Source: Nereocystis luetkeana (taxonomy: Eukaryota > Sar > Phaeophyceae > Laminariales > Laminariaceae). Taken from it: a stretch of DNA of 64,000 nt. The translations under genes were made by a program, and so were the position numbers. The stretch is from contig JARUPZ010000026.1 in the NCBI GenBank assembly GCA_031213475.1, positions 8,615,824 through 8,679,823 of the forward strand, read 5' to 3'. Shown piece after piece: positions 1-64,000 of the stretch. Every line of letters begins with the position of its first letter. Within the stretch, counting starts at the first letter, position 1. The notes beneath the pieces were generated by a model, which did no database searches, was not told the DNA's origin, and was given only the letters and a program-made list of their open reading frames with translations.

Positions 1-1055
1 CAAGTACGGCATACTGAAAAACCGTGCAAAACAAATGTCCAAATTAATTGTGGAAAAAACGCTCTCCGATACAGCTTTTTCTTATTGGAGAGCGTTTTTG
101 TTCATAATTTCCAAAGTTTGGAAATAACTGGAGATATGTTCCAATATTCGGAGGCGTTCTGTCACTCTCCGTGAGATTCTCCATATGCAAAAAAATCAAG
201 CTCGTTAAAATTAGCACATTCATATAAAAACAATCAGGAAAATTGGGAGACTCAAAAATTGGGCGAAAAAAATGTCGAACCTACGAAAAAACGCTCTCCG
301 ATGAACGATGTTTTTTATTCAATCACAATAAAAAATAAAGAAGACAGATACATAGTGAATGAAAAAACAGACAGGACAGAAACCAAAGGCCGGAAGCGAT
401 ATTATGTGCGAGAGACTGCCATCAACTCAAGAGACTTACTGCTGTACGAGTACTCGTAGGAAAACAGTGCCTCTATATTATCAATTTGATTGAATCCTGG
501 GATAAACTTCTCAAGCATTGAGACAGTTCTGGAGTACCACGACCTCCCTGCTTCGCGAACCGGCTTCGAACTGCGGTTTTAACAAGGTTCAATGGATCTG
601 GGATAGGGTACCGCTATTAAATAATACCGCACACCAGCTGCCACATTATTATTAATACCACCTGTTTTCAACCCAATCTACACGACCGCGTGGTGAAAAT
701 CTGCGAGCTTCGTCTCCGGTGGTACGTTTGACTGTTGTTGATCGTCGTCTTAGGGATCTAGTGGTTGACCTCCGATGTTCTGTCATTGTATTCCAGGATC
801 AATCGTGACCATGGGAGGATGCTGCCTTCACTCCGTAGCATAGTTACATCTGCGGCAATAATTACATGTTTCCTGCCCAAGACAATGGACCTCTGCTCAT
901 GGCCTGGTGGGATAATCGTGCGATAGTACGTGGCATGTAACGCGTATGTCGTGTCGGAGTGTCGGATTGCCTTCCATGGGGTCACACGTGTGTAAACAAG
1001 TACGAGGTACTATTAATACTTCACCAAACAACGAAGTCCCCTTGATTTGGCTGCG
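1..1055. other. Anonymous AT-rich flank with hairpin
   Basis: No gene is recognisable. A perfect 13-bp stem (55-67 pairs with 87-99, loop 19 nt) forms a hairpin. The 17-mer at 54-70 recurs in direct orientation at 286-302, so 54-302 may be a small degenerate repeat element. The only open frame of note (259-459, 66 codons) has no recognisable features. The rest shows no tandem structure, promoter or RNA gene that I can support. Confidence 0.5.
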
Positions 1056-1386
1056 TTTTTTTTTTTTTTTCTCATCCCATTCATTGTCTTCGCACATCTT
1101 CTTCTCTCTCTCCTTCCAACTCGTAACTCAGATCCGGGGTCACATAGCAGGCTCTTCTCCCCCCTTCCCGCTACGGTACGTGCCTTCATTTTTATCGCGA
1201 GAACATTTCAGCCTTTCCTTCCCTCCTCGTCGACTCGCATCGAATTGTGCCTACCCACTCTGCAAGGCGCTCTCAACAATTGAATCCTTTTATATTTTAT
1301 TTTTGCAAATAAAGTCACCCACCTGGGGCTCGAACCCAGGACCCAACAAGCAGAATTCGAGGTTAACCACTTGAACCACCGGGGCG
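1056..1386 (-). mobile_element. tRNA-derived SINE, copy 1
   Basis: A 331-bp element reading on the minus strand. Its right end carries a tRNA-like head with an A box (TGGTTCAAGTGG, a full match to TRGYNNARNNGG) and a B box (GGTTCGAGCCC). A unique body of about 240 bp follows, ending in a 15-nt poly(A), seen here as T at 1056-1070. The same head-body-tail is present at 1989-2321 and 53186-53522, which shows a dispersed family. RNA polymerase III transcription from the internal A and B boxes is the known mode for such elements. No clear target duplication could be read by eye. Confidence 0.85.
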
Positions 1387-1988
1387 AACAAATTGGGGGT
1401 ACATGGTCCACTGCTGCTGCTGCTGTTTGGTTGTATACTCGTACAGAGTATCCTCGTAGCCCACATATATGTGTTATACCAGTCAGGCAGTTGTTGTTGT
1501 TGTTCTCATATTGCAGTATGTTCGTACAGCAGTAATGGCGTCTTGCCTATAGCTCCCACTGTGAAATGACTATGGCATACCGGTTGGAAGGTACTCCTCG
1601 CAAGCTCAGTTCTTGTCACTTGTGATCCACCGCCGATGCGTTAGACGTAGAGCCTTCCTAAATGGTGCAGTTGCCGCCAACACCGCACGACTATAGGCCC
1701 CTCTCGGCCTGTAAGGGAAGGTGCCTCGCCGTTCGAGTATGTCGCCCTGCTATCGTTTCTTACACGTGAACTCAGGACTACGTAAAACGTGCCATCTCCG
1801 CAGATCGACAAACGACCGCTTGACGTGAAATTTGACTTTTCATTGGCTACGAGCAGTGCTCGGCGCGTCATTCTTGGTCAAGGTTTTTGATGTCCTTGTC
1901 ATGTTATCATGTCATTGAGTGATGGTATTAATAGAGTGTCTCTAGCCGTTCTGTGATGGTAAGTATTACTGCTGTATTGTGTGGCGCC
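1387..1988. other. Non-coding stretch between SINE copies
   Basis: No gene is seen. A short (GTT)n run near 1491-1508 is followed by a few bases resembling the LINE 3' end found elsewhere in the window, but too short to assign. The open frame at 1641-1871 on the minus strand has no recognisable motif. Confidence 0.4.
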
Positions 1989-2321
1989 GGTCGCCCCGGT
2001 GGTTCAAGTGGTTAACCTCGAATTCTACTTGTTTGAGTCCTGGGTTCGAGCCCCAGGAGGGTCGGACTTTGACTTTATTTGCAAAAATAAAAAAAAGGGA
2101 TTCAATTGTTGAGAGCGCCTTGCAGCGTGGGTAGGCACGATTCGATGCGAGTCGACGAGGGAAGAAAAGGCTGAAATCTTCTCGCGATAAAAAATGAAGG
2201 CACGTACCGTAGCGGGAAGGGGGGAGAAGAGCCTGCTATGTGACCCCGGATCTGAGTTACGAGTTGGAAGGAGAGAGACAAGAAGATGTGCGAAGATAAT
2301 GAATGGGATGAAAAAAAAAAA
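1989..2321 (+). mobile_element. tRNA-derived SINE, copy 2
   Basis: Plus-strand copy of the same SINE. The tRNA-like head is at about 1989-2065, with the A box near 2000 and the B box near 2043, then the shared body, then an 11-nt poly(A) at 2311-2321. It lies 600 bp from copy 1 in inverted orientation, so transcripts through both could fold back. It is about 90% identical to the other copies by eye, with small indels. Confidence 0.85.
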
Positions 2322-2954
2322 TGTAGAGGTAGGTGGGCACGACCGCTGTTTTTTTGCAATAGTTTTTGTCGTTTCATTTTTTCTTCCGTTTCGTCTCCTT
2401 CACAGAATGTGTACATCGGGCATGTCGCATCCAGCACGATGACATGGCATGGAATTGGCTACTCCGCTCACTGCATGACAATATTATTATAGTGTACCTC
2501 TGTGGGGTAGTTTTGTTGCCAGAGAACCGGTGTTCCTCGTGGCTTGGAAGTGGTTCGCGCATCTACTGTGTCAATGTTTTCGTGGGTTCGAGTCTCATCT
2601 GGTGCAAAATCGCACATACTTAGGGTTGGCCACTTTTTCTTGCATCTAAATTGAACATTTAGGGCCCACGTCTTCAACGAGGACTTGTATGTTTTTCAAA
2701 TCGACTTCGGGTTTAAAAAAAAAAACTCAATGTGCATCTGATTGGCCGAAGAATGAACGACCAAGCAGGCAAATTACAAATTTTGAATTTGAGTGAAAAG
2801 TCTTTTGGGGCGTTTTTCGTGCGTTTTTTATTTCAATTTAGAATTTATTTGGGAGTTAGTTCTTCCTCGGTGAAGATGTAGCACGTTCATGGTGGACCAA
2901 CACCCCCGGTGGAGTCTGAGGCGGTAGAGTCTGGGGTGGTAGAGGCAATTTCGC
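2322..2954. other. Non-coding stretch
   Basis: Apart from the tRNA-like segment at 2520-2605 nothing is recognisable. The stretch has A-rich and T-rich runs and no credible coding frame. Confidence 0.4.
2520..2605 (+). other. tRNA-like head, possible second SINE type
   Basis: An A-box-like motif (TGGCTTGGAAGTGG) near 2548 is followed by a B box with a foldable T-arm (GTGGGTTCGAGTCTCAT) near 2583. A related B-box segment in opposite orientation is at 62178-62231. No full cloverleaf with matching acceptor strands could be drawn, so this is more likely a tRNA-derived repeat head or pseudogene than a working tRNA. Confidence 0.3.
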
Positions 2955-3345
2955 CCAGTTTTACGGGGTGTTGGAGGACTCGTACCGGCACCTGGTATCG
3001 GGGGGCTCTTTGCGGAGTTTGGAGAACTCGTGCCGGCACTTTGTGTGGGCAGGCTCTGACCAGGCGTTGGAGGAGTCGGACCGGCACCTACCTGCTGTCG
3101 GGGGGCTCTTATTTTTTAGAACCGCAGTCCTGTTCTGGGGACAAACCACTCAAATTTCAAGTAGTTTTGTCCCCAAACGGGACTGCGGTTCTAAAGGGGT
3201 TATGACCGGGTCTTGGGGGACAACCGGCACCACCTGGTGTTGGGGGACTCTTACCGGTTTTTGGAGGACTCTTACCGGCACCTGGTGTCAGGGGACTCGC
3301 ACCTAGTTTTGGAGGACTCGTATCGGGTTTGGGGGGATGCTGGCA
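2955..3345 (+). repeat. Degenerate 47-bp minisatellite
   Basis: About six imperfect units of 46-48 bp start near 2969, 3016, 3064, 3209, 3252 and 3300. Each has a core like TTGGAGGACTCGTACCGGCA followed by a G-run. The array is interrupted between the third and fourth units by a foldback element (3113-3199). Open frames across it (2909-3205, 2968-3306) simply follow the repeat. Confidence 0.7.
3113..3199. mobile_element. TTAA-type foldback MITE, copy a
   Basis: An 87-bp near-perfect palindrome. The arms carry TTTAGAACCGCAGTCC and its inverse, then GGGGACAAACCACT facing AGTAGTTTTGTCCCC around an AT-rich centre. It is flanked by TTAT at 3109-3112 and 3200-3203, a plausible 4-bp target duplication. 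Sister copies at 62241-62328 and 62385-62473 are flanked by TTAA. TTAA targets and termini starting CCC are typical of piggyBac-superfamily non-autonomous elements. No transposase is in the window. Confidence 0.75.
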
Positions 3346-3604
3346 AGGTCGTGGGTCAGCTGGGCTTGGGGGAGTAGAAGCCCAAAATAAATTTAAGAGA
3401 CTCGACCGCAAACGAGAGCAACGAAAGACAAAAGAGGTGCCGGGCAAAAAGTACTACCAGGTATTAATAGAAAGGAATGGGACGAACTTGCTAGAAATGA
3501 CGGGGACGCACTTATTATGACCTCTGTGTATGCCGGATAGCGCGAATATATTTGGAAGGAATGATAATTGAATAACCTAAGCATCTGTATTATGCAATGC
3601 GCTA

Positions 3605-5254
3605 AGACCTATCTATGCCAATGGTACAGCGAAGTAAGTTGCAAAAAAAAGTTTGAATTTCAAAGATACCCGCCAAAAAAAATCAGAACACACGCTTCCT
3701 ATGAGCCTCGTTAAAATACAAAAATGTTCCTAACCTGTGCCAATGGAAACGCGAAGTTCAAAAGTATTTTTTCAAATATATCGCTTTAAAAAAACAGCCG
3801 AAAAAATTCTCGTACCGCCGCTGTGGGGGAAAAAGAGAAAAATGTTTGATTTTTTCTTTTTTTTTCCCCAACGGCTGCAGGCGGCGCAATTTGTGTGTTT
3901 TCTGGTCGCAAATTGTCAACACGGTGATCGAAACTAGCTCGTGCGACGACCGACGCTCGATCTCGACATAGACTCAGCCCACGGCCAATCCACTCGGTAT
4001 CTGGCAAGCCCAACGAATCTAGATGACGGCCTCGAAGATATCAGGTGTATCCATGGTCTAGGGGGCGAGAGCTTGCCGGCGGCGTCCTACGGTATCCTCC
4101 CAAACCTGAAACAAAGCCTATTTTTTGCCATTCGAGACGGATGGAGAAGTTTTGTCTTCTGTTTTGTGCAAACCAGCGGCCAAATGTGTTTTTATCACAC
4201 GCCTGGTCAGCTCCCCCCACATGACACCGGCCATGGTGTGAAGACGGTGACCCTAGGGTGGGTCGGAGTCCCTAACGAGCGCACTCCGTTTAAAATTCAT
4301 GACACAATCGTTGGTTATGTTGGTGGATGTCTGTCGAGGACTCGGAATCTCGCCGCTTCGAAACAAAGATCGGCCTGAGTTTTTCTCAAGCCGATGTTGC
4401 CCCAACAACGGCCCCAGATTTTATTTTTTTCGGGCTTTTCCAAAAGTTAGGAACTTTGGTTTTTTTTTAGGTGGCCCATAGGAGGCGTGTTCTGATTTGT
4501 TTTGGCGGGTATCTTTGAATTTCAAACTTTGTATTGCAACTTCGCTGTACCATTGGCATAGGTCTGTAAAAAAGCAAATCTTCGGCTTGAGAAAAACTCA
4601 GGCCGATCTTTTGTTCGAAGCGGCGAGATTCCGAGTCCTCGACAGACATCGATCAACAAACCAACGATTGCGTCATGAATTCTGAACGGAGTGCGCTCGT
4701 TACGGACTCCGACCCACCCTAGGGTCACCGTCTTCACACCATGGCCGGTGTCATGTGGCGGGAGCTGACCAGGCGTGTGATAAAACACATTTGGCCGCTG
4801 GTTTGCACAAAACAGAAGACAAAACTTCTCCATCCGTCTCGAATGGCAAAAAATAGACTTTTTTTCAGGTTTGGGAGGATACCGTAGGACGCCGCCGGCA
4901 AGCTCTCGCCCCCTAGACCATGGATCCACCTGATATCTTCGAGGCCGTCATCTAGATTCGTTGGGCTTGCCAGATACCGAGTGGGTTGGCCGTGGGCTGA
5001 GTCTATGTCGAGATCGAGCGTCGGTCGTCGCACGAGCTAGTTTCGATCACCGTGTTGACAATTTGCGACCAGTAAACACACAAATTGCTCCGCCTGCAGC
5101 CGTTGGGGGAAAAAAAAAAGAAAAAATCAAACATTTTCTCTTTTTCCCCCACAGCGGCGGTGGTACGAGAATTTTTTCGGCTGTTTTTTTTAAACGATAT
5201 ATTTCAAAAAATACTTTTGAACTTCGCGTTTCCATTGGCATACTATATAGGTCT
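3605..5254. repeat. 1.65-kb inverted-repeat complex
   Basis: Two modules each occur twice in opposite orientation. Module A at 3605-3727 reappears inverted at about 4440-4566. Module B at 3728-4398 reappears inverted at about 4577-5254. Both outer ends show AGACCTAT, then TGCCAATGG, then CGAAG, like terminal inverted repeats of roughly 30 bp. The arms match at well above 90% by eye. The open frames inside (3941-4378 plus, 4734-5033 minus) are mirror images of each other and resemble no family I know. A third, diverged copy of module B is at 32000-32690. Likely a pair of non-autonomous DNA elements inserted head to head; RNA through it would form a long hairpin. Confidence 0.8.
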
Positions 5255-5934
5255 AAGCTGCTAAGGTAGTGAGACGTCCGTTTGAATCTTCAATACAATG
5301 AAATGATGTGGGGAAGGGAAATTGGGAGTCGGCTGGCAGAGAAGAGGTGTATGAGGAATATTGCTGATTTACGGAAGGATATCAGGTTTAAATTGGAATG
5401 GCATCTACGCTATTTTGTCGGAATGGCAAACATAATAACAAAAATACTTACTTACTTGCTCGATTGGTCCCGTCCTCGCTATGCGTTTTTTTTTGTTCGT
5501 TTTTTTCCTTGTTTGCTATTCGTTCTCCTTGGTTTTTTTTAATAGTGCATTGAATTCTCGTAGGGTTAAGAAAGGATATAAGTGAGTGGGTGCGTTGGTT
5601 GGGGTGGGTTCGTGGGTGGGTGAGTAGGTGGATCGGTAGGTGGTTGGGTGAGTGGATGGGTTGGTTGTTGGTTATGGGTGGGCCCCTGCGTGACGTATCT
5701 ATCTGCCGTGCCCGTATTCGGCCCCGTTGGCGTCGCAGCAGTCATACTATGCGTTTATCCCGCTAAACATTCATTTTGTGTACCAACCTAGACTATACAT
5801 ATTACACTATTATTGTTAGTGGTCCACTACTACTGCTGTAATCGGTCTAGTGGGCGTATATCGTACGTCTAGGTGTTCTGCATTTTTCATGTGGACCAGC
5901 TGCTCGGTTAATCCGCTGCGTCTCAAGGGGGGAT
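5255..5934. other. Non-coding stretch with GT-rich minisatellite
   Basis: No gene is seen. 5580-5690 is a strongly G/T-biased run of variants of GTGGGTTG with a 4-bp sub-period, a simple-sequence minisatellite. T-runs occur near 5486-5540. Confidence 0.5.
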
Positions 5935-6345
5935 TGTTTGAATACGCTTGCTGTATAACGTGGCCTATGTAACCACACGGCGTGCCCCTATGGCGTAGAT
6001 CGAGGAGAGAAAACAAAATACTTGTACAATAAACCAAACACAACACACACCAGGTGGATCAATACCGTTCTGTCTGAGACCCCACCGCATAAACCACACA
6101 CAGGAGGTAAGCCGCACCAAGATTGTCACCGGCTACACCACTCATATAAAGACAGGCAGTATCGTTATCATCAAAGCCTGGGCCGTATCATTGACATCAG
6201 CGACTGCTCCCGGAGGAGCAGCTCCGCCCCTCCAGCCACAAGGCATACCAAATAATGCCTCGATACATAAATAATGCGAAACCCCACAATACATGAAACC
6301 TCCAATATCCGTAGACCTGTATCAAGCTACAACATACCACAAACA
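5935..6345 (-). repeat. 3' LTR of the copia element
   Basis: A 411-bp LTR with termini TGTTTG and CAAACA forming a short inverted repeat. It matches 12313-12747 over its whole length. On the minus strand the polypurine tract lies just upstream, at about 6346-6356. Confidence 0.9.
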
Positions 6346-7081
6346 ACCCCCCTATTCGATGCGCGATACGATAGATCCCGAATATCTTATCACCAATTGC
6401 CAGGTAAAACGGCAACCCCAAATACCATCCTTCATCGTGGCCAAGGTAAAACGGCAATCCCAAATTCCACACTTCAGAATCGCCAATGTAGAACGGCAAT
6501 CCCGATACAAAATCTCTCAATCTCGATTCCAGTGGAGACCTCCTAAAATATGTCAAGACCATAACTATAAGAAGGAAAAAAATCCAACAAACGTAAGTAT
6601 GTTGGTAAAACCTTCAACCAAAATCAATAACACCGCCTTCACGTATAATATATCGTACCGCCCGATAGCATCGGCCCCCCTGTTTTGCACTCACTCTGGA
6701 AGAAGAGCAGAACAACCGAACGTCTCTGATGTAGGACATCTCAATTCGAACTATAATAGCCCCCCTGCTATTAATAGGTGCTCACTCCGGGAGTATGCAA
6801 AAGTCAACAACAGACTGCATCTAAATTTAAAAGTACTACGGATACTAGTAATTTTGGTTCCCCTGTACGTTGTGCATACCTAACCAATAGCCAACGGGTA
6901 CGGCACGATTCATCAAGACCATCGGTATACCCTATAATAGGCGTGTTGACACTACTCAGCGCATGAGTACATCCCAATATTTTCTCCAATTCCCTAAAAA
7001 TCACTCTTCTCCGTTCTCCTCACCCAATACCCTAGAATATCCGAAACCAAGAAATAAATGAAAGAAATGACAACAGATTCA

Positions 7082-8470
7082 TCACAAAGTTGCGATGAGA
7101 ACGGAGCGCTTCTGTGGGCAAAGGCTTCGTGAGGAAGTCAGAATGCTGCGATGCCGACGATACGTGGACCATTTCGCATTTCCCCAATAAATAGCAACAC
7201 GTTCCCGAAGGAAGTGATGACGGACATCAATGTGCTTACTGTTCGGAGTGGTCACAGGGTTTTTCGACAAATGTGTCACCCCCTGGTTATCTTCCTTCGC
7301 CGTGGTACATCCAACATCGCGGTCCGGAAAAATAAGAGTCCAGAGATAGCGCATGAAAATCGCCTCGCGGAAACCGGTGGCCTTCGCCATATACTCTGCC
7401 TCCGTGGATGAGAGGGTAATGGATTTCTGCGTCCTAGAGTAAAACGACACACAGGCACCAGCGCATATGATAACTCCACCAGAGACAGACCTTCGGTCAT
7501 TGGCCTCGTGCGCGTAGTCCGCATCCACGTACAACTCCAACTGGATTCCATTACTCAGGCCCCTCAGGAAAGTAATACTGTACGTACTCGTAGATTTGAT
7601 GAACATAATGATGTGCAACGCTGCCAGCTAATGCAATAACTGTGGTGCAGCAGAGTATCTTGCGACCGCCCGAACCGCGTGAAGGATGTCCGGGCGGGTC
7701 TGGTTCGCCAGGAATATCAAATGCCCTACTAACGACCGAAAAGGCTCATCAACGTCTGGTTCATCCTTGTCAAACACCTCAAGCTTTAGGTCAACCACCG
7801 CAGGAATGAATGCACTTACCGCGGGTGACACCAACCTTCGCTACAGTTCTTTCAGCGAAAACCTGCTGTGATATCGTCAATCTCCCTGCATCCCAGTCTC
7901 GAGAGAATCGGCAACGTGCGTACCATCGCAACTCCCCCAGGTTGTTGATAGGAACGAACTAGCTCAGGTCCCCACAACACTGGTCACACCCACTCTTAAG
8001 CCCCATCGCAAATATGTCATCCACATGCACTACTACTACGATAGACACGGCCCCCGCCTCCACCAAACGCATGACACACGGATAAGCCTCACACTGCTCA
8101 ACACTAAGACCCCTCATACCACGTACCAAGTGATGATGCCATTGCCGCGACGCCTGCTTCAAACAATACAGGCTACGACATAACTTGACCACCTTACCGA
8201 ACATCGACCCGCACCCCTTGGGGAGGCGCATTTAGACGTCCTCGCTCAACTCGGACTGGACAAACGCCTGCTCGGCATCACAATGGCATAAATCCAATCC
8301 CAACTCACACGTGATGGCAGCGAGCAGACGAATGCTCGCAACGGATGGGAGTCAACTCCTGCACGCTGTTTAAAGCCCCTCGCTACCAACCTGGCCTTTT
8401 CCCGCACTGCTCTGCTAAAATTGTTAACCTTCCAAGAATAAACCCACTTAGCAGAGATCACGTTGATTCC
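7082..8470 (-). pseudogene. copia reverse transcriptase and RNase H part (fossil)
   Basis: Minus-strand blocks match the Ty1/copia RT-RNase H region. KWVYSWKV and KARLVARGFKQ are near 8400-8450, SLYCLKQASRQW near 8170 and HVDDIF near 8030. RNase H motifs follow: VDADYA near 7520, SGGVI, and SSTEAEYMA near 7400. All are copia-type signatures. This part is broken. Confidence 0.9.
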
Positions 8471-8489
8471 GTTTCGTTGCTACGTTCCT

Positions 8490-9880
8490 CTATCCTTCTC
8501 GTCTACCACAGCACCGAACGTCTTCGCGCGGGACACTCCGTCAAACTCAGTGTCCATGGCGTGAAACCACACGTCTCCCTGTTCATCCTCGCACGCTTCA
8601 CGGTATGAGTCGGACGTTACCAACTCACTCGCAGGGCATGGGGCGGGCATGTGCGGCGGAGACTGGTCGGCGATGACCATGGCGATATTCTCCCGCGCAG
8701 CTAGCATCGAAACGAAGCCATGCTGCGTACCCAGGCCCCCCTGTTGCCGCAACCCTGACCGCGTCACCGCCGGCGATACCCGCGGTTGCTGCTGCTGCTG
8801 CACAGGCCCCTCCGACAAAGCGGGCAGAGGTGCAGGTGAGGCGTTTGACGATGCAACGGTTGCGGGCGGCGCGGGGGGAAGGGACACGGGCAAAGACTCC
8901 GTCGTTTGCCGAAGCGTGGTCGTTGCCGGAGTTGAGGTGGAAGCATGGCTCGCGTTTCAGCTCTGACGTAGTCGCCCGCTTGGCCTTGTGGCGTCCCGGC
9001 ATCATGTATGGAAGCACCGGGCCCCTGTAAGGCCTCTCGTGGAACGTCTCGAACGAGCACCTCATGTCGGGCTTTTCATCCACTCGCGCCATGGGTTTGA
9101 GCGCGTCCCACATCCACGTCCACGCTTCCGGCCACGTGCGATCGTAGTTGAGCGCCTTGGCCGGAACCTCCACCCCATCGAACATGGTCTGGAAGTCCAA
9201 GAATGCAGCCTGGCCTCCTTCGGCAACAAGAGCTAGCTTCCGCTCCACCCGCCCGTTGCGCTTCGAACCGTCGACGGAGATGAACTCGCGACGGGTGTTG
9301 TTCTCGATCATCAGCCTTTGGATCTCGGTGCCGGTGAATTTGGACGCGTTGTCCGTGCGAAGGCATCCAGGCTTCCCGTAGGCATTTACGGCCGCCAGGA
9401 AAGTGCAGAAACCGAGGGTAACGGTGGCTGCGCTCTTGTCCGGCTGAAATACCGGCCAGCCCATGTTGGTGGCGTCGCCGACGACCATCAAACAGTACCG
9501 AGCGCCGCCCGATGACTTCGGCATGGATCCTGCGAGGTCGGCGAACAGGCGCTGCATCCGCTTATCAGCACGCGACGATGTGGATTTTGGGATGGCTTTG
9601 CGGATTCCATTCCCCCCCGCGCACCCGTCGCAATACCCTAAACGTCCCGTCACCTTGATGCCCATTTGACGAGCAAGATTCACGTAAAACAGCATCGTGG
9701 GCGTGGCCAAGAAAACAGCGCAGGTCGTTGACGTCTATCCATCTCTGCCCACCTGGCCTCAACTCTGCAGCAGCAAGTGAGGGAGGTTTTTCGTGCCTCT
9801 CTACCCGAGTAGCCTCGACGTAGTTACCGAACTTCTCCTTGCGGAAAAGCACGTGTCCGTTAAGCATGTGCACCCTGTAG
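8490..9880 (-). pseudogene. copia integrase part (fossil)
   Basis: Minus-strand sequence resembling the copia integrase core: GYCDGCAGG near 9630 (zinc-binding Cys pair), DLAGSMP near 9535, VVGDATN near 9480, LRTDNASKFTG near 9350 and RRPYRGP-like C-terminal sequence. The frame from 9710 down is the longest open stretch of the element (361 codons). Fossil, broken. Confidence 0.85.
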
Positions 9881-9883
9881 TGG

Positions 9884-11074
9884 TCAAGGGGATATGACGT
9901 GTTCCTCTTGAATCACGTTGAACGAACAAAGGTCGAAGGGGACCCCAGGCACATACGCCTCATTCCTCAGAGTCACTGCTACGTCCTCCGCACAGTGCAT
10001 CACGAGATCGACACAACCGAAAAACTTTACCTCCATTTTCTTTCCATCGCCTGAGATCAAACACTTCTCATCGGGGGTAGGGAGTCTCTTGTTGTAAAAG
10101 AATGTGCAATCACCAGTGCAATGGATCGACGCAGCACGATCTCCAATCAGAATCTTACTACCAGACCTTGTTTGCCTCACAAGACCACCACCAACAGAAA
10201 AAGCATGCCACTTGCCTAAAGACGTCAAATGCGCCACGAAGAGAGTGGGCCACTTGATCTGTTGCTCGCTGCTGGACGTCGCTTGGCTTTCGATAGTCGA
10301 GGAAAGTGGTCCGCCCTCGTAAGCTTCCCCGGCTACTCCACTCGGCTCTGGCTGACCTTGCGCTCCGCCGCCCACACCACCCCCGTCCCAGTATGATTCG
10401 CCGCCGCCCATACCACCCCAATCCCAGTACGGTTCGCTACCGCCCACACCGCCCCCGCCTTATTTGGGTTCGCCGCCGTCCTTACCGCCCCAGCCCCATT
10501 TTGGTTCGCCGCCGCCCATACCGCCCCCGCCCCATTCTGGTTCGCCGCCGCCCACACCGCCCCCGTCCCATTGCTGTACGCCTCCGACCACACCGCCCCC
10601 GTCCAACTCGTCGCCGTGAACTACGAAGCCAGTTTGGTTCTGAGGCCAAGCTCCTGGTGGTGGCGGTGCGCTGCTGTAGTGGTCCTGAAGGGCCGGAGGG
10701 CCATACGGAGGGGCCGCGACAATGTTTGCATGCATACGGGTAGGCGGAGCAGTGCGGCATTGCCTGGCCATATGACCGAAAGCGTCACAAGTGCTGCAAA
10801 CCCTCGAAAAGGCGTTCGCCGCTCGACAAATCGTGGATTTATGCCCGGAAGTGCCACACCGGTCGCACTTGTTCATTTCTCCCATCGACGCTCCTGGAGG
10901 CGGAGGTGATTCAGGCTGATACCACCCTCTTTCAGTGTTACCTGTCCCACCAGCGCCCCCGGCCTCTGCGGCTGCCGTTGCTGCTGCTGCGGGTGATGTG
11001 GATGCGGCTGCCGGTAACTATGGCCTCCACCCCCATGTTGCTGCTGTTGGTCTCCCCCCAGCTGTCGCTGCTGC

Positions 11075-11122
<48 letters not shown>

Positions 11123-12267
11123 GCGGCGCCACCGTATTGCCGCTGCTCCTGTTGCTGTGGCTGTGGTTGTCCATACGACCGCTGCTGCTGCTGCTCATAC
11201 AGCCGCCGCTGTTGCTGCTGTGGTTGTTGCCGTCCATACGACCGCTGCTGCTGCTGCCGCCCATACTGCCGTTGCTGCTGCTGTTGTGGCCCGCCGCCCC
11301 CATACCTTCCGTGAAAACCCCCCCCAACGGCGAGGGCGTGGGGACCCGCCAACGGGGCTGGAGCCATTGACGCGACCACCGCTAACTTCCTCTCCTCCAA
11401 CTCCTTCGTCTTGCGGTTAGCGTTGGAGGTGCGGACGATTTTCTCCATCTCCGATCGCGTGATACCGGGCCGAAGCAAACTAGTACGCTGCTCTACGTCG
11501 TAAACCTCGGACGGAAGACGACGTGTGAGTATGCGAGTAACCTCGCGGTCCTACTTGCGGATACCCAACGCGGACAACACATTGATTTTCCCCTCGGCAC
11601 GGCCAAACAACAGCTTCGGGTCCTCATCCCCCTGCATTCTGATATCCTCGAACTTTTTTTCGAGTCGATCCCTCTCGGCATCACCCTGTGGCTGATACCA
11701 ATCCATCACAGCCTTCCATGCTCCCTCCACCGACCCAGCGGCACGCATGCGTTCCTCCGCAGGCTGTCCTTGCATGGCTTCCAAAAGGAATTCCCGTGCC
11801 TTCTCGCACTTCTGGACTCTCTGCTGCCCATGGAGGTAAATCGACCGGTTTCGCTCCTCCATCCCTCCTAAACCTCCGGCTATTCGAATGGGGTCGCTCG
11901 TGGGCTCGAGTGCCCCGATCAGACCCCGCGCCGTCAAAAACGTTTGGAATCTGTGTGGCCACAAGTGCAGCTGACCGCCCCCATCAAACTTGGGTACCCG
12001 CATGCTATTTTGCGACGAAAAGATGGGTGCCGGAGGAGTCTGGTGACGGTAGTCTGGCTCCGGCACAGGCTGCCCAACACTTGCCTAATGTATGGGCCGC
12101 CCGCTCCTCCCAGCAATATCCCCCTCAGCCTCTGCCTCGGCTGACATCCTTAGCGCTCTCTCCGTTGCCACCGTCGCGTGTCGGTCAGCCAACGTGGCGT
12201 CTCGCTCAGCCAGAATAGTCGTCACCTCCGCAAGTTGCTGCCGAAGCAGATCGATCTCCTCGGCCAT
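9884..12267 (-). pseudogene. copia gag and protease part (fossil)
   Basis: The minus-strand gag-like region begins near 12267 (MAEEIDLLRQQLAEV, coiled-coil-like). A capsid-like stretch follows at 12066-11551, then a Gln-rich segment encoded by a CTG/CAG array at 11038-11300. A pair of CCHC zinc knuckles (CDRCGTSGHKSTIC and CSTCDAFGHMARQC) lies near 10770-10870. A protease-like segment ends near 9884 with a motif of the copia linker type. Fossil, broken. Confidence 0.8.
11038..11300. repeat. CTG-rich trinucleotide array
   Basis: An uninterrupted (CTG)n core at about 11083-11121 with impure CTG/TTG runs on both sides. It encodes poly-Gln on the minus strand within the copia gag part. Such arrays are length-unstable, so its size may vary between copies. 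Confidence 0.8.
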
Positions 12268-12312
12268 AACACCAACCCTTCAGCAAACTCCGGGCCCGGA
12301 AACTCGATGTCG

Positions 12313-12747
12313 TGTTCGAATACGCTTGCTGTATAACGTGGCCTATGTAACCACGCGGCGTGCCCCTATGGCGTAGATCGAGGAGAGAAAACAAAATACT
12401 TGTACAATAAACCAAACACAACACACACCAGGTGGATCAATACCGTTCTGTCTGAGACCCCACCGCATAAACCACACACAGGAGGTAAGCCGCACCAAGC
12501 TTGTCACCGGCTGCACCACTCACATAAAGACAGGCAGTATCGTTATCATCTAAGCCTGGGGCGTATCATTGACATCAGCGACTGCTCCCGGAGGAGCAGC
12601 TCCACCCCGCCAGCCACGAGGCTTACCAAATAATGCCTCGATACATAATACGAAACCCCACAATACATGAAACCCCCAATATCCGTAGACCTGTATCAAA
12701 CCCCCAATATCCGTAGACCTGTACCAAGCTACCGAATACCACAAACG
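12313..12747 (-). repeat. 5' LTR of the copia element
   Basis: A 435-bp LTR, about 24 bp longer than its partner because of one extra direct repeat of ATATCCGTAGACCTGTA near 12690-12725. On the minus strand the internal region starts just beyond it (left of 12313). No convincing tRNA primer-binding match was found by eye. Confidence 0.9.
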
Positions 12748-13855
12748 GGGACGGTTTGAAATGTACCAGGTATCATACAACACAACACTGTGCATATGAT
12801 ACGATCGTATTACCAGCAACCGCTAACATATGTATTTTACCCAAGACCTCCACATGCAGTGGTATTTACAACGCGACTGTTTGGACTGAATTTTACACCA
12901 TGTATTCCAATTACTACGTAAATACATTGATACAACTGTGGACAGAAATTAAAGGACCGTTCGATATACTCAGTTTAATAACGTCACGGTCCCTATTTTT
13001 TCGTCCAAAAAGATACCAGGTAACACGCGCCCTCTTTTCGTTTTGGTAGCTATTTCGTCCGAAGAGGTACCAGGTAACACGCCCCCTCTTTTTGATTTCG
13101 TATCTGCATTCCTAAGATACTATGGACGGGCACAACAGTATTATCACAAAAACGGAGCAACCATCTTTTTGAGGGTTGGTGATGGACAAAACCAGAGGCC
13201 AAAGTGCGTCGCCCGAGGGCAAGCAGACGAGCGAACAGTGCGCTGCAATCGAATCATTTTGTTTTTAAAAACAAACGGCCAAAGATCGTCAAGCTCAACC
13301 CCATATTGAAAACGCCTTATCAAGTCTTGAAAGCTTTTTTATTTCTTTTTTGTTTTTTCCCGTGGCCCCACTACTAAAAAATGCCTCTGGGGCGATTCTT
13401 GGCTGGTTCGGTGACCACGATCGAGGCGATAAAACACGAATCTCAACGAGAGGTGACCGGAGCAATGGCCGCGCCCACGCCCACGCATCATAGCATATCG
13501 TACCCCGGCGGGGCACCTCAAAAGTAACATGGCGGCCGCAACCTTAATTTTTCGGCCTGCTCGATCGGCCAACAATCACGAAAACCGAGCAAACCAACGA
13601 GCAAAAAAACGGAGAATACGCTCGAGACCTCGGTAGCTGTATCACCGCTACTGTTCCGCACGTGGCGCTTGAGGGCTTCCTCCGCCCACCCAAGACACCC
13701 TGAGAGTGATAGCTTCCTATCCTGCGCGACTGTAACATAAAAAAGGCTGGCGACGGCGCGCACACGGCAGCGCAAACCTTCGCTCTCGTCTCCGCGCGTC
13801 GTTGTTATTCGGCTCGGCGTTGTGTGATGCGGCGCGTTCTTTCGGGCTACGCGTA
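12748..13855. other. Non-coding stretch with a 55-bp tandem duplication
   Basis: No gene is seen. The sequence TTTCGTCC...ATACCAGGTAACACGC...CCTCTTTT occurs twice in tandem at about 12999-13040 and 13053-13093. Both copies contain the TACCWGGTA motif reported below. The remainder is anonymous. Confidence 0.45.
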
Positions 13856-14098
13856 GTATCTCTAAGTTCACGTGAGATGCCTGTTTTGTTCAGAACCGAC
13901 GGAATTAATTATTAGTAGTCATGATCTCTACCGACGGAAATTAAATGGCTTAATTTGTTCAGAGGCAGAGAGAAGAGAAGGACGGCCACATTCGTTTCGT
14001 GCCCCCTTCTAGCTTCTCGTGATAGATGTATGAGGAGAGCACGGCACTGCTCGCTGCAGATTGATAGGTCTAGAGGCTAGGCCTACCGTTGTGGTTTC
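13856..14098 (+). repeat. A1-type repeat of YR element 1
   Basis: About 243 bp matching 27045-27289 in direct orientation at roughly 95% identity, from TAGTATCTCTAAGTTCACG to CCTACCGTTGTGGTTTC. The sequences diverge sharply at both edges. In split-direct-repeat YR elements (PAT/Ngaro) the left end carries A1 and the right end carries B1-A2-B2. This copy is placed as A1 of the element whose recombinase is at 25.7-26.8 kb. It could instead be a solo relic. Confidence 0.65.
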
Positions 14099-14889
14099 CT
14101 TGTTATAGTTCCTCTTCGCGACTGCATCAGCAGCGACAGCGGCGGTTGGCATGCTGCAGCATGCAAATGGAGGAGGGCACGCAGGGGCGACGCACGCTTT
14201 CCCGGTACGTGTGCGAGAGGCGTGCGAACGGAGCGAGAGATCAGGAGTATTCGAGGTTTCTAGACCTTGAACTCGATCACAATTGTGCGTGGGGCTGTCG
14301 GCTCTGATGCGCAATGACTCATTAGCCTGCCTCATGCGTCTGCAAGCATCGTTACCTCGATCGCTTGGGGCCGCCAGCCATGAATTTTCCCACGAGGTTT
14401 TTTTTTTCTTGGTCGGTGCGCTCCATCCAGTGGATAAGCAAGAGTTTCTTGTACATGCATGAAGGGTAGTACGGGTAGGAGATACTCGTATAAATTTCAC
14501 GCACCCGCGAATTCGCGAATTAGCCGTTCACAGGAGGGAACAATTATGTTATTCGCGGCAACATAGACAGGACTATTGCATCAGTAGAGATATCTAATCG
14601 AGACGAGAGCGTGACACCGGAGCAGAGGGCAAAAATCTGTACCAGATCGTATATCCGCAGAAAGCCGTGCCCAGGGATGGAGATACATACCCTCGAACAG
14701 CGTACTCTATATTTGGCAGTAATGGGGAACACGCTGATGACACCTGTGCTGTACGGGCACGTACGAGTACCAGGTTTCTTTCTTGTTTCCTCCCAGACAC
14801 GCCGCACCCAGGAATGGGGATACATACTCTCACGTACCAGCATATACTTGATGCATACTTGGTATCCTCGATCTCACAGCTGACGTTAA
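14099..14889. other. Non-coding stretch
   Basis: No gene is recognised. Two direct near-repeats of about 28 bp (around 14670 and 14812, sharing GGATACATAC) are the only structure seen. Confidence 0.4.
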
Positions 14890-17650
14890 ATTTAACTGGC
14901 CAGCGCCAAGGCGTCGGCCCTCGGCCCGTCCCTCGCTACGTAATAGTGATATATATCATACACGTCGTGAGACACAATGTATTGCTGTATATACGTACCA
15001 ACAACGCTATGCCGGTGCACTAAAAGGCGGTCGATATTGAGGGAATATATGCCGGTGCAGGTCTCGTGGCCGGCGCCAAAGCGTCGGCCTGCGGCCCGTC
15101 TCTCACTACCGATACATATCATACACGTTGCGACACACAATGTATTGCTGTATGTTCCAACGACGCTGTGCCGGGGCACTAAAGGGCGGTCGATGGTTGA
15201 GGGACTATTGTTGTTGTTGTTGTCGTTGTTGTTGTTGTTGTCACATTAACTCACAATACAATGCAGTCCGTGGTCGCAGGACAGGCTCCAATAACTCTGG
15301 AGTGGAAGAAATACCTCGGTAGCAAGACAGAGGCGAAAAACAAAACAAGCATACGCACTCCACTGCGGACACCAGGGAAGCTATGTGCCGGCGCAGGCCT
15401 CGTGGCCGGCGCGAACGCGTCGGTTCTTGGCCCGTCCCTCACTAACGATACATATAATAAACGTCGCGGTACACAACGATCGCGGTATGTAGTAACACCA
15501 CTGTGACGGCACACGAGAAGGCGGTCGGAGATGAGAGACTATGTGCCGGTGCACGCATTGGGGCCGGCGCCGACGCGACCATTGGCCTTGCCCCCCGCTT
15601 ACGATAGATATCATACGCGTCACGATGGGTATTGCGATATATATCATACGCGTCGTGAGACTCAACAATTTACTACTGTACGTACCAACAACGCTGTGCC
15701 GGTGCACTAAAAGGCGGTCGACTGTGAGGGAAGATTTGCCAGCGCAGGTCTCGTGGCCGACGCCGAAGCGTCGGCCGGTGGCTCGTCTCTCACCAACGAC
15801 ACATTTCATACACGTTGCGGGACACAGCGTATCGATGTATGTTCAACAACACCGTGCCGGTGCACTAAAGGCGGTCGATGGTGAGGTGACCATGTGCCGG
15901 CGCAGGTTTGGGGCCGGCGCCCACGCGTCGGCCCTTGACCCGTCCCTCACCATAGTTACAGATCATACACATCGCGATTCACAGTGAACGATGTACTTGG
16001 TATGTAGCAACACCGCCGTGCCGTCGCACTAGGAGGCGGTCGACGGTGAGGGACTGTGTGCCGGTGCACGACTTGGGGCCGGCGCCGATGCGCCGACCCT
16101 GCCCTTACTTTACCATACGTAACTTTCGCTTCGCGACGACTATTTCGACATGTATCATACACGTCGTGAGACACATGGTACTGCTGTACATACCAACAAC
16201 GCTGTGCCGGTGCACTAAAAGGCGGTCGATGACGAGGGAATATATATGCCGGCGCAGGTACTCGTGGCCGGCGCCAAAGCGTCGGCCCGTGGCCCATCCC
16301 TCACAAACGATGCATGCCATACTCGTGACGAGACACAAGGTACTGCTGTATGTTCCAACGACTCCGTGCCGGTGCACGAAACTGCGGTCAATGGTTGAGG
16401 GACGCGACGTGTCGGTGCAGGCCTCGTGGCCGGCGCCAACGCGTCGGCCCTTGGCCCGTTCCTCACTAACATTATATATCACACACGTCACGGTACACAA
16501 TGAACGAAGCTTGGGACAACGCCGATGTGCCGGCGCACTAGAAGGCAGTTGGTGGTGAGGGACTATGTGCCGGTGCACGGCTTGGGGCCGGCGCCGATGC
16601 GCCGCACTCTGGCCTTGCCCCTCATTAACGATAGTGATCACACTCGTCGCGTCGAGTAGTGATATACTGGGTATACCCTAGACGTTACTATACACAGTGT
16701 CCCGCTGTACGTATCAACAACGCTGTGCCAGTGCACCAAAAAGGCTGTCGATGGTGAGGGAATATGTGCCGGTGCAGGTCTCGTGGCCGGCACCAACGCG
16801 TCGGCCCGTGGCCCGTCCCTCACCAGCGATACATATCATACGCGTTGCGATACACAACGTACTGCTGTGCCATACGTTCCAACGACGCTGTGACAATGCA
16901 AAACAACAGGCGGTCAATGGTTGGGAGACTACTGTATGTGCCTGCGCAGGCCTCGTGGCCGGCGCCAACGCGTCGGCCCTCCGCCCGACCCCACTAACGA
17001 TACGTATCTTAAACATCGCGGTACACCGAGCGATGTATGTAGCCCTATCATACAGGTCGTGAGACTCAACAATTTACTACTGTACGTACCAACAACGCTG
17101 TACCGGTGCACTAAAAAACGGTCGATGGTGAGGGGATATTTGTCGGCGCAGGTCTCGTGGCCGACCCCAAAACGTCGGCCTGTGCCCCGTCTCCCACTAA
17201 CGATACATATCATACACGTGGGGGGACACGATGTACTGCCGTATGTTCCAACGACGCTGTGCCAATGCACAAAAATGCGGTTGATGGCGAGGGACTATGT
17301 GCCGGCGCAGGCCTCGTGGCCGGCGCCAATCCGTCGGCCCTTGACCCGTCCCTCACTAACGGTACAGATCATACACGCCGCGGTACACAACGAACGGTGT
17401 ATATAACAGCACCGCTGTGCCGGTGCACTAGAAGGCGGTAAATGGCGAGGGACTATGTGCCAGTGCACGGCTTCGGGGCGGCGCCGATGCGCCGACCCTT
17501 GGCTTTGCCCCTCACTAATAACACTTATCATACGCGTCGCGATGAGTATAGCAATATATATATCATACGCGTCGCGAGACACAACGTACTGCTGTGCGTA
17601 CCAACAACGCTGTGCAGGTGCACCAAAAGGCGGTCGATGGTGTGGGGATA
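14890..17650 (+). repeat. Higher-order satellite array, left block
   Basis: About 15 monomers of 160-190 bp, each with a GGCCGGCGCC-like box, TCCCTCACTAACGATA, ACGTCGCG, a CAACGACGCTGTGCCGGTGCAC box and AGGCGGTCGATGGTGAGGG. Boxes start near 14900, 15071, 15411, 15571, 15751, 15910, 16077, 16267, 16428, 16586, 16786, 16957, 17157, 17318 and 17479. Monomers fall into three types in the order A-B-C, giving a trimer period of about 510-518 bp. A LINE tail interrupts it at 15209-15380 and the full LINE at 17651. Long open frames here are by-products of the repeat. Confidence 0.9.
15209..15380 (-). mobile_element. 5'-truncated LINE copy inside the satellite
   Basis: 172 bp matching the 3' end of the full LINE (17651-17815) at over 90%, with a (GTT)n tail (minus strand AAC) at 15209-15240. 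It is flanked by CTAT at 15205-15208 and 15381-15384, the likely target duplication. A 5' truncation with the 3' tail kept is the usual result of target-primed reverse transcription. Confidence 0.85.
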
Positions 17651-17664
17651 TTGTTGTTGTTGTT

Positions 17665-18127
17665 CTCACATTAACTCACAATTCAATGCAGTCCGTGGTC
17701 GCAGGACAGGCTCCAATAACTCTGGAGTGGAAGAAATACCTCAAGTAAAAACAGAGGCAAAAAACAAAAAACAAGCATACGCACTCCACCACTGCGGACA
17801 CCAGGGAAGCAAAAAAGGAGACTATTAATAGCAGACAAAAACCTAAAAAAAGAAGATGAAGCTAAGCAAAAGAAAAACAAAAACAAAACTAAAGCAGACG
17901 CAGATAGCAAAACGCAAAAAAAAAAAAAGGCAAAACGGACCATACTAACAAAGACACAAAGAGGTACAAACGGGAATGAAAGAAAAATGAACAAAAAGGG
18001 ACAAAAAAGCGATAATCACGGGCGGGGGGGAAAGAAAATACCAAAGGCAGGCACTGGAGCATACAGACACGCAAAGTTGCCCAGATGGCACCATGCTAGT
18101 TACTTGGGTCCCAAAGAAAGGAGTGCA
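17665..18127 (-). other. LINE 3' UTR
   Basis: Between the stop codon and the (AAC)n tail. The terminal 100 bp (17665-17760) is the part shared by all short LINE tails in the window, so it probably holds the RNA structure recognised by the reverse transcriptase. The plus strand is strongly A-rich at 17750-18020. Confidence 0.7.
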
Positions 18128-21100
18128 TCATGACGATGATGGCCATAACCAGGCTTCAGTCTGTTGGGCAGACCGCCTCCCCTCCCCCCCCCCGCCATTC
18201 CCCCTCGTCCCCCTTTCGCCCCCCCCCTCTTCCCTGCCATTATGCACACTCGCGTTGGCGTCAACGGCTGTGGTCGTGGTTGCAGCTATTCTATGCCGTT
18301 CTGCCGATGCCTCCTTCTCATCTGTATGCCATTTCCGCATGAAGGCCTCCGCCCCTTCCTCGACCCGTCGGAACCATCTGCCGGCTTTCTGTGCTGCCTC
18401 GCGCCACCCTTCGCGCTTGATGCCGAACTCCTTGAGGTCCTCCTCAAGGTACCTCATCCAGTCCCACTCCTGTCCTCCGGAGTAACCCTTACCCCCAACC
18501 ATCTCCCCAAACATCACCCTCTTCGGCAGACGCTCCTCCCCCATTCGTGTCACAAAGCCCGCAAACAAGAGCCTACGTCTGCGTACCGTCGTCTCAACGC
18601 TTTCAGATGTTGTCCTGAGAAGCGCGCTAGCATAGGATAGAATGTGGTCTTCGCGCTTTCGTTTTCGCCACCCGATGCATCGGAGGTGCATCTTGTGGTG
18701 GACCTCCCGTAGCCTACCGTAATCAGTCTTGCTCGGGCTCCAAGTAACGCAACCGTAGAGCAACGTTTCGATCACCTCGGCTCTCAGCATTCGCACCTTC
18801 AGGCGTAGGCGCACACCCGGGCGGTCATAAATTTCCATCTTATACCGTCCGAAGCATGCCCATGCCCTCTGGAGTCGACGCGTTACCTCGACACTTCTGC
18901 CCGTCCAATCTGCGCTGATAGCCCCGCCCAGATACACAAACTCGGTCGTTTGTTTGTACACTTGGCCGGCGGCGGTGACGGTGAACGGCACGTTCCCCCC
19001 ATCTTTCGTTTGCAGACACATTATCTCCGTCTTGGCCTCCGAGACCGTCAGGCCGAAAGCGGCACATGCAGACACGATCACCGTCATCATCCTCTCCAGG
19101 CCGTTGGGTGATCTCGATACTATGCCTGCATCGTCGGCATAGAGCATAGCCCACAGTGTCTGGGCCTCTTTATCATTCCCCTGTCCGTCGGCGTGCCCGA
19201 CCCGTGCCTTCCCCCTCTTCTTTTTCTTCTTCTCCTGCTTTTGTTGCTGTTGCACCAAGCTGTCCGTGATGGCTTTATCAGCAGCGAATCGTTTCTCCGC
19301 CACACGCAGCACCGCTGTAAAAGACATGTTGAACAACAATGGCGCGAGCACACACCCTTGCCGTAGGCCCTGTTTCACGTCGAACATATCTGAGCACTCG
19401 CCGTCTTCCAGCCGCACGCATGCTCGCATGCCGTCGTGGAATTGGGGGATAACGGTGAGCATTCTAGGTGGCACCCCAAAGCGAGCCAAGACAGCCCACA
19501 GGAGGGTTCGGTCGACGGAGTCGTAGGCTTTGGTGAGGTCGACAAAGCACATGAAGAGCGGAGTGTCCTTCTTCCTTGCCAATTCCTGCATGCGTCGCAC
19601 CACGAACATCATGTCGACCGTCGATCGTTCGGGCCTAAAGCCACACTGCTCCTCCGGCAGGATGCCTTCCCGTTCGCAATAGTCGCTGAGTCGGCGCGCG
19701 ATGACTTTGAGGAGCACTTTGCCGGCATGCGCGACTAGGGAAATGCCACGATATTTACCACACTCCGTCCTGTCTTTCTTCTCGTGCAGCACCTTAATCG
19801 TTGCATCCTTATATTGCTGCGGCACGACCCCTCCCCTCCACACAGCGACGATAATCTCGTAGAAGCTTCCCAAGGTGTCCGAGTCTCCCTCGTCGGCCAG
19901 GACCTTCAGAAGTTCAGCTGGGAGACCATCAGGCCCAACCGCCTTGCGGTTCGCCATCGCCCTGATCGCGTCTTCCACCTCGTATCTAGACGGGACGTCG
20001 TCCAGCGGACTGCACGAGGGCCAGACCTTGAGCTCATCGACGATAGTCGGATCGAGGGTCGATGACCTTGTGTTTAGCAGCTTATGGAACCACCTTACCC
20101 ATCGTTCCCGGATGAGGCCTATGTCTCGTAGTAATCTACCTTCCTCGTCCCTGATGTACTGCGAATGGAAAGTCCTCTTTCCTTCCACATTCATCCCCTT
20201 AAGGTGCTTGTAGAACCCAAACTGATCACCTTCTTGGATACGCCTTTCGAGTTGACGGACGTATTCCTCGAAGAACTTCTGCACTCCGTCCGTCCTCGCA
20301 CGTTTGAGCTGTTTAGTGGCAATCTTCACAGCTTTTCGCAGATTTTTGTCTTCCGGGTTAGCACGTAGTTGCGTCCTCGCATTTTCCTTCTCCTGCCATC
20401 GTGAGTGCACCTCTGCTTTTACCTCTTCGGGCGTACACCAGCCCAGCGGCCCTTGTTTTCGACTGGTATTAGGTGCTAGTTTAGCAGCAGTCGACAGCAC
20501 GGTCTCCACTAGAGCAGTTGCCTTATCATCGACACTCCCAATTGTACCAGGCGGTGGGGGGGTAAGTTTGGTTATCTCCCTATTGAGGTCCGCTCGGAGA
20601 CCGGGGTCTGCCATCAACCGTTGTAGATTAATAGCTCGTTTTCCGCTGCCTGCTTTTACCCTCCGATTCGGCGCGAACCGACCCAAGAGGCGAATATTGC
20701 AGACCACGAGGTTGTGGTCAGATTCATGCCGATCCTCTGGGGGTTTCCGTACTGTCATGTTGCGGACCAGGCGTCCATCAACTTGCCGAGTAAGGATGTA
20801 GTCTAGCCTACACTGACCCTTCCCGGACTTTGGAGATTGGAAAGTGTACGACACTCCGCGAGTAGGTGTGGCAAAGAACGTGTTGAGGAGCGCAAGCCTG
20901 TTGTCATCTGCGAGGAGGAGTAGTCGCTCTCCGTTGTTGTTCAATTCATCGCGCCCGTATTTACCCATCACCTTACTGCCGGCACATCCGCTCTCTCGCT
21001 TGCCGGTGCGAGCATTTGCATCCAAGAGTACAAGTAGGTGATCCCCACTTGGGACCCCCGAGACGACTTTGTTCAGTTCGTTCCAGAATTGATCTTTCTC

Positions 21101-21907
21101 GCGAACGGGTGCATCCAGTATCGGCGCATAGCCGACAACAAAAGAAACAGCATTTGATTTGCCCTCAAGTTGAATGCGAACTTTCATCAGTCTGGCACTA
21201 ACGCACTCCACCTCGAGACCATCCTTGCCCACACCTGCCACAATAGACTCCCTGACAGCTAGTCCTACACCATGGGTGCCCTTCCTCTCGTATTTGCTGC
21301 CGTCTGCTCCAGAGCAAAACATCGTGTATCCAGCTGCTGTGAACGTACTATGCCCGTCTCGCCTAGTCTCCTGGAGACCTACGACATCGCATCCTAGTTC
21401 CTGGCATACCTTCATGATGACCTCGCTGTCGCCGATGCCATTTTTGCCGTTGAAGGCGAGTTTGCGAACATTGAACGTACCCACGACGAGTTCCCCAGCT
21501 CTGTACCTAGCCCTAGCATCTGAGCGTAACCTTCGAGCTTCTCTGCGACCTTTCCGACCTTGCCTCCTCTTCTTCCGTGCAGCGGGTTTTTTCTCCTCTA
21601 CCCTCCGCTTTTCCCAGGCGGTGGGTTTCTTCCGTTCCGTGTTTTTTCGCCCGGCCCGGTTCGTGCCGAGGTTCCGACGTGCTGGGGGCAGCAATCCCAA
21701 CGCGCCTCGACGCCCATCATCTCCTAGATGACGTCGAATGGGGTGCTTACTCACGTGGATCCTAGCCTCTCTTCTCCGTTCGCTACGAGTTCCACGCTTT
21801 CCGCGACGGTGATACGACACGGCTACCGCAGGCAATACTGCCGCGTGGAAAAAATCCGCGAGAAAAAATTCCGCCATATCGCTGGCCATCACCGCCGGCT
21901 CGACCAT
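18128..21907 (-). CDS. LINE endonuclease-reverse transcriptase
   Basis: An uninterrupted 1259-aa ORF. Residues 1-138 are basic and of low complexity. At about 140-405 lies an apurinic-endonuclease-like (EEP) domain with TFNVRKL, GLQETRR, VVGYAPI, LLDANARTG, SYTFQSP, RLDYIL and catalytic SDHN. At about 640-960 lies the reverse transcriptase, with [49 protein letters not shown] (motif A, near 788), LRQGCVLAPLLF and YADDAGIV (motif C, 923-926). The C-terminus (about 1120-1200) has the LPKRVMFGEM and WREAAQKAGRWFRR blocks common in RTE proteins. It nicks target DNA and copies its own RNA there. All catalytic residues I can check are present, so it may be active. No ORF1 is seen. The start is the first ATG of the frame; a downstream start is possible. 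Confidence 0.92.
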   Translation of the reverse strand: MVEPAVMASDMAEFFLADFFHAAVLPAVAVSYHRRGKRGTRSERRREARIHVSKHPIRRHLGDDGRRGALGLLPPARRNLGTNRAGRKNTERKKPTAWEKRRVEEKKPAARKKRRQGRKGRREARRLRSDARARYRAGELVVGTFNVRKLAFNGKNGIGDSEVIMKVCQELGCDVVGLQETRRDGHSTFTAAGYTMFCSGADGSKYERKGTHGVGLAVRESIVAGVGKDGLEVECVSARLMKVRIQLEGKSNAVSFVVGYAPILDAPVREKDQFWNELNKVVSGVPSGDHLLVLLDANARTGKRESGCAGSKVMGKYGRDELNNNGERLLLLADDNRLALLNTFFATPTRGVSYTFQSPKSGKGQCRLDYILTRQVDGRLVRNMTVRKPPEDRHESDHNLVVCNIRLLGRFAPNRRVKAGSGKRAINLQRLMADPGLRADLNREITKLTPPPPGTIGSVDDKATALVETVLSTAAKLAPNTSRKQGPLGWCTPEEVKAEVHSRWQEKENARTQLRANPEDKNLRKAVKIATKQLKRARTDGVQKFFEEYVRQLERRIQEGDQFGFYKHLKGMNVEGKRTFHSQYIRDEEGRLLRDIGLIRERWVRWFHKLLNTRSSTLDPTIVDELKVWPSCSPLDDVPSRYEVEDAIRAMANRKAVGPDGLPAELLKVLADEGDSDTLGSFYEIIVAVWRGGVVPQQYKDATIKVLHEKKDRTECGKYRGISLVAHAGKVLLKVIARRLSDYCEREGILPEEQCGFRPERSTVDMMFVVRRMQELARKKDTPLFMCFVDLTKAYDSVDRTLLWAVLARFGVPPRMLTVIPQFHDGMRACVRLEDGECSDMFDVKQGLRQGCVLAPLLFNMSFTAVLRVAEKRFAADKAITDSLVQQQQKQEKKKKKRGKARVGHADGQGNDKEAQTLWAMLYADDAGIVSRSPNGLERMMTVIVSACAAFGLTVSEAKTEIMCLQTKDGGNVPFTVTAAGQVYKQTTEFVYLGGAISADWTGRSVEVTRRLQRAWACFGRYKMEIYDRPGVRLRLKVRMLRAEVIETLLYGCVTWSPSKTDYGRLREVHHKMHLRCIGWRKRKREDHILSYASALLRTTSESVETTVRRRRLLFAGFVTRMGEERLPKRVMFGEMVGGKGYSGGQEWDWMRYLEEDLKEFGIKREGWREAAQKAGRWFRRVEEGAEAFMRKWHTDEKEASAERHRIAATTTTAVDANASVHNGREEGGGERGTRGNGGGGEGRRSAQQTEAWLWPSSS

Positions 21908-22030
21908 GCTCGAACCCTAGTTAGACGCGCAAGCAAGGTCAAGGCCGCGCTCCACTGGGAGCTCTAGCACGTGTTGGGGAAGCCGCAGGCCGGAGCTCCA
22001 CCCCGGCCGGGGAGCAGCCGAGGGAGGAAT

Positions 22031-23000
22031 TATGCCGGTGCAGGTCTCGCGGCCGGCGCCAACGCGCCGGCCTGGGGCCCGTCCCTCACTTACGATACAT
22101 ATCATACGCGTTGCGACACACAATATATAGCTGTATGTTCCAACGACGCTGTGCCGGTGCACTGAAAGGCGGTCGATGGTGAGGTACTCTGTGCCGGCGC
22201 AGGCCTCGTGACCGGCGCCAATGCGTCGGCCCTTGGCCCGACCCCCACTAACGATACGTATAATTTACGTCGCGGTGCACAATGAACGACGTATGTAAAT
22301 ACACCGCTGTGCCGGCGCACTAGAAGGCGGTCGGTGGTGAGGGACTATTTGCCGATGCACAGCTTGGGGGCGGCGCAGATGCGCCGACCTTTAACCCTGC
22401 CCCTCACTAGGGAGACTTGTCATACGCGTCGCGATGAGTATACCAATATATATCATACGCGTCGCGAAACAAAACGTACTATTGTACGTACCAACAACGC
22501 TGTGCCGGTGCACTAAAAGGCGGTCGATTGCGAGGGGATATATGCCGGTGCAGGTCTCGCGGCCGGCGCCAACGCGCCGGCCTGGGGCCCGTCCCTCACT
22601 TACGATGCATATCATACGCGTTGCGACACAATGTATAGCTGTATGTTCCAACGACGCTGTGCCGGGGCACTGAAAGGCGGTCGATGGTGAGGTACTATCT
22701 GCCGACGCAGGCCTCGTGGCCGGTGCCAATGCGTCGGCCCTTGGCCCGTCCCCCACTGACGATACGTACGACAAACGTCGCGGTACACAATGAACGACGT
22801 ATGTAAATACACCGCTGTGCCGGCGCACTAGGAGACGGTCGGTGGTGAGGGACTATGTGCCGATGCACGGCTTGGGGGCGGCGCCGATTCGCCGACCTTT
22901 AACCCTGCCCCTCACTAACGATGCTTAACATACGCGTCGCGACGCAAAACAACAAGGCCGTGCCGGTGCACTGTAAGGCAGTCGATAGTGGCGGAGTATG
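22031..23000 (+). repeat. Higher-order satellite array, right block
   Basis: Six more monomers (boxes near 22050, 22210, 22370, 22561, 22720 and 22877) in the order A-B-C-A-B-C, with a 511-bp trimer period. It continues the left array beyond the LINE. Monomers here have GCGCCGGCC or GGGCGGCGC variants, so this block differs slightly from the left one. Confidence 0.9.
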
Positions 23001-23330
23001 CGCCAGTCCACGTCTCGTGACCAGCGCACTAGCTTGCAGCCGAGATTGAGCGGAATGCAGGCAGGCGCATGCCTCAACCCCCTCCTACTAGCGACGTACC
23101 AAAGACACAGGCGCGTGTCGCCCCAAGCAGAGCTCTCGGCCGGTGCACGAGATACGCGGTGCGGAGCACCAGATAGCGTATGCGGTTGATAGGAAGATGC
23201 CGGCGCACGTCAACCACCGCTGCTATAAACAGCGCTGGCGCGTACCAATGGTGTGCCGGCGCACATCCGCACGGGGACAATCACGCCCCACCCTCGTCCA
23301 GGCCGGCGCATGGATATTGCTCACGGTCGC
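23001..23330 (+). repeat. Degenerate satellite edge
   Basis: Further GCCGGTGCAC and GCCGGCGCAC boxes recur at irregular spacing (near 23141, 23200, 23260 and 23302) without recognisable full monomers. This looks like the decayed edge of the array leading into the gag-like region. Confidence 0.5.
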
Positions 23331-23334
23331 CTCG

Positions 23335-25170
23335 ACTTAATATCGTTCCCGTCGCGTTGCCCCGTTCCGTGCCGCCTCGTCGCGTCCGCTGTTGCCGTCG
23401 TTGTGTTCTGTTTTGCGTCCGCGTCGTCCGCTGTTGGTGTCATCGCGTTCTGTGTCGCGTCCGCGCTGTTTCGCCGCGTCCAAAATTCGCAGAGGCCCGG
23501 CGAGTACGACGGCGGAGGGGGGACTCGGGACAATGACGGGTAGCGACGGCGTCGAAGAGGCTTTCGCGTCGCTGGTCGACTTTGCAACCTTCAAGCTGAA
23601 AATGGCGAACGAAGTCGCCCAGCTCGAGCCGGCGCTCGAGAGCTCGATGAACGATATCACCGAAGCCTCCCACCGTCTCGCCCTCGGGGGAGGGAGGTGG
23701 CGCCAGCAGGGTTGAAACGCATCCCCGCAGCTCTGCTGCCGGGGCCTCTCTGCTGGACTACTCTCCCAGCACCGCCTTACTCGGACCGCTGGCCGGACAG
23801 CCGTTCGGGAGCCCCGTCGCCGGGGTGCCCCCCCAAACTCCCAGTATCGCTGGCCAACCCGTCGATGGGGCCACGGGCTCCCGCGCGGGTCTGCGTGGGC
23901 CCTCCAACCCCGAGCAGGGCAGGCTCGCCGTAGGTCCGAGGCGGGTGCTTTTGCCACAGCGGTACTCCGGGCGGCACCGGAGCCGCCGCCGGAGCCCCTC
24001 TCGGACAGGCAGGTCCCGGCCCGCTCCCCGCGATCCCGGGAGGGCGGGGCTACGGGGGTTTTTCGGGCGGTACCGGGGACACCGTGGGCCCAGCGGGAGG
24101 GGCTGGCTTCGGTGGCGATTTGGCCGGTACCGTCATCGCCGCGCTGCGAGGGGGGGCTTGGCTAAGGGGTTGTGCGGGCAGCGCCGGTGGCGCCGGTGCC
24201 TTCTCCGGACAGGCGGGCGGGCAAGCCACCGACTCGGCTACGTCCCGGGCGGGGCAGGAGCCAACGGCGCACCATCGGTTGCATTCTGCCACGCGGCACA
24301 CGACCGGTCGGATGGGCTTGAGGTCGGCTCGGATATTTACGGGAACTGCAGCGCCGACAACCCGTTTACCGCCTTGGGCCGATAGGTCAACACGATTATG
24401 ACCGATCGCGCAACGGCACCGTGGGACAGCCCAAGACTCGGCTATGGCGAATTATCTGCGGCGGCCGCAGAGAGTGGCCGTGCAGGGGTTCGTGGGAACC
24501 ACGGTCAATAATTCGGCCGGCGTCCACGGCATGTCGGAGCGTTGGACGACATCGACATTCTGGCCTTCACACCGCGCGGCGGGGCAGGCGTCAACCTTCC
24601 ACTGGCACAACACCTGAGCATTTGGGGTGCGCGACCGTTACGATCGCCTCCAGCGGGCTCCCATAAGATGGCGTGGACCTCCATGTGGCGCGCGCTCGCT
24701 TGGAGGAGCTCGGACGAGTCCTCAGCGCGAGAGATACGACCCTCGACGACCACGTGATGGAGAGTTTTGCGATCGCCGATCGCCCGACGAACTAGGCCAG
24801 GCCGGCGGCTGTGGTCACCAAAGACCGGAGGCCTTCACGCTCGACCTGCGCGGGGTCCCCGACTCCTGCGGCCACGCGTCGGCCTACCCCCCGCCGGGGG
24901 ATTCCTTTCCCGTTGTTCCGGGGCCGCACTGGCCCCACCTTTCCGGCTACGTCGCCCTCGGTGGCTTTGTCAACGCCGAAATCCAGCAACCTTGCCTTAC
25001 CTCCACCCTGGCGGCCGGGGCCGGGTGTGGCGAATGCCGGCAGTGGGGAAAGACCGGCAGGTGCCGCTACGATAACACCTGCGTGTTCATTCACGTCGGT
25101 CGAGCTCGCAAGATGGGCAGCGGCAATAAGCGCAAGTCGGCTACCGGCGAGGGGGGGATCGGCCGATAGC
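23335..25170 (+). pseudogene. gag-like part of YR element 1 (fossil)
   Basis: A GC-rich plus-strand coding-like region. A short acidic start (MTGSDGVEEAFASLV) lies near 23534, followed by Gly/Pro/Ala-rich sequence. Near 25035-25095 lies a perfect C-X8-C-X5-C-X3-H zinc-finger pattern (CRQWGKTGRC then RYDNTCVFIH), then a basic tail. CCCH fingers at the end of gag-like proteins are known in DIRS-order elements. Fossil, broken. Confidence 0.55.
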
Positions 25171-25689
25171 GGCGTCGCAGCCAGCGGCGCTGTATCCGGA
25201 AAACCTTGGCCAACACGGCCAAGGGCAAGGGCAGGCGGGGGCTGGGGGTGGCGGTGCAAGTGTTTGGAGCAGCAACGGCGACAGCGGCAATGTTTCCGGT
25301 AGCGGCAGCACCAGCTACAGCTGACCCTAACCCTGAGGGGCGTCTAGTGGGGGGAGTCTCACTCGCTCGGCGGCGGCCAAAGCTGACGAACAGGGGGGCG
25401 GGCCTCGCCTCTCGGCGGACGCGAGATGGTCGTAGGGCGTACGGAAGCAGCAGCGCGAGATGCACAGCTTGCACGTCGGGGTCAGCGTTCGTTCGGAGCC
25501 CAGGTCCGGGGCAAGCGGGCATCGCGCTATACTCAGAAGTGCTGGTAGCAAGCTCATCCGCCAGTCGGTTGCGCCGTCGGCTAACCAAGCTTATACGTAG
25601 GGTTTCGGTATTGGACCTTTCGTTTTTTTCGGGGGTTACTGAGGGTAGCTCCGTATTTTGACACTCGCCTCCATTAAATACGGATAAGA

Positions 25690-26780
25690 TTCAGGCGTTG
25701 TTTGAGTTCGTAGCTTGGTGTGCGTCGGAGGGCAACCAAGCTGGTACTATTACTAGTAAACTATCAGCCGTGTCACACTTCCACCGCGTAAACTTGCAAA
25801 TGGAGTTGCCCACGTCGTCGCCGCTCGTTGAACGTGGATTAAAAGGGGGGCACGGTCGCACAATGCCGCTGGTACCCCATAAGTATGTCGTCGCCCTATT
25901 TGGTGGGACACGTTGTTGCGAGAACAGGGCCTGGCCTTGTCGTGGGGCCGGGGTGGCCGAGTCCTTTGGCTGTCGCTGGTATGGGGCTACGGATTTCATT
26001 ACGAGGTCTGACGAAATATTCGCCTGTTCGTCCGGAATTGCACACCCCGTGCATTGCTTGTCGAGGGGTGACGTAGCGGTATTCGCGGGGGAGCGGGGGT
26101 TGACCTCGTTGCAGGGGCATCATGCTACCGGCACTGAGGTCCTCTTTCGAGGCCATAAAGCCGACCAGTCTCAGCAAGGATCGGTTATCGTGCACACACG
26201 CGACATTGCTTGACGTGGGGTGACGTAGCGTTAGTCCCGGGGGAGTGGGGGTTGACCTCGTTGCAGGGGCATCAGGCTACCGGCACCGAGGTCCCCTTTC
26301 GAGGCCATAAAGGCAACCAGGCTCAGCAAGGGTCGGTTATCGTGCGCACACGCGTCGACGCCTTCGGGGCGCGTTCAGGGGTAGGAGCAGTCGGCGATGC
26401 CGTCGCTCTCATGGTGGAGTTGTTGTCGGCATATCCGACGTTGCCAGAAAGCGCCCCCCTGTCGTCGTATCGGTGCGGTAAGGAGGTCTGAGTGTGGGGG
26501 TACACGCAGGCCCTCGGGGCACTTCGCGAATTGGTAGTGGGAGCGATGATTCCAGAGAAGTTGGCCTCCACTGATTGCGTATCGTCGCAACCACTACGTT
26601 GGTGGCTGGGGGGGGAAGTGCCGCAGAGGGCGATCCAGATAGAAGATAGATGGAAGTCTTTAGAGTTTTCCTAGACGTACACCCGCAATAGCCCAGAGGA
26701 CGCGGGTATGGTATCTCGTAAACTAGCAGAGACGGGAAAGATAGGGCAAAGGCAGCCAGGCCAGGGTACTGTTTGGGGCC
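25690..26780 (+). pseudogene. tyrosine recombinase part of YR element 1 (fossil)
   Basis: N-terminal core-binding-like sequence (FEFVAWCASEGNQAGTITSK, SAVSHFHRVN) is followed by a catalytic-region-like stretch. This ends in the WWLGGEVPQRAIQIEDRW and TRNSPEDAGMVSR blocks near 26605-26715, the region where DIRS/Ngaro recombinases carry the conserved GRW and catalytic Tyr. Fossil, broken. Confidence 0.75.
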
Positions 26781-26812
26781 GAACACCGTAGTATCGACGC
26801 GACCTCGGAATT

Positions 26813-27003
26813 GGGGTATGTCAATGGTTTTCTACCATTGGGGGTCTCGGTCGTCCGAGACTGCGTTTGTTAGAGCCCCGACCAGTCGGCTGGGGGGGGA
26901 GGGACTCCCGGGTACTGGCAGTACGATAAGCAACGAGAATCAGCGGCCGGTGTCGCGGCTCTCGTACCACGCCAGTGGATCCCCTCCCCGAACGTCGCAG
27001 AGA
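26813..27003 (+). repeat. B1 repeat of YR element 1
   Basis: 191 bp matching 27424-27615 at about 95%, starting GGGTATGTCAATGG and ending GAACGTCGCAGAGA. It directly follows the recombinase, as B1 does in PAT/Ngaro elements. It holds an inverted motif (GGTCTCGGTCGTCCGAGAC) that could fold. Confidence 0.85.
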
Positions 27004-27044
27004 ATAATAAAAACATGACAATTCGAAGGATATACAATAAAGAG

Positions 27045-27289
27045 TAGTATCTCTAAGTTCACGTGAGACGCCTGTTTTGTTCACAACCGACGGAATTAAT
27101 TATTAGTAGTCATGGCCCCTACCGACGGAAATTAAATGGCTTAATTCGTTCAGAGGCAGAGAGAAGAGAAGCACGGCCACATTCGGTTCGTGCCCCCTTC
27201 TAGCTTCTCGTGATAAGTGCATGAGGAGAGCACGGCACTGCTCGCTGCCGATTGATAGGCCTAGAGGCTAGGCCTACCGTTGTGGTTTC
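27045..27289 (+). repeat. A2 repeat of YR element 1
   Basis: Direct repeat of 13856-14098, lying between B1 and B2, as expected of A2. Confidence 0.8.
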
Positions 27290-27423
27290 TCCCGCCCACC
27301 CGCCCTTTCTTCTTTCGAAGGTGGGTGCAACGGAGTGGCCTCATGGTGCTGGCTACACCGTATTATTTTATCTTGTTATTGTTTGTGATTTGACTGGTTG
27401 CGATTCGGGGCTCTCACTAGGAG

Positions 27424-27615
27424 TGTGGGGTATGTCAATGGTTTTCTACCATTGGGGGTCTCGGTCGTCCGAGACTGCGTTTGTTAGAGCCCCGACCAGT
27501 CGGCTGGGGGGGGGAACTCCCGGGTACTGGCAGTACGATAGGCAACGAGAGTCAGCGGCCGGTGTCGCGGCTCTCGTACCACGCCAGTGCATCCCCCCCC
27601 CGAACGTCGCAGAGA
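27424..27615 (+). repeat. B2 repeat of YR element 1
   Basis: Direct repeat of 26813-27003 and the right end of the proposed element. Between A2 and B2 lie 134 bp of unrelated sequence. Confidence 0.8.
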
Positions 27616-29639
27616 GTAATCTTTCAGGTTACTCCGAGTTATTTTGCGATTGGCAACTAGTACGCCGTTCCCCGATAGGACACAAACACGTTTTTGTTTC
27701 GAAATCAAATTAAAATTCGTTGAAATGAAAAAATTACTTCCATACGCGCATAGCATTCCCCATTAGGATGAGCCCTTATCGGAAAGCGCGAGGGCGTGAG
27801 TTTTGAATTTTGTATTAATAGCGCAGCATTCGATAAAAGTCGACAAGCAGTTGGAATGCTGAACTTACTAAAAAAGGTTTCGGCTTCCGCTTGACCATTT
27901 TACAACCGTAGTCACGTTGTGGGGACAAACTTCTCGAATTTGAAGTAAGTTGTCCGCAACGGGACTGTGTAGCCCTAAAAGGGTTCATTAAGGTGAGGGT
28001 TCTAACCCTGGCGATAAAAATAAAGGCACGTACCGGGGGGGAGAAAGGACTACACCTATCTGCAACCGCGGCCTGCCTAGAAGATCGCTGGAGGGTATAA
28101 CAACACCTCTCACTTGGTACGAGTTCTGGAAAGTGCAAGGAGTGACGACCAAGAACTAGAGTGCTTGCATCTCTCTACTCTCTAGATTTGAAAAAAAAGG
28201 ACGGTGTGCTTCCGTTTGCCTGCTTCTTCCCGTGGTTCTTAAGGTGGTACTCGTTCGATTAATGTGTTTTGTTTTTTTTTCCTCGTGTTTTTTCCTAGTT
28301 CCAAGGGTTCCGCATAGGTGTCTGCCAGCGACACCCATGCTCCGGAGAGGAAAATACACCTCAGTGCCAATTCGTGATTTCGTTTTTTTACCAACATAAA
28401 TGAGTGGTTCGAGGTTAGTACCGACACGATCAGGCCAAGGCCAAGAGGTGCAGGAAAATGCCGAGTTTCAGTGCTCAATTTTTGTGTCTGTCTCACTTGC
28501 TTTAATTTAGACGTTATTTATCAGCGATCCCTGAAGCCGAACAATCAGAACCGTCTATTATGGGGAAGGAAATCATCGATACTTTAAATCTGAATTCCTG
28601 GAGGGGACAAAAATCAGCTCAGTTCCGAGAGGTTTATCACATTTCTATGAACTGAGATTACTCTTAGATTTTGTGTACTCCTGTACTGCTGCTGCCCTTT
28701 ATCTGCCCATCCGCCAAACACCCCATACCCATGCCGTATCACACCTATCTAAGACGAGCTGTAGTACAGTACCTATTGCCAGCGGCGATTGTGCATGAGA
28801 GATGGCCTCTCATTTCCACATGCAAGCGATAGCAACACTACTAGCAGCACCACAGCACAACAGCACTGAGTACAGCCGTAGCCACAACACCTGCAGCAGA
28901 ACTACAGCAGGACTACAGAAGCAGCAGCAGTAGGACCATCGCAGCAGATAACATGTCAGCTTGCAGTATATGCCCAAGTTACTGCGAGTCCAGGACGCGC
29001 TACGCGTACTGTACAAGTATAAGCGCATCATCTGTGTGAAATACTCAATCACGACTACACGCAGGAATCCCAGTGTATAAGCCGAGATCTGATGCTGCGC
29101 GTATGAGCAGTATTGAACACCTGATACCTAATACTTGGTACCTGATAGCGATCGGCAATACAGAACAGCCTGACAACCGCAGAGTACACTGCTGGCATGG
29201 GCAGAAACCTTAGGGTGGGCCCCTAAATATTTATGTTGGATATACGTGAAGCACACGCAGTACAATATCCACAGCACAGAACCCCGACATACTGCGAGTA
29301 CTCGCAGTGGGAGCAAACAGTCTCGAACCCTCTACTATTATTACCTCCAGTAGTGCTCGCCGGTATAGCTTGACGTCTTATTCACCAGAAAATGGTACGT
29401 AAGGCGAACATCTTGTCTTACAGGGTACCAGTACCTGGTACAAGGATCGTATTTCAAAGCGGGGCCGAATATCTCCAATTTCTTTAGTATAGATACCTGG
29501 TATCTCGATATGATTTATTTCAAGGTGAAAAATGTCTACTGTGCGTACGACCGATTGAGTGGTTGATTCAACTTTGGAAGCTGCGTGATACGTCTGACAC
29601 GCTTATCGGGCGCGCTTGTTGTCATGGATATATATTTAG
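27616..29639. other. Anonymous stretch
   Basis: Besides the MITE at 27895-27982, 28008-28062 resembles the middle of the SINE body (GCGATAAAAATAAAGGCACGTACCG) and is a likely SINE remnant. The rest, including CAG-rich 28830-28935, shows no credible gene. Confidence 0.45.
27895..27982. mobile_element. TTAA-type foldback MITE, copy b (decayed)
   Basis: Diverged member of the 3113-3199 family. Its arms show TTTTACAACCGTAGTC and GGGACTGTGTAGCCCTAAAAGGG around GGGGACAAACTTCT and AGTAAGTTGTCC. The flanks TTGA and TTCA no longer match, so it is older than the other copies. Confidence 0.65.
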
Positions 29640-29644
29640 TGTTG

Positions 29645-30095
29645 CTTTGTACATATTCAAAGTAGGACACCTCTGAACTATGAATAATACTGCTGTACTG
29701 CCGCTGCTGTAGTGGTATTCGTATCTCAATGCCCCTTCAGAGACCACAGCTTGTAGCAGTAGACAGTCCGAGCATGTAGGACGACATATGATATCCTCCG
29801 ATGCGATTGGTTGTTTTTTTATCGAACTCACAACACTCGGCGGAAATAATACTTCAACTGTACAGCAGTACTTTCCAACAACCTTAATTCAACTTTGTAC
29901 GTACGAACATAGTATTCTAAGTAGAACGCCTCTGAAGTACTTGCTGTACTGCTGCTGCGGTAGTAGTACTCGCATTTCATACGCGCCTCCAGAGATCAGA
30001 CCTTGCAGCAGCAGTAGGCAGTCCGAGCGTGTGCGACTCCCTTGTGTGGTATCCTCTCATTTGATAGGTCGGTTTTTCTAATCGAACTCAGCTGT
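29645..30095 (+). repeat. About 200-bp tandem duplication
   Basis: Copies at about 29645-29835 and 29893-30090 share GTAGGACACCTCTGAA-like sequence, a CTGCTG-rich core, TTGTAGCAGTAGACAGTCCGAG-like sequence, and end in ATCGAACTCA. Identity is about 75% by eye, so the duplication is old. No coding signal. Confidence 0.65.
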
Positions 30096-31159
30096 GTCTA
30101 AACAGAATAAAAAAGCGCCGATTTCGAATTTATTTGGCCGAGGTGTCCAAATTTAATCGAAAAGTGAAAATAGAAATCCAGGCTAAACGGAGAGCACAAC
30201 CTACTTGGGCCGTTCACAACTGTGCACACGTGCCGGCAATCTAGCGCTCGGCAACACGGATCCACCGGAGAAGCAGGCCAACACGACGGCAATTCGATCC
30301 TGGGAGGTCGTTGGTCCTCCCATGGAGGTGGTGGGGCGTCCAACGTTGACGCCCCAAATTCGTAATTGAAAGTATACTGCAAACGAACTTCCGACCTCCT
30401 TCTCGAGGGTATCAACCTGATCCTCAAAATATGTTCGCTTCGGCTGGAACGCCGAAAAACAATGCCCCGAGAACGTCGGGGCTGGTATTGTGGTTCGCCT
30501 GCTGGCTACTTACAGGGGGTCTGTTCGGCCGCGCTGCTGTATTAGCTGTGGGTTGCGGATGCTGTGCACGGCGGTCCTGATATGAAATGTTGACCTGGCT
30601 GCGCTGACCAGTAAGACGCGGTGAATTGTTGCTGTTCTTGCTTTCGGCTTGCTTTTCGATTTCCAGCCGTCAACTGTATGATTTTGGCATTGGGTTGTAG
30701 ATCGTTTATCCTCTCCGAACCTACAAAACGATTTTGGCATTGGGTTGTAGATCGTTTATCCTCTCCGAACCTACAAAACGAAGCGGAACATGTTTTGACC
30801 AGGGACCAATCAGGGTCAATATTATTATCATTTCGATTTTTTATTTTAGATTTCGATTCTGTTTGGACATGCCCTGACAACACTCTCGGCCGAATTTATA
30901 CTCTCCGACAATCTTCATTCCACTACATACACCGGCTACAACAGATGACGTGCCCAAATTGAAAACACCAAATCAACGGGATATCTAACGATTTGGTACC
31001 AATAACGGCGCGATACCCCGAAAAGGTACATGTAGTCGACCGGCGAAGAGACAGGGGCAAGAGAAGGCGGTCACCGTGTAAAGCACGACCGAGGGGATCG
31101 AACAGGCCGATAGCGGCCCGCAAAGCAAGTGAGGTGGGGGACATTTTCGATATCAAATA
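30096..31159. other. Non-coding stretch
   Basis: No gene is recognised. It contains the exact 50-bp duplication at 30680-30779. Confidence 0.4.
30680..30779 (+). repeat. Exact 50-bp tandem duplication
   Basis: Two adjoining identical 50-bp units (30680-30729 and 30730-30779). Perfect identity points to a very recent slippage event or an assembly artefact. Confidence 0.95.
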
Positions 31160-31771
31160 TTGATTTGGCCTTCGAAAAAGTCGGAACTGTCAATGCGTTG
31201 GTCTCGCACACGAATACGGGACTGTGTCAACTCGTACCAAAACAAAATCCCCGGAAGAAATTATCAACCTTTGACTCGTTCATATCCTAAATACATGGCT
31301 GCTGTCCACGCATGCCACCCTTGGAACTTTTTATATCTCGAGTATAGATACAAAGCAAGGCCGAGAGGTCGAATCTCGGCCAGAAAAAAAACTGAGATCG
31401 AGTCAGTCACACGAAAAAAGCTCTTCGCGGATCATCAACAGCGAAACAATCTCTTAGGACTGAAGAATATACAACCTCCGTGTCTCCTCGCCCCAGCCAA
31501 TATCCTTCGAGTTCGTGGTCTTCGCGATCGTCGGTGGCACCGGACTCCGAGACGCGCGCACGGGAGAACACCCGTCGGAGCTCGGCGAGCGCGACCCTGG
31601 AAGAAAGCGGTCGATGAAGCAAGTACGAAGCCAGGAAAGCGAAGGCGTCTGGAGCCCCAGCCTAAATTCGAGACGAAATCGGAAGCGAAGGCTTCGCTCA
31701 CCGCCTTCGCGAATGATTCTTATATGTCTATGTCACGCCTGCCTTCCGTAACAAGTACGATGCTTACATAA
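31160..31771 (+). CDS. Hypothetical ORF, 203 codons, doubtful
   Basis: The longest open frame outside any recognised element between 27.6 and 32.8 kb. The product is very basic (Arg/Lys-rich, notably in the middle third), with no signal peptide, membrane segment or familiar motif. The central part (31490-31710) is GC-richer than its flanks, which may explain the lack of stops. An overlapping minus-strand frame (31435-31701) shows the same effect. I do not recognise it and think it more likely spurious than real. Confidence 0.2.
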   Translation: MIWPSKKSELSMRWSRTRIRDCVNSYQNKIPGRNYQPLTRSYPKYMAAVHACHPWNFLYLEYRYKARPRGRISARKKTEIESVTRKKLFADHQQRNNLLGLKNIQPPCLLAPANILRVRGLRDRRWHRTPRRAHGRTPVGARRARPWKKAVDEASTKPGKRRRLEPQPKFETKSEAKASLTAFANDSYMSMSRLPSVTSTMLT

Positions 31772-31999
31772 CAGTGTTCGCTGTATTCCCAACTAATACT
31801 ACTGTTTGTGCTTGCTGCATATTAATGACGATTTAGTCAACGTAGTATCTCTTTGGCGTTCCAGGAGTGCTAGTAGGGAGAACCTGGCTATGCTACTCGT
31901 ACCACAAACTCGTGCGGCTACCTGGTGGGGGCGTGTTGCTTCGGTCAGTATGTTTGGTTGCCTTGAGTTTTGGTCATACTGTCACAGAGTCGAATAAGC

Positions 32000-32690
32000 T
32001 TGGGCCGGATGTTGGGGCAAGATCGGCTTCAGAAAATCTCAGATGGATGTTTCGTTTAAAAGGCGAGATTGCGAGTCCTCGACAGACATCTATCGACAAA
32101 ATCAACGACTACATCATGAATTTCCGAACGGAGGGTGCTCGCTAGGGGCTCCGACCCCTCCCAGGGTCACCGTGCTCACAGAATGGTCAGTGGCACGTAG
32201 CGGGTGCTGGCCAGGCGTATGGTAAAAAGCATTTTCCCGCTGGTGCGCACTAAACAGATGATGGCAAATAATCTCGATCGGTCGCGAATGGATAAAAGTA
32301 GTATTTTGTCAGGTTTGGGAGGATACTGTAGGACGCCGCTGGTGAGCTCTTGCTTCCCAGCCCATGGATCCACCTCATGTGTTCGAGGCCGTCATCTATA
32401 CTCGTTGGCCTGGCCCGTCACCAAGAGGGTTGGCCGTGGGCTCGGCGTATGTAGAGATAAAGCGTCTGTCGTAGCACGTGCCGAATTTTATCAGCAAATT
32501 GAAAATTAGCAACGAGATAAACCAAAATGCGCCGCCTACAAACGTTAGTGAAAACAATATGAAAAATCACTAATGTTTCCCCTTTTTCCCAACAGCGGCT
32601 GTCGGAGAGGATTTTTATTTTTTTTGGCTGTTCTTCAAAAGCGATTTGAAAAAAAACTAGTACCATCGCGCTTCCATTGGCTTAGATAGC
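32000..32690 (-). repeat. Third copy of inverted-repeat module B
   Basis: About 690 bp resembling 4577-5254 in the same orientation, at about 75% identity. Landmarks are GAGTCCTCGACAGACATC, CCAGGGTCACCGT, AGGTTTGGGAGGATAC, ATGGATCCACCT, CGAGGCCGTCATCTA and a final CGCTTCCATTGGC. It shows module B is a dispersed element rather than a local duplication. It ends about 150 bp from the next element. Confidence 0.75.
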
Positions 32691-32848
32691 TATTAGGTAG
32701 CTATTGGTGTTTTCAGTTGGCTCGTTCTTTTGAAGTGTCTCCCACGTTCCCTGCGGCGAGGCACGACGACACAGTTCTACTTCTTTTGTTTAGTGTCAGT
32801 TCTTTTTTCTATATATTAAATCCTTCTTCTCTTTCGACAATAAAATAG

Positions 32849-33115
32849 TTTGGTTGTCCACTTCCACGAACAAAGCTTGATATTAATTGAAGATGCCGAA
32901 ATGGTTGGGGGGGGGGGGGGGGCGGGTTGGCCCCGTCCCCTCCCTGCGTGCGTACCATTTCTTTACCCCTACAGAGCCAGGGGGAAGAGAGAAAACAAAA
33001 AGGAGGGCGGGGTCGCCCCGTCCCCTTTTCGCTCGCTTACGCCTCCCCCGCACTCGCACATACGATTCGCGGTCGACCTCCCAACCAGGCGTGCTCCGCT
33101 AGTGGAACGTCTTAC
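32849..33115 (-). repeat. B2 repeat of YR element 2
   Basis: Matches 34196-34475 in direct orientation (TTTGGTTGTCC ... TAGTGGAAC). It contains a long G-run near 32901-32921. Confidence 0.75.
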
Positions 33116-33179
33116 CCTATATATACATACATATTTCGTGTGCAATCTGGAGCACCCCCTCATGCTAAATGGGCTAGTC

Positions 33180-33800
33180 GTTCTGTTTCTAGTGCGATCG
33201 GGAACCCACTTGACCCACCACGACTTGTGTGTGCTTCCTTAGGGTTAGGGTGTCTTCCGTTTCTAACGGCCCTCTCATATCGAGAACCTCCCACGACTGC
33301 AAAACGAATAATAGCACCCATGATTCCGTTTCCAACGGCCCGTGCGCTGAGGATAATCACGACTAATCGACCACTACGTTGGGCGTCCAATCGGGTGGTT
33401 TTCTCGTTTCTAACGACCCGTTCATACCGGGGACCCACCGCGACTGCCAAACGATTATGAGTGGAGTCCGTTTCAAACGGCCCGTGTGATCGACATTTAA
33501 CCACTACGATTCGACCGCTATGTGCTTGTGCTTCCGGGTGATTGCGTTCCTAATGGCCCGTTTCGTACCTGGAACCCACCACGATTGCTAAAGGTTTATT
33601 GAATGTGATGATTCCGTTTATAACGGCCTATGCGATCGGGGTTGCGCCTTCACTAATCCACCACCACTTACCCGTGCTTTTTAGTGGTTCCGTTTCTACC
33701 GGCCCGTGAGTTCGGGAAGCCACGACGAAAGCCAAACGATGAATATGTAAGGATCCCGTTTCAAACGGGCCGTGCGATCGGGATTCAGACTATATTAGTC
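33180..33800 (+). repeat. About 72-bp tandem repeat between A2 and B2
   Basis: Eight degenerate units of 65-79 bp, marked by CCGTTTCTAACGGCC-like cores near 33249, 33328, 33404, 33469, 33546, 33618, 33688 and 33755. Each is followed by CGATCGGGA-like and ACCCACCACGACTGC-like blocks in alternation. The core is close to a palindrome (CCGTTT and AAACGG). It lies in the spacer where YR elements keep their junction sequences. Confidence 0.75.
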
Positions 33801-33904
33801 GACCACTGTGTCTCCTTCCCCTCCGTTTGCCTATCCGCTGCGGAAAAATTGTTGGGGGAGGGTGGGCGGGATAAACACAACTTGAGAAGACCATGAAGCC
33901 CCCT

Positions 33905-34190
33905 GCCTGGTTCTATTCAGCTCGTTCAGGGCCTTGCCCGTTAGCTCTATATCCTGGATACTCGCTGCACCGACGACCCCGCCTGAAACCACTCTACCGC
34001 TGCTTGCTCGCATTTGAACTGCGTTGATGTTTCCTCATCAATCATCTGGAACCTCAATTACTTATGTTTTCTTACCCCGTACCAACAATCCCTTCTTATT
34101 ATATGAAAACCCTTCGAAATAGTCTCGTTTCTTCACTGGTTTGTTTTTTTGACCGTAACTCCCCAAACACTAGATTGCCACTACGGCAAA
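33905..34190 (-). repeat. A2 repeat of YR element 2
   Basis: Matches 40305-40592 in direct orientation, from TTCTATTCAGCTC to GCCACTACG. It adjoins B1 directly. Confidence 0.8.
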
Positions 34191-34195
34191 CTCCC

Positions 34196-34475
34196 TCTTT
34201 GGTTGTCCGCTTCCACTAAAAATTGATTCATTTGAAGTATTGATTAAATAAGCCGGAATGGTGGGGGGAGGGGCTGCGCTGGCCCCGTCCCCCTCCTGCG
34301 TGCGTACGCCTTCCTTACATCTATATAAAGAACCGGAGGGAAGGGAGAAAACAAAACGTGGGAGAGGGTCGCCCCGTCGCCGTTTCGCTTGATTACGCCT
34401 CCCCCCCACCCACACAAATACGACACGCGGTCGACCTCCTTAATGGTCGCGCTCCACTAGTGGAACACCTCCCCT
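34196..34475 (-). repeat. B1 repeat of YR element 2
   Basis: Direct repeat of 32849-33115. On the minus strand it follows the recombinase part, as in other Ngaro/PAT elements. Confidence 0.8.
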
Positions 34476-34679
34476 CACGAGACCACGGTTCCCTTCTCCC
34501 TTCGTCCGGATATGTGTACGGACTGTTTGGGTACTTTGTAGTCGCCCAAGCCGTCCTTATTATACCGGGTGGAGTAGTACCTATAGTATTCGTCCCCATC
34601 TAGTCCCTTGTCTTGGCTGTCTCTCAAACTCCCCCCCGCCATGCTCCAACACCTCTGATACCCATACGGGGTCTTCTAT

Positions 34680-35600
34680 TTATTCCATAACGTACACCAT
34701 AAACGAGTGCGGTGACCACCTCCCATCTTTCTTAATCACTGCCTCTGGCACTCTTCTCGCGGTCAGCCAGGTTTCCCCCCCTATTCTCCCCCAACGCAAC
34801 GCGAATTCTTCCGGAATCAGACTTGCCCCCGCTTCCCTCCCTTCCTCCCTCCACCTCCTCCTTACACTGGCAAGGCCCTTCCTCAAGTACTGGGTTGACT
34901 TTCACCTGCACCAGACCCTCTAACCGTTCATTCCCCGATATGACATCAAAGGGGCTTCCCCTGTCAACTCCCCGTCATTGTGCATTCTGAAACGCTCCAC
35001 CAACAGACCCACTGCCCCCCCCTCCTCTTCTCCTCCCCGTCCTGATCTTGTCCTTACCAGACCCGCGCTTTTTTTTTTATGAACCTACCTTCGATGCCCC
35101 GAACCTCACCTCTACCTTTTTCGGTTTCAGAATGCTACCCTCTGCCAGTTGATCGTTATCTCTGAGAATGCTTCATCCCCCCTTCTTAAGCAGTACCTGG
35201 TATACTTTACGATACACTCCTCTCCCCTGGGCAAACAATTCTGAAAATCGTAACATAAACAAGACAGTGGCAGACCTATCCACAAAACCCTCTCCCTGTC
35301 CACCCATGATGCAATGCTTCCCTGCATCCCCCTGAACATCCTCCGAGTCAATGGCCTTCTTACCCTCTGCTGACTGCCCGTCTCTACGTGTGCCCTCTTG
35401 ATACCTTGACTCACTGATCTGATCAATGGATAACCCATGGGCACTGACAGCCCCACGAACTGCTCGTGGTAGAAATTAATCACCACTAACTTGCCTACTA
35501 TGCTTGACTCCTTGTTCCCTTTTTCTGCGCAAGAGTACCCCATGAACTCGACCCACTCTCCCACTAGCTCCATCTCCTCATGCCTTTCTGCAGCCAACAC
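34680..35600 (-). pseudogene. tyrosine recombinase part of YR element 2 (fossil)
   Basis: The N-terminal block at 35600-35127 includes FMGYSCAEKGNKESSIVGKL, INFYHEQFVGLSVPM and AHVETGSQQRVRRPLTRRM. The C-terminal block at 34886-34680 includes RRVPEAVIKKDGRW and SFMVYV, corresponding to the GRW...Y catalytic end of DIRS/Ngaro recombinases. Fossil, broken. Confidence 0.85.
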
Positions 35601-36219
35601 CCTCCCCTACTAACGGTCTCCAGCTCATACACATCCTCCAATTCGCTTAGTACGTTTTCGAGTCGAAGCTGCAACTCTCCCAGATGCGTACTCTCTCGCA
35701 AAATCTCCGAACACTTTAGCTGCTCCCCCGTTCAATATGTTTGCACCTCCCAAGCAATTTCGGGACATGCTGCGTTTAGTTTCTCGGCAATATTTTCCTC
35801 TCGCCACCTATTCAGACCGTCTGCTATCCTATTATCGACACCCCCGTACGTGCCTTGCTTGAAAACACCACCTTCCCCTAGCTTCCAACGCCCCCATCAT
35901 CCTCATCCACGCCCCTATTCTTTCTTGTTTCTTACCACCCCACGCCATCTCTTTACCCAGGTTACGGCTGCCTCGTTTTCTGCCCTCATCGAAACTTCCT
36001 CACCCTTCCTACCTGGTCTCTCCCCCCTCATGTCTAACATCACCAACGCCGTCAATACCATAGGCATAACCTCCAACAGGTCAACGAAAATTAAGTCAAC
36101 TATGGCCTGCTCCCCCTCTTAACGTGCATCGCTTCACCTCTTCTGGCAGGGCGAATCTGCAGTACACCCCCGTCTCCATGCATAACGTGCTCTCTCTGTC
36201 ATGGAAGAGAACCAGGCTC

Positions 36220-37215
36220 TACGTGGTCGCTGCTTCACGAAGCTGAAAGACGGTACTGCTGGAATCTCTCTCCCCCGTACCCTGCCCCCGTCTCCGAAAA
36301 CATTCTCCACCGTCCCACGTCTTCCATGAGCTAACGCGACAACCGCAAAACTCGTATCGCTTCCTTCTGCTTGCTGAACCTCTCCCACGACCCCCCCGGC
36401 CCGCTCCACCCCCATCAAGCTGCAGATTAGATAACTGCAGAAGCCGACGGACGAAGTACCGTCCGGGCCGAATTACAAAGGATGCGTGGTGCAACGTCCC
36501 TGCTAACACTACTACCTCCCTGATTATTGCCGTATGCCGCCCTGTTGTCCAATCTGCCGATCCGCGCGCGTGAATTCGTCCACCTTTCGTTTCGGCAGGG
36601 CAATAGTCATGCTTTCAGTGTCAACATCGTACGCCAACACCTCTTGTTCCGTTGCCCAGCCTGTCACCTTGTTTATAGTAACGGCTCTTCCACTTTTAAT
36701 CTCTCGCCCATAGCCTGCTCGTGGATTACATCTAACGATCGAGAAAAGTCCAAACACCGCGCCCCTTCCGGGCCCCACTGGACCTCTACTAAGATGGCAT
36801 CATCAATAAAAAACACAAAGACTGGGTCGTCCGCCCCTCCCCCGCTCGCTGGCCGCATTACGCACTCTGCCGGCCACTGCGCTACTGGACGTCCCGTTGC
36901 CTGCGCAACCATCACGTGCTCTACCGCGCGGTCTCCCGCCTGCGAGGACGACGTGGATGCTCTCGTGGTATTGCGTTGCACATGCTGCATCGCAGATGGT
37001 ATCACGCCCCGCCACCCCGGACTACCCCTCCACCCAAACTGCAAACTCAAATCGACGAAAGACACTCCCCCAACAGGTACCCGAACGCCGCTGCACCGTC
37101 AGGGTCCACTGCGCTCTGTCTGAACGGGTTTTTACCGTCGATTGTTTAAATATAAATTCGCGCTCGATGCCCGAATTTAACCCTCGACCCCAGTACCCTC
37201 TGCAGAACTTCATGC
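36220..37215 (-). pseudogene. reverse transcriptase part of YR element 2 (fossil)
   Basis: Minus-strand blocks: SFVDLSLQFGWRGSPGWRGV near 37060, VFVFFIDDAILVEVQ near 36840 (the x-DD active-site box), TGWATEQEVLAYDVDTESM near 36670 and LAGTLHHASFVIRPGRYFVR near 36500. This is the pattern of DIRS/Ngaro RT. A related stretch at 37340-37636 may be its upstream part. Fossil, broken. Confidence 0.82.
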
Positions 37216-37649
37216 GTCACCCTCGCGAGTGCATATGCCGGAAAATCATCTCAATCCGTCGTCGAGTATACCGGCCCACCCCCGGTTCCGTGCTCGAACG
37301 TCATGTCGTGGCTTATCCTATTTTTTTCGCGCTCTTCAACTACCCCAACTGGGGGCACCCGCAGTCCCGGTACCTGCTCTGCTTACAGATTTGGGAAACC
37401 AATCGCCCTGTCGCCCGCCACGTCCGCCGCCGCTTTTGTTCCCACACCGCGTCGCTAACTTTGTGCGCGCTTGAATGGTTTCCGTATGAAAGTTGCTGCG
37501 TAAGGTCTCCCCCTGGCCATGCGTCTACCGGTACCCTCACGCGCGCTATGTCTCTCAACTTATCGATTTCTGTGAACTGGTGCTTGTCCCCGAAGAACGC
37601 TTGTACGCGCTCCGGGTCCATATGAGGAGCTGTCAACGAACCCCCTCAC

Positions 37650-38370
37650 CATCGCGCAACCCTCCCTATCCCCCCTCCCCCGCCCCCCCTCCCACCCCCT
37701 CCCCGCCCCCGGTTCCTCACGACAAAACTGCCCCAGCGGTCGTGGCTAAAACCCGTACTAAGCTTGCCGCCTTCACCGAATTCCCCGACGCCTTCCCCAA
37801 CAACCCCCGTGCAACCCCCCAACGCTTCTCCTCTTATACGCGCCGGCCATATATCGCTTCTGTATCTGACCAGACCACCGACCCCAGAGTCGGACCCCCC
37901 CTTATGCCAAGCGCCCAACCCGAACCCCCCGCCGTCGCCCTTGTCGTAGTCGCCTCAGAACTCATGTCGCTTGCTCGCTTAGTTGGCCCCGCTGTGCCTC
38001 GGAGCCCGTGTACTCATTTCTTCACCGGCCCGGCGCTCGCCACCCCCCCCTCTCCGTCCCCCGTCCTCTTCCCCCCCCCTCCCCCACCCCCCTACCTCTT
38101 ACTGTTCCCCAACCTGCCTCCGTCCCTCGGCAGAAACGCGCCCTTCGGGGTTTCGTACCTGGCTTCGTGCCTGTACCTGCACGGCAGCCCTCTCTTAGGC
38201 TCGTGAAGACACGCACCCCTCCCCCCCCGTCCTCTCCCCCTCCCCCTCCGCCTCTCCCCCTCCTCGCCCCCCCTTCCGCTCCCCCTCCCCCATCTACCCC
38301 CACTGCCCCCCGTTCGACTCCTTGCTCGTTACCCCCCCCACCCCCTCGCCACCCCCCTTCCCTTATTGTA
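37650..38370. repeat. Extreme C-rich tract (plus strand)
   Basis: Long runs of C5-C8 broken by T or G cover about 700 bp with almost no G on the plus strand. The minus strand encodes Gly-rich sequence. The composition fits i-motif/G-quadruplex formation. It lies in YR element 2. Confidence 0.75.
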
Positions 38371-39508
38371 CCCCCAGCAGCGTGCTCCCCGGAGTACCCT
38401 ACGCCCCCCAGGTGGATGGGTGCTGTCGTGACCCATGTGTGCGTCCGCGAGAACAGCGGTAGGGGCAACGAGTAAATGTCGCTCCGGCCTGGAAACATCC
38501 CGATTTCCTGTTTGAGCATGTGCGCTTGCCGAGATACCTCCTCCGACCACTCCTGAAGGCCTTTACTGAAGCATTTCACGAACTTCCCTTGACACTGCTC
38601 AGATAGAGCCACCTGCGCGTTTCGCGGGTGAAAAGTCCTCCCCCCTTGCGCGACTACCCTGTAACGCTCTACCAGCATATTTGTCCTGCTCTGTGACGCT
38701 CGACCAAATGCTTTATTCCCGTCCACCACGTACTGCATGAGGTGCGTCAAGAAACGGAACACTGCCTCTACGCTGTGGTCTAGAGAAACCTTCGCGCTCC
38801 CTCCGCCGAAGCCAAAATGGTCCTCCTGCTTGACATTCGGCACGTCGATGCTGCTCTGCGAAGCTACCTGCTGTTCCCCATCCCCCAAGACGATGAAACC
38901 CTCCGTGATCATGCCTAGAGCATCCGACGAATCCAATGGCCGGGATTTCCCATCCGCGCGTATTGACGACCAGACGATTACTGTGAGGTTGCCCTTACGA
39001 CACATTATCTCTGCTACGGTTGGCTTGTTACAGATTTCCCGCCCGCCGCCCCCCCACCCCCATTCTTCCCCCCCTCCCCACAACTTTGCAACCTAGACGG
39101 GAAATTCGATGTTCCTCCCCTCCACCACTGCGACCTTGTGCTAATGGAGGTACTGATGCCGGCCCTCAACCCCGGGGCTGCTTCGTGCTGCTGCTGCCGG
39201 TTCAACCTCCGTGCTCCTCTATCCCACGAACTTGTCTCCTCCCTGCCCACCCACACTGGCCCTCGGGTGCCCCCATCTGCTGCTATCGCGATCTCGAGAC
39301 GTCTATCTCCGACTCGCTTACATCCCCGAACCCCCCCAGGCCCGATTGCTGCTGCTCCTGCTGTAGCTGCATACTTGACCGCTGTTGCTGCTGTCGCGGG
39401 TTCCGGACTCCCCCGCCCCAATCTATCCCCCCACACCCTTACCTCTCCCTCCCGCCCCTCCCCCACTGTGTTTCCCCGCGTGTCCTCTCCCGTATTGCTC
39501 TGATGCCC

Positions 39509-39539
<31 letters not shown>

Positions 39540-39590
39540 TGGTGCCCCCCCCCCTGTATGTACACCCTTATTGTGGTGGTGCCCATTCTT
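38020..39590 (-). pseudogene. gag-like part of YR element 2 (fossil)
   Basis: The minus-strand frame 39083-38022 holds a plausible structural core (about codons 20-220, e.g. VEAVFRFLTHLMQYVVDG and QCQGKFVKCFSKGLQEW), then a Gly-rich low-complexity tail. Upstream is a Ser/Gly/Gln-rich stretch (39586-39014). It has the position of a gag gene but no zinc finger. The assignment rests mainly on position. Confidence 0.5.
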
Positions 39591-40304
39591 GCTGTAGTAG
39601 CCCTAGCGTACCCCGGCTAAGCGGCTGCTGCGGTGCCCACCCCTGCTGCTGCTGAGGCGGCGGCGGCCAGCCTCGCGTGCCCCAGGGCGCCTGTGAAGGC
39701 TCGTTAAAGGCCGTGAGCTGGCGGCTATTCCGCCTCCCCCCCTCCTCCTACTGATACGAGCTCCCTCCACCCGACAATGGGGGCCCCTGAAAATCGCTTT
39801 CAAGGAAAATTTGGTCGTTGCGCTGTGGAGATGGGGCATGCGGTATGATATTGGACTGCTCGTGGCTCCCATAGCAGCCGTTCCCAAGCCCCCTACCCTT
39901 GACGTGCATCCCCCCCTACCCCCTCTACCCAGCCGCATGTGAGCTCCTCGGTGGACTGTCTGGCTACCCTGAAAGTGCACGTTCCCACTCATACCACGGC
40001 TGCCCAGGGCATTACCTCGCACTCTACTGTCGTCGTTGTTGTGTGACCCTCCTGCTGAAGACTGGTCGTCCTCCGCGTTACCGGCCGCCCCGTTCCCTTG
40101 GGTCGACCCTCTTCTTGTGATCGGGACTCCCTCAAGATTGCCGTGCTCTTCGTCTTACTGCTGTATCGCGAAAAGAGGTTCTCCCGTCCCGCTCGTCAAA
40201 CCTCCCAACGTACAGGTTCAACGACTGCTGACAACGTGACGACTCCCTGACGTCCCTTGCCTGGTTCTAAACAAATACACAGTTGGACGAATCCGACGTC
40301 GCTT

Positions 40305-40592
40305 GCTTGCTTCTATTCAGCTCATGCAAGACCTTGCCCGTTAGCTACCTATCCTGGATACTCGCAGCACTGACGACCCCGCTTCACACCGCTCTACCGC
40401 TGCTTTCTCGCATCTGAACTGCGTTGATCTTTCCTTGTCAACCAATCTGGGACTTCCATTTTCTTTTCTTACCCCGTACCAAATATCCCTTCTTATTATA
40501 TGAAAACCCTCCGAGATAGTCTCGTTTCTTCACTGGTTTGTCTTTTCTACCCGTTACCCCTCAAACACCAAGCTGCCACTACGACAACATTC
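40305..40592 (-). repeat. A1 repeat of YR element 2
   Basis: Right terminal repeat, direct partner of 33905-34190. It marks the element's 5' end on the minus strand. Confidence 0.8.
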
Positions 40593-41740
40593 CTCTTCTT
40601 CAGTATTTTTTCGAAGTTTGGGAATTATACATATGAATTTCCACAAAATGCAGAAAAAAGGTAAGAAACATTCAGTCCTTGTTAAGATCGACCCCTAGCT
40701 GTATGCTGCAAGTTGGTGAGTCTTCATAAAATACATAATTTAACCACTTCGAAGTATGTGTATATATACATACATACACACAGAATGATACTTTATGTCA
40801 TGTACGTTATGACAACCCAGCCAAGTGTCATCATCACCATATCCTCCTACTACGAGCTTGTTCCAGCGACAGCCGAGGCTTAACAGCTTCGCACGTTTTT
40901 GGCACTTTGGTTTTCGAGAGTCGGAAACAAATATTTGTCATGGTTTTGCGCCATGACAAGATGAAAAAACCTGGGCACTGGTATTTTTAGTTTTGTTTCG
41001 TCTGGCTGTTGAGAGATAATGATGATTTTTTTGTCTGTTTTTCTGATTGTTTCGGCAACTTTACCCACCCTCCCTCATCCACGGAAAAAAACTGAACTAA
41101 TAAAAGACTAGTGGCCAGTTTTTTCATCTTGTCATGACCCACAACCATGCGGAATTTCATTTTCCGACTCTCAAAACCCAAAATCCAAACCTTATCCCCG
41201 TCAAGAGTAAATTCATCCCTAGGGTTATTACTTACCACGTACAAAGCTCGGAAAGCTCGATAGATAGTTCTATCTAGTACTTTGGTAGGCGGTGAACAGC
41301 AAATATAACAGCCTTGCATGTTTCGCAGGACATAACAAGTGTCACAGACGTCTTCCCCTTATTGATGTGATCATGTGCAGTACCGGCCCTCTCATAAGAA
41401 AGTAGCTCAGTAGAAAGTCAGTTAAACAATTAGGAACGCTCTCAGCTTAGTCACTGCTTATGCTTTTAAAACGTTGAACCCTTCCCGTGGCTGGTCTGGG
41501 CCCAAGACGCCCATGGCACCACTGCCACCAGATACATTGTCAGCAGCAGACGTTTTACAGTAGCAGTACGAAATAGTATTGTCCCACATTTGTTTTTCTA
41601 GTTTTCCCCTTCTAAAATTTCCACAAACAAAAATCATCCCCGGGCCCTAAAAAAGCCACAAATGGGCCCTCAAGGGAAACCCGCCGAACAAGGCGTGCAG
41701 GTGACTCCCTGATGTATGGTATTACTCACAATTATTTGTC
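40593..41740. other. Non-coding stretch with an inverted repeat
   Basis: Arms at 40907-40973 and 41116-41180 are inverted copies (TTGGTTTTCGAGAGTCGGAAA and CATGACAAGATGAAAAAAC blocks) at about 80% identity around a 140-bp centre. Together they could be a small foldback element. A (TATACA)n-like run is at 40755-40790. No gene. Confidence 0.5.
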
Positions 41741-41888
41741 ATGGACGTTGCAGCCGTTCACTCCGTTGAGACCCGGTTGGCTAGCCTGAAGCACACTGGT
41801 GCATTGACCACTGACCAGTTTCAGCTTCTCAAGGCACAAGCCAAAGCGGGTTTGGTCACAGATCAAGTCTTAAGCAGCGTGGCACCGG
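41741..41888 (+). CDS. Exon-like ORF with SHOCT-like sequence
   Basis: An ATG at 41741 opens a 49-codon stretch containing RLASLKHTGALTTDQFQLLKA, which resembles the SHOCT-type short helical motif (L..L...GALT..EF...K). Immediately after, CACCG|GTGAGTGG gives a canonical 5' splice site at 41888/41889. If unspliced, the frame runs to 41926 (61 codons). It lies directly upstream of transposase-like sequence, but the link is unproven. It could be the first exon of a host gene or of the transposon. Confidence 0.35.
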
Positions 41889-41949
41889 TGAGTGGACGTG
41901 AGTTGGCAGGGTTGCGCTTGGGCTGACTCGTCCTTCTGTGCATCGTGGA

Positions 41950-42960
41950 CCGGCGACACCTATCGCAAATCTGTGAGTGGATAAACCCTCGGAGTGCCCG
42001 ACGAACACTGCGTCTTGTTCGTCGGCAACCTGCACAGCCAGACCACTGACGAGGTCAAGAGCTTGTTGATTCAGCAATGCAACACGTTGCTCTGGTTTCT
42101 GCCCGCTGGATGAGCATATAAGATCCAGCCTATAGATGCCGGCTATGGGTGCCAATTTAAGGTGCACGTGGGCAAGGCCTTCGACAAATGGTTGATGGGT
42201 GCTGAATATGTGGAGTTGTGGGCGTCAAATATGCTGACGGCATCCCAGTGTAGGATTTTTATCCTCCCATGGGTCGGCGAAGCGGCGAAGAAAATCGACA
42301 TCGAGATGGGCGTCGACTATCGCATGCAGGCGCCTGTTCGAGAAGACTGGCCTGGCGACAACCGCAGACGGAAGCCATGATAAACTCATCAATCTTGAAG
42401 GTATGGAGGGGGATATCTCCTTCCTGGACGCAGAGAGCACGCCATAGCCGTTTCAAAATGTGCTGCCGGTCTCGCCTGCTCCTGCCGACAACGAACACCC
42501 GCCAGGCTCGAGCGAAGAGGAAAATGACTCGGACGAGAAAGGGGGAGGGAGCCGCAGTAGCGCGAGCGACGAATTTACAACCCTTGACGTCGATGATAAC
42601 CACGCCGAGGTGATGAGCCCCTGCCCCTCGAAACCCCTACCGGTGCACCCTGGTAAGCTCAGCACCTACCGCACTCACGGCGGCACTCGTGAAACGGCCG
42701 ATAATGCTGCCGTTGGGTATCAGGTGGCTCAAAGGGACTATCACGCGGCAGTCTTAAGCGCGCACCCGCCACCTCTACGACAACAGAGTGTTTCTCGACC
42801 GGGACGGCAGCACGCGCATAGTGTTAAGATCCCTTTGGCCCAGTACTCGGTGGACGGCTCGTCGAGGGAATGATCTTGGGCGCTGCTAGAGGATCTCGCT
42901 CACGGCGTTGAGTCTTACAAAGAGGGTCAGGAGGAGGCGGGAGGGGGGGGGGGGTATGAG
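41950..42960 (+). pseudogene. pogo/DDE_1-type transposase relic
   Basis: Plus-strand C-terminal half of a DDE_1 (pogo/Tigger-like) transposase. VLFVGNLHSQTTDEVKSLL lies near 42010, then a LLPAG-like IQPIDAGYG block with the third acidic residue near 42125, KVHVGKAFDKWLMGAEYVELW near 42160, and LTASQCRIFILPWVGEAAKK near 42235. LINLEGMEGDISFLDAE follows near 42390, then an acidic, Ser-rich tail that runs into a Glu-rich stretch near 42950. One in-frame stop near 42112, a frameshift near 42340 and a stop near 42448 break it. The N-terminal DNA-binding half and terminal inverted repeats were not found. Confidence 0.7.
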
Positions 42961-43079
42961 GAAGAGGAGGAAGAAGAAGGCGACGAACAGGAAGAGGGCG
43001 ATAAAGAGTATGGAGTCGGCGATCGTCGGGAGAGCGAAAGGGTAATCCCGGGGCAAGCGCAAGCGTGTCACCTTGGGTA

Positions 43080-43884
43080 TGTGCATGGGATCTCTACCGA
43101 TGCTACCTACCATTAATCCCAACGCCGCGGTCGTTTCTGTTCTAGTAAACACGTTTCACCTGAGCGGGGTGCTCCTAACCATCAAGGGCGCTTCCGCTGG
43201 CAGCGGTAGGTATATACATCCAGCTGTCCCAACAGAGCTTCGAGCGCTCGCATTGACGCCCCCCCCGTCTCCTTCGCCTGCGCGAGGCACGTTCGCGTGA
43301 TGGTGCAACCTGCCCGTTTTTGTCACATTTCGACGCCAAACCTTTTCCCGCCCTGCTGTAGCGATCGCTCTGTTCTCGAACGCCACCAGCACTCCTTCGT
43401 GGAAGAAAGAGATGCATTTCCGTGTCAGACAAAACTCGGGGTGTACCTGCCCATTGGCGTACGCCCACAACTCCGACGCTCGGCACCAGAGGAAATATGA
43501 CACGGCGAGTCCTTACCACATGACATACCCCCCGTCTTCCATACTCGCGACTGCCTGTCGCCCTTCCGCAAGCATTGCCCACGTCAAGGGCAATCTAACA
43601 TGTTTTTTTCTTTGGTATACATGCCGCGCGCCCTATCTATGCCCTTCCCCACTGCGACGATCATGCAATGCGACAAAGATAGCTCCAATCCTGCGAACAT
43701 CTTGGGGAAAACTTAATCGCTGATAAGTACCTTCTGGCGGTCCATTGTTGGTTATTGTGCACAAACCAGCGAGACGGCATGCATTCGAGCAGTTCGGTCA
43801 GCACTTCAATGGGATCGTCGACAGTATGCAACCACGGCGCTTTACCCTGCGCCTTTCTCTCTTTCGCCTCGGTTTTCATTTTGC
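43080..43884 (-). pseudogene. tyrosine recombinase part of YR element 3 (fossil)
   Basis: N-terminal SRWFVHNNQQWTARRYLSAI near 43775 is followed by SYFLWCRASELWAYANGQVH near 43480. A middle domain runs to about 43080. The C-terminal GRW...Y end is not present in the fragment. Confidence 0.7.
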
Positions 43885-44093
43885 TAAGTAATTTTCTGAG
43901 TACTCTTCCCTACCGAACCAAGTGCGCGCGTTTCGACCAATCTTGCTACCTCTTCCTTGTTTCCTCCTATGCTGTCCCTGTTCCTGTGATAACGTGCGTG
44001 CACCGTATGCATGCCATGAGTTGAGTGAGGCCTGCATCATAACGAGCGCGCGAGTCAAGCGAGTTCTTCTGCTTCGTTCATCATGAGCGCCCA

Positions 44094-44495
44094 TCAATCG
44101 TTGCCGTGTTTTGTGAGGATGTTCTTTGTCTGGAGTACAATATCACAAATCCCAGACCACCGCGGACCAATGGATTGTTCGCGCCAGTCGCTGGAGTGGG
44201 TTAGCTCCCTGACCTTGTCTGCCAACATCTCCCTAGGCCACCGTGAAATCCTGCCCGCTAAAGTGATCTGCACGCCTGGAATACCTTTTGCATTGTGGTC
44301 CAATCCGCCTGCGAGTTTAAGGCGCCCCAGCCTGCTCATTTGTGGGCAGGTCCTTTTTTCTGTGGCCCCACCGCTTCGAGACAACCACGAAACGGCCGCC
44401 ATGATATCGCCTCGCATCAGAAGCGGGTCCCCTGACGTGTCAGGCCTGTCTCCTACCAATTCGAGTATCACCCTCGCGGACACAACCATTCCCAA
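44094..44495 (-). pseudogene. RNase H part of YR element 3 (fossil)
   Basis: The minus-strand stretch GDRPDTSGDPLLMRGDIMAA, then SWLSRSGGATEKRTCPQMS, then HNAKGIPGVQITLAGRISRW has the layout of the RNase H domain of DIRS-order elements. The frame on the opposite strand (44083-44535) is its shadow. Confidence 0.8.
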
Positions 44496-44689
44496 TAATT
44501 CTAGGAGGTTGATTGTGCTGGTACAGGTCTCCTGAAGGTCGGGTTCCTTTGAAGTTCTGCAGTCAGCTCAGTGGGCAAGTCGTATATCCAAAATACCTTC
44601 TTCTCAACACAAAATCCTACCACCGCCTCAAAACTGGCGTCAGACAGATAGTGCCTATGGCGGGACGGTTTACCGCCGTGTAGCAGTGC

Positions 44690-45929
44690 GAGCTAAGCGC
44701 CTCTCCCTCCAGGAGCAGCTCGTGATCTATCGCCCACTCCCAGAACAGGAGGTTCGCATGAAACTCTCTGCCAAGCTCAATCATGCAAACCTACCCGCTC
44801 GCACTACGTACGTGAGGTTCCACAACTTCCCGGCCACGCTGAGAACGTCCCTCCCCGACGCTCGCCTTCTGCTCACGGGCCGCTGGTCAAGCACCAGCCT
44901 TTTTATATCGTTGGTTTTTTCTCGCGGAAACGAGATTCTCATTGTGTGCGAATTGATAGTGAATCCTAAGGCGTTAATCGTAGAGTCCCAGTTCCTACTC
45001 TTCTTCGGGGCTTAAATGGGCGATCCCCATTCCCCCGGTCCGAATAAGCGCACGTGATCCGAAACGAGGGAGGCCGATAAAATTATGGCCGTCTTGTCGT
45101 CGTCTGAATGCTACACCCTGATTAAGAGATAGTCGTCTACGTACGTACACGGTTGCGAAAAATTGGTCGGAAATCTCTCCCCGCTGTGCGCTCTGACTTG
45201 TGCGTACTACGGAATCGGCGTGGGTTTACCCTCTTCCCATCGATATACCATCTTCACGTGGACCATCGTTTCTTTCCCCTCGTCTAATCGCTGGGTCGAA
45301 TTCAGAGTGGTGTTGCAGTGCGCGTGTTCGGTCGCGGCAGACATGACGCCCCAGGAACCCGGCGATCCTTACCATCCGAAGGTTAATCGAAAGTCGATCA
45401 CAACCAGATATTTTACAGTGTAGCACAAGTTGTGAGCTTGGTCGGGTTCGACCCGCACGTTCCTGAAGGCGTCCGACACATGGGCCTTTCTCATCAATAT
45501 CCTCTCTACTGGGAGATTCTTTCTCAGTGCCACGAGTCTGTCAAGAAACTTGGGCAGCGCGTGTGCGTACAGTCGTTGGGGAATAGTGTCAGGGTCAGTA
45601 TCTCCGTTGAGCCCACCTTTCTTCCCTCGACGCTGCTCATCCAACGATACATCATTTATGATCCTGACCGTGTGGGTGACTACGGCCGCCAACGGGCATA
45701 CTCGTACATTGGGGATTTCGCGCGCAGCTGATTTTTGTATTACTAAGCATTTCTGTCGTCTTACCTCTTCGCCGATTTTTTTCCCGACCGCTGGCACATG
45801 TTCGTTGACACTGGGGTGGCTTCCGTACTGTAATACGCGCTCTAGATCTGCGCCTGTCGCTGCCGCGTGTACAGGTACCCCTCCTGTGACTATCCTGACT
45901 AGCTCGTCCACTGCCCCGAACCCTTTCAA
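44690..45929 (-). pseudogene. reverse transcriptase part of YR element 3 (fossil)
   Basis: Blocks include HPSVNEHVPAVGKKIGEEVR, RVCPLAAVVTH, GLNGDTDPDTIPQRLYAHAL, HVSDAFRNVRVEPDQAHN, VVIDFRLTFGW and a YVDD-type active-site box near 45135. This is the DIRS/Ngaro RT order. Fossil, broken. Confidence 0.8.
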
Positions 45930-45956
45930 GTCTCCGAAGTACCGTCGTATGTGTAC

Positions 45957-46640
45957 GGGGACTATCGGTGGTGCAACCAGAGATCGGTGAGGCCTGCTGC
46001 ATCGAAAACGGTCAAAATGACGGTCATCATCTTCGCAAGGCCTTCCGCTGACGTGGAACCAATGTCCTCATTATTCGCGTACATCATACCCCATGCTGCC
46101 CTCAGTACGCAAGCTGGTGGGCCAACCTTCGCTCCGTCCTCGCCGAGGTCCTCCTCGAGGTGAACTAAGCCCCAGAAAATATATGGGTTTTCACTGAAGC
46201 GTACCTGCACGGCGTGTATCACAGCAGCGTAGAAGACATTGAACAGAAATGACGACAAGAGACATCCTTGCCGCAGCAGGTGACTTACGTCGAACCATCC
46301 CGAGTGCTCTCGCCGTCACCCGTATGCACGCGAGCTCGCATGCCTTCGTGAAACTGGCGGAAAACGGGGAGCATCTTGTCTGGTACGCCCAAGCGTGCGA
46401 GAACCACCCACAGCAGCCCGCGGTCGACGGAGTCATACGCTTTCTGTAGGTCGATAAAGCACATGTACAAAGGGATTTTTCTACCTCGTCCGAGTTTTTG
46501 CAGTCGGCGCACGACGAACAGCATGTCGACCGTTGACCGTGCTGGGCGAAAGCCGCACTGTTCCTCGGGGAGTACCCCTTTAGCCTCGCAGTAGTTACTG
46601 AGGCGGGACGCGACCAGTTTCAGCAATGTTTTCCCTGAAT
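45957..46640 (-). mobile_element. LINE fragment (RT region)
   Basis: Minus-strand RT fragment related to the intact [44 protein letters not shown] and [20 protein letters not shown] (46626-46290) are followed by a YANNEDIG segment near 46070, where motif C has changed from YADD. At least one frameshift separates the two blocks, near 46290. Its left edge coincides with the right edge of YR fragment 3. It is more distant from the 18-22 kb LINE than is the 49-51 kb copy. Confidence 0.8.
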
Positions 46641-46741
46641 GGGCAACAAGCGAAATACACCTGCTTTACTGAGTTTTGCAAGTTGCATGATAAGATGTTC
46701 GCGCATATTCTGAACTCATATTGCACGGAATTTCCTGTCTG

Positions 46742-46832
46742 CTTTTTAGGTACCGCAGCACCCTTTTGCGGATAACTTACCCAGAATTTGAGATGTTTGT
46801 CCCCGAACCAGGACTGCAGTACTGAAAGAGTC
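46742..46832. mobile_element. TTAA-type foldback MITE, copy e (decayed)
   Basis: GTTTGTCCCCGAACCAGGACTGCAGTACTGAAAGAGTC-like right arm with a poorly preserved left arm. The most eroded member of the 3113-3199 family here. Confidence 0.5.
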
Positions 46833-48879
46833 AAGGATATAGGTGAGTGACTCCCCTGGATGCTACCCTAGGGTCAACAAGACAATTTAAATAGTCATTC
46901 TGCGCAGTTATACTATACAACCCCAATAAGGGAGAGAAATATGACGTCGAAACATGTTGAAATGTTTTCTGACTAGTGGCTTTACAAATAAATAGCGATT
47001 GAATTATGCTTGGTTGTTGTATAATCAGATGGTTATAAAAGCGTTTTTAAGTGTGATGCACCTGGTAGGTACTCTGACCTCTAAACAGATACTCGTACTG
47101 CGGTCCTCAAGGGGGTATTAAAAAACCCTCGAACTTTAGAACTTTCGTAATTAAAAAACATTATGAAATGGGTCAGCTGTGGGTTCGACTGATACAATGG
47201 TCGGCACCCAACTTTGCACGGTACGTTACACGCCTCGTCACTACCCCATTAGTACACACACTTGTAGAATAATAAACGCACGCGTAACCGTTCTTCCCTG
47301 GCCGCGCCATAACAATCAACAATAACCAACAAATTTAAGCTGCTTGATTAATCGTGATTATTCTTGAGTAAAAAAAACAACCACGGAATTATTGTCTGAT
47401 CAAAATGATAAAAACGTGTTTAATCATGATTATTTTACCAGGTAGTTGAATACCAACCCTCGAAAGGGTGACAAATGTAACTTTCCGCAGGAATGTGGCG
47501 TTGTTGGAGTCGTGTTGGAATTATAGTTTCGAGGGGATAGGGTAAGAGTAGAAGCTGCGACTGCCTTCGTAACTGCTGGAGTGCAGTGTCGTGAAACGAA
47601 AAAGCTGCTGTGCTTGTCACAGAAGGAGTTTGTTTTTGATACCGGATAGATACTGTAGTCATTGCATCACAGTAGTAGAGATAGCGTGCCAATGGCAGCA
47701 TTGATCAACTTTCTCGATTTTGCCGAGCTGGGGATTACGAAGAAGCGATCTCAGTTTACTTGTTTCCCACACTCCAGCAGCAGGATCAGCCCATCTCATG
47801 GCATGATGACTTTCCGCAAACGCTGGGGCAAACGCCTCAGGAGACGGCCGAAGCCGGGGGTGGAGGGCAAGTTGGAAACAGTAGTCTACACTATTTGACT
47901 CTAAGATCTTTCGTGGCGTGGCTACTCGTGTGGTACCACCATGGCATCACAACGGCATCCCATGGAGTGGCATGTCATGGGTGGTACCATGTCAACTCCC
48001 GCGGTGATCGCCAAGGCACTCCATGGAAACCTTACGGAATGTCATGGCAACCGCCACGGCACCCCAATGCCCACGGCACCCAGGTTAGGGTTGCGGTTCG
48101 GGTTGGGGTGGAGGTCCGTGGAAGGCTGCGTGGTATGCCGTGGAAGATGCTGTAGGAGGTTTGGCCGCAGGTGGTGCCACGGTATGCCACGGAATGTCGG
48201 AGAAATGGACGATAATGTACACGAAATCGATGAGCCGGCTGTTTCTGGCCGATCCACATAGAACGGAAAGATGAAATGAGCAATGTCATACTCGTACACG
48301 GGTCGGCCAGAGGGCAGCTGCACGCCCGATTTGTTGCTTAGCCTAACCATTTACCGTCATCTCAGTCCTCTGCTCGAATTCGAATTTACGTTGAAGGCGC
48401 ATTCTCGTGGATTCAGAGCGCATACCGAATATACACCGGTATACCTGAGGTATGAAGCAGCAGTAACCGACTTCCAAAAGCGTGCCAATTCCTTGGAGTG
48501 GGCCGAGGAAGTCCGCCAGGGCCTGGGACGGTCTACGGACAGTCACACGACCATCGAGCTTCGGGCTGTGTAGAGAGGGAACCTTGCGCGGTCCGACCGG
48601 TGGCCTGCTCGCTCTAAGGACCGCGTGGGGTAGGGGGGATGGTTCGTCTTCTTAACCCTGACGGAAAGGAGTTCACCCCTCAGTCGGGACGGGTACATCA
48701 CCGCAGCAGGAGCGCTACGTGGGCAGCCGGGGTAGTGGAGAGGCTGGACACAACGTGGGTATGCATGCAAGACAGGAAGGATGAGAGTGTCAGTGTTGGC
48801 TGGGACGACTGCACCCAACCAATGGAAACCGTGGCGCGACCTGGGATATAAAACGGACAGCAACATTCACAATGCAGAA
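46833..48879. other. Non-coding stretch with CATGG-rich repeat
   Basis: 47935-48200 holds many scattered variants of GGCATNCCATGG and CATGGNATGCC, a degenerate palindromic repeat field. Near 48083-48115 are G-rich, telomere-like variants (GGTTAGGGTTGCGGTTCGGG). The open frame 48283-48573 (96 codons, plus) has no recognisable motif. No supported gene. Confidence 0.4.
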
Positions 48880-51290
48880 GAAAAACAATAAAAAGAAGCA
48901 TGAAAGGAGGTGGGGCGAGCCTCACAACGGCTGGCAAGGAAAGCAGCACGTAAGGCTCGAAGGAGGCATCTATGTCGGTAGCGGCCTACATTATGCGTAC
49001 CCTGGATGTAAAGGGGAAGGACGGGTACGGATAAGAGGAAGACGACAAAGCAAAGCCATAAAAAAGGCAGAAAGCAAAAACCGAGAAATAACATACAGAC
49101 ACATAAATAGGGGCAAACGAGGAAAACGGAAAGAGGGAAACAAAGATTAAAGGGAACTGAAGGAAAGGACACAAAGGGACAAAAGGGGCAAAACGGGGCA
49201 AACCGGGGCGGGGGAGATATACTAGACGAAAGGAAGGCACTGCTACATGCAGGCAAGCAAGCTGCCCGGGTGGCACCTTGCTAGTTACTCCTGTCCCGAA
49301 GAAGAGAGCGCATCGTGACGATGACGGCCCTAACCAGTCGTCCGTCTGTTGGGCAGACCACCCCCCCCCCTCCTTCTCACTCCCCCTTTAGTCCGCATTT
49401 CGCCCCCCCCGTCTTCCTTGCCCTCCTGCGCACGTGCTTTCGATTCAACGATCGTAGTCGCGATTGCAGCCATCTTGTGCCGTTCTACCGATGCCTCCTT
49501 CTCATCAGTATGTGTGTTTTGCATGCAGACCTCCGCCCCTTCCTCAACCTGTTGGGGCCATCTGTCGGCTTTCTGTGCTGCCTCGCGCCAACTTTCGAGC
49601 TTGACGCCGATTTCCTTGAGGTCTTCCTTAAGGTGCCTTATCCAGTCCAACTTATCTTCTCATGAGTAGCCCTTACCCCCAACCATCTCCCCAAACATCA
49701 CCCTCTTCGGTAGACGCTCTTCTCTCATGCGCGTCACATAATCCGCAAACAATAGTTTACATCTGTGCCCCATCGTCTCTACGCCCTCGGAGGTTGTCCG
49801 GAGAAGCGGGTTGGGATAGGATATAATGTGGTCTTCGCGTATTTGTTTTCGCCAGCCGAGGCATCGGAGGAACACCTTGTGGCGGACCTCCCGTAGTCTG
49901 CCGCCATCCACCTTACTCGGGGTATAATAAATAGCGCATATTTAGAGCAACATTTCGATCACCTCGGCTCTCGGCATCCGCATCTTCAGGCGTAGGCGCA
50001 CACCCGGGCCGTCATAGAAATTCATCATATACCGCCCGAAGCACGCCAATGCCCTCTGGAGTCGACGCGTCACCTCGATACTTCTGTTCGTCGAACACTC
50101 GCTAATAGCCCCGCCCAAGCACACAAAACCGACTGTTTGTTTGTACAATTGGCCTGCTGCTTTTACGGTGTGGGGCACGCTCTCCCTATCTTTCGTTTGC
50201 AGTTACATTATCTCCGTCTTGGCGGCCGCGACCGTCAGGAGGAACGCGGCGCATGCAGACACGGTCACCGTCGTCATCCTCTCCAGGCCGTTAGGTGAAC
50301 GCGATACAATGCTCGCATCGTCAACATACAGCATTGACCACGATGTCTGGGTCTCTTTATCCTTCCCCTGACAGTCGGCTTGTCTGGCCCGTGCCTTCCC
50401 TCTCTTGTTTTCCCCCTTCTTATTCAAGCGTTGGAGTTGCACCAGGCTGTCCGTGATGGCTTCGTCAGGGGCGAGGCGTTCCTGCGTCACATGTAGTGCA
50501 CCCCTGTGAAAAACCTGTAGAACAGCAATGGCGCTGGAACACATCTTTGCTGAAGACCCTGCTCCACGGCGAACATATCTGAGCACTCCTTATCGTCCTG
50601 CCGCACACACACATGCTCGCATGCCGTCGTGGAACCGGCGGATACACGGCGAGGGATTCTAGGTGCCACGCCAAAGCGAGCCAAGACAGTCCACAGGAGG
50701 GTTCGGTCGACGGAATCCTAGGCTTGGGTGAGGTCGGCAAAGCACATAAACAGCGGGGTGTCCTTCTTCCTTGCCAGTTCCTGCAAGCGACGCTTCACGA
50801 ACATTATATAGACCGTCGAACATCCGAGCCTAAAGCTCCACTGCTATGCTTGCAGGAGCCCTTCCCGTTCGCAGTAGTCGCTGAGGCAGCGCGCGATGAG
50901 TTTGAGGAGTATTTTACCGGCGTACGCGACAAGGCAGATGCGACGATCGTTTCCGCAATCCGTCCTGTCTTTCTTCTTGTGCAGCACGTCAAGCGTTGCA
51001 TCCTTTCATTGCTGCGGCACTACCCGTCCTCTCCACACAGCGAGGTTGATCTCGTACAAACTTCTTAAGGTGTCCTACTAAAAGTCTCCTTCGTCGGCCA
51101 GGACCTTTAAACGTTCAGTTGGGAGACCATCAGGCCCAATCGCCTTTTGCAGTTCGCCATCGCCCGTATCACGTCTTCCACCTCGTATAGTACCTAGATG
51201 GGGAGTCATCAAGCGAACTGCACGAGGGCCAGACCTCGTCGACGATAGTTGGGTCGCGAGGGTCGAGGGTCGATAACTTTGTGTTTAGCA
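48880..51290 (-). mobile_element. Decayed paralogue of the RTE-like LINE
   Basis: Minus-strand copy aligning with 17830-20100 at about 75-80% identity. It covers the 3' UTR part, the C-terminal block (LPKRVMFGEMVGGKGYS near 49680), the RT (VDDASIVSRSPNGLERM near 50290, in place of YADD) and part of the palm upstream of it. It has several frameshifts and stops (frames 49330-49650, 49660-49911, 49942-50178, 50203-50586), and the endonuclease half is missing (5' truncated near 51290). Confidence 0.88.
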
Positions 51291-52520
51291 GCTTATTGAA
51301 CCCCCTCAACCTGCCCGCCTATTATTTAAAATAGTGGCTAACGACTCCTTAATTTGAAAGTTCATGTGGCAACATCAATTGCCCGGGTGTGAACGTCAAT
51401 ATGACAACATCAGTCGTCCTAGTAATAGCATCGAATAGCAGTCAGAATACCTACGTGTCTTCCATCGAAAGAATGGCCAAAAATGAATTGTTTGAAACTT
51501 TATATCTCGGAAACAAATGGTGCTATTATATCAACTATCTACATATGAATGACGAAGTATTATTGCGACAAGTATGAAGCACGCGTATACGTCGGGCTTG
51601 CTTCTGACTTTTGACGTTGATTTCAAATTATGCCCGAGGAAACATATTGCACTTACAAAAGTAGATAGACCTTCGCCCACTTAATCAAAACGCAGAACTT
51701 CATTCGCCGCTTTCCGGCGTCGTCACAGCCTCACAGCTCAAGAATTAAAGTACGCGCAAGAGCGTGGCAAGCAAGTGAGTCAACGCGTAACCATGTTTAT
51801 GCGATTGGTGGTGGAAATAACATCACGCAATTCAAGATTGACTGATGTGGCGCTTAGTGATGCATTCAAATGCAACCCGTCCCGCCCTCGCCGGCTCGCG
51901 CATACACGTACACTTTAGTTGCCGCTATAATTGACCTTCGATTTGAAGGTCGAGCAAAGGTCTATATATCGTCAGCTACCTTTATTTTCGGAAAGTGACT
52001 GGCCTCGAATACACGATTAAATTTACAGTGAAATAAAAGGCAGTTAATATATTAATGGTGTTGCATAAAACCTTCTTGGTGTATGTATACCTCGTGGCGT
52101 AGCGCCTGGTCAAGCGCGTAGGTACATCGCGCCAGTCACGGTATGACCTGGATGTATTGTCCTCGTACGGAGCTCAAGAACTTCTAGAGGCAGAGTGATA
52201 AATCAGTTCATTTTGGTCCTACCGATGCTACTGACCTTTTACATAATAGGTAGATAACTTTTGCCGGCAGGGTGGTAAATCAATTTATTATTGTCCTCCT
52301 GGTGCTGTAAAGGTTGCCATTACAACAGTACATACCGGTATACAGCAAGCAGTAGCACTATTAATAGTGCCAATACTACTAGAAACTATTATTGTGGCAC
52401 TTTTTGGGCACTCGGTGCGCCCTACCTTGTTTCGTGCTTGACAACAGCAAGCAGTATGTAGGGGGGGAATATTTGTACGAGCAGTATACACACGGGCCAA
52501 GTATTCGTACGTATCTACCC
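51291..52520. other. Anonymous stretch
   Basis: No gene is recognised. A short hairpin (GACCTTCGATTTGAAGGTC, near 51943-51961) is the only structure seen. The open frame 51389-51577 has no motif. Confidence 0.4.
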
Positions 52521-52583
52521 TGCGACCACGGACTGCATTTTATTATCGTTGATGTGAACAACAACAACGACAACAACAACAAC
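52521..52583 (+). mobile_element. Short LINE 3' tail
   Basis: TGCGACCACGGACTGCATT, then sequence like GTTGATGTG, then (AAC)n ending at 52583. It matches the last about 45 bp of the LINE at 17651 in plus orientation. An extreme 5' truncation. Confidence 0.7.
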
Positions 52584-52912
52584 GCATGATACTAAGAACC
52601 ATCAGGCACAGAATATCAGGGATATAATAACATAATTAGTGGTCCGATGTCTGTTGGACGCAGATCAACACGCCTGCAGCGCGTGTTGCGTGCCTCCGGC
52701 GCTCTCCGTAGGCCTCCCCCGCGGTGCCACCAGGAGGGTCCCCGGAGGCCCCTCCGGGAGTGCCGCTAGAGGCCAAAACATCGCGATAATATATATATGC
52801 TCTAATATATCCCCGATAAACCAAGTAACAAAGTGCGTTTCAACCAGAACCTCGGAGAGGCGTGTATCGGGATCATAACCTAATATATTTCGTTCTACTA
52901 CTATACAGGCGA
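52584..52912. other. Non-coding stretch
   Basis: A GC-rich patch at 52680-52770 with no recognised gene, then AT-rich sequence. Confidence 0.35.
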
Positions 52913-53022
52913 CTATTACGGGGGCCACTGTTAACAGGACCAAATATTGTTGGTAAAAATGGTTAAACATATAGGTTTTTATGTATACCATAGGTCCTGT
53001 TAACTATGGACCCCCGTAATAG
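52913..53022. mobile_element. CTATTACGG-ended MITE, copy 1
   Basis: A 110-bp palindromic element. The ends CTATTACGGGGGCC and GGACCCCCGTAATAG are inverted, followed by GTTAACAGGACC facing GGTCCTGTTAAC, with a conserved centre (CCAAATATTGTTGG, TATAGGTTTTTATG). The sister copy is at 60142-60256. A TA or TTA target is compatible with the ends (Tc1/mariner-like), but the superfamily is not settled. Confidence 0.75.
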
Positions 53023-53185
53023 AAAAGGGGTCAAGAGTGAATTTGAAGAACCATGTTTCCAAAACAAATGCGGCCTGTACGGCGAACCAAAAAGGCCGCA
53101 ACAGTTGTTTGGGTTGGAGCTCATTATGTCCTTTCGGCATATCATACCACGGTCGTGTATGTGTAATGTATACGTTTATACGAAG

Positions 53186-53522
53186 TTTTTTTTTTTTTTT
53201 TCTCATCCTATTCATTATCTTCGCACATCTTCTTCTCTCTCTCCTTCCAACTCGTAACTCAGATCCGGGGTCACATAGCAGGTTTTTCTCCCCCCTTCCC
53301 GCTACGGTACGTGCCTTCATTTTTATCGCGAGAAGATTTCAGCCTTTTCTTCCCTCGTCGACTCGCATCGAATTGTGCCTACCCACGCTGCAAGGCGCTC
53401 TCAACAATTGAATCCTTATTTATTTTTTGCAAATAAAGTCAAAGTCCGACCCACCTGGGGCTCGAACCCAGGACTCAAACAAGTAGAATTCGAGGTTAAC
53501 CACTTGAACCACCGGGGCGACC
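53186..53522 (-). mobile_element. tRNA-derived SINE, copy 3
   Basis: Minus-strand copy of the 1056-1386 family. Its tRNA-like head is at about 53440-53522, and the poly(A) is seen as 16 T at 53186-53201. It is about 95% identical to copy 1 and retains the spacer AAAGTCAAAGTCCGACC that copy 1 has partly lost. Confidence 0.87.
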
Positions 53523-55338
53523 GGGTTTTGACAAATAATATACCAGGTACCATGTATAATACAAACCTTAGTTTTGGGGCTGGGGCCAGAATCAGGTACA
53601 CCTGAGCACGTTTGGGCCAAAATCAGTCACCAGGTACGTACTAAAACCAACCAAAAAACGCGCGCCACTATTGATAGTGGTTGGTCCATGGAGGCCCATT
53701 TTTTCAAAACTGCCTTCGAACATAGCGTGTGGCGCCCAAAATCTGAATTGGTTTGTTTTCTATGGCCTCAACATGCTTCGACTGACACGAAAATACTAGG
53801 TTTCAGTGTGGAACACTCGGCCCTACATACACCCTTGACAGCGCACGTTTCGCCTTGCTTGACACGTTTCCTTTTTTTACCTTTCTTTGGTGTACCATGT
53901 ACTCTACTTGTTACAATGATCTGTCCTCTGTGTGCATAATAAACGACCAGAGAATAATGGCCCTAGCACCAGCCGCTCCCTCGGTGGATCCCCCTTTCAG
54001 GCCGCCCGCTTTACGAGCTATTGTTCGCAAGCTTCTTCTGCTGCCAAGCTAGAGTGTGTGCGTGCGTGTGTGTTCGTGCGCCGGACGCTCTGTTTTCCAA
54101 GTAATTGTGTGCGTTACCACTGGAAATGACGTGCCTTTTTGCTAGCAGGTTTCGAAACTTCGCCTGCGCAGGCGGTTCTACGGCGGCTGACTTTATACAC
54201 AAGAATTGTGCAACGAGGGACCACAGACGCATACGCAGAGAAACAACAGTATATGTATGGCCTTTCTGATTGGTTCATAACTGACCAAAGTCGTTTGAAC
54301 CATAGACAGAGTAGACAACGCCAGGTAAACCCTGGTCAAAAACCAGTTAGGATGTCAGCCTGGCCAATAGCAGGGCCCCTGGCGTGTGGTTTGTACTTGT
54401 TTTGATTATAGTATGTGACTGTTTTGGGCCTAAAAATAGCGAGGTATTCCTAATTTTGGCTGAAGTCCTTTGTTTTGCCCGGGGTTCTGACTCATCTCTA
54501 TGGGAGTTTGGTACCCCACTGCCATGTGGCTAGCGACTGCTGTGGTGCTGGCGCATGGCAATGGGGCTGCCATGAGACTGCCCTTAGAGGTTGGATTACC
54601 ATCATGTCCCGTCCCTGCGTCCTACAGATATTTTTCAACACAAACCACCTAACATTTGGTCAGGGCCATGGTTGACGTTAGCGCTATTAATAGTTCCATG
54701 AAATAAATGAGCGGCAAAATTTTGCTTATACACTCACACTCCGTCCATTCGCCCCTTTGCGCTGCTTGGGTTAGTTGAAACGGACCGGCTTGGTGGACTT
54801 ATTTGAAACAATACTACTCTTAGTACTCTAAAATATTGGTTATCGCGCAATGGGCTACCGAGAGCTTTCTTGTCGTGCGGACAGGTCGACTCTGTCTGCC
54901 TTTTTGATGCGATCGGGTACTACTACTAATACCAAATCACAATATACATGTAGAAGTAAGATAAAGACAGACAGACGTGTCTGCATGTAGGGAGTGTAAT
55001 AGATTTTGACGCCATATCATATCAGGTATGCCATACGAACAGTACACCTGGTCTAGCCTGGTCTGGTACGTCCTGTACATAGCCTACTGCTGTAGTATTG
55101 GATACCAGGTATAATATAGTTGTAGGTCTTGAACTGGCGAGGGTTCACGGTATATGACTACTGTAACACTACCGGTAACCGTAAGCCATCCATCAATAAT
55201 CAATTCGAGCCGTGTAGCTGGGCGCGCCCTGCGTGCGCCGTATATATCGCCAGAGCATGCTTGTGATTCAGACTCCACTCTAAACTACATTGAACCCTAC
55301 TTCACTATTTATTTGCTTTCAATAGTGAACCCTATGTA
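53523..55338. other. Anonymous stretch
   Basis: No gene is recognised. Open frames at 53574-53939 and 54139-54405 lack motifs and typical coding bias. A GTGTGCGT run is at 54054-54080. Confidence 0.4.
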
Positions 55339-55395
55339 TGCGACCACGGACTGCATTGTATTGTGGCGATGAGTTAATGTGATACCAACAACAAT
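55339..55395 (+). mobile_element. Short LINE 3' tail
   Basis: TGCGACCACGGACTGCATTG, then GAGTTAATGTGA and CAACAACAA. It matches the LINE 3' terminus in plus orientation. TAT-containing sequence flanks both sides. Confidence 0.65.
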
Positions 55396-56689
55396 ATACA
55401 CATTTCAGCGCAACCCGGGAAGGGTAACGTCCCATCTCCCACTTACAAACCCAACAGACCGGGAACCAAAGGAATAAGCCCCTGGGTCGTTGCCGACGTG
55501 CACGGTGTAGAAACCCCAACTCCGGGTACATCATTTTTGGCTGGGATTTTATGGGCTATGACAGTAAAAAAGGCCAAATTTTAGCAAGGCGGTCCCCGCG
55601 TCCCCGCCCATTGAGGGCTAGGAGGCTCAGCAGCTTCGAATGCTGCCATCTAACAGAGCTGTTACCTATAATAGTTGTGATGTACCTCTGGTATGATAGT
55701 TATACAGTCAAAACATGGTTCACCGTCTACGACGTAAGCTTGGCGTAGCCTATTGATAATATATACCAGGGCAGCGCGTGAAGTTGATACAGCAGCTAGC
55801 TATATATATAGGCTCATATCAGGTAGTCAGCACTTTGTAGCCGTAAGTAAGTACGTCAATCATGGTGTTAATGGTACGTTATTATTAATTATCAATTTCA
55901 TTCGAGTATAATAGGCACGTTTGTTCAAGACGCACACGTTCAGCAGTAACAGTTGTAGGCATACCAGTACAAAAGCCAACATACGCATGTATGTGCGTAT
56001 ACCACTCTGATATGGGTAATTTCATTTACGTGCGTGCGGAGGCGGCATGGCAGGACTACAAATATTGTGGGCAACGCACCGCTATCGCTACAGCACCGCC
56101 ATTTAATAGTTAGAGTAAAAAAATACACAATTTCAGGTACTTATCATGGAAGCCTCTAGCATATATAGGCCCAACAAAACCCCCAAAGCACCCACCACGG
56201 TGCGTTGTATCTCAAAAACCACTGCATGAATCGAACCTGTTGCCTGTTTCAAAAACCCGCTTAATGTTAGGTTTTCCATGGATTCCACATGACAAACATA
56301 TATATGTATTATTAGTGTATCCTTCAAAAAATATATTGGGACCCCCCCCCCCCGCCGCCCTTTTGAGTCTACCTGGTACCTGGTGTATGTTAAGGGCACG
56401 CTATATATAGCACCCTCAGGTCTGCGTCGTCAAGACCCCGCGCGTAGACGTTTCCACAAGATATGTACGTACGTAATAATACTTGGGATTAGAGTAAGGG
56501 ATTTGCAACCAAGATCCGTAGTTTGTGGTTGTAAAATGGTTTATGCAAATATACGAGACTCCTGGGGTTTTTCTTAATCGCACTTGGTAGCACTTAGTTG
56601 GGCGGAATAACTTACTACGCATCAGGGGGGTGGATTTGTTTTTCCTGCGCCACCTGCGACGACAGCTGCCCAGGAGATGTATTATATAC
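55396..56689. other. Anonymous stretch
   Basis: No gene is recognised. A C-run is at 56344-56353, with scattered TATATA motifs. The minus-strand frame 56416-56832 runs into the duplicated module and shows no motif. Confidence 0.35.
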
Positions 56690-57310
56690 CATAGGCCTGG
56701 AGAACAGCATTCTTCCAGTAAAGGCCATTTCTTTGTCGGTGATGTAGCCATTGTGCTTTGCTCCCTTCCTTGCGTGAACAAAAAACCTTTTGTTTGGCGT
56801 TTTTGGGAGTTGTATGTGCTACTCGCTCGCAACTAACTTGGAATGCACAAAAACACCTCGTGAGTCGTTTCTCGCCTCCTACGGTTGCCGTCCGGGGCAC
56901 CCGACCCCCGCACACTCCCCATCAGGAGCGCTCCTCACTCTCGCGGGCTGTCGTTTCCTGTGAGGAGCTGTATTTCTGTCCGCAAGTGATGTGCAAACGT
57001 CCAGTTGGGCGTTGTTTTTTGTCTCCTTTCATGCTTCCCGAATTTCAACCAATTCCGACCATTCATTGGTGCACCGCTAAGTAGAAATTGAGGCCTCTGT
57101 TGACAATGGGCGGGAGATCAATCTCGAAGCAAACACAAGCTGTTGTGATTGATGCGAACCTCTCTGAAGTCACCGTCGCTCTCCGGTAAGCACGAACCAG
57201 CCGAAGTTTGAAGTGCAGCGTATGAATATTTTGATGTTTTTTTTCTGTTCCGATAAAACCTACTGGTAAGAAGTAAGTGTAGAGATTAGCGTGACCAGAA
57301 ACCCGGGGAC
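56690..57310. repeat. Duplicated module, copy 1
   Basis: Matches 58310-59310 at about 70% in blocks: GGTGATGTAGCCATT, GTGCTACTCGCTCGCA, CACACTCCCCATCAGGAGC-like, GTGAGGAGCTG, AGATCAATCTCGA and AACGAACCAGCCGAA-like. The second copy carries extra sequence in its middle (58690-59080). Neither copy has a shared long frame, so it is probably a decayed dispersed repeat. Confidence 0.6.
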
Positions 57311-57486
57311 CAAGAGACGCTTCGGTGTCAGCGTGGCCTTAAAGGCCGCCGTATTAGGGTAATGTCAGTTATACTGCTGTTGGTAATGCGAGCTCTGAAA
57401 ATTGACTTTCAATTCCTCGGCCGCTTGTCTCTCCCGCCGTACTATGTGTCCCGCTATCCCCGCCGCCGTACGATGTTGTAGGTACG

Positions 57487-57587
57487 ATGCGAGTCGAGGG
57501 CGTTATCTTCCTGGCCGGATTGCTGTTCCTGGATGAGGTGCACCCGAGTGCGGCACAAACAGGTGCGGTATGGCTGGACCAGGGTAC
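57487..57587 (+). CDS. Signal-peptide exon candidate
   Basis: ATG at 57487 opens MRVEGVIFLAGLLFLDEVHP, then SAAQTGAVWLDQG. The Arg/Glu start, a hydrophobic run (VIFLAGLLFL) and a small-residue cleavage site (SAA|Q) make a good secretory signal peptide. The frame closes at a TGA at about 57535-57587, but the sequence CCAGG|GTACGTGAGT just before offers a canonical 5' splice site near 57583. Read as the first exon of a spliced secreted or plastid-targeted protein, it would be a rare host-gene trace. No downstream exon was identified. It could be chance. Confidence 0.35.
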
Positions 57588-57590
57588 GTG

Positions 57591-58309
57591 AGTTACGACG
57601 TGAGACCCGCGGAGTGTGTTTGCTGTAGACGCGCTGGGACACGTGTAAGTGTATTGTTGGTCGACTGCTGTTGTGCGCCTTTTCTCCCACTTTCGTCCCC
57701 CGCATATTCCGCTCCACCTGTGGTGGTTGTGGGTGTTGTTCTAGAAATTTCTCATCGCTAAAAATATGATCCGTAGTCGAACGACAGTTTAAAAAATAAC
57801 ACTCTGGATGGTGGAGTGAAAAAATAAGGGTGTATCTCTCGAACAATCAAAATGGAGAACAAACACCTGATCATTTTGAGGTGTTTGAGGGGAGGGAGGA
57901 GAACGTCGTCAAGCATTTACGAGTAGGCCTTTCAGCAACAAACATGCAACATACGACTTGGAATGAGAGCGAGGAAGATAAGATCCTTATTTTTTCGAAA
58001 TAAATGTTAGAATAACTTTTCGTGCTACTCTAGATTGTGGTAGAGTATAGTCTTCATGTGCGTCACACCAGTTTGGATACCTGGTATGTGGTATGTTGCT
58101 GCTGCTGTTGCGCGTTTGTTTGTTCTGGAGAGTTAGTCCCTTCCTTTTTCTTAGTCGTTTTGGGAACAACACTACACACGTACACACATTAATAGTCGGG
58201 TGACAAGCTTAACAATAATACAAAGGAGCCCAGAGTTTTTTTTATGCCTTGTTTACCCTTTTTGGGGCATCTTTGACGATAGCTCGAGAAGTATAGATCT
58301 GAGATAAAG
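57591..58309. other. Anonymous stretch
   Basis: No convincing gene. The minus-strand frame 57454-57846 (130 codons) overlaps the exon candidate and shows no motif. A TACCWGGTA site is at 58078. Confidence 0.35.
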
Positions 58310-59310
58310 AAATCAGCCGCCTGAAGAACAGCAATATTTTCCTTCATTGGTGATGTAGCCATTACATCATGCTCCCGCGCGTGGAAAAAACAACTTGTGA
58401 GCAATTTTGGGAGGTTTTTGTGCTACTCGCTCGCAGCTTTATTTATGAGTACATGAAAACACATCGTGAGTCCTTTCTGGCTGCCCACCACTGCTGTTTT
58501 TCACACCAGACCCCCTCACACACCCCATCAGGAGCATTTCTCAGTTTCGCAGGCAGTAGTTTGCCGTGAGGAGCTGGGGCTTTTAGCAAGTAAGTGGTGT
58601 GTGTGTTCTTCACATGAAACTGTTACTCTACCGGTCGACATCCAACACAACCGGTGTCCGTGCCGGTTCTCCATTCTTAGAGAGGTGTAAGTTCTGTGGT
58701 CATAAAACTACCCCACAGAGATACTACATCGTTACGTATGCAGTAGGGACAGTAGTATAATAGTGGGCAATGCAATGCCATGTCCTCACACTGGAATATG
58801 GTTGGCACGACATACATGCTCTATTAAAAAGAGGAGACGAAAGAAAGCAAAGAAAAAGGAAAATAAATCCTACCTACAAATCAAACAAATCAAAAGGGAA
58901 GAAGGAAAAAATACAATCAGAAACAACTGTCGTGCCTCCCCGCGGGGGGTGTGGCAGACACTTGAAAATATCGAGGTCAAGAAAAAACACCACTCACTAC
59001 TACTTAAACAGAGTAAGACTAAGAATCAAGGAAAAGTAACTGGCAAACCGACGCCCGAAGCACCCTCCAGGTAGACGCAGCAGCAGTTTGTAGTACGAGT
59101 ACGAGTAGAATCGCTAGGTTCTTCCTCCTACAGTAATCCGAATGGGGCCTTGCTACACACACGCGCATCAATTTTGACCACTGCAGCACCTCTGCGTCGA
59201 CGTGTGGGCCTCTGTTAAGAACCTGCGGAACATCAATCTCGAGAGAATCACAAGCTGCCGCAATTAATTAAGGTTTTCCGAGTCACGGCCGCTTTCGGGT
59301 AGGAACGAAC
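58310..59310. repeat. Duplicated module, copy 2
   Basis: Partner of 56690-57310 (see there), with an insertion of about 390 bp relative to copy 1. The inserted part includes A-rich sequence (58820-58920) with no recognised content. Confidence 0.6.
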
Positions 59311-59438
59311 CAGCCGAACAAAGCCTTACACGGTTTTCTCCCAACCAATCGAGTGAAGAAGTCGGGGGGAAACGGCTCGAACCCGAGTGGGAGCCCCATT
59401 TTTTCCTTGTCTGGGATTGCCGTTTCAAATTATGTACC

Positions 59439-59855
59439 ATGAAGAAACCGGACATGACCCACCCGGAAGACGAGCTACACCTAGACAACTTGTACCAGAG
59501 CTTAAATTTCGCCGACGGGACCTATGACGCCACCCAGTTCGAGGAGAAGGCCCAGCGTGCTAAAATAGCGCAAAACAAATACTTCGTGTGTTCCCATAAA
59601 ACACATAGAAATTGGAGTTACCCGAAACCCGGGGACCAGGAGACACTACTAGAGACCAATCGTTGCCTTATGCCAAAGACACAGCTTCCTTGGTCTGGTA
59701 TATCTCGGCTAAAATCAAGTACATATCACACGCGAGGAGCCCTGGGGTCGGCAAACTTCACGTCGTACCATCGTACCAGATTAAGGCTTGAAAGGGCCAG
59801 GCACACCTATTATAGTTGTCTACTGCTGTACGTATCGTGTTTAGCTTTCAACTGA
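59439..59855 (+). CDS. Hypothetical ORF, 138 codons
   Basis: The N-terminal 50 codons (MKKPDMTHPEDELHLDNLYQ, NFADGTYDATQFEEKAQRAK) look protein-like: acidic, helix-forming and without low complexity. The rest of the frame is less convincing and may be intronic. There is no signal peptide or membrane segment. GAAACCCGGGGACCA near 59617 is shared with 57299-57313 near the first module, so the ORF may belong to a repeated element. I do not recognise it. Confidence 0.3.
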   Translation: MKKPDMTHPEDELHLDNLYQSLNFADGTYDATQFEEKAQRAKIAQNKYFVCSHKTHRNWSYPKPGDQETLLETNRCLMPKTQLPWSGISRLKSSTYHTRGALGSANFTSYHRTRLRLERARHTYYSCLLLYVSCLAFN

Positions 59856-60141
59856 TTTCACCGGATTTTAAGCTAACCGAAGCAGTAGAGTTCTCCATGC
59901 TGTAGAGAAATATATTTCTGGGAATATTCTCCACAACAAGCGGGAAAACAAAACAGGCCCCTGCTTGGCTTATCTGATCCCACCTGGACCTGATCGCAAC
60001 CGGATGTGATCCTATTTGTTTGACCCCCTGCTCCCACCTACAAGGGGCAAGAATGCAATTACCTTTCCGAAGTAGCCGCTGCAGACAGTAAGCAGCTCAA
60101 TGCGTCTGACACCCCCCCTCGTCGAAGGGTCTGCCTTCTGC

Positions 60142-60256
60142 CTATTACGGAGGACCATAGTAAATAAATAGGACCAAATATTGTGAGTAAAAATAGGTAA
60201 ATATATAGGTTTTTGTGTAGACCATAGGTCCTATTTACTATGGTTCCCCGTAATAG
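60142..60256. mobile_element. CTATTACGG-ended MITE, copy 2
   Basis: A 115-bp sister of 52913-53022. The ends CTATTACGGAGGACCATAG and CTATGGTTCCCCGTAATAG are inverted, with the same centre (GGACCAAATATTGT, ATATAGGTTTTTGTG). Divergence from copy 1 is about 20%, concentrated in the arms, but pairing is kept. Confidence 0.75.
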
Positions 60257-61360
60257 CATTATTTGTAAGATTAAAAACGAAAGGTGCGATTTGGGTTTTC
60301 ATCGAAACTTATCTCTGCAATGTGCGTGTGGTAATTCGACCGAGCGTACTATTAATAGGGGTGTCATATGGCGTCACCCAGGGCATATGATAAACAGCAG
60401 TGTAGAGCATCTGCCGGAGCGGTGTATCGGGGGACGTTCAGGTCGTCATGTGTTCGTACTCGTGAGTTCGAATCCCACGGTGGTCACCAATGTAAAGCCG
60501 ATGCTCGCAGTGGGAGCCGATGATGTCGCGGAGAAGTCACCGTGGAGAGATCGCGAAGCGAGGGCCCCTTGCAGCCGTCCTTACGTTCGACGTAAGCCGG
60601 GCAGAGGTTTTTCTCGTATTTTAGCAAGGAATTGATAGACCCGAGAGGGTCAAGGTTTATAGAGTAACACCGCAGGGGGTCACAATGATCTCACCTGATC
60701 GGGTCGATTCTGGAGGTCCTCGTAGTAAGCTTGAGGGGAAAGGTCAATATGGTCCATGCTGCTGTGGACCTCTATTTAATAACAACCCGATATCTATCCC
60801 GGTGGGGTATTTCATGCATTGCTTTGAGAGGTATCCTCCTTTGTTTGGATGCGTGTTCCGAGGTCTACGGCCGATCCGAATTACTCTGTCCGTGACAGCT
60901 GTCTTTATGTATATATCTGCGGAAGACAAAATCTTGAGCTGCAGAATCCAAGGAGTGGCTGTGTTTACAAATATTTTGGAATACACAAAATAACAATGTG
61001 CCGCTGTGTGCAAGCGGTTATTTGAAGATGGCCGGGGCTTCAAAGCTGGAAGCGTGGGGAGGGGCCAAAAATGCTCTTGCTACTGTGCATGGCGTTTCTT
61101 CCCATCTAAATACTGGAGCTAAATGCAGGAATGTAATGGGTAGCGTTTTAGATTAAGTTATGCCAGGCACTGCTGCTGCTGCTGCTGCTCTATTCTTTAC
61201 GTACGGCAATAATATCCTCTGCGAACGCCCCCCGAGGCGGCTAAACGCGTTTTCTGAAAAAAACACCCGGGGCGTTCTCACAAGTACGTGGGGGGTGATC
61301 TTTCCACGAAAAAAGCATGAATACCACGGAGAATAATATCTCCTATTCGTATGAGTATGG
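60257..61360. other. Anonymous stretch with weak ORFs
   Basis: The plus-strand frames 60240-60635 and 60685-60993 (102 codons, MISPDRVDSGGPRSKLEG...) have no recognised motif, and the first runs in from the MITE. A T-arm-like motif (GTGAGTTCGAATCCCAC) is near 60458-60474 without a matching acceptor stem. A (CTG)6 run is near 61169-61187. Confidence 0.35.
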
Positions 61361-61364
61361 TGGA

Positions 61365-61495
61365 GATTGTTGTGGCGACATGATACGGTAATTAAATGAC
61401 GTCTCGAAAAATTACCTTTCGGTCATACCGTGTCTCGACGATATTTTTTCCAAGGGGTAATATCATGACCGTATCGTGTCGCCGCGATAATTTAC
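61365..61495. repeat. Nested palindrome
   Basis: Outer arms GTGGCGACATGATACGGT (61372-61389) and ACCGTATCGTGTCGCCGC (61468-61485) pair with two G-T type mismatches. An inner pair, ATTACCTTTCGG and CCAAGGGGTAAT, nests inside. The ACGGTATGA/TCATACCGT theme occurs three times. Possibly a foldback element or a protein-binding cluster. Confidence 0.6.
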
Positions 61496-61713
61496 CTCAC
61501 CACGTATGATACGAATGAAGTACTTAGTGTAGGCTTATCAATCTGGGATAAGGGATCTTTAGGGATGTTTTTTACTTGAAAATTGCGTAGCGCGGTCTGT
61601 ACTTCGGAATTATCGTCCGCTGTTGAGACATTAAATATTTCCTGGTTCGATGCAAACGCGGCACAGCCGCGTTTATGGACAGATATTGGCCATTTTGGTT
61701 GCGGTTTGGGACC

Positions 61714-61739
61714 AGGGTTAGGGTTAGGGTTAGGGTTAG
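61714..61739 (+). repeat. Interstitial telomere-type repeat
   Basis: Four perfect TTAGGG units, then degenerate G-rich continuation (GGGGTTGGGTTGGG). This is too short for a chromosome end. Such tracts mark repaired breaks or old telomere captures. Confidence 0.85.
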
Positions 61740-62177
61740 AGCCAGGGGTTGGGTTGGGTCTCCGCCCATACCCTGATCCCAACAGGAATCAAAACACCCT
61801 AACAGCCTACCAACCTAAAGATCCTTTCTCCCAGATTGTAATGGGACCTCCGAATGAATGTGACAAATCATGCTCACTATTATGTAGTGTTGTTTTTTTC
61901 AATCGTCACTTTTAACTTTCCAGCTTAATTAACTCGTACCAGGTAGGAGGAGTTGTTTTTACCCTCAGCGATCTTCTGAATACGCCGTGGTGACTGGTGT
62001 CTTCCCCCCCACCCCCTGGTACTACTGCTGTTGGTGCCTTCATATTTATTATTCCCACTCCTCGTCGATTTTCATCAAATATTGCTATCTCGCGCTTTCC
62101 GCTATAATAATTGTCAAATGTTTATGCAAGAAAATGTCCTTTCTATCATTCATACTAATAATTAATTGCTATACATT
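61740..62177. other. Non-coding stretch
   Basis: No gene is seen. Frames on the minus strand here (61492-61782) are driven by the telomere-type repeat. Confidence 0.4.
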
Positions 62178-62231
62178 CACTCGGTGAGACTCGAACCCAC
62201 GAAATTGACCTTAATAGACACGATGACCACC
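62178..62231 (-). other. tRNA-like B-box segment
   Basis: The minus strand carries GTGGGTTCGAGTCTCAC, a good T-arm, about 30 nt after an A-box-poor head. It resembles 2520-2605. No full cloverleaf is possible, so it is a probable repeat head or tRNA relic. Confidence 0.3.
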
Positions 62232-62240
62232 TACTATTAA

Positions 62241-62328
62241 CCCTTTTAGAACTGCAGTCTCATTTTGGGGACAATCCACTCAAATTTCAAGTGGTTTGTC
62301 CCAAATCGGGACTGCGGTTCTAAAAGGG
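62241..62328. mobile_element. TTAA-type foldback MITE, copy c
   Basis: An 88-bp palindrome flanked by TTAA at 62237-62240 and 62329-62332. It begins CCCTTTTAGAACTGCAGTC and ends with the inverse. Intact arms. Confidence 0.85.
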
Positions 62329-62384
62329 TTAATACCAAGCAACCAGGGTTCGAGCAGTTATTTCTAGATACGTATACTGCTTAA

Positions 62385-62473
62385 CTCCTTTAGAACCGCA
62401 GTCCCGTTTTGGGGGCAAACTACTTGAAATTTGACTGGTTTGTCCCCAAAACGGGACTGCGGTTCTAAAGGGG
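62385..62473. mobile_element. TTAA-type foldback MITE, copy d
   Basis: An 89-bp palindrome flanked by TTAA at 62381-62384 and 62474-62477, only 49 bp from copy c. The arms are almost perfectly complementary, so it is probably the youngest copy. Confidence 0.85.
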
Positions 62474-62477
62474 TTAA

Positions 62478-62954
62478 GGACCGAACAAAAAAGATGCGAA
62501 TGACTACCAGGTACAACAGTTCTGAAGAGGGGCACGAGGTTGACAATGTTCAAACTGGGAATTGCCGTCTACCAGGTAGTATATGTATAGTTTCGTACTT
62601 TTCCCATACAGGCTGGGCTGGCCAAGACCAGATTTTTGGGGTTCCACGCATATTCTCAGTCCGTTTTTGCGAACTTTGATCTGAAAATTTGGCACGTGCT
62701 TCATCATAGTCTTAGGCCACATCTTACGCAGTCGGAAACTAGGCATGAAAAAGCCGGTTTCCGATTGGAGACAAAAAAATGCAAAATCTTATGCAGCGCC
62801 TTTCCAATCCAAATAAAAACGATTACCAAATGATTTATTTCCAACTGGACCAGACAGTCGAAAAACAGAGATTTTCGATCCAACTCGTCAGTCGAATTCG
62901 TGCATCGGAAAGGTTAGGAAGCTCAGCCGCATGCTTGGTTGGTTGGTCTTAATA
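62478..62954. other. Non-coding stretch
   Basis: Two TACCWGGTA sites (62505 and 62570). No gene is recognised. Confidence 0.4.
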
Positions 62955-63042
62955 GGTTGTTCTCACATTAACTCACAATACATTGCAGTCCATGGTCGCA
63001 GGACAGGCTCCAACAACTCTGGAGTGGAAAAAATACCTCGGT
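62955..63042 (-). mobile_element. 5'-truncated LINE tail
   Basis: 88 bp matching 17655-17745, with a very short (GTT) tail at the left. It ends at AAATACCTCGG on the right. Identity to the full LINE is about 93%. Confidence 0.8.
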
Positions 63043-63299
63043 GAAAAAATATACCGGTAACGAGCTAAGAGTAGTACACACGATACCTGTAGCACATCTA
63101 CACCTCAGACAAAAACATGATACCAGTATACTGTACTCGTACGAGTATCACACACCCACACAACGCGACATGCGACACGACCCACACCACCACAATATCG
63201 GCGACGCTGGCTTGGCTGCTGTCACTTCTGCTGCTTCTCGGCTCGAGTCAGCGTGATATATCCTCCTCTATGTCCGTCAGCAGCACGTGACAGCACCCG

Positions 63300-63570
63300 A
63301 TGGCCGCAATGTACGGTACCGATGATGACATTTTGCCAACTGCTGCGCTGGCTGTAGCTTTGGCAAACTGTCGAAGAAACCCAGCGTCTTGTTGGCCTCG
63401 AGAACGAGATGGTGGAGAACACCCCGCGTGTGAAGCTCACACGCTGCTGGAGAAGCAAGACATCAGCATGTATGCGTGGTTGGGCGTAACTAACTGCTGG
63501 AGGATGAAGACCTCTTTGACCCCACAAGCATTGCGGTGAAGCAGTTTGGAACCGACTTCCGTGGACCCTA
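63300..63570 (+). pseudogene. Coding-like remnant, unknown protein
   Basis: 63300-63500 reads MAAMYGTDDDILPTAALAVA, then LANCRRNPASCWPRERDGGE. In another frame 63494-63570 reads LLEDEDLFDPTSIAVKQFG, then TDFRGPYPFF, which looks like real protein sequence. A frameshift between the two (about 63480-63500), or a splice, would be needed to connect them. It may be the start of a DNA-transposon nuclease gene (PIF/Harbinger-like proteins have comparable acidic leaders), but this is a guess. Confidence 0.35.
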
Positions 63571-64000
63571 CCCTTTTTTCTCGGTGCTACTGCAGTGGTC
63601 AAGCTCACTCGTTTACGTCAATCGTCTCCTGGTCTCCAGAAAAAACACCAAAACTGGATATTCGATCCGACGGACGATACGGGTAGCTATTCGCAATCCA
63701 GTCGGGAAAATAACCGAGCGGAAGCCGGCTTTTTCAATACTAGTTTCCGACAGCATAATAAGTGGCCTTACAAAGGGATTAATCCTGCACCACTCTTTTT
63801 TTTGTTTTTTGCGAGGGCTATAATGCACATTTAAAAATAACCAAAAACTGTTTATGACCAAAACCAACGAAATATATATGAAAAAAAAGTGGTGCAGCAT
63901 TGATTCTCGTTGTCTTGCCCAAAAGAAAGCCGTAAAAAAAAGTCGACGTCAAAAAACGAAACACTGGTGGTGTGAGAATAGCAGGTGTTGTGGATCTCAT
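63571..64000. other. Non-coding end of window
   Basis: No gene is recognised. T- and A-rich runs are at 63785-63835 and 63880-63960. Opposing frames (63613-63900 minus, 63595-63834 plus) lack motifs. Confidence 0.35.

What the first reader, a model, noticed from the sequence alone, without database searches (positions are those of the whole stretch)
15201..22035. Two LINE insertions at the same point of the satellite monomer
The short copy (15209-15380) lies in GGGACTAT^GTGCCGG and the full LINE (17651-22030) in GGGGATAT^ATGCCGG, the same few bases of different monomer types (A/B and C/A junctions). With about 165 possible sites per monomer this is unlikely by chance and suggests that the endonuclease prefers this site, as known for other site-selective LINEs.
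Basis: partly seen in the sequence, partly recalled or inferred. Interest (0 to 1): 0.72.

Follow-up and report, generated by a model that had tools for sequence, protein, structure and literature searches.

The report
Mobile element reusing favoured insertion points
Two copies of a common self-copying DNA element did land at the same spot of a repeated sequence; the element is not dedicated to that repeat, but elsewhere in the genome it also reuses particular spots, so the coincidence probably reflects a real, moderate taste of its DNA-cutting enzyme.

Summary
Both insertions sit at the homologous monomer position on the same strand: GGGACTA^TGTGCC (15208-15380) and GGGGATA^TATGCC (17651-22030). 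A co-linear array on another contig carries the exact empty site of the full copy. They are separate events: different 5' ends, sequences and monomer types. The LINE is a high-copy, 5'-truncating element (2,599 3' ends) with endonuclease and reverse transcriptase domains. Nothing shows it to be satellite-specific: in the 40 regions scored no other satellite region carries its 3' end, and none of 87 other sampled flanks matches the window's satellite flank. Its general motif is weak (A before the tail in 54 of 86 distinct flanks). Chance agreement of two satellite insertions is 1.3% (uniform) to about 7% (rough motif). Better support comes from elsewhere: 29 junctions of this LINE follow one word of a dispersed repeat, 22 of 29 (20 of 27 without probable duplicates) at one base, well under one expected. 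A second family sharing its 3' end uses the same base; two further repeats were hit more than once at one base. Verdict: site preference supported, satellite specificity not; the satellite itself gives n=2.

The parts
17651..22030 (-). Near full-length LINE inserted in the satellite; 3' tail (CAA)n in its own sense, at 17651-17664
   Evidence: empty site in paralogous array L174
18128..21916 (-). Single open frame of 1,262 aa (stop to stop)
20714..21481 (-). Endonuclease domain (Exo_endo_phos, residues 146-401)
   Evidence: E 3.4e-9; no solved structure matched by sequence
18926..19780 (-). Reverse transcriptase domain (RVT_1, residues 713-997)
   Evidence: E 2.2e-32; L1 ORF2 chains are the best solved relatives of the protein, over residues 645-872
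15208..15380 (-). Short 5'-truncated copy of the same LINE family with a long (TTG)n tail
   Evidence: 129 of 141 aligned columns identical to the full copy
15205..15207 (+). Left copy of the 3-bp target duplication CTA (CTAT with the ambiguous T)
15381..15383 (+). Right copy of the target duplication CTA
14896..23000 (+). Satellite array (monomers roughly 155-210 bp, several types; limits approximate) interrupted by the two LINEs
   Evidence: about 39 such regions in the genome, counted by eye in the cut lists

Best explanation
The two insertions are independent target-primed reverse transcription events of one high-copy LINE family. Its endonuclease nicks preferentially after a pyrimidine-A step that is often followed by T-rich, TAT/GTATG-like sequence. 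The freed 3' end, often helped by one or two T or G bases that match the (CAA)n RNA tail, primes copying. The satellite monomer holds one of its better sites at GGGNNTA^TRTGCC, so two of two satellite hits fell there. Shown: both junctions, their independence, the weak general motif in the sample, and recurrent use of single bases in other repeats. Inferred: target-primed copying (from 5' truncation and the constant tailed 3' end) and that the endonuclease, and not chromatin or selection, sets the preference.
For: Homologous junctions and an exact empty site. Independence: 170 bp against 4,380 bp, 129 of 141 identity, different monomer types. 86 distinct 3' flanks of 95: A at -1 in 54, TA or CA in 46. 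Hot spot GTGCCTGTCGTATCTA^GTATGATG: 102 junctions of elements with this 3' end, 29 of them of this family, 22 at one base; 3,023 sites without a LINE inside the pattern; expected 0.2-0.6. 5' ends at the hot base: LINE position 96 (L168), 2,555 (L044), beyond 1 kb (L158, L159, L160, L166); within about 20 bp: 3,809 (L048) and full length (L123, L131). In 89 flanks, 7 pairs share a repeat up to both junctions, the satellite pair among them. Repeat (a): truncated and full copies at one base, flanks 92% alike. Satellite sites score in the top 47 and top 185 of 7,076 array positions with a motif trained without them.
Against: Only two satellite insertions are known. Many insertions do not fit the motif: with leave-one-out, 2 of 16 training sites score no better than random and 3 more reach only the top 12-20%; the hot spot itself scores only in the top 4.5%. 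The 16 sites were chosen and phased by hand. Stripping the (TTG)n tail biases the last base against G and T. Several equally good or better positions in the monomer carry no LINE. In repeat (b) one insertion lies apart from the shared bases (L069). At the hot spot 2 of 29 rows lack the YA step.
Confidence: 0.7

Rival explanations
1. Coincidence: the LINE inserts almost anywhere, and two satellite hits happened to agree.
For: P is 0.013-0.074 by model, noticed after the fact among many possible patterns; the satellite load is as expected by chance for an assumed 100-150 kb.
Against: The same LINE reuses single bases in repeat (c) far beyond chance and in repeats (a) and (b), so even insertion is wrong in general.
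Confidence: 0.22
2. One insertion, copied with its monomer by unequal exchange of the satellite, then shortened by deletion.
For: Both lie in one array with the same orientation and position.
Against: The LINE parts differ by about 8% while the best-matching copies elsewhere, picked for similarity, are 97-99% like the full one. The monomer types differ (by eye). The short copy has its own CTA duplication right at a truncation point, and the paralogous array has the empty site for the full copy.
Confidence: 0.03
3. The LINE is a dedicated satellite-targeting element, like R1, R2, TRAS or SART for their targets.
For: Two of two satellite hits at one point.
Against: 2,599 3' ends; none of 87 other sampled flanks matches the window's 1.5-kb satellite flank; no other LINE 3' end in the satellite regions scored; pattern one search finds only the short copy, and nothing.
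Confidence: 0.01
4. Preference set by chromatin or by breaks at these repeats, not by endonuclease sequence choice. This overlaps with the best explanation in all but the cause.
For: About 10 of the roughly 100 listed copies of repeat (c) carry 4-7 extra bases at CTA^GTATG (by eye), as if this point is often broken and rejoined.
Against: Reuse is precise to the base, and the YA step before the nick is kept in most mutated copies of the repeat.
Confidence: 0.15

Closest known systems
RTE-X LINEs and their non-autonomous partners in Ectocarpus (PMC12477816: section 5 part 1 and search passages read)
   Same: High-copy LINEs with recent copies, and another family sharing the LINE's 3' end; here a second family shares (TTG)nTTCTCACATTAACTC.
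Human L1 (apurinic-type endonuclease; target TTTT/AA recalled, from no call)
   Same: Endonuclease plus reverse transcriptase, 5' truncation, loose target preference; L1 ORF2 chains are the best solved relatives of the protein.
   Different: Tail is (CAA)n, target is YA^(G)TAT-like, target duplications are short (0-8 bp).
Sequence-specific LINEs (R1, TRAS, SART recalled; R2 and Utopia from the starts of the abstracts of PMC5035012 and PMC4640811 in the listing)
   Same: Reuse of one base in a multicopy target.
   Different: Here only about 1% of the copies use the favoured point of repeat (c) (29 against 2,599, counted with different words), and the satellite takes two.

Membership tests
LINE (non-LTR retrotransposon) with apurinic-type endonuclease | Exo_endo_phos-type endonuclease and reverse transcriptase in one protein | tested here: met
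   PF03372 at 146-401, PF00078 at 713-997 of 1,262 aa
LINE (non-LTR retrotransposon) with apurinic-type endonuclease | Frequent 5' truncation with a constant 3' end | tested here: met
   5' ends of 20 loci spread from LINE position 417 to full length; L034-L036/L040 and L037/L038 are duplicate groups and L034 is cut by its contig end; 2,599 3' ends against 172 first-look candidates for the 5' end
LINE (non-LTR retrotransposon) with apurinic-type endonuclease | Target-site duplications | tested here: inconclusive
   microhomology allowed: 5-8 bp in 7 of 49 rows, the rest 0-4 bp; the full window copy has no clear one
Sequence-specific LINE | Most copies at one target sequence | tested here: not met
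   86 distinct flanks of 95; 29 junctions at the commonest site found against 2,599 3' ends
RTE / RTE-X clade | Position in a reverse-transcriptase tree | not tested
L1-type target choice | TTTT/AA consensus at the nick (recalled) | tested here: not met
   A at -1 with T or C at -2; no T-run

The most novel reading that the evidence does not exclude
A dispersed apurinic-type LINE lineage part of the way towards site specificity: together with a second family that shares its 3' end it repeatedly uses one base of an abundant dispersed repeat (CTA^GTATG) and analogous points of other repeats, the satellite among them, through a recognisable 6-10 bp endonuclease preference.
Probability: 0.35. Interest if true: 0.55.

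Novelty: new member of a known kind. Interest (0 to 1): 0.4.

Why it matters
Repeats with thousands of copies act as a natural target-site assay: counting where a LINE enters near-identical sequence measures its preference without a laboratory. Here it turns a two-case curiosity in a satellite into a measurable preference, and it offers a LINE that is neither random nor site-specific, a useful intermediate for the question how site specificity evolves.

Tried and rejected
One search printed flanks before I noticed that genome-search loci on the minus strand are not turned; redone. One search placed the short copy's junction one base off; redone, and only one search is used for it. The output was cut in the middle, so the comparison was repeated in short form with tail-stripped flanks. 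A single strong motif for all sites failed. The idea that shared flanks are one insertion copied with its host repeat was tested for repeats (a) and (c) and rejected there (different 5' ends; flanks more diverged than the LINE copies). For the pair L054/L059 it remains untested. For L061/L068 the right flanks first looked unrelated; one search prints TACGTAGCTGCAA in one and TACGTAG followed by CTGCAA in the other, so by eye both lie in one repeat, one with about 65 bp of the target lost. The 102 junctions mix two families: of 20 loci that I picked from rows at the hot base on C1-C8, 5 were this LINE and 15 the second family. One search was meant as an upstream control: both of its 2 matches ended at the hot spot or beside it; it needs the word TTTCATAGAAT, while many copies read TTTCATAGATTG, so it is a weak control. 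The motif used 16 sites: 15 from the 20 non-satellite rows with overlaps of 3 or more, plus the nested case L049; I dropped L133, L123, L129, L141 and L145 and shifted several junctions by hand to the YA step. Rows dropped before counts: 9 of 95 flanks as duplicates, 6 of 95, 4 full-length pairs without a found 3' anchor, the duplicate loci L034, L036, L038, L040, the nested L049, the interrupted L024, and loci that run off their end. Of 101 rows listed, 40 were fetched. Searches found nothing (demanded a base that the short copy does not have). The listings of paper searches showed no report of this case; that is not proof that none is in print.

Full report
What is there. The window holds a satellite array (about 14896-23000) broken by two LINE insertions. 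The larger one, 17651-22030 on the minus strand, is near full length and has one open frame of 1,262 aa with an endonuclease and a reverse transcriptase domain. The smaller one, 15208-15380, is the 3' end of the same family, 129 of 141 aligned columns identical to the full copy.

The junctions. For the short copy the left flank ends GGGACTA and the right flank begins CTATGTGCC, a duplication of CTA or CTAT. For the full copy the flanks are GGGGATA and TATGCC. A co-linear array on contig C2 (L174) aligns straight through the joined flanks, so the empty site is known and there is no clear duplication. In the alignment of the array's pieces both points fall before TATRTGCC (by eye, because the automatic cutting broke pieces there).

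Independence. The copies differ in length and by about 8% in sequence. The copies fetched elsewhere, picked as the best matches, are 97-99% like the window's full LINE. The host monomer types differ. So this is unlikely to be one insertion copied with the array.

How likely by chance. With uniform insertion, two hits agree within two columns on one strand with P 0.013; weights from k-mers at 86 other insertions give 0.014-0.017. A two-sided motif gives 0.015, 0.024 or 0.074 depending on how steeply it is applied. With that motif, trained without the satellite, the full site ranks in the top 47 and the short site in the top 185 of 7,076 array positions on both strands. The motif rests on 16 sites that I chose and phased by hand, so these ranks are optimistic.

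Is the satellite a special target? No sign of it. The genome has 2,599 LINE 3' ends within 3 mismatches of a 45-base word. With a query spanning satellite and LINE, 40 regions were scored; only the window's array showed both parts, and the other listed LINE rows lie far from satellite rows (by eye; list cut). I count about 39 satellite regions by eye in the cut lists. If the satellite totals 100-150 kb, my assumption, 0.56-0.84 insertions are expected and P of two or more is 0.11-0.21. One other array, 2.6 kb fetched, has about ten homologous sites and no LINE match. Of 89 flanks compared, only the window's two satellite flanks match each other; none of the other 87 matches the satellite flank of the full copy.

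What the LINE prefers in general. I took 3' flanks of the best 30 matches, 40 exact 3' ends from contig C1 out of 101 listed and full-length copies: 95 flanks besides the satellite ones, 86 distinct in their last 16 bases. A stands before the tail in 54 of 86, and TA or CA in 46 of 86; nothing beyond is strong. Removing the TTG tail biases this base against G and T. Target duplications of 5-8 bp appear in 7 of 49 rows; the rest are shorter or absent.

Recurrent points. Among 89 flanks, 7 pairs share sequence up to within 15 bases of both junctions: the satellite pair; three pairs among L015, L123 and L131 in repeat (c); L055/L080 in repeat (a); L061/L068 in repeat (b); and L054/L059. In (a) one copy is truncated at LINE position 3,159 and the other is full length; the flanks are 92% alike, while each LINE copy is 98.6-99% like the window's LINE where compared. 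L061 ends at about 3,151 and L068 is full length; one search finds just these two with its exact words. The left flank of L054 matches the right flank of L061's copy (52 bp, 88%), so L054/L059 lie in the same repeat family as (b). L069 lies there too, at a different point. That repeat thus shows 2, 1 and 2 hits at three points.

The main hot spot. Four sampled copies (L015, L019, L123, L131) lie in one dispersed repeat (c) at or within about 20 bp of GTGCCTGTCGTATCTA^GTATGATG. A pattern search found 102 junctions of elements with this 3' end; restricted to this family, 29, 22 of them at the same base. Three rows have an identical tail, two of them on small contigs, and are probably assembly duplicates, leaving 20 of 27. 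The repeat has 3,023 matching sites without a LINE inside the pattern. Uniform insertion would give 0.2-0.6 such junctions (the number of target sites is assumed between 3,023 and 10,000). At the hot base copies end at LINE position 96 (L168), 2,555 (L044) or beyond 1 kb (L158, L159, L160, L166); nearby ones end at 3,809 (L048) or are full length (L123, L131, in variants of the repeat with extra bases). So these are several separate events; I did not test all 27. A second family sharing the 3' end TTCTCACATTAACTC but different further in uses the same base: 15 of 20 loci picked from rows at that base, with the repeat resuming after 100, 480 and 717 bp in three of the 15; in the other 12 no resumption was found in the kilobase fetched.

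Reading. The LINE is a dispersed element with a real but moderate choice of insertion point. What is shown is recurrent use of single bases. That the endonuclease makes the choice is an inference from the YA step before the nick, kept in most mutated copies of repeat (c), with 2 of 29 rows as exceptions. The satellite position is one of its better sites, which makes the observed coincidence unsurprising but leaves it unproved, because there are only two cases.

Known relatives. The endonuclease-reverse transcriptase layout and a partner family with the same 3' end recall RTE-X LINEs and RTEX-N1 of Ectocarpus as described in PMC12477816 (section 5, part 1, and search passages read). Membership was not tested.

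Noticed in passing
window 16062-17651 and 22026-23301, and L174: The satellite array on contig C2 is co-linear with the window's array and the match continues beyond it to 23301 at least, so the arrays may be dispersed copies of a larger unit, not local tandem growth.
   Followed up: partly
L154-L157, L161-L165, L167, L169-L173: A second family shares the 3' end (TTG)nTTCTCACATTAACTC with the window's LINE and then diverges; it uses the same base of repeat (c). L158-L160, L166 and L168 in the same batch are the window's LINE.
   Followed up: partly
listing, e.g. G000:C1:5895419-5895453: About 10 of the roughly 100 listed copies of repeat (c) carry 4-7 extra bases at CTA^GTATG, like footprints or failed insertions at the hot spot (by eye).
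   Followed up: no
window 49206-51306, 46229-46566, 62956-63039, 52519-52573, 55339-55394: Relatives and 3' fragments of the LINE elsewhere in the window, 74-94% identical.
   Followed up: no
L020/L049 (G000:C14:10438809-10445809): A LINE inserted into the endonuclease region of another copy of the same LINE, with about 300 bp of extra sequence beside it.
   Followed up: no
window 61714-61739: A short interstitial telomere-like run (AGGGTT)4.3.
   Followed up: no
L005, L006, L007, L011; L008, L009; L021, L026: Groups of loci with identical flanks, several on small contigs: probably assembly duplicates that would inflate copy counts.
   Followed up: no
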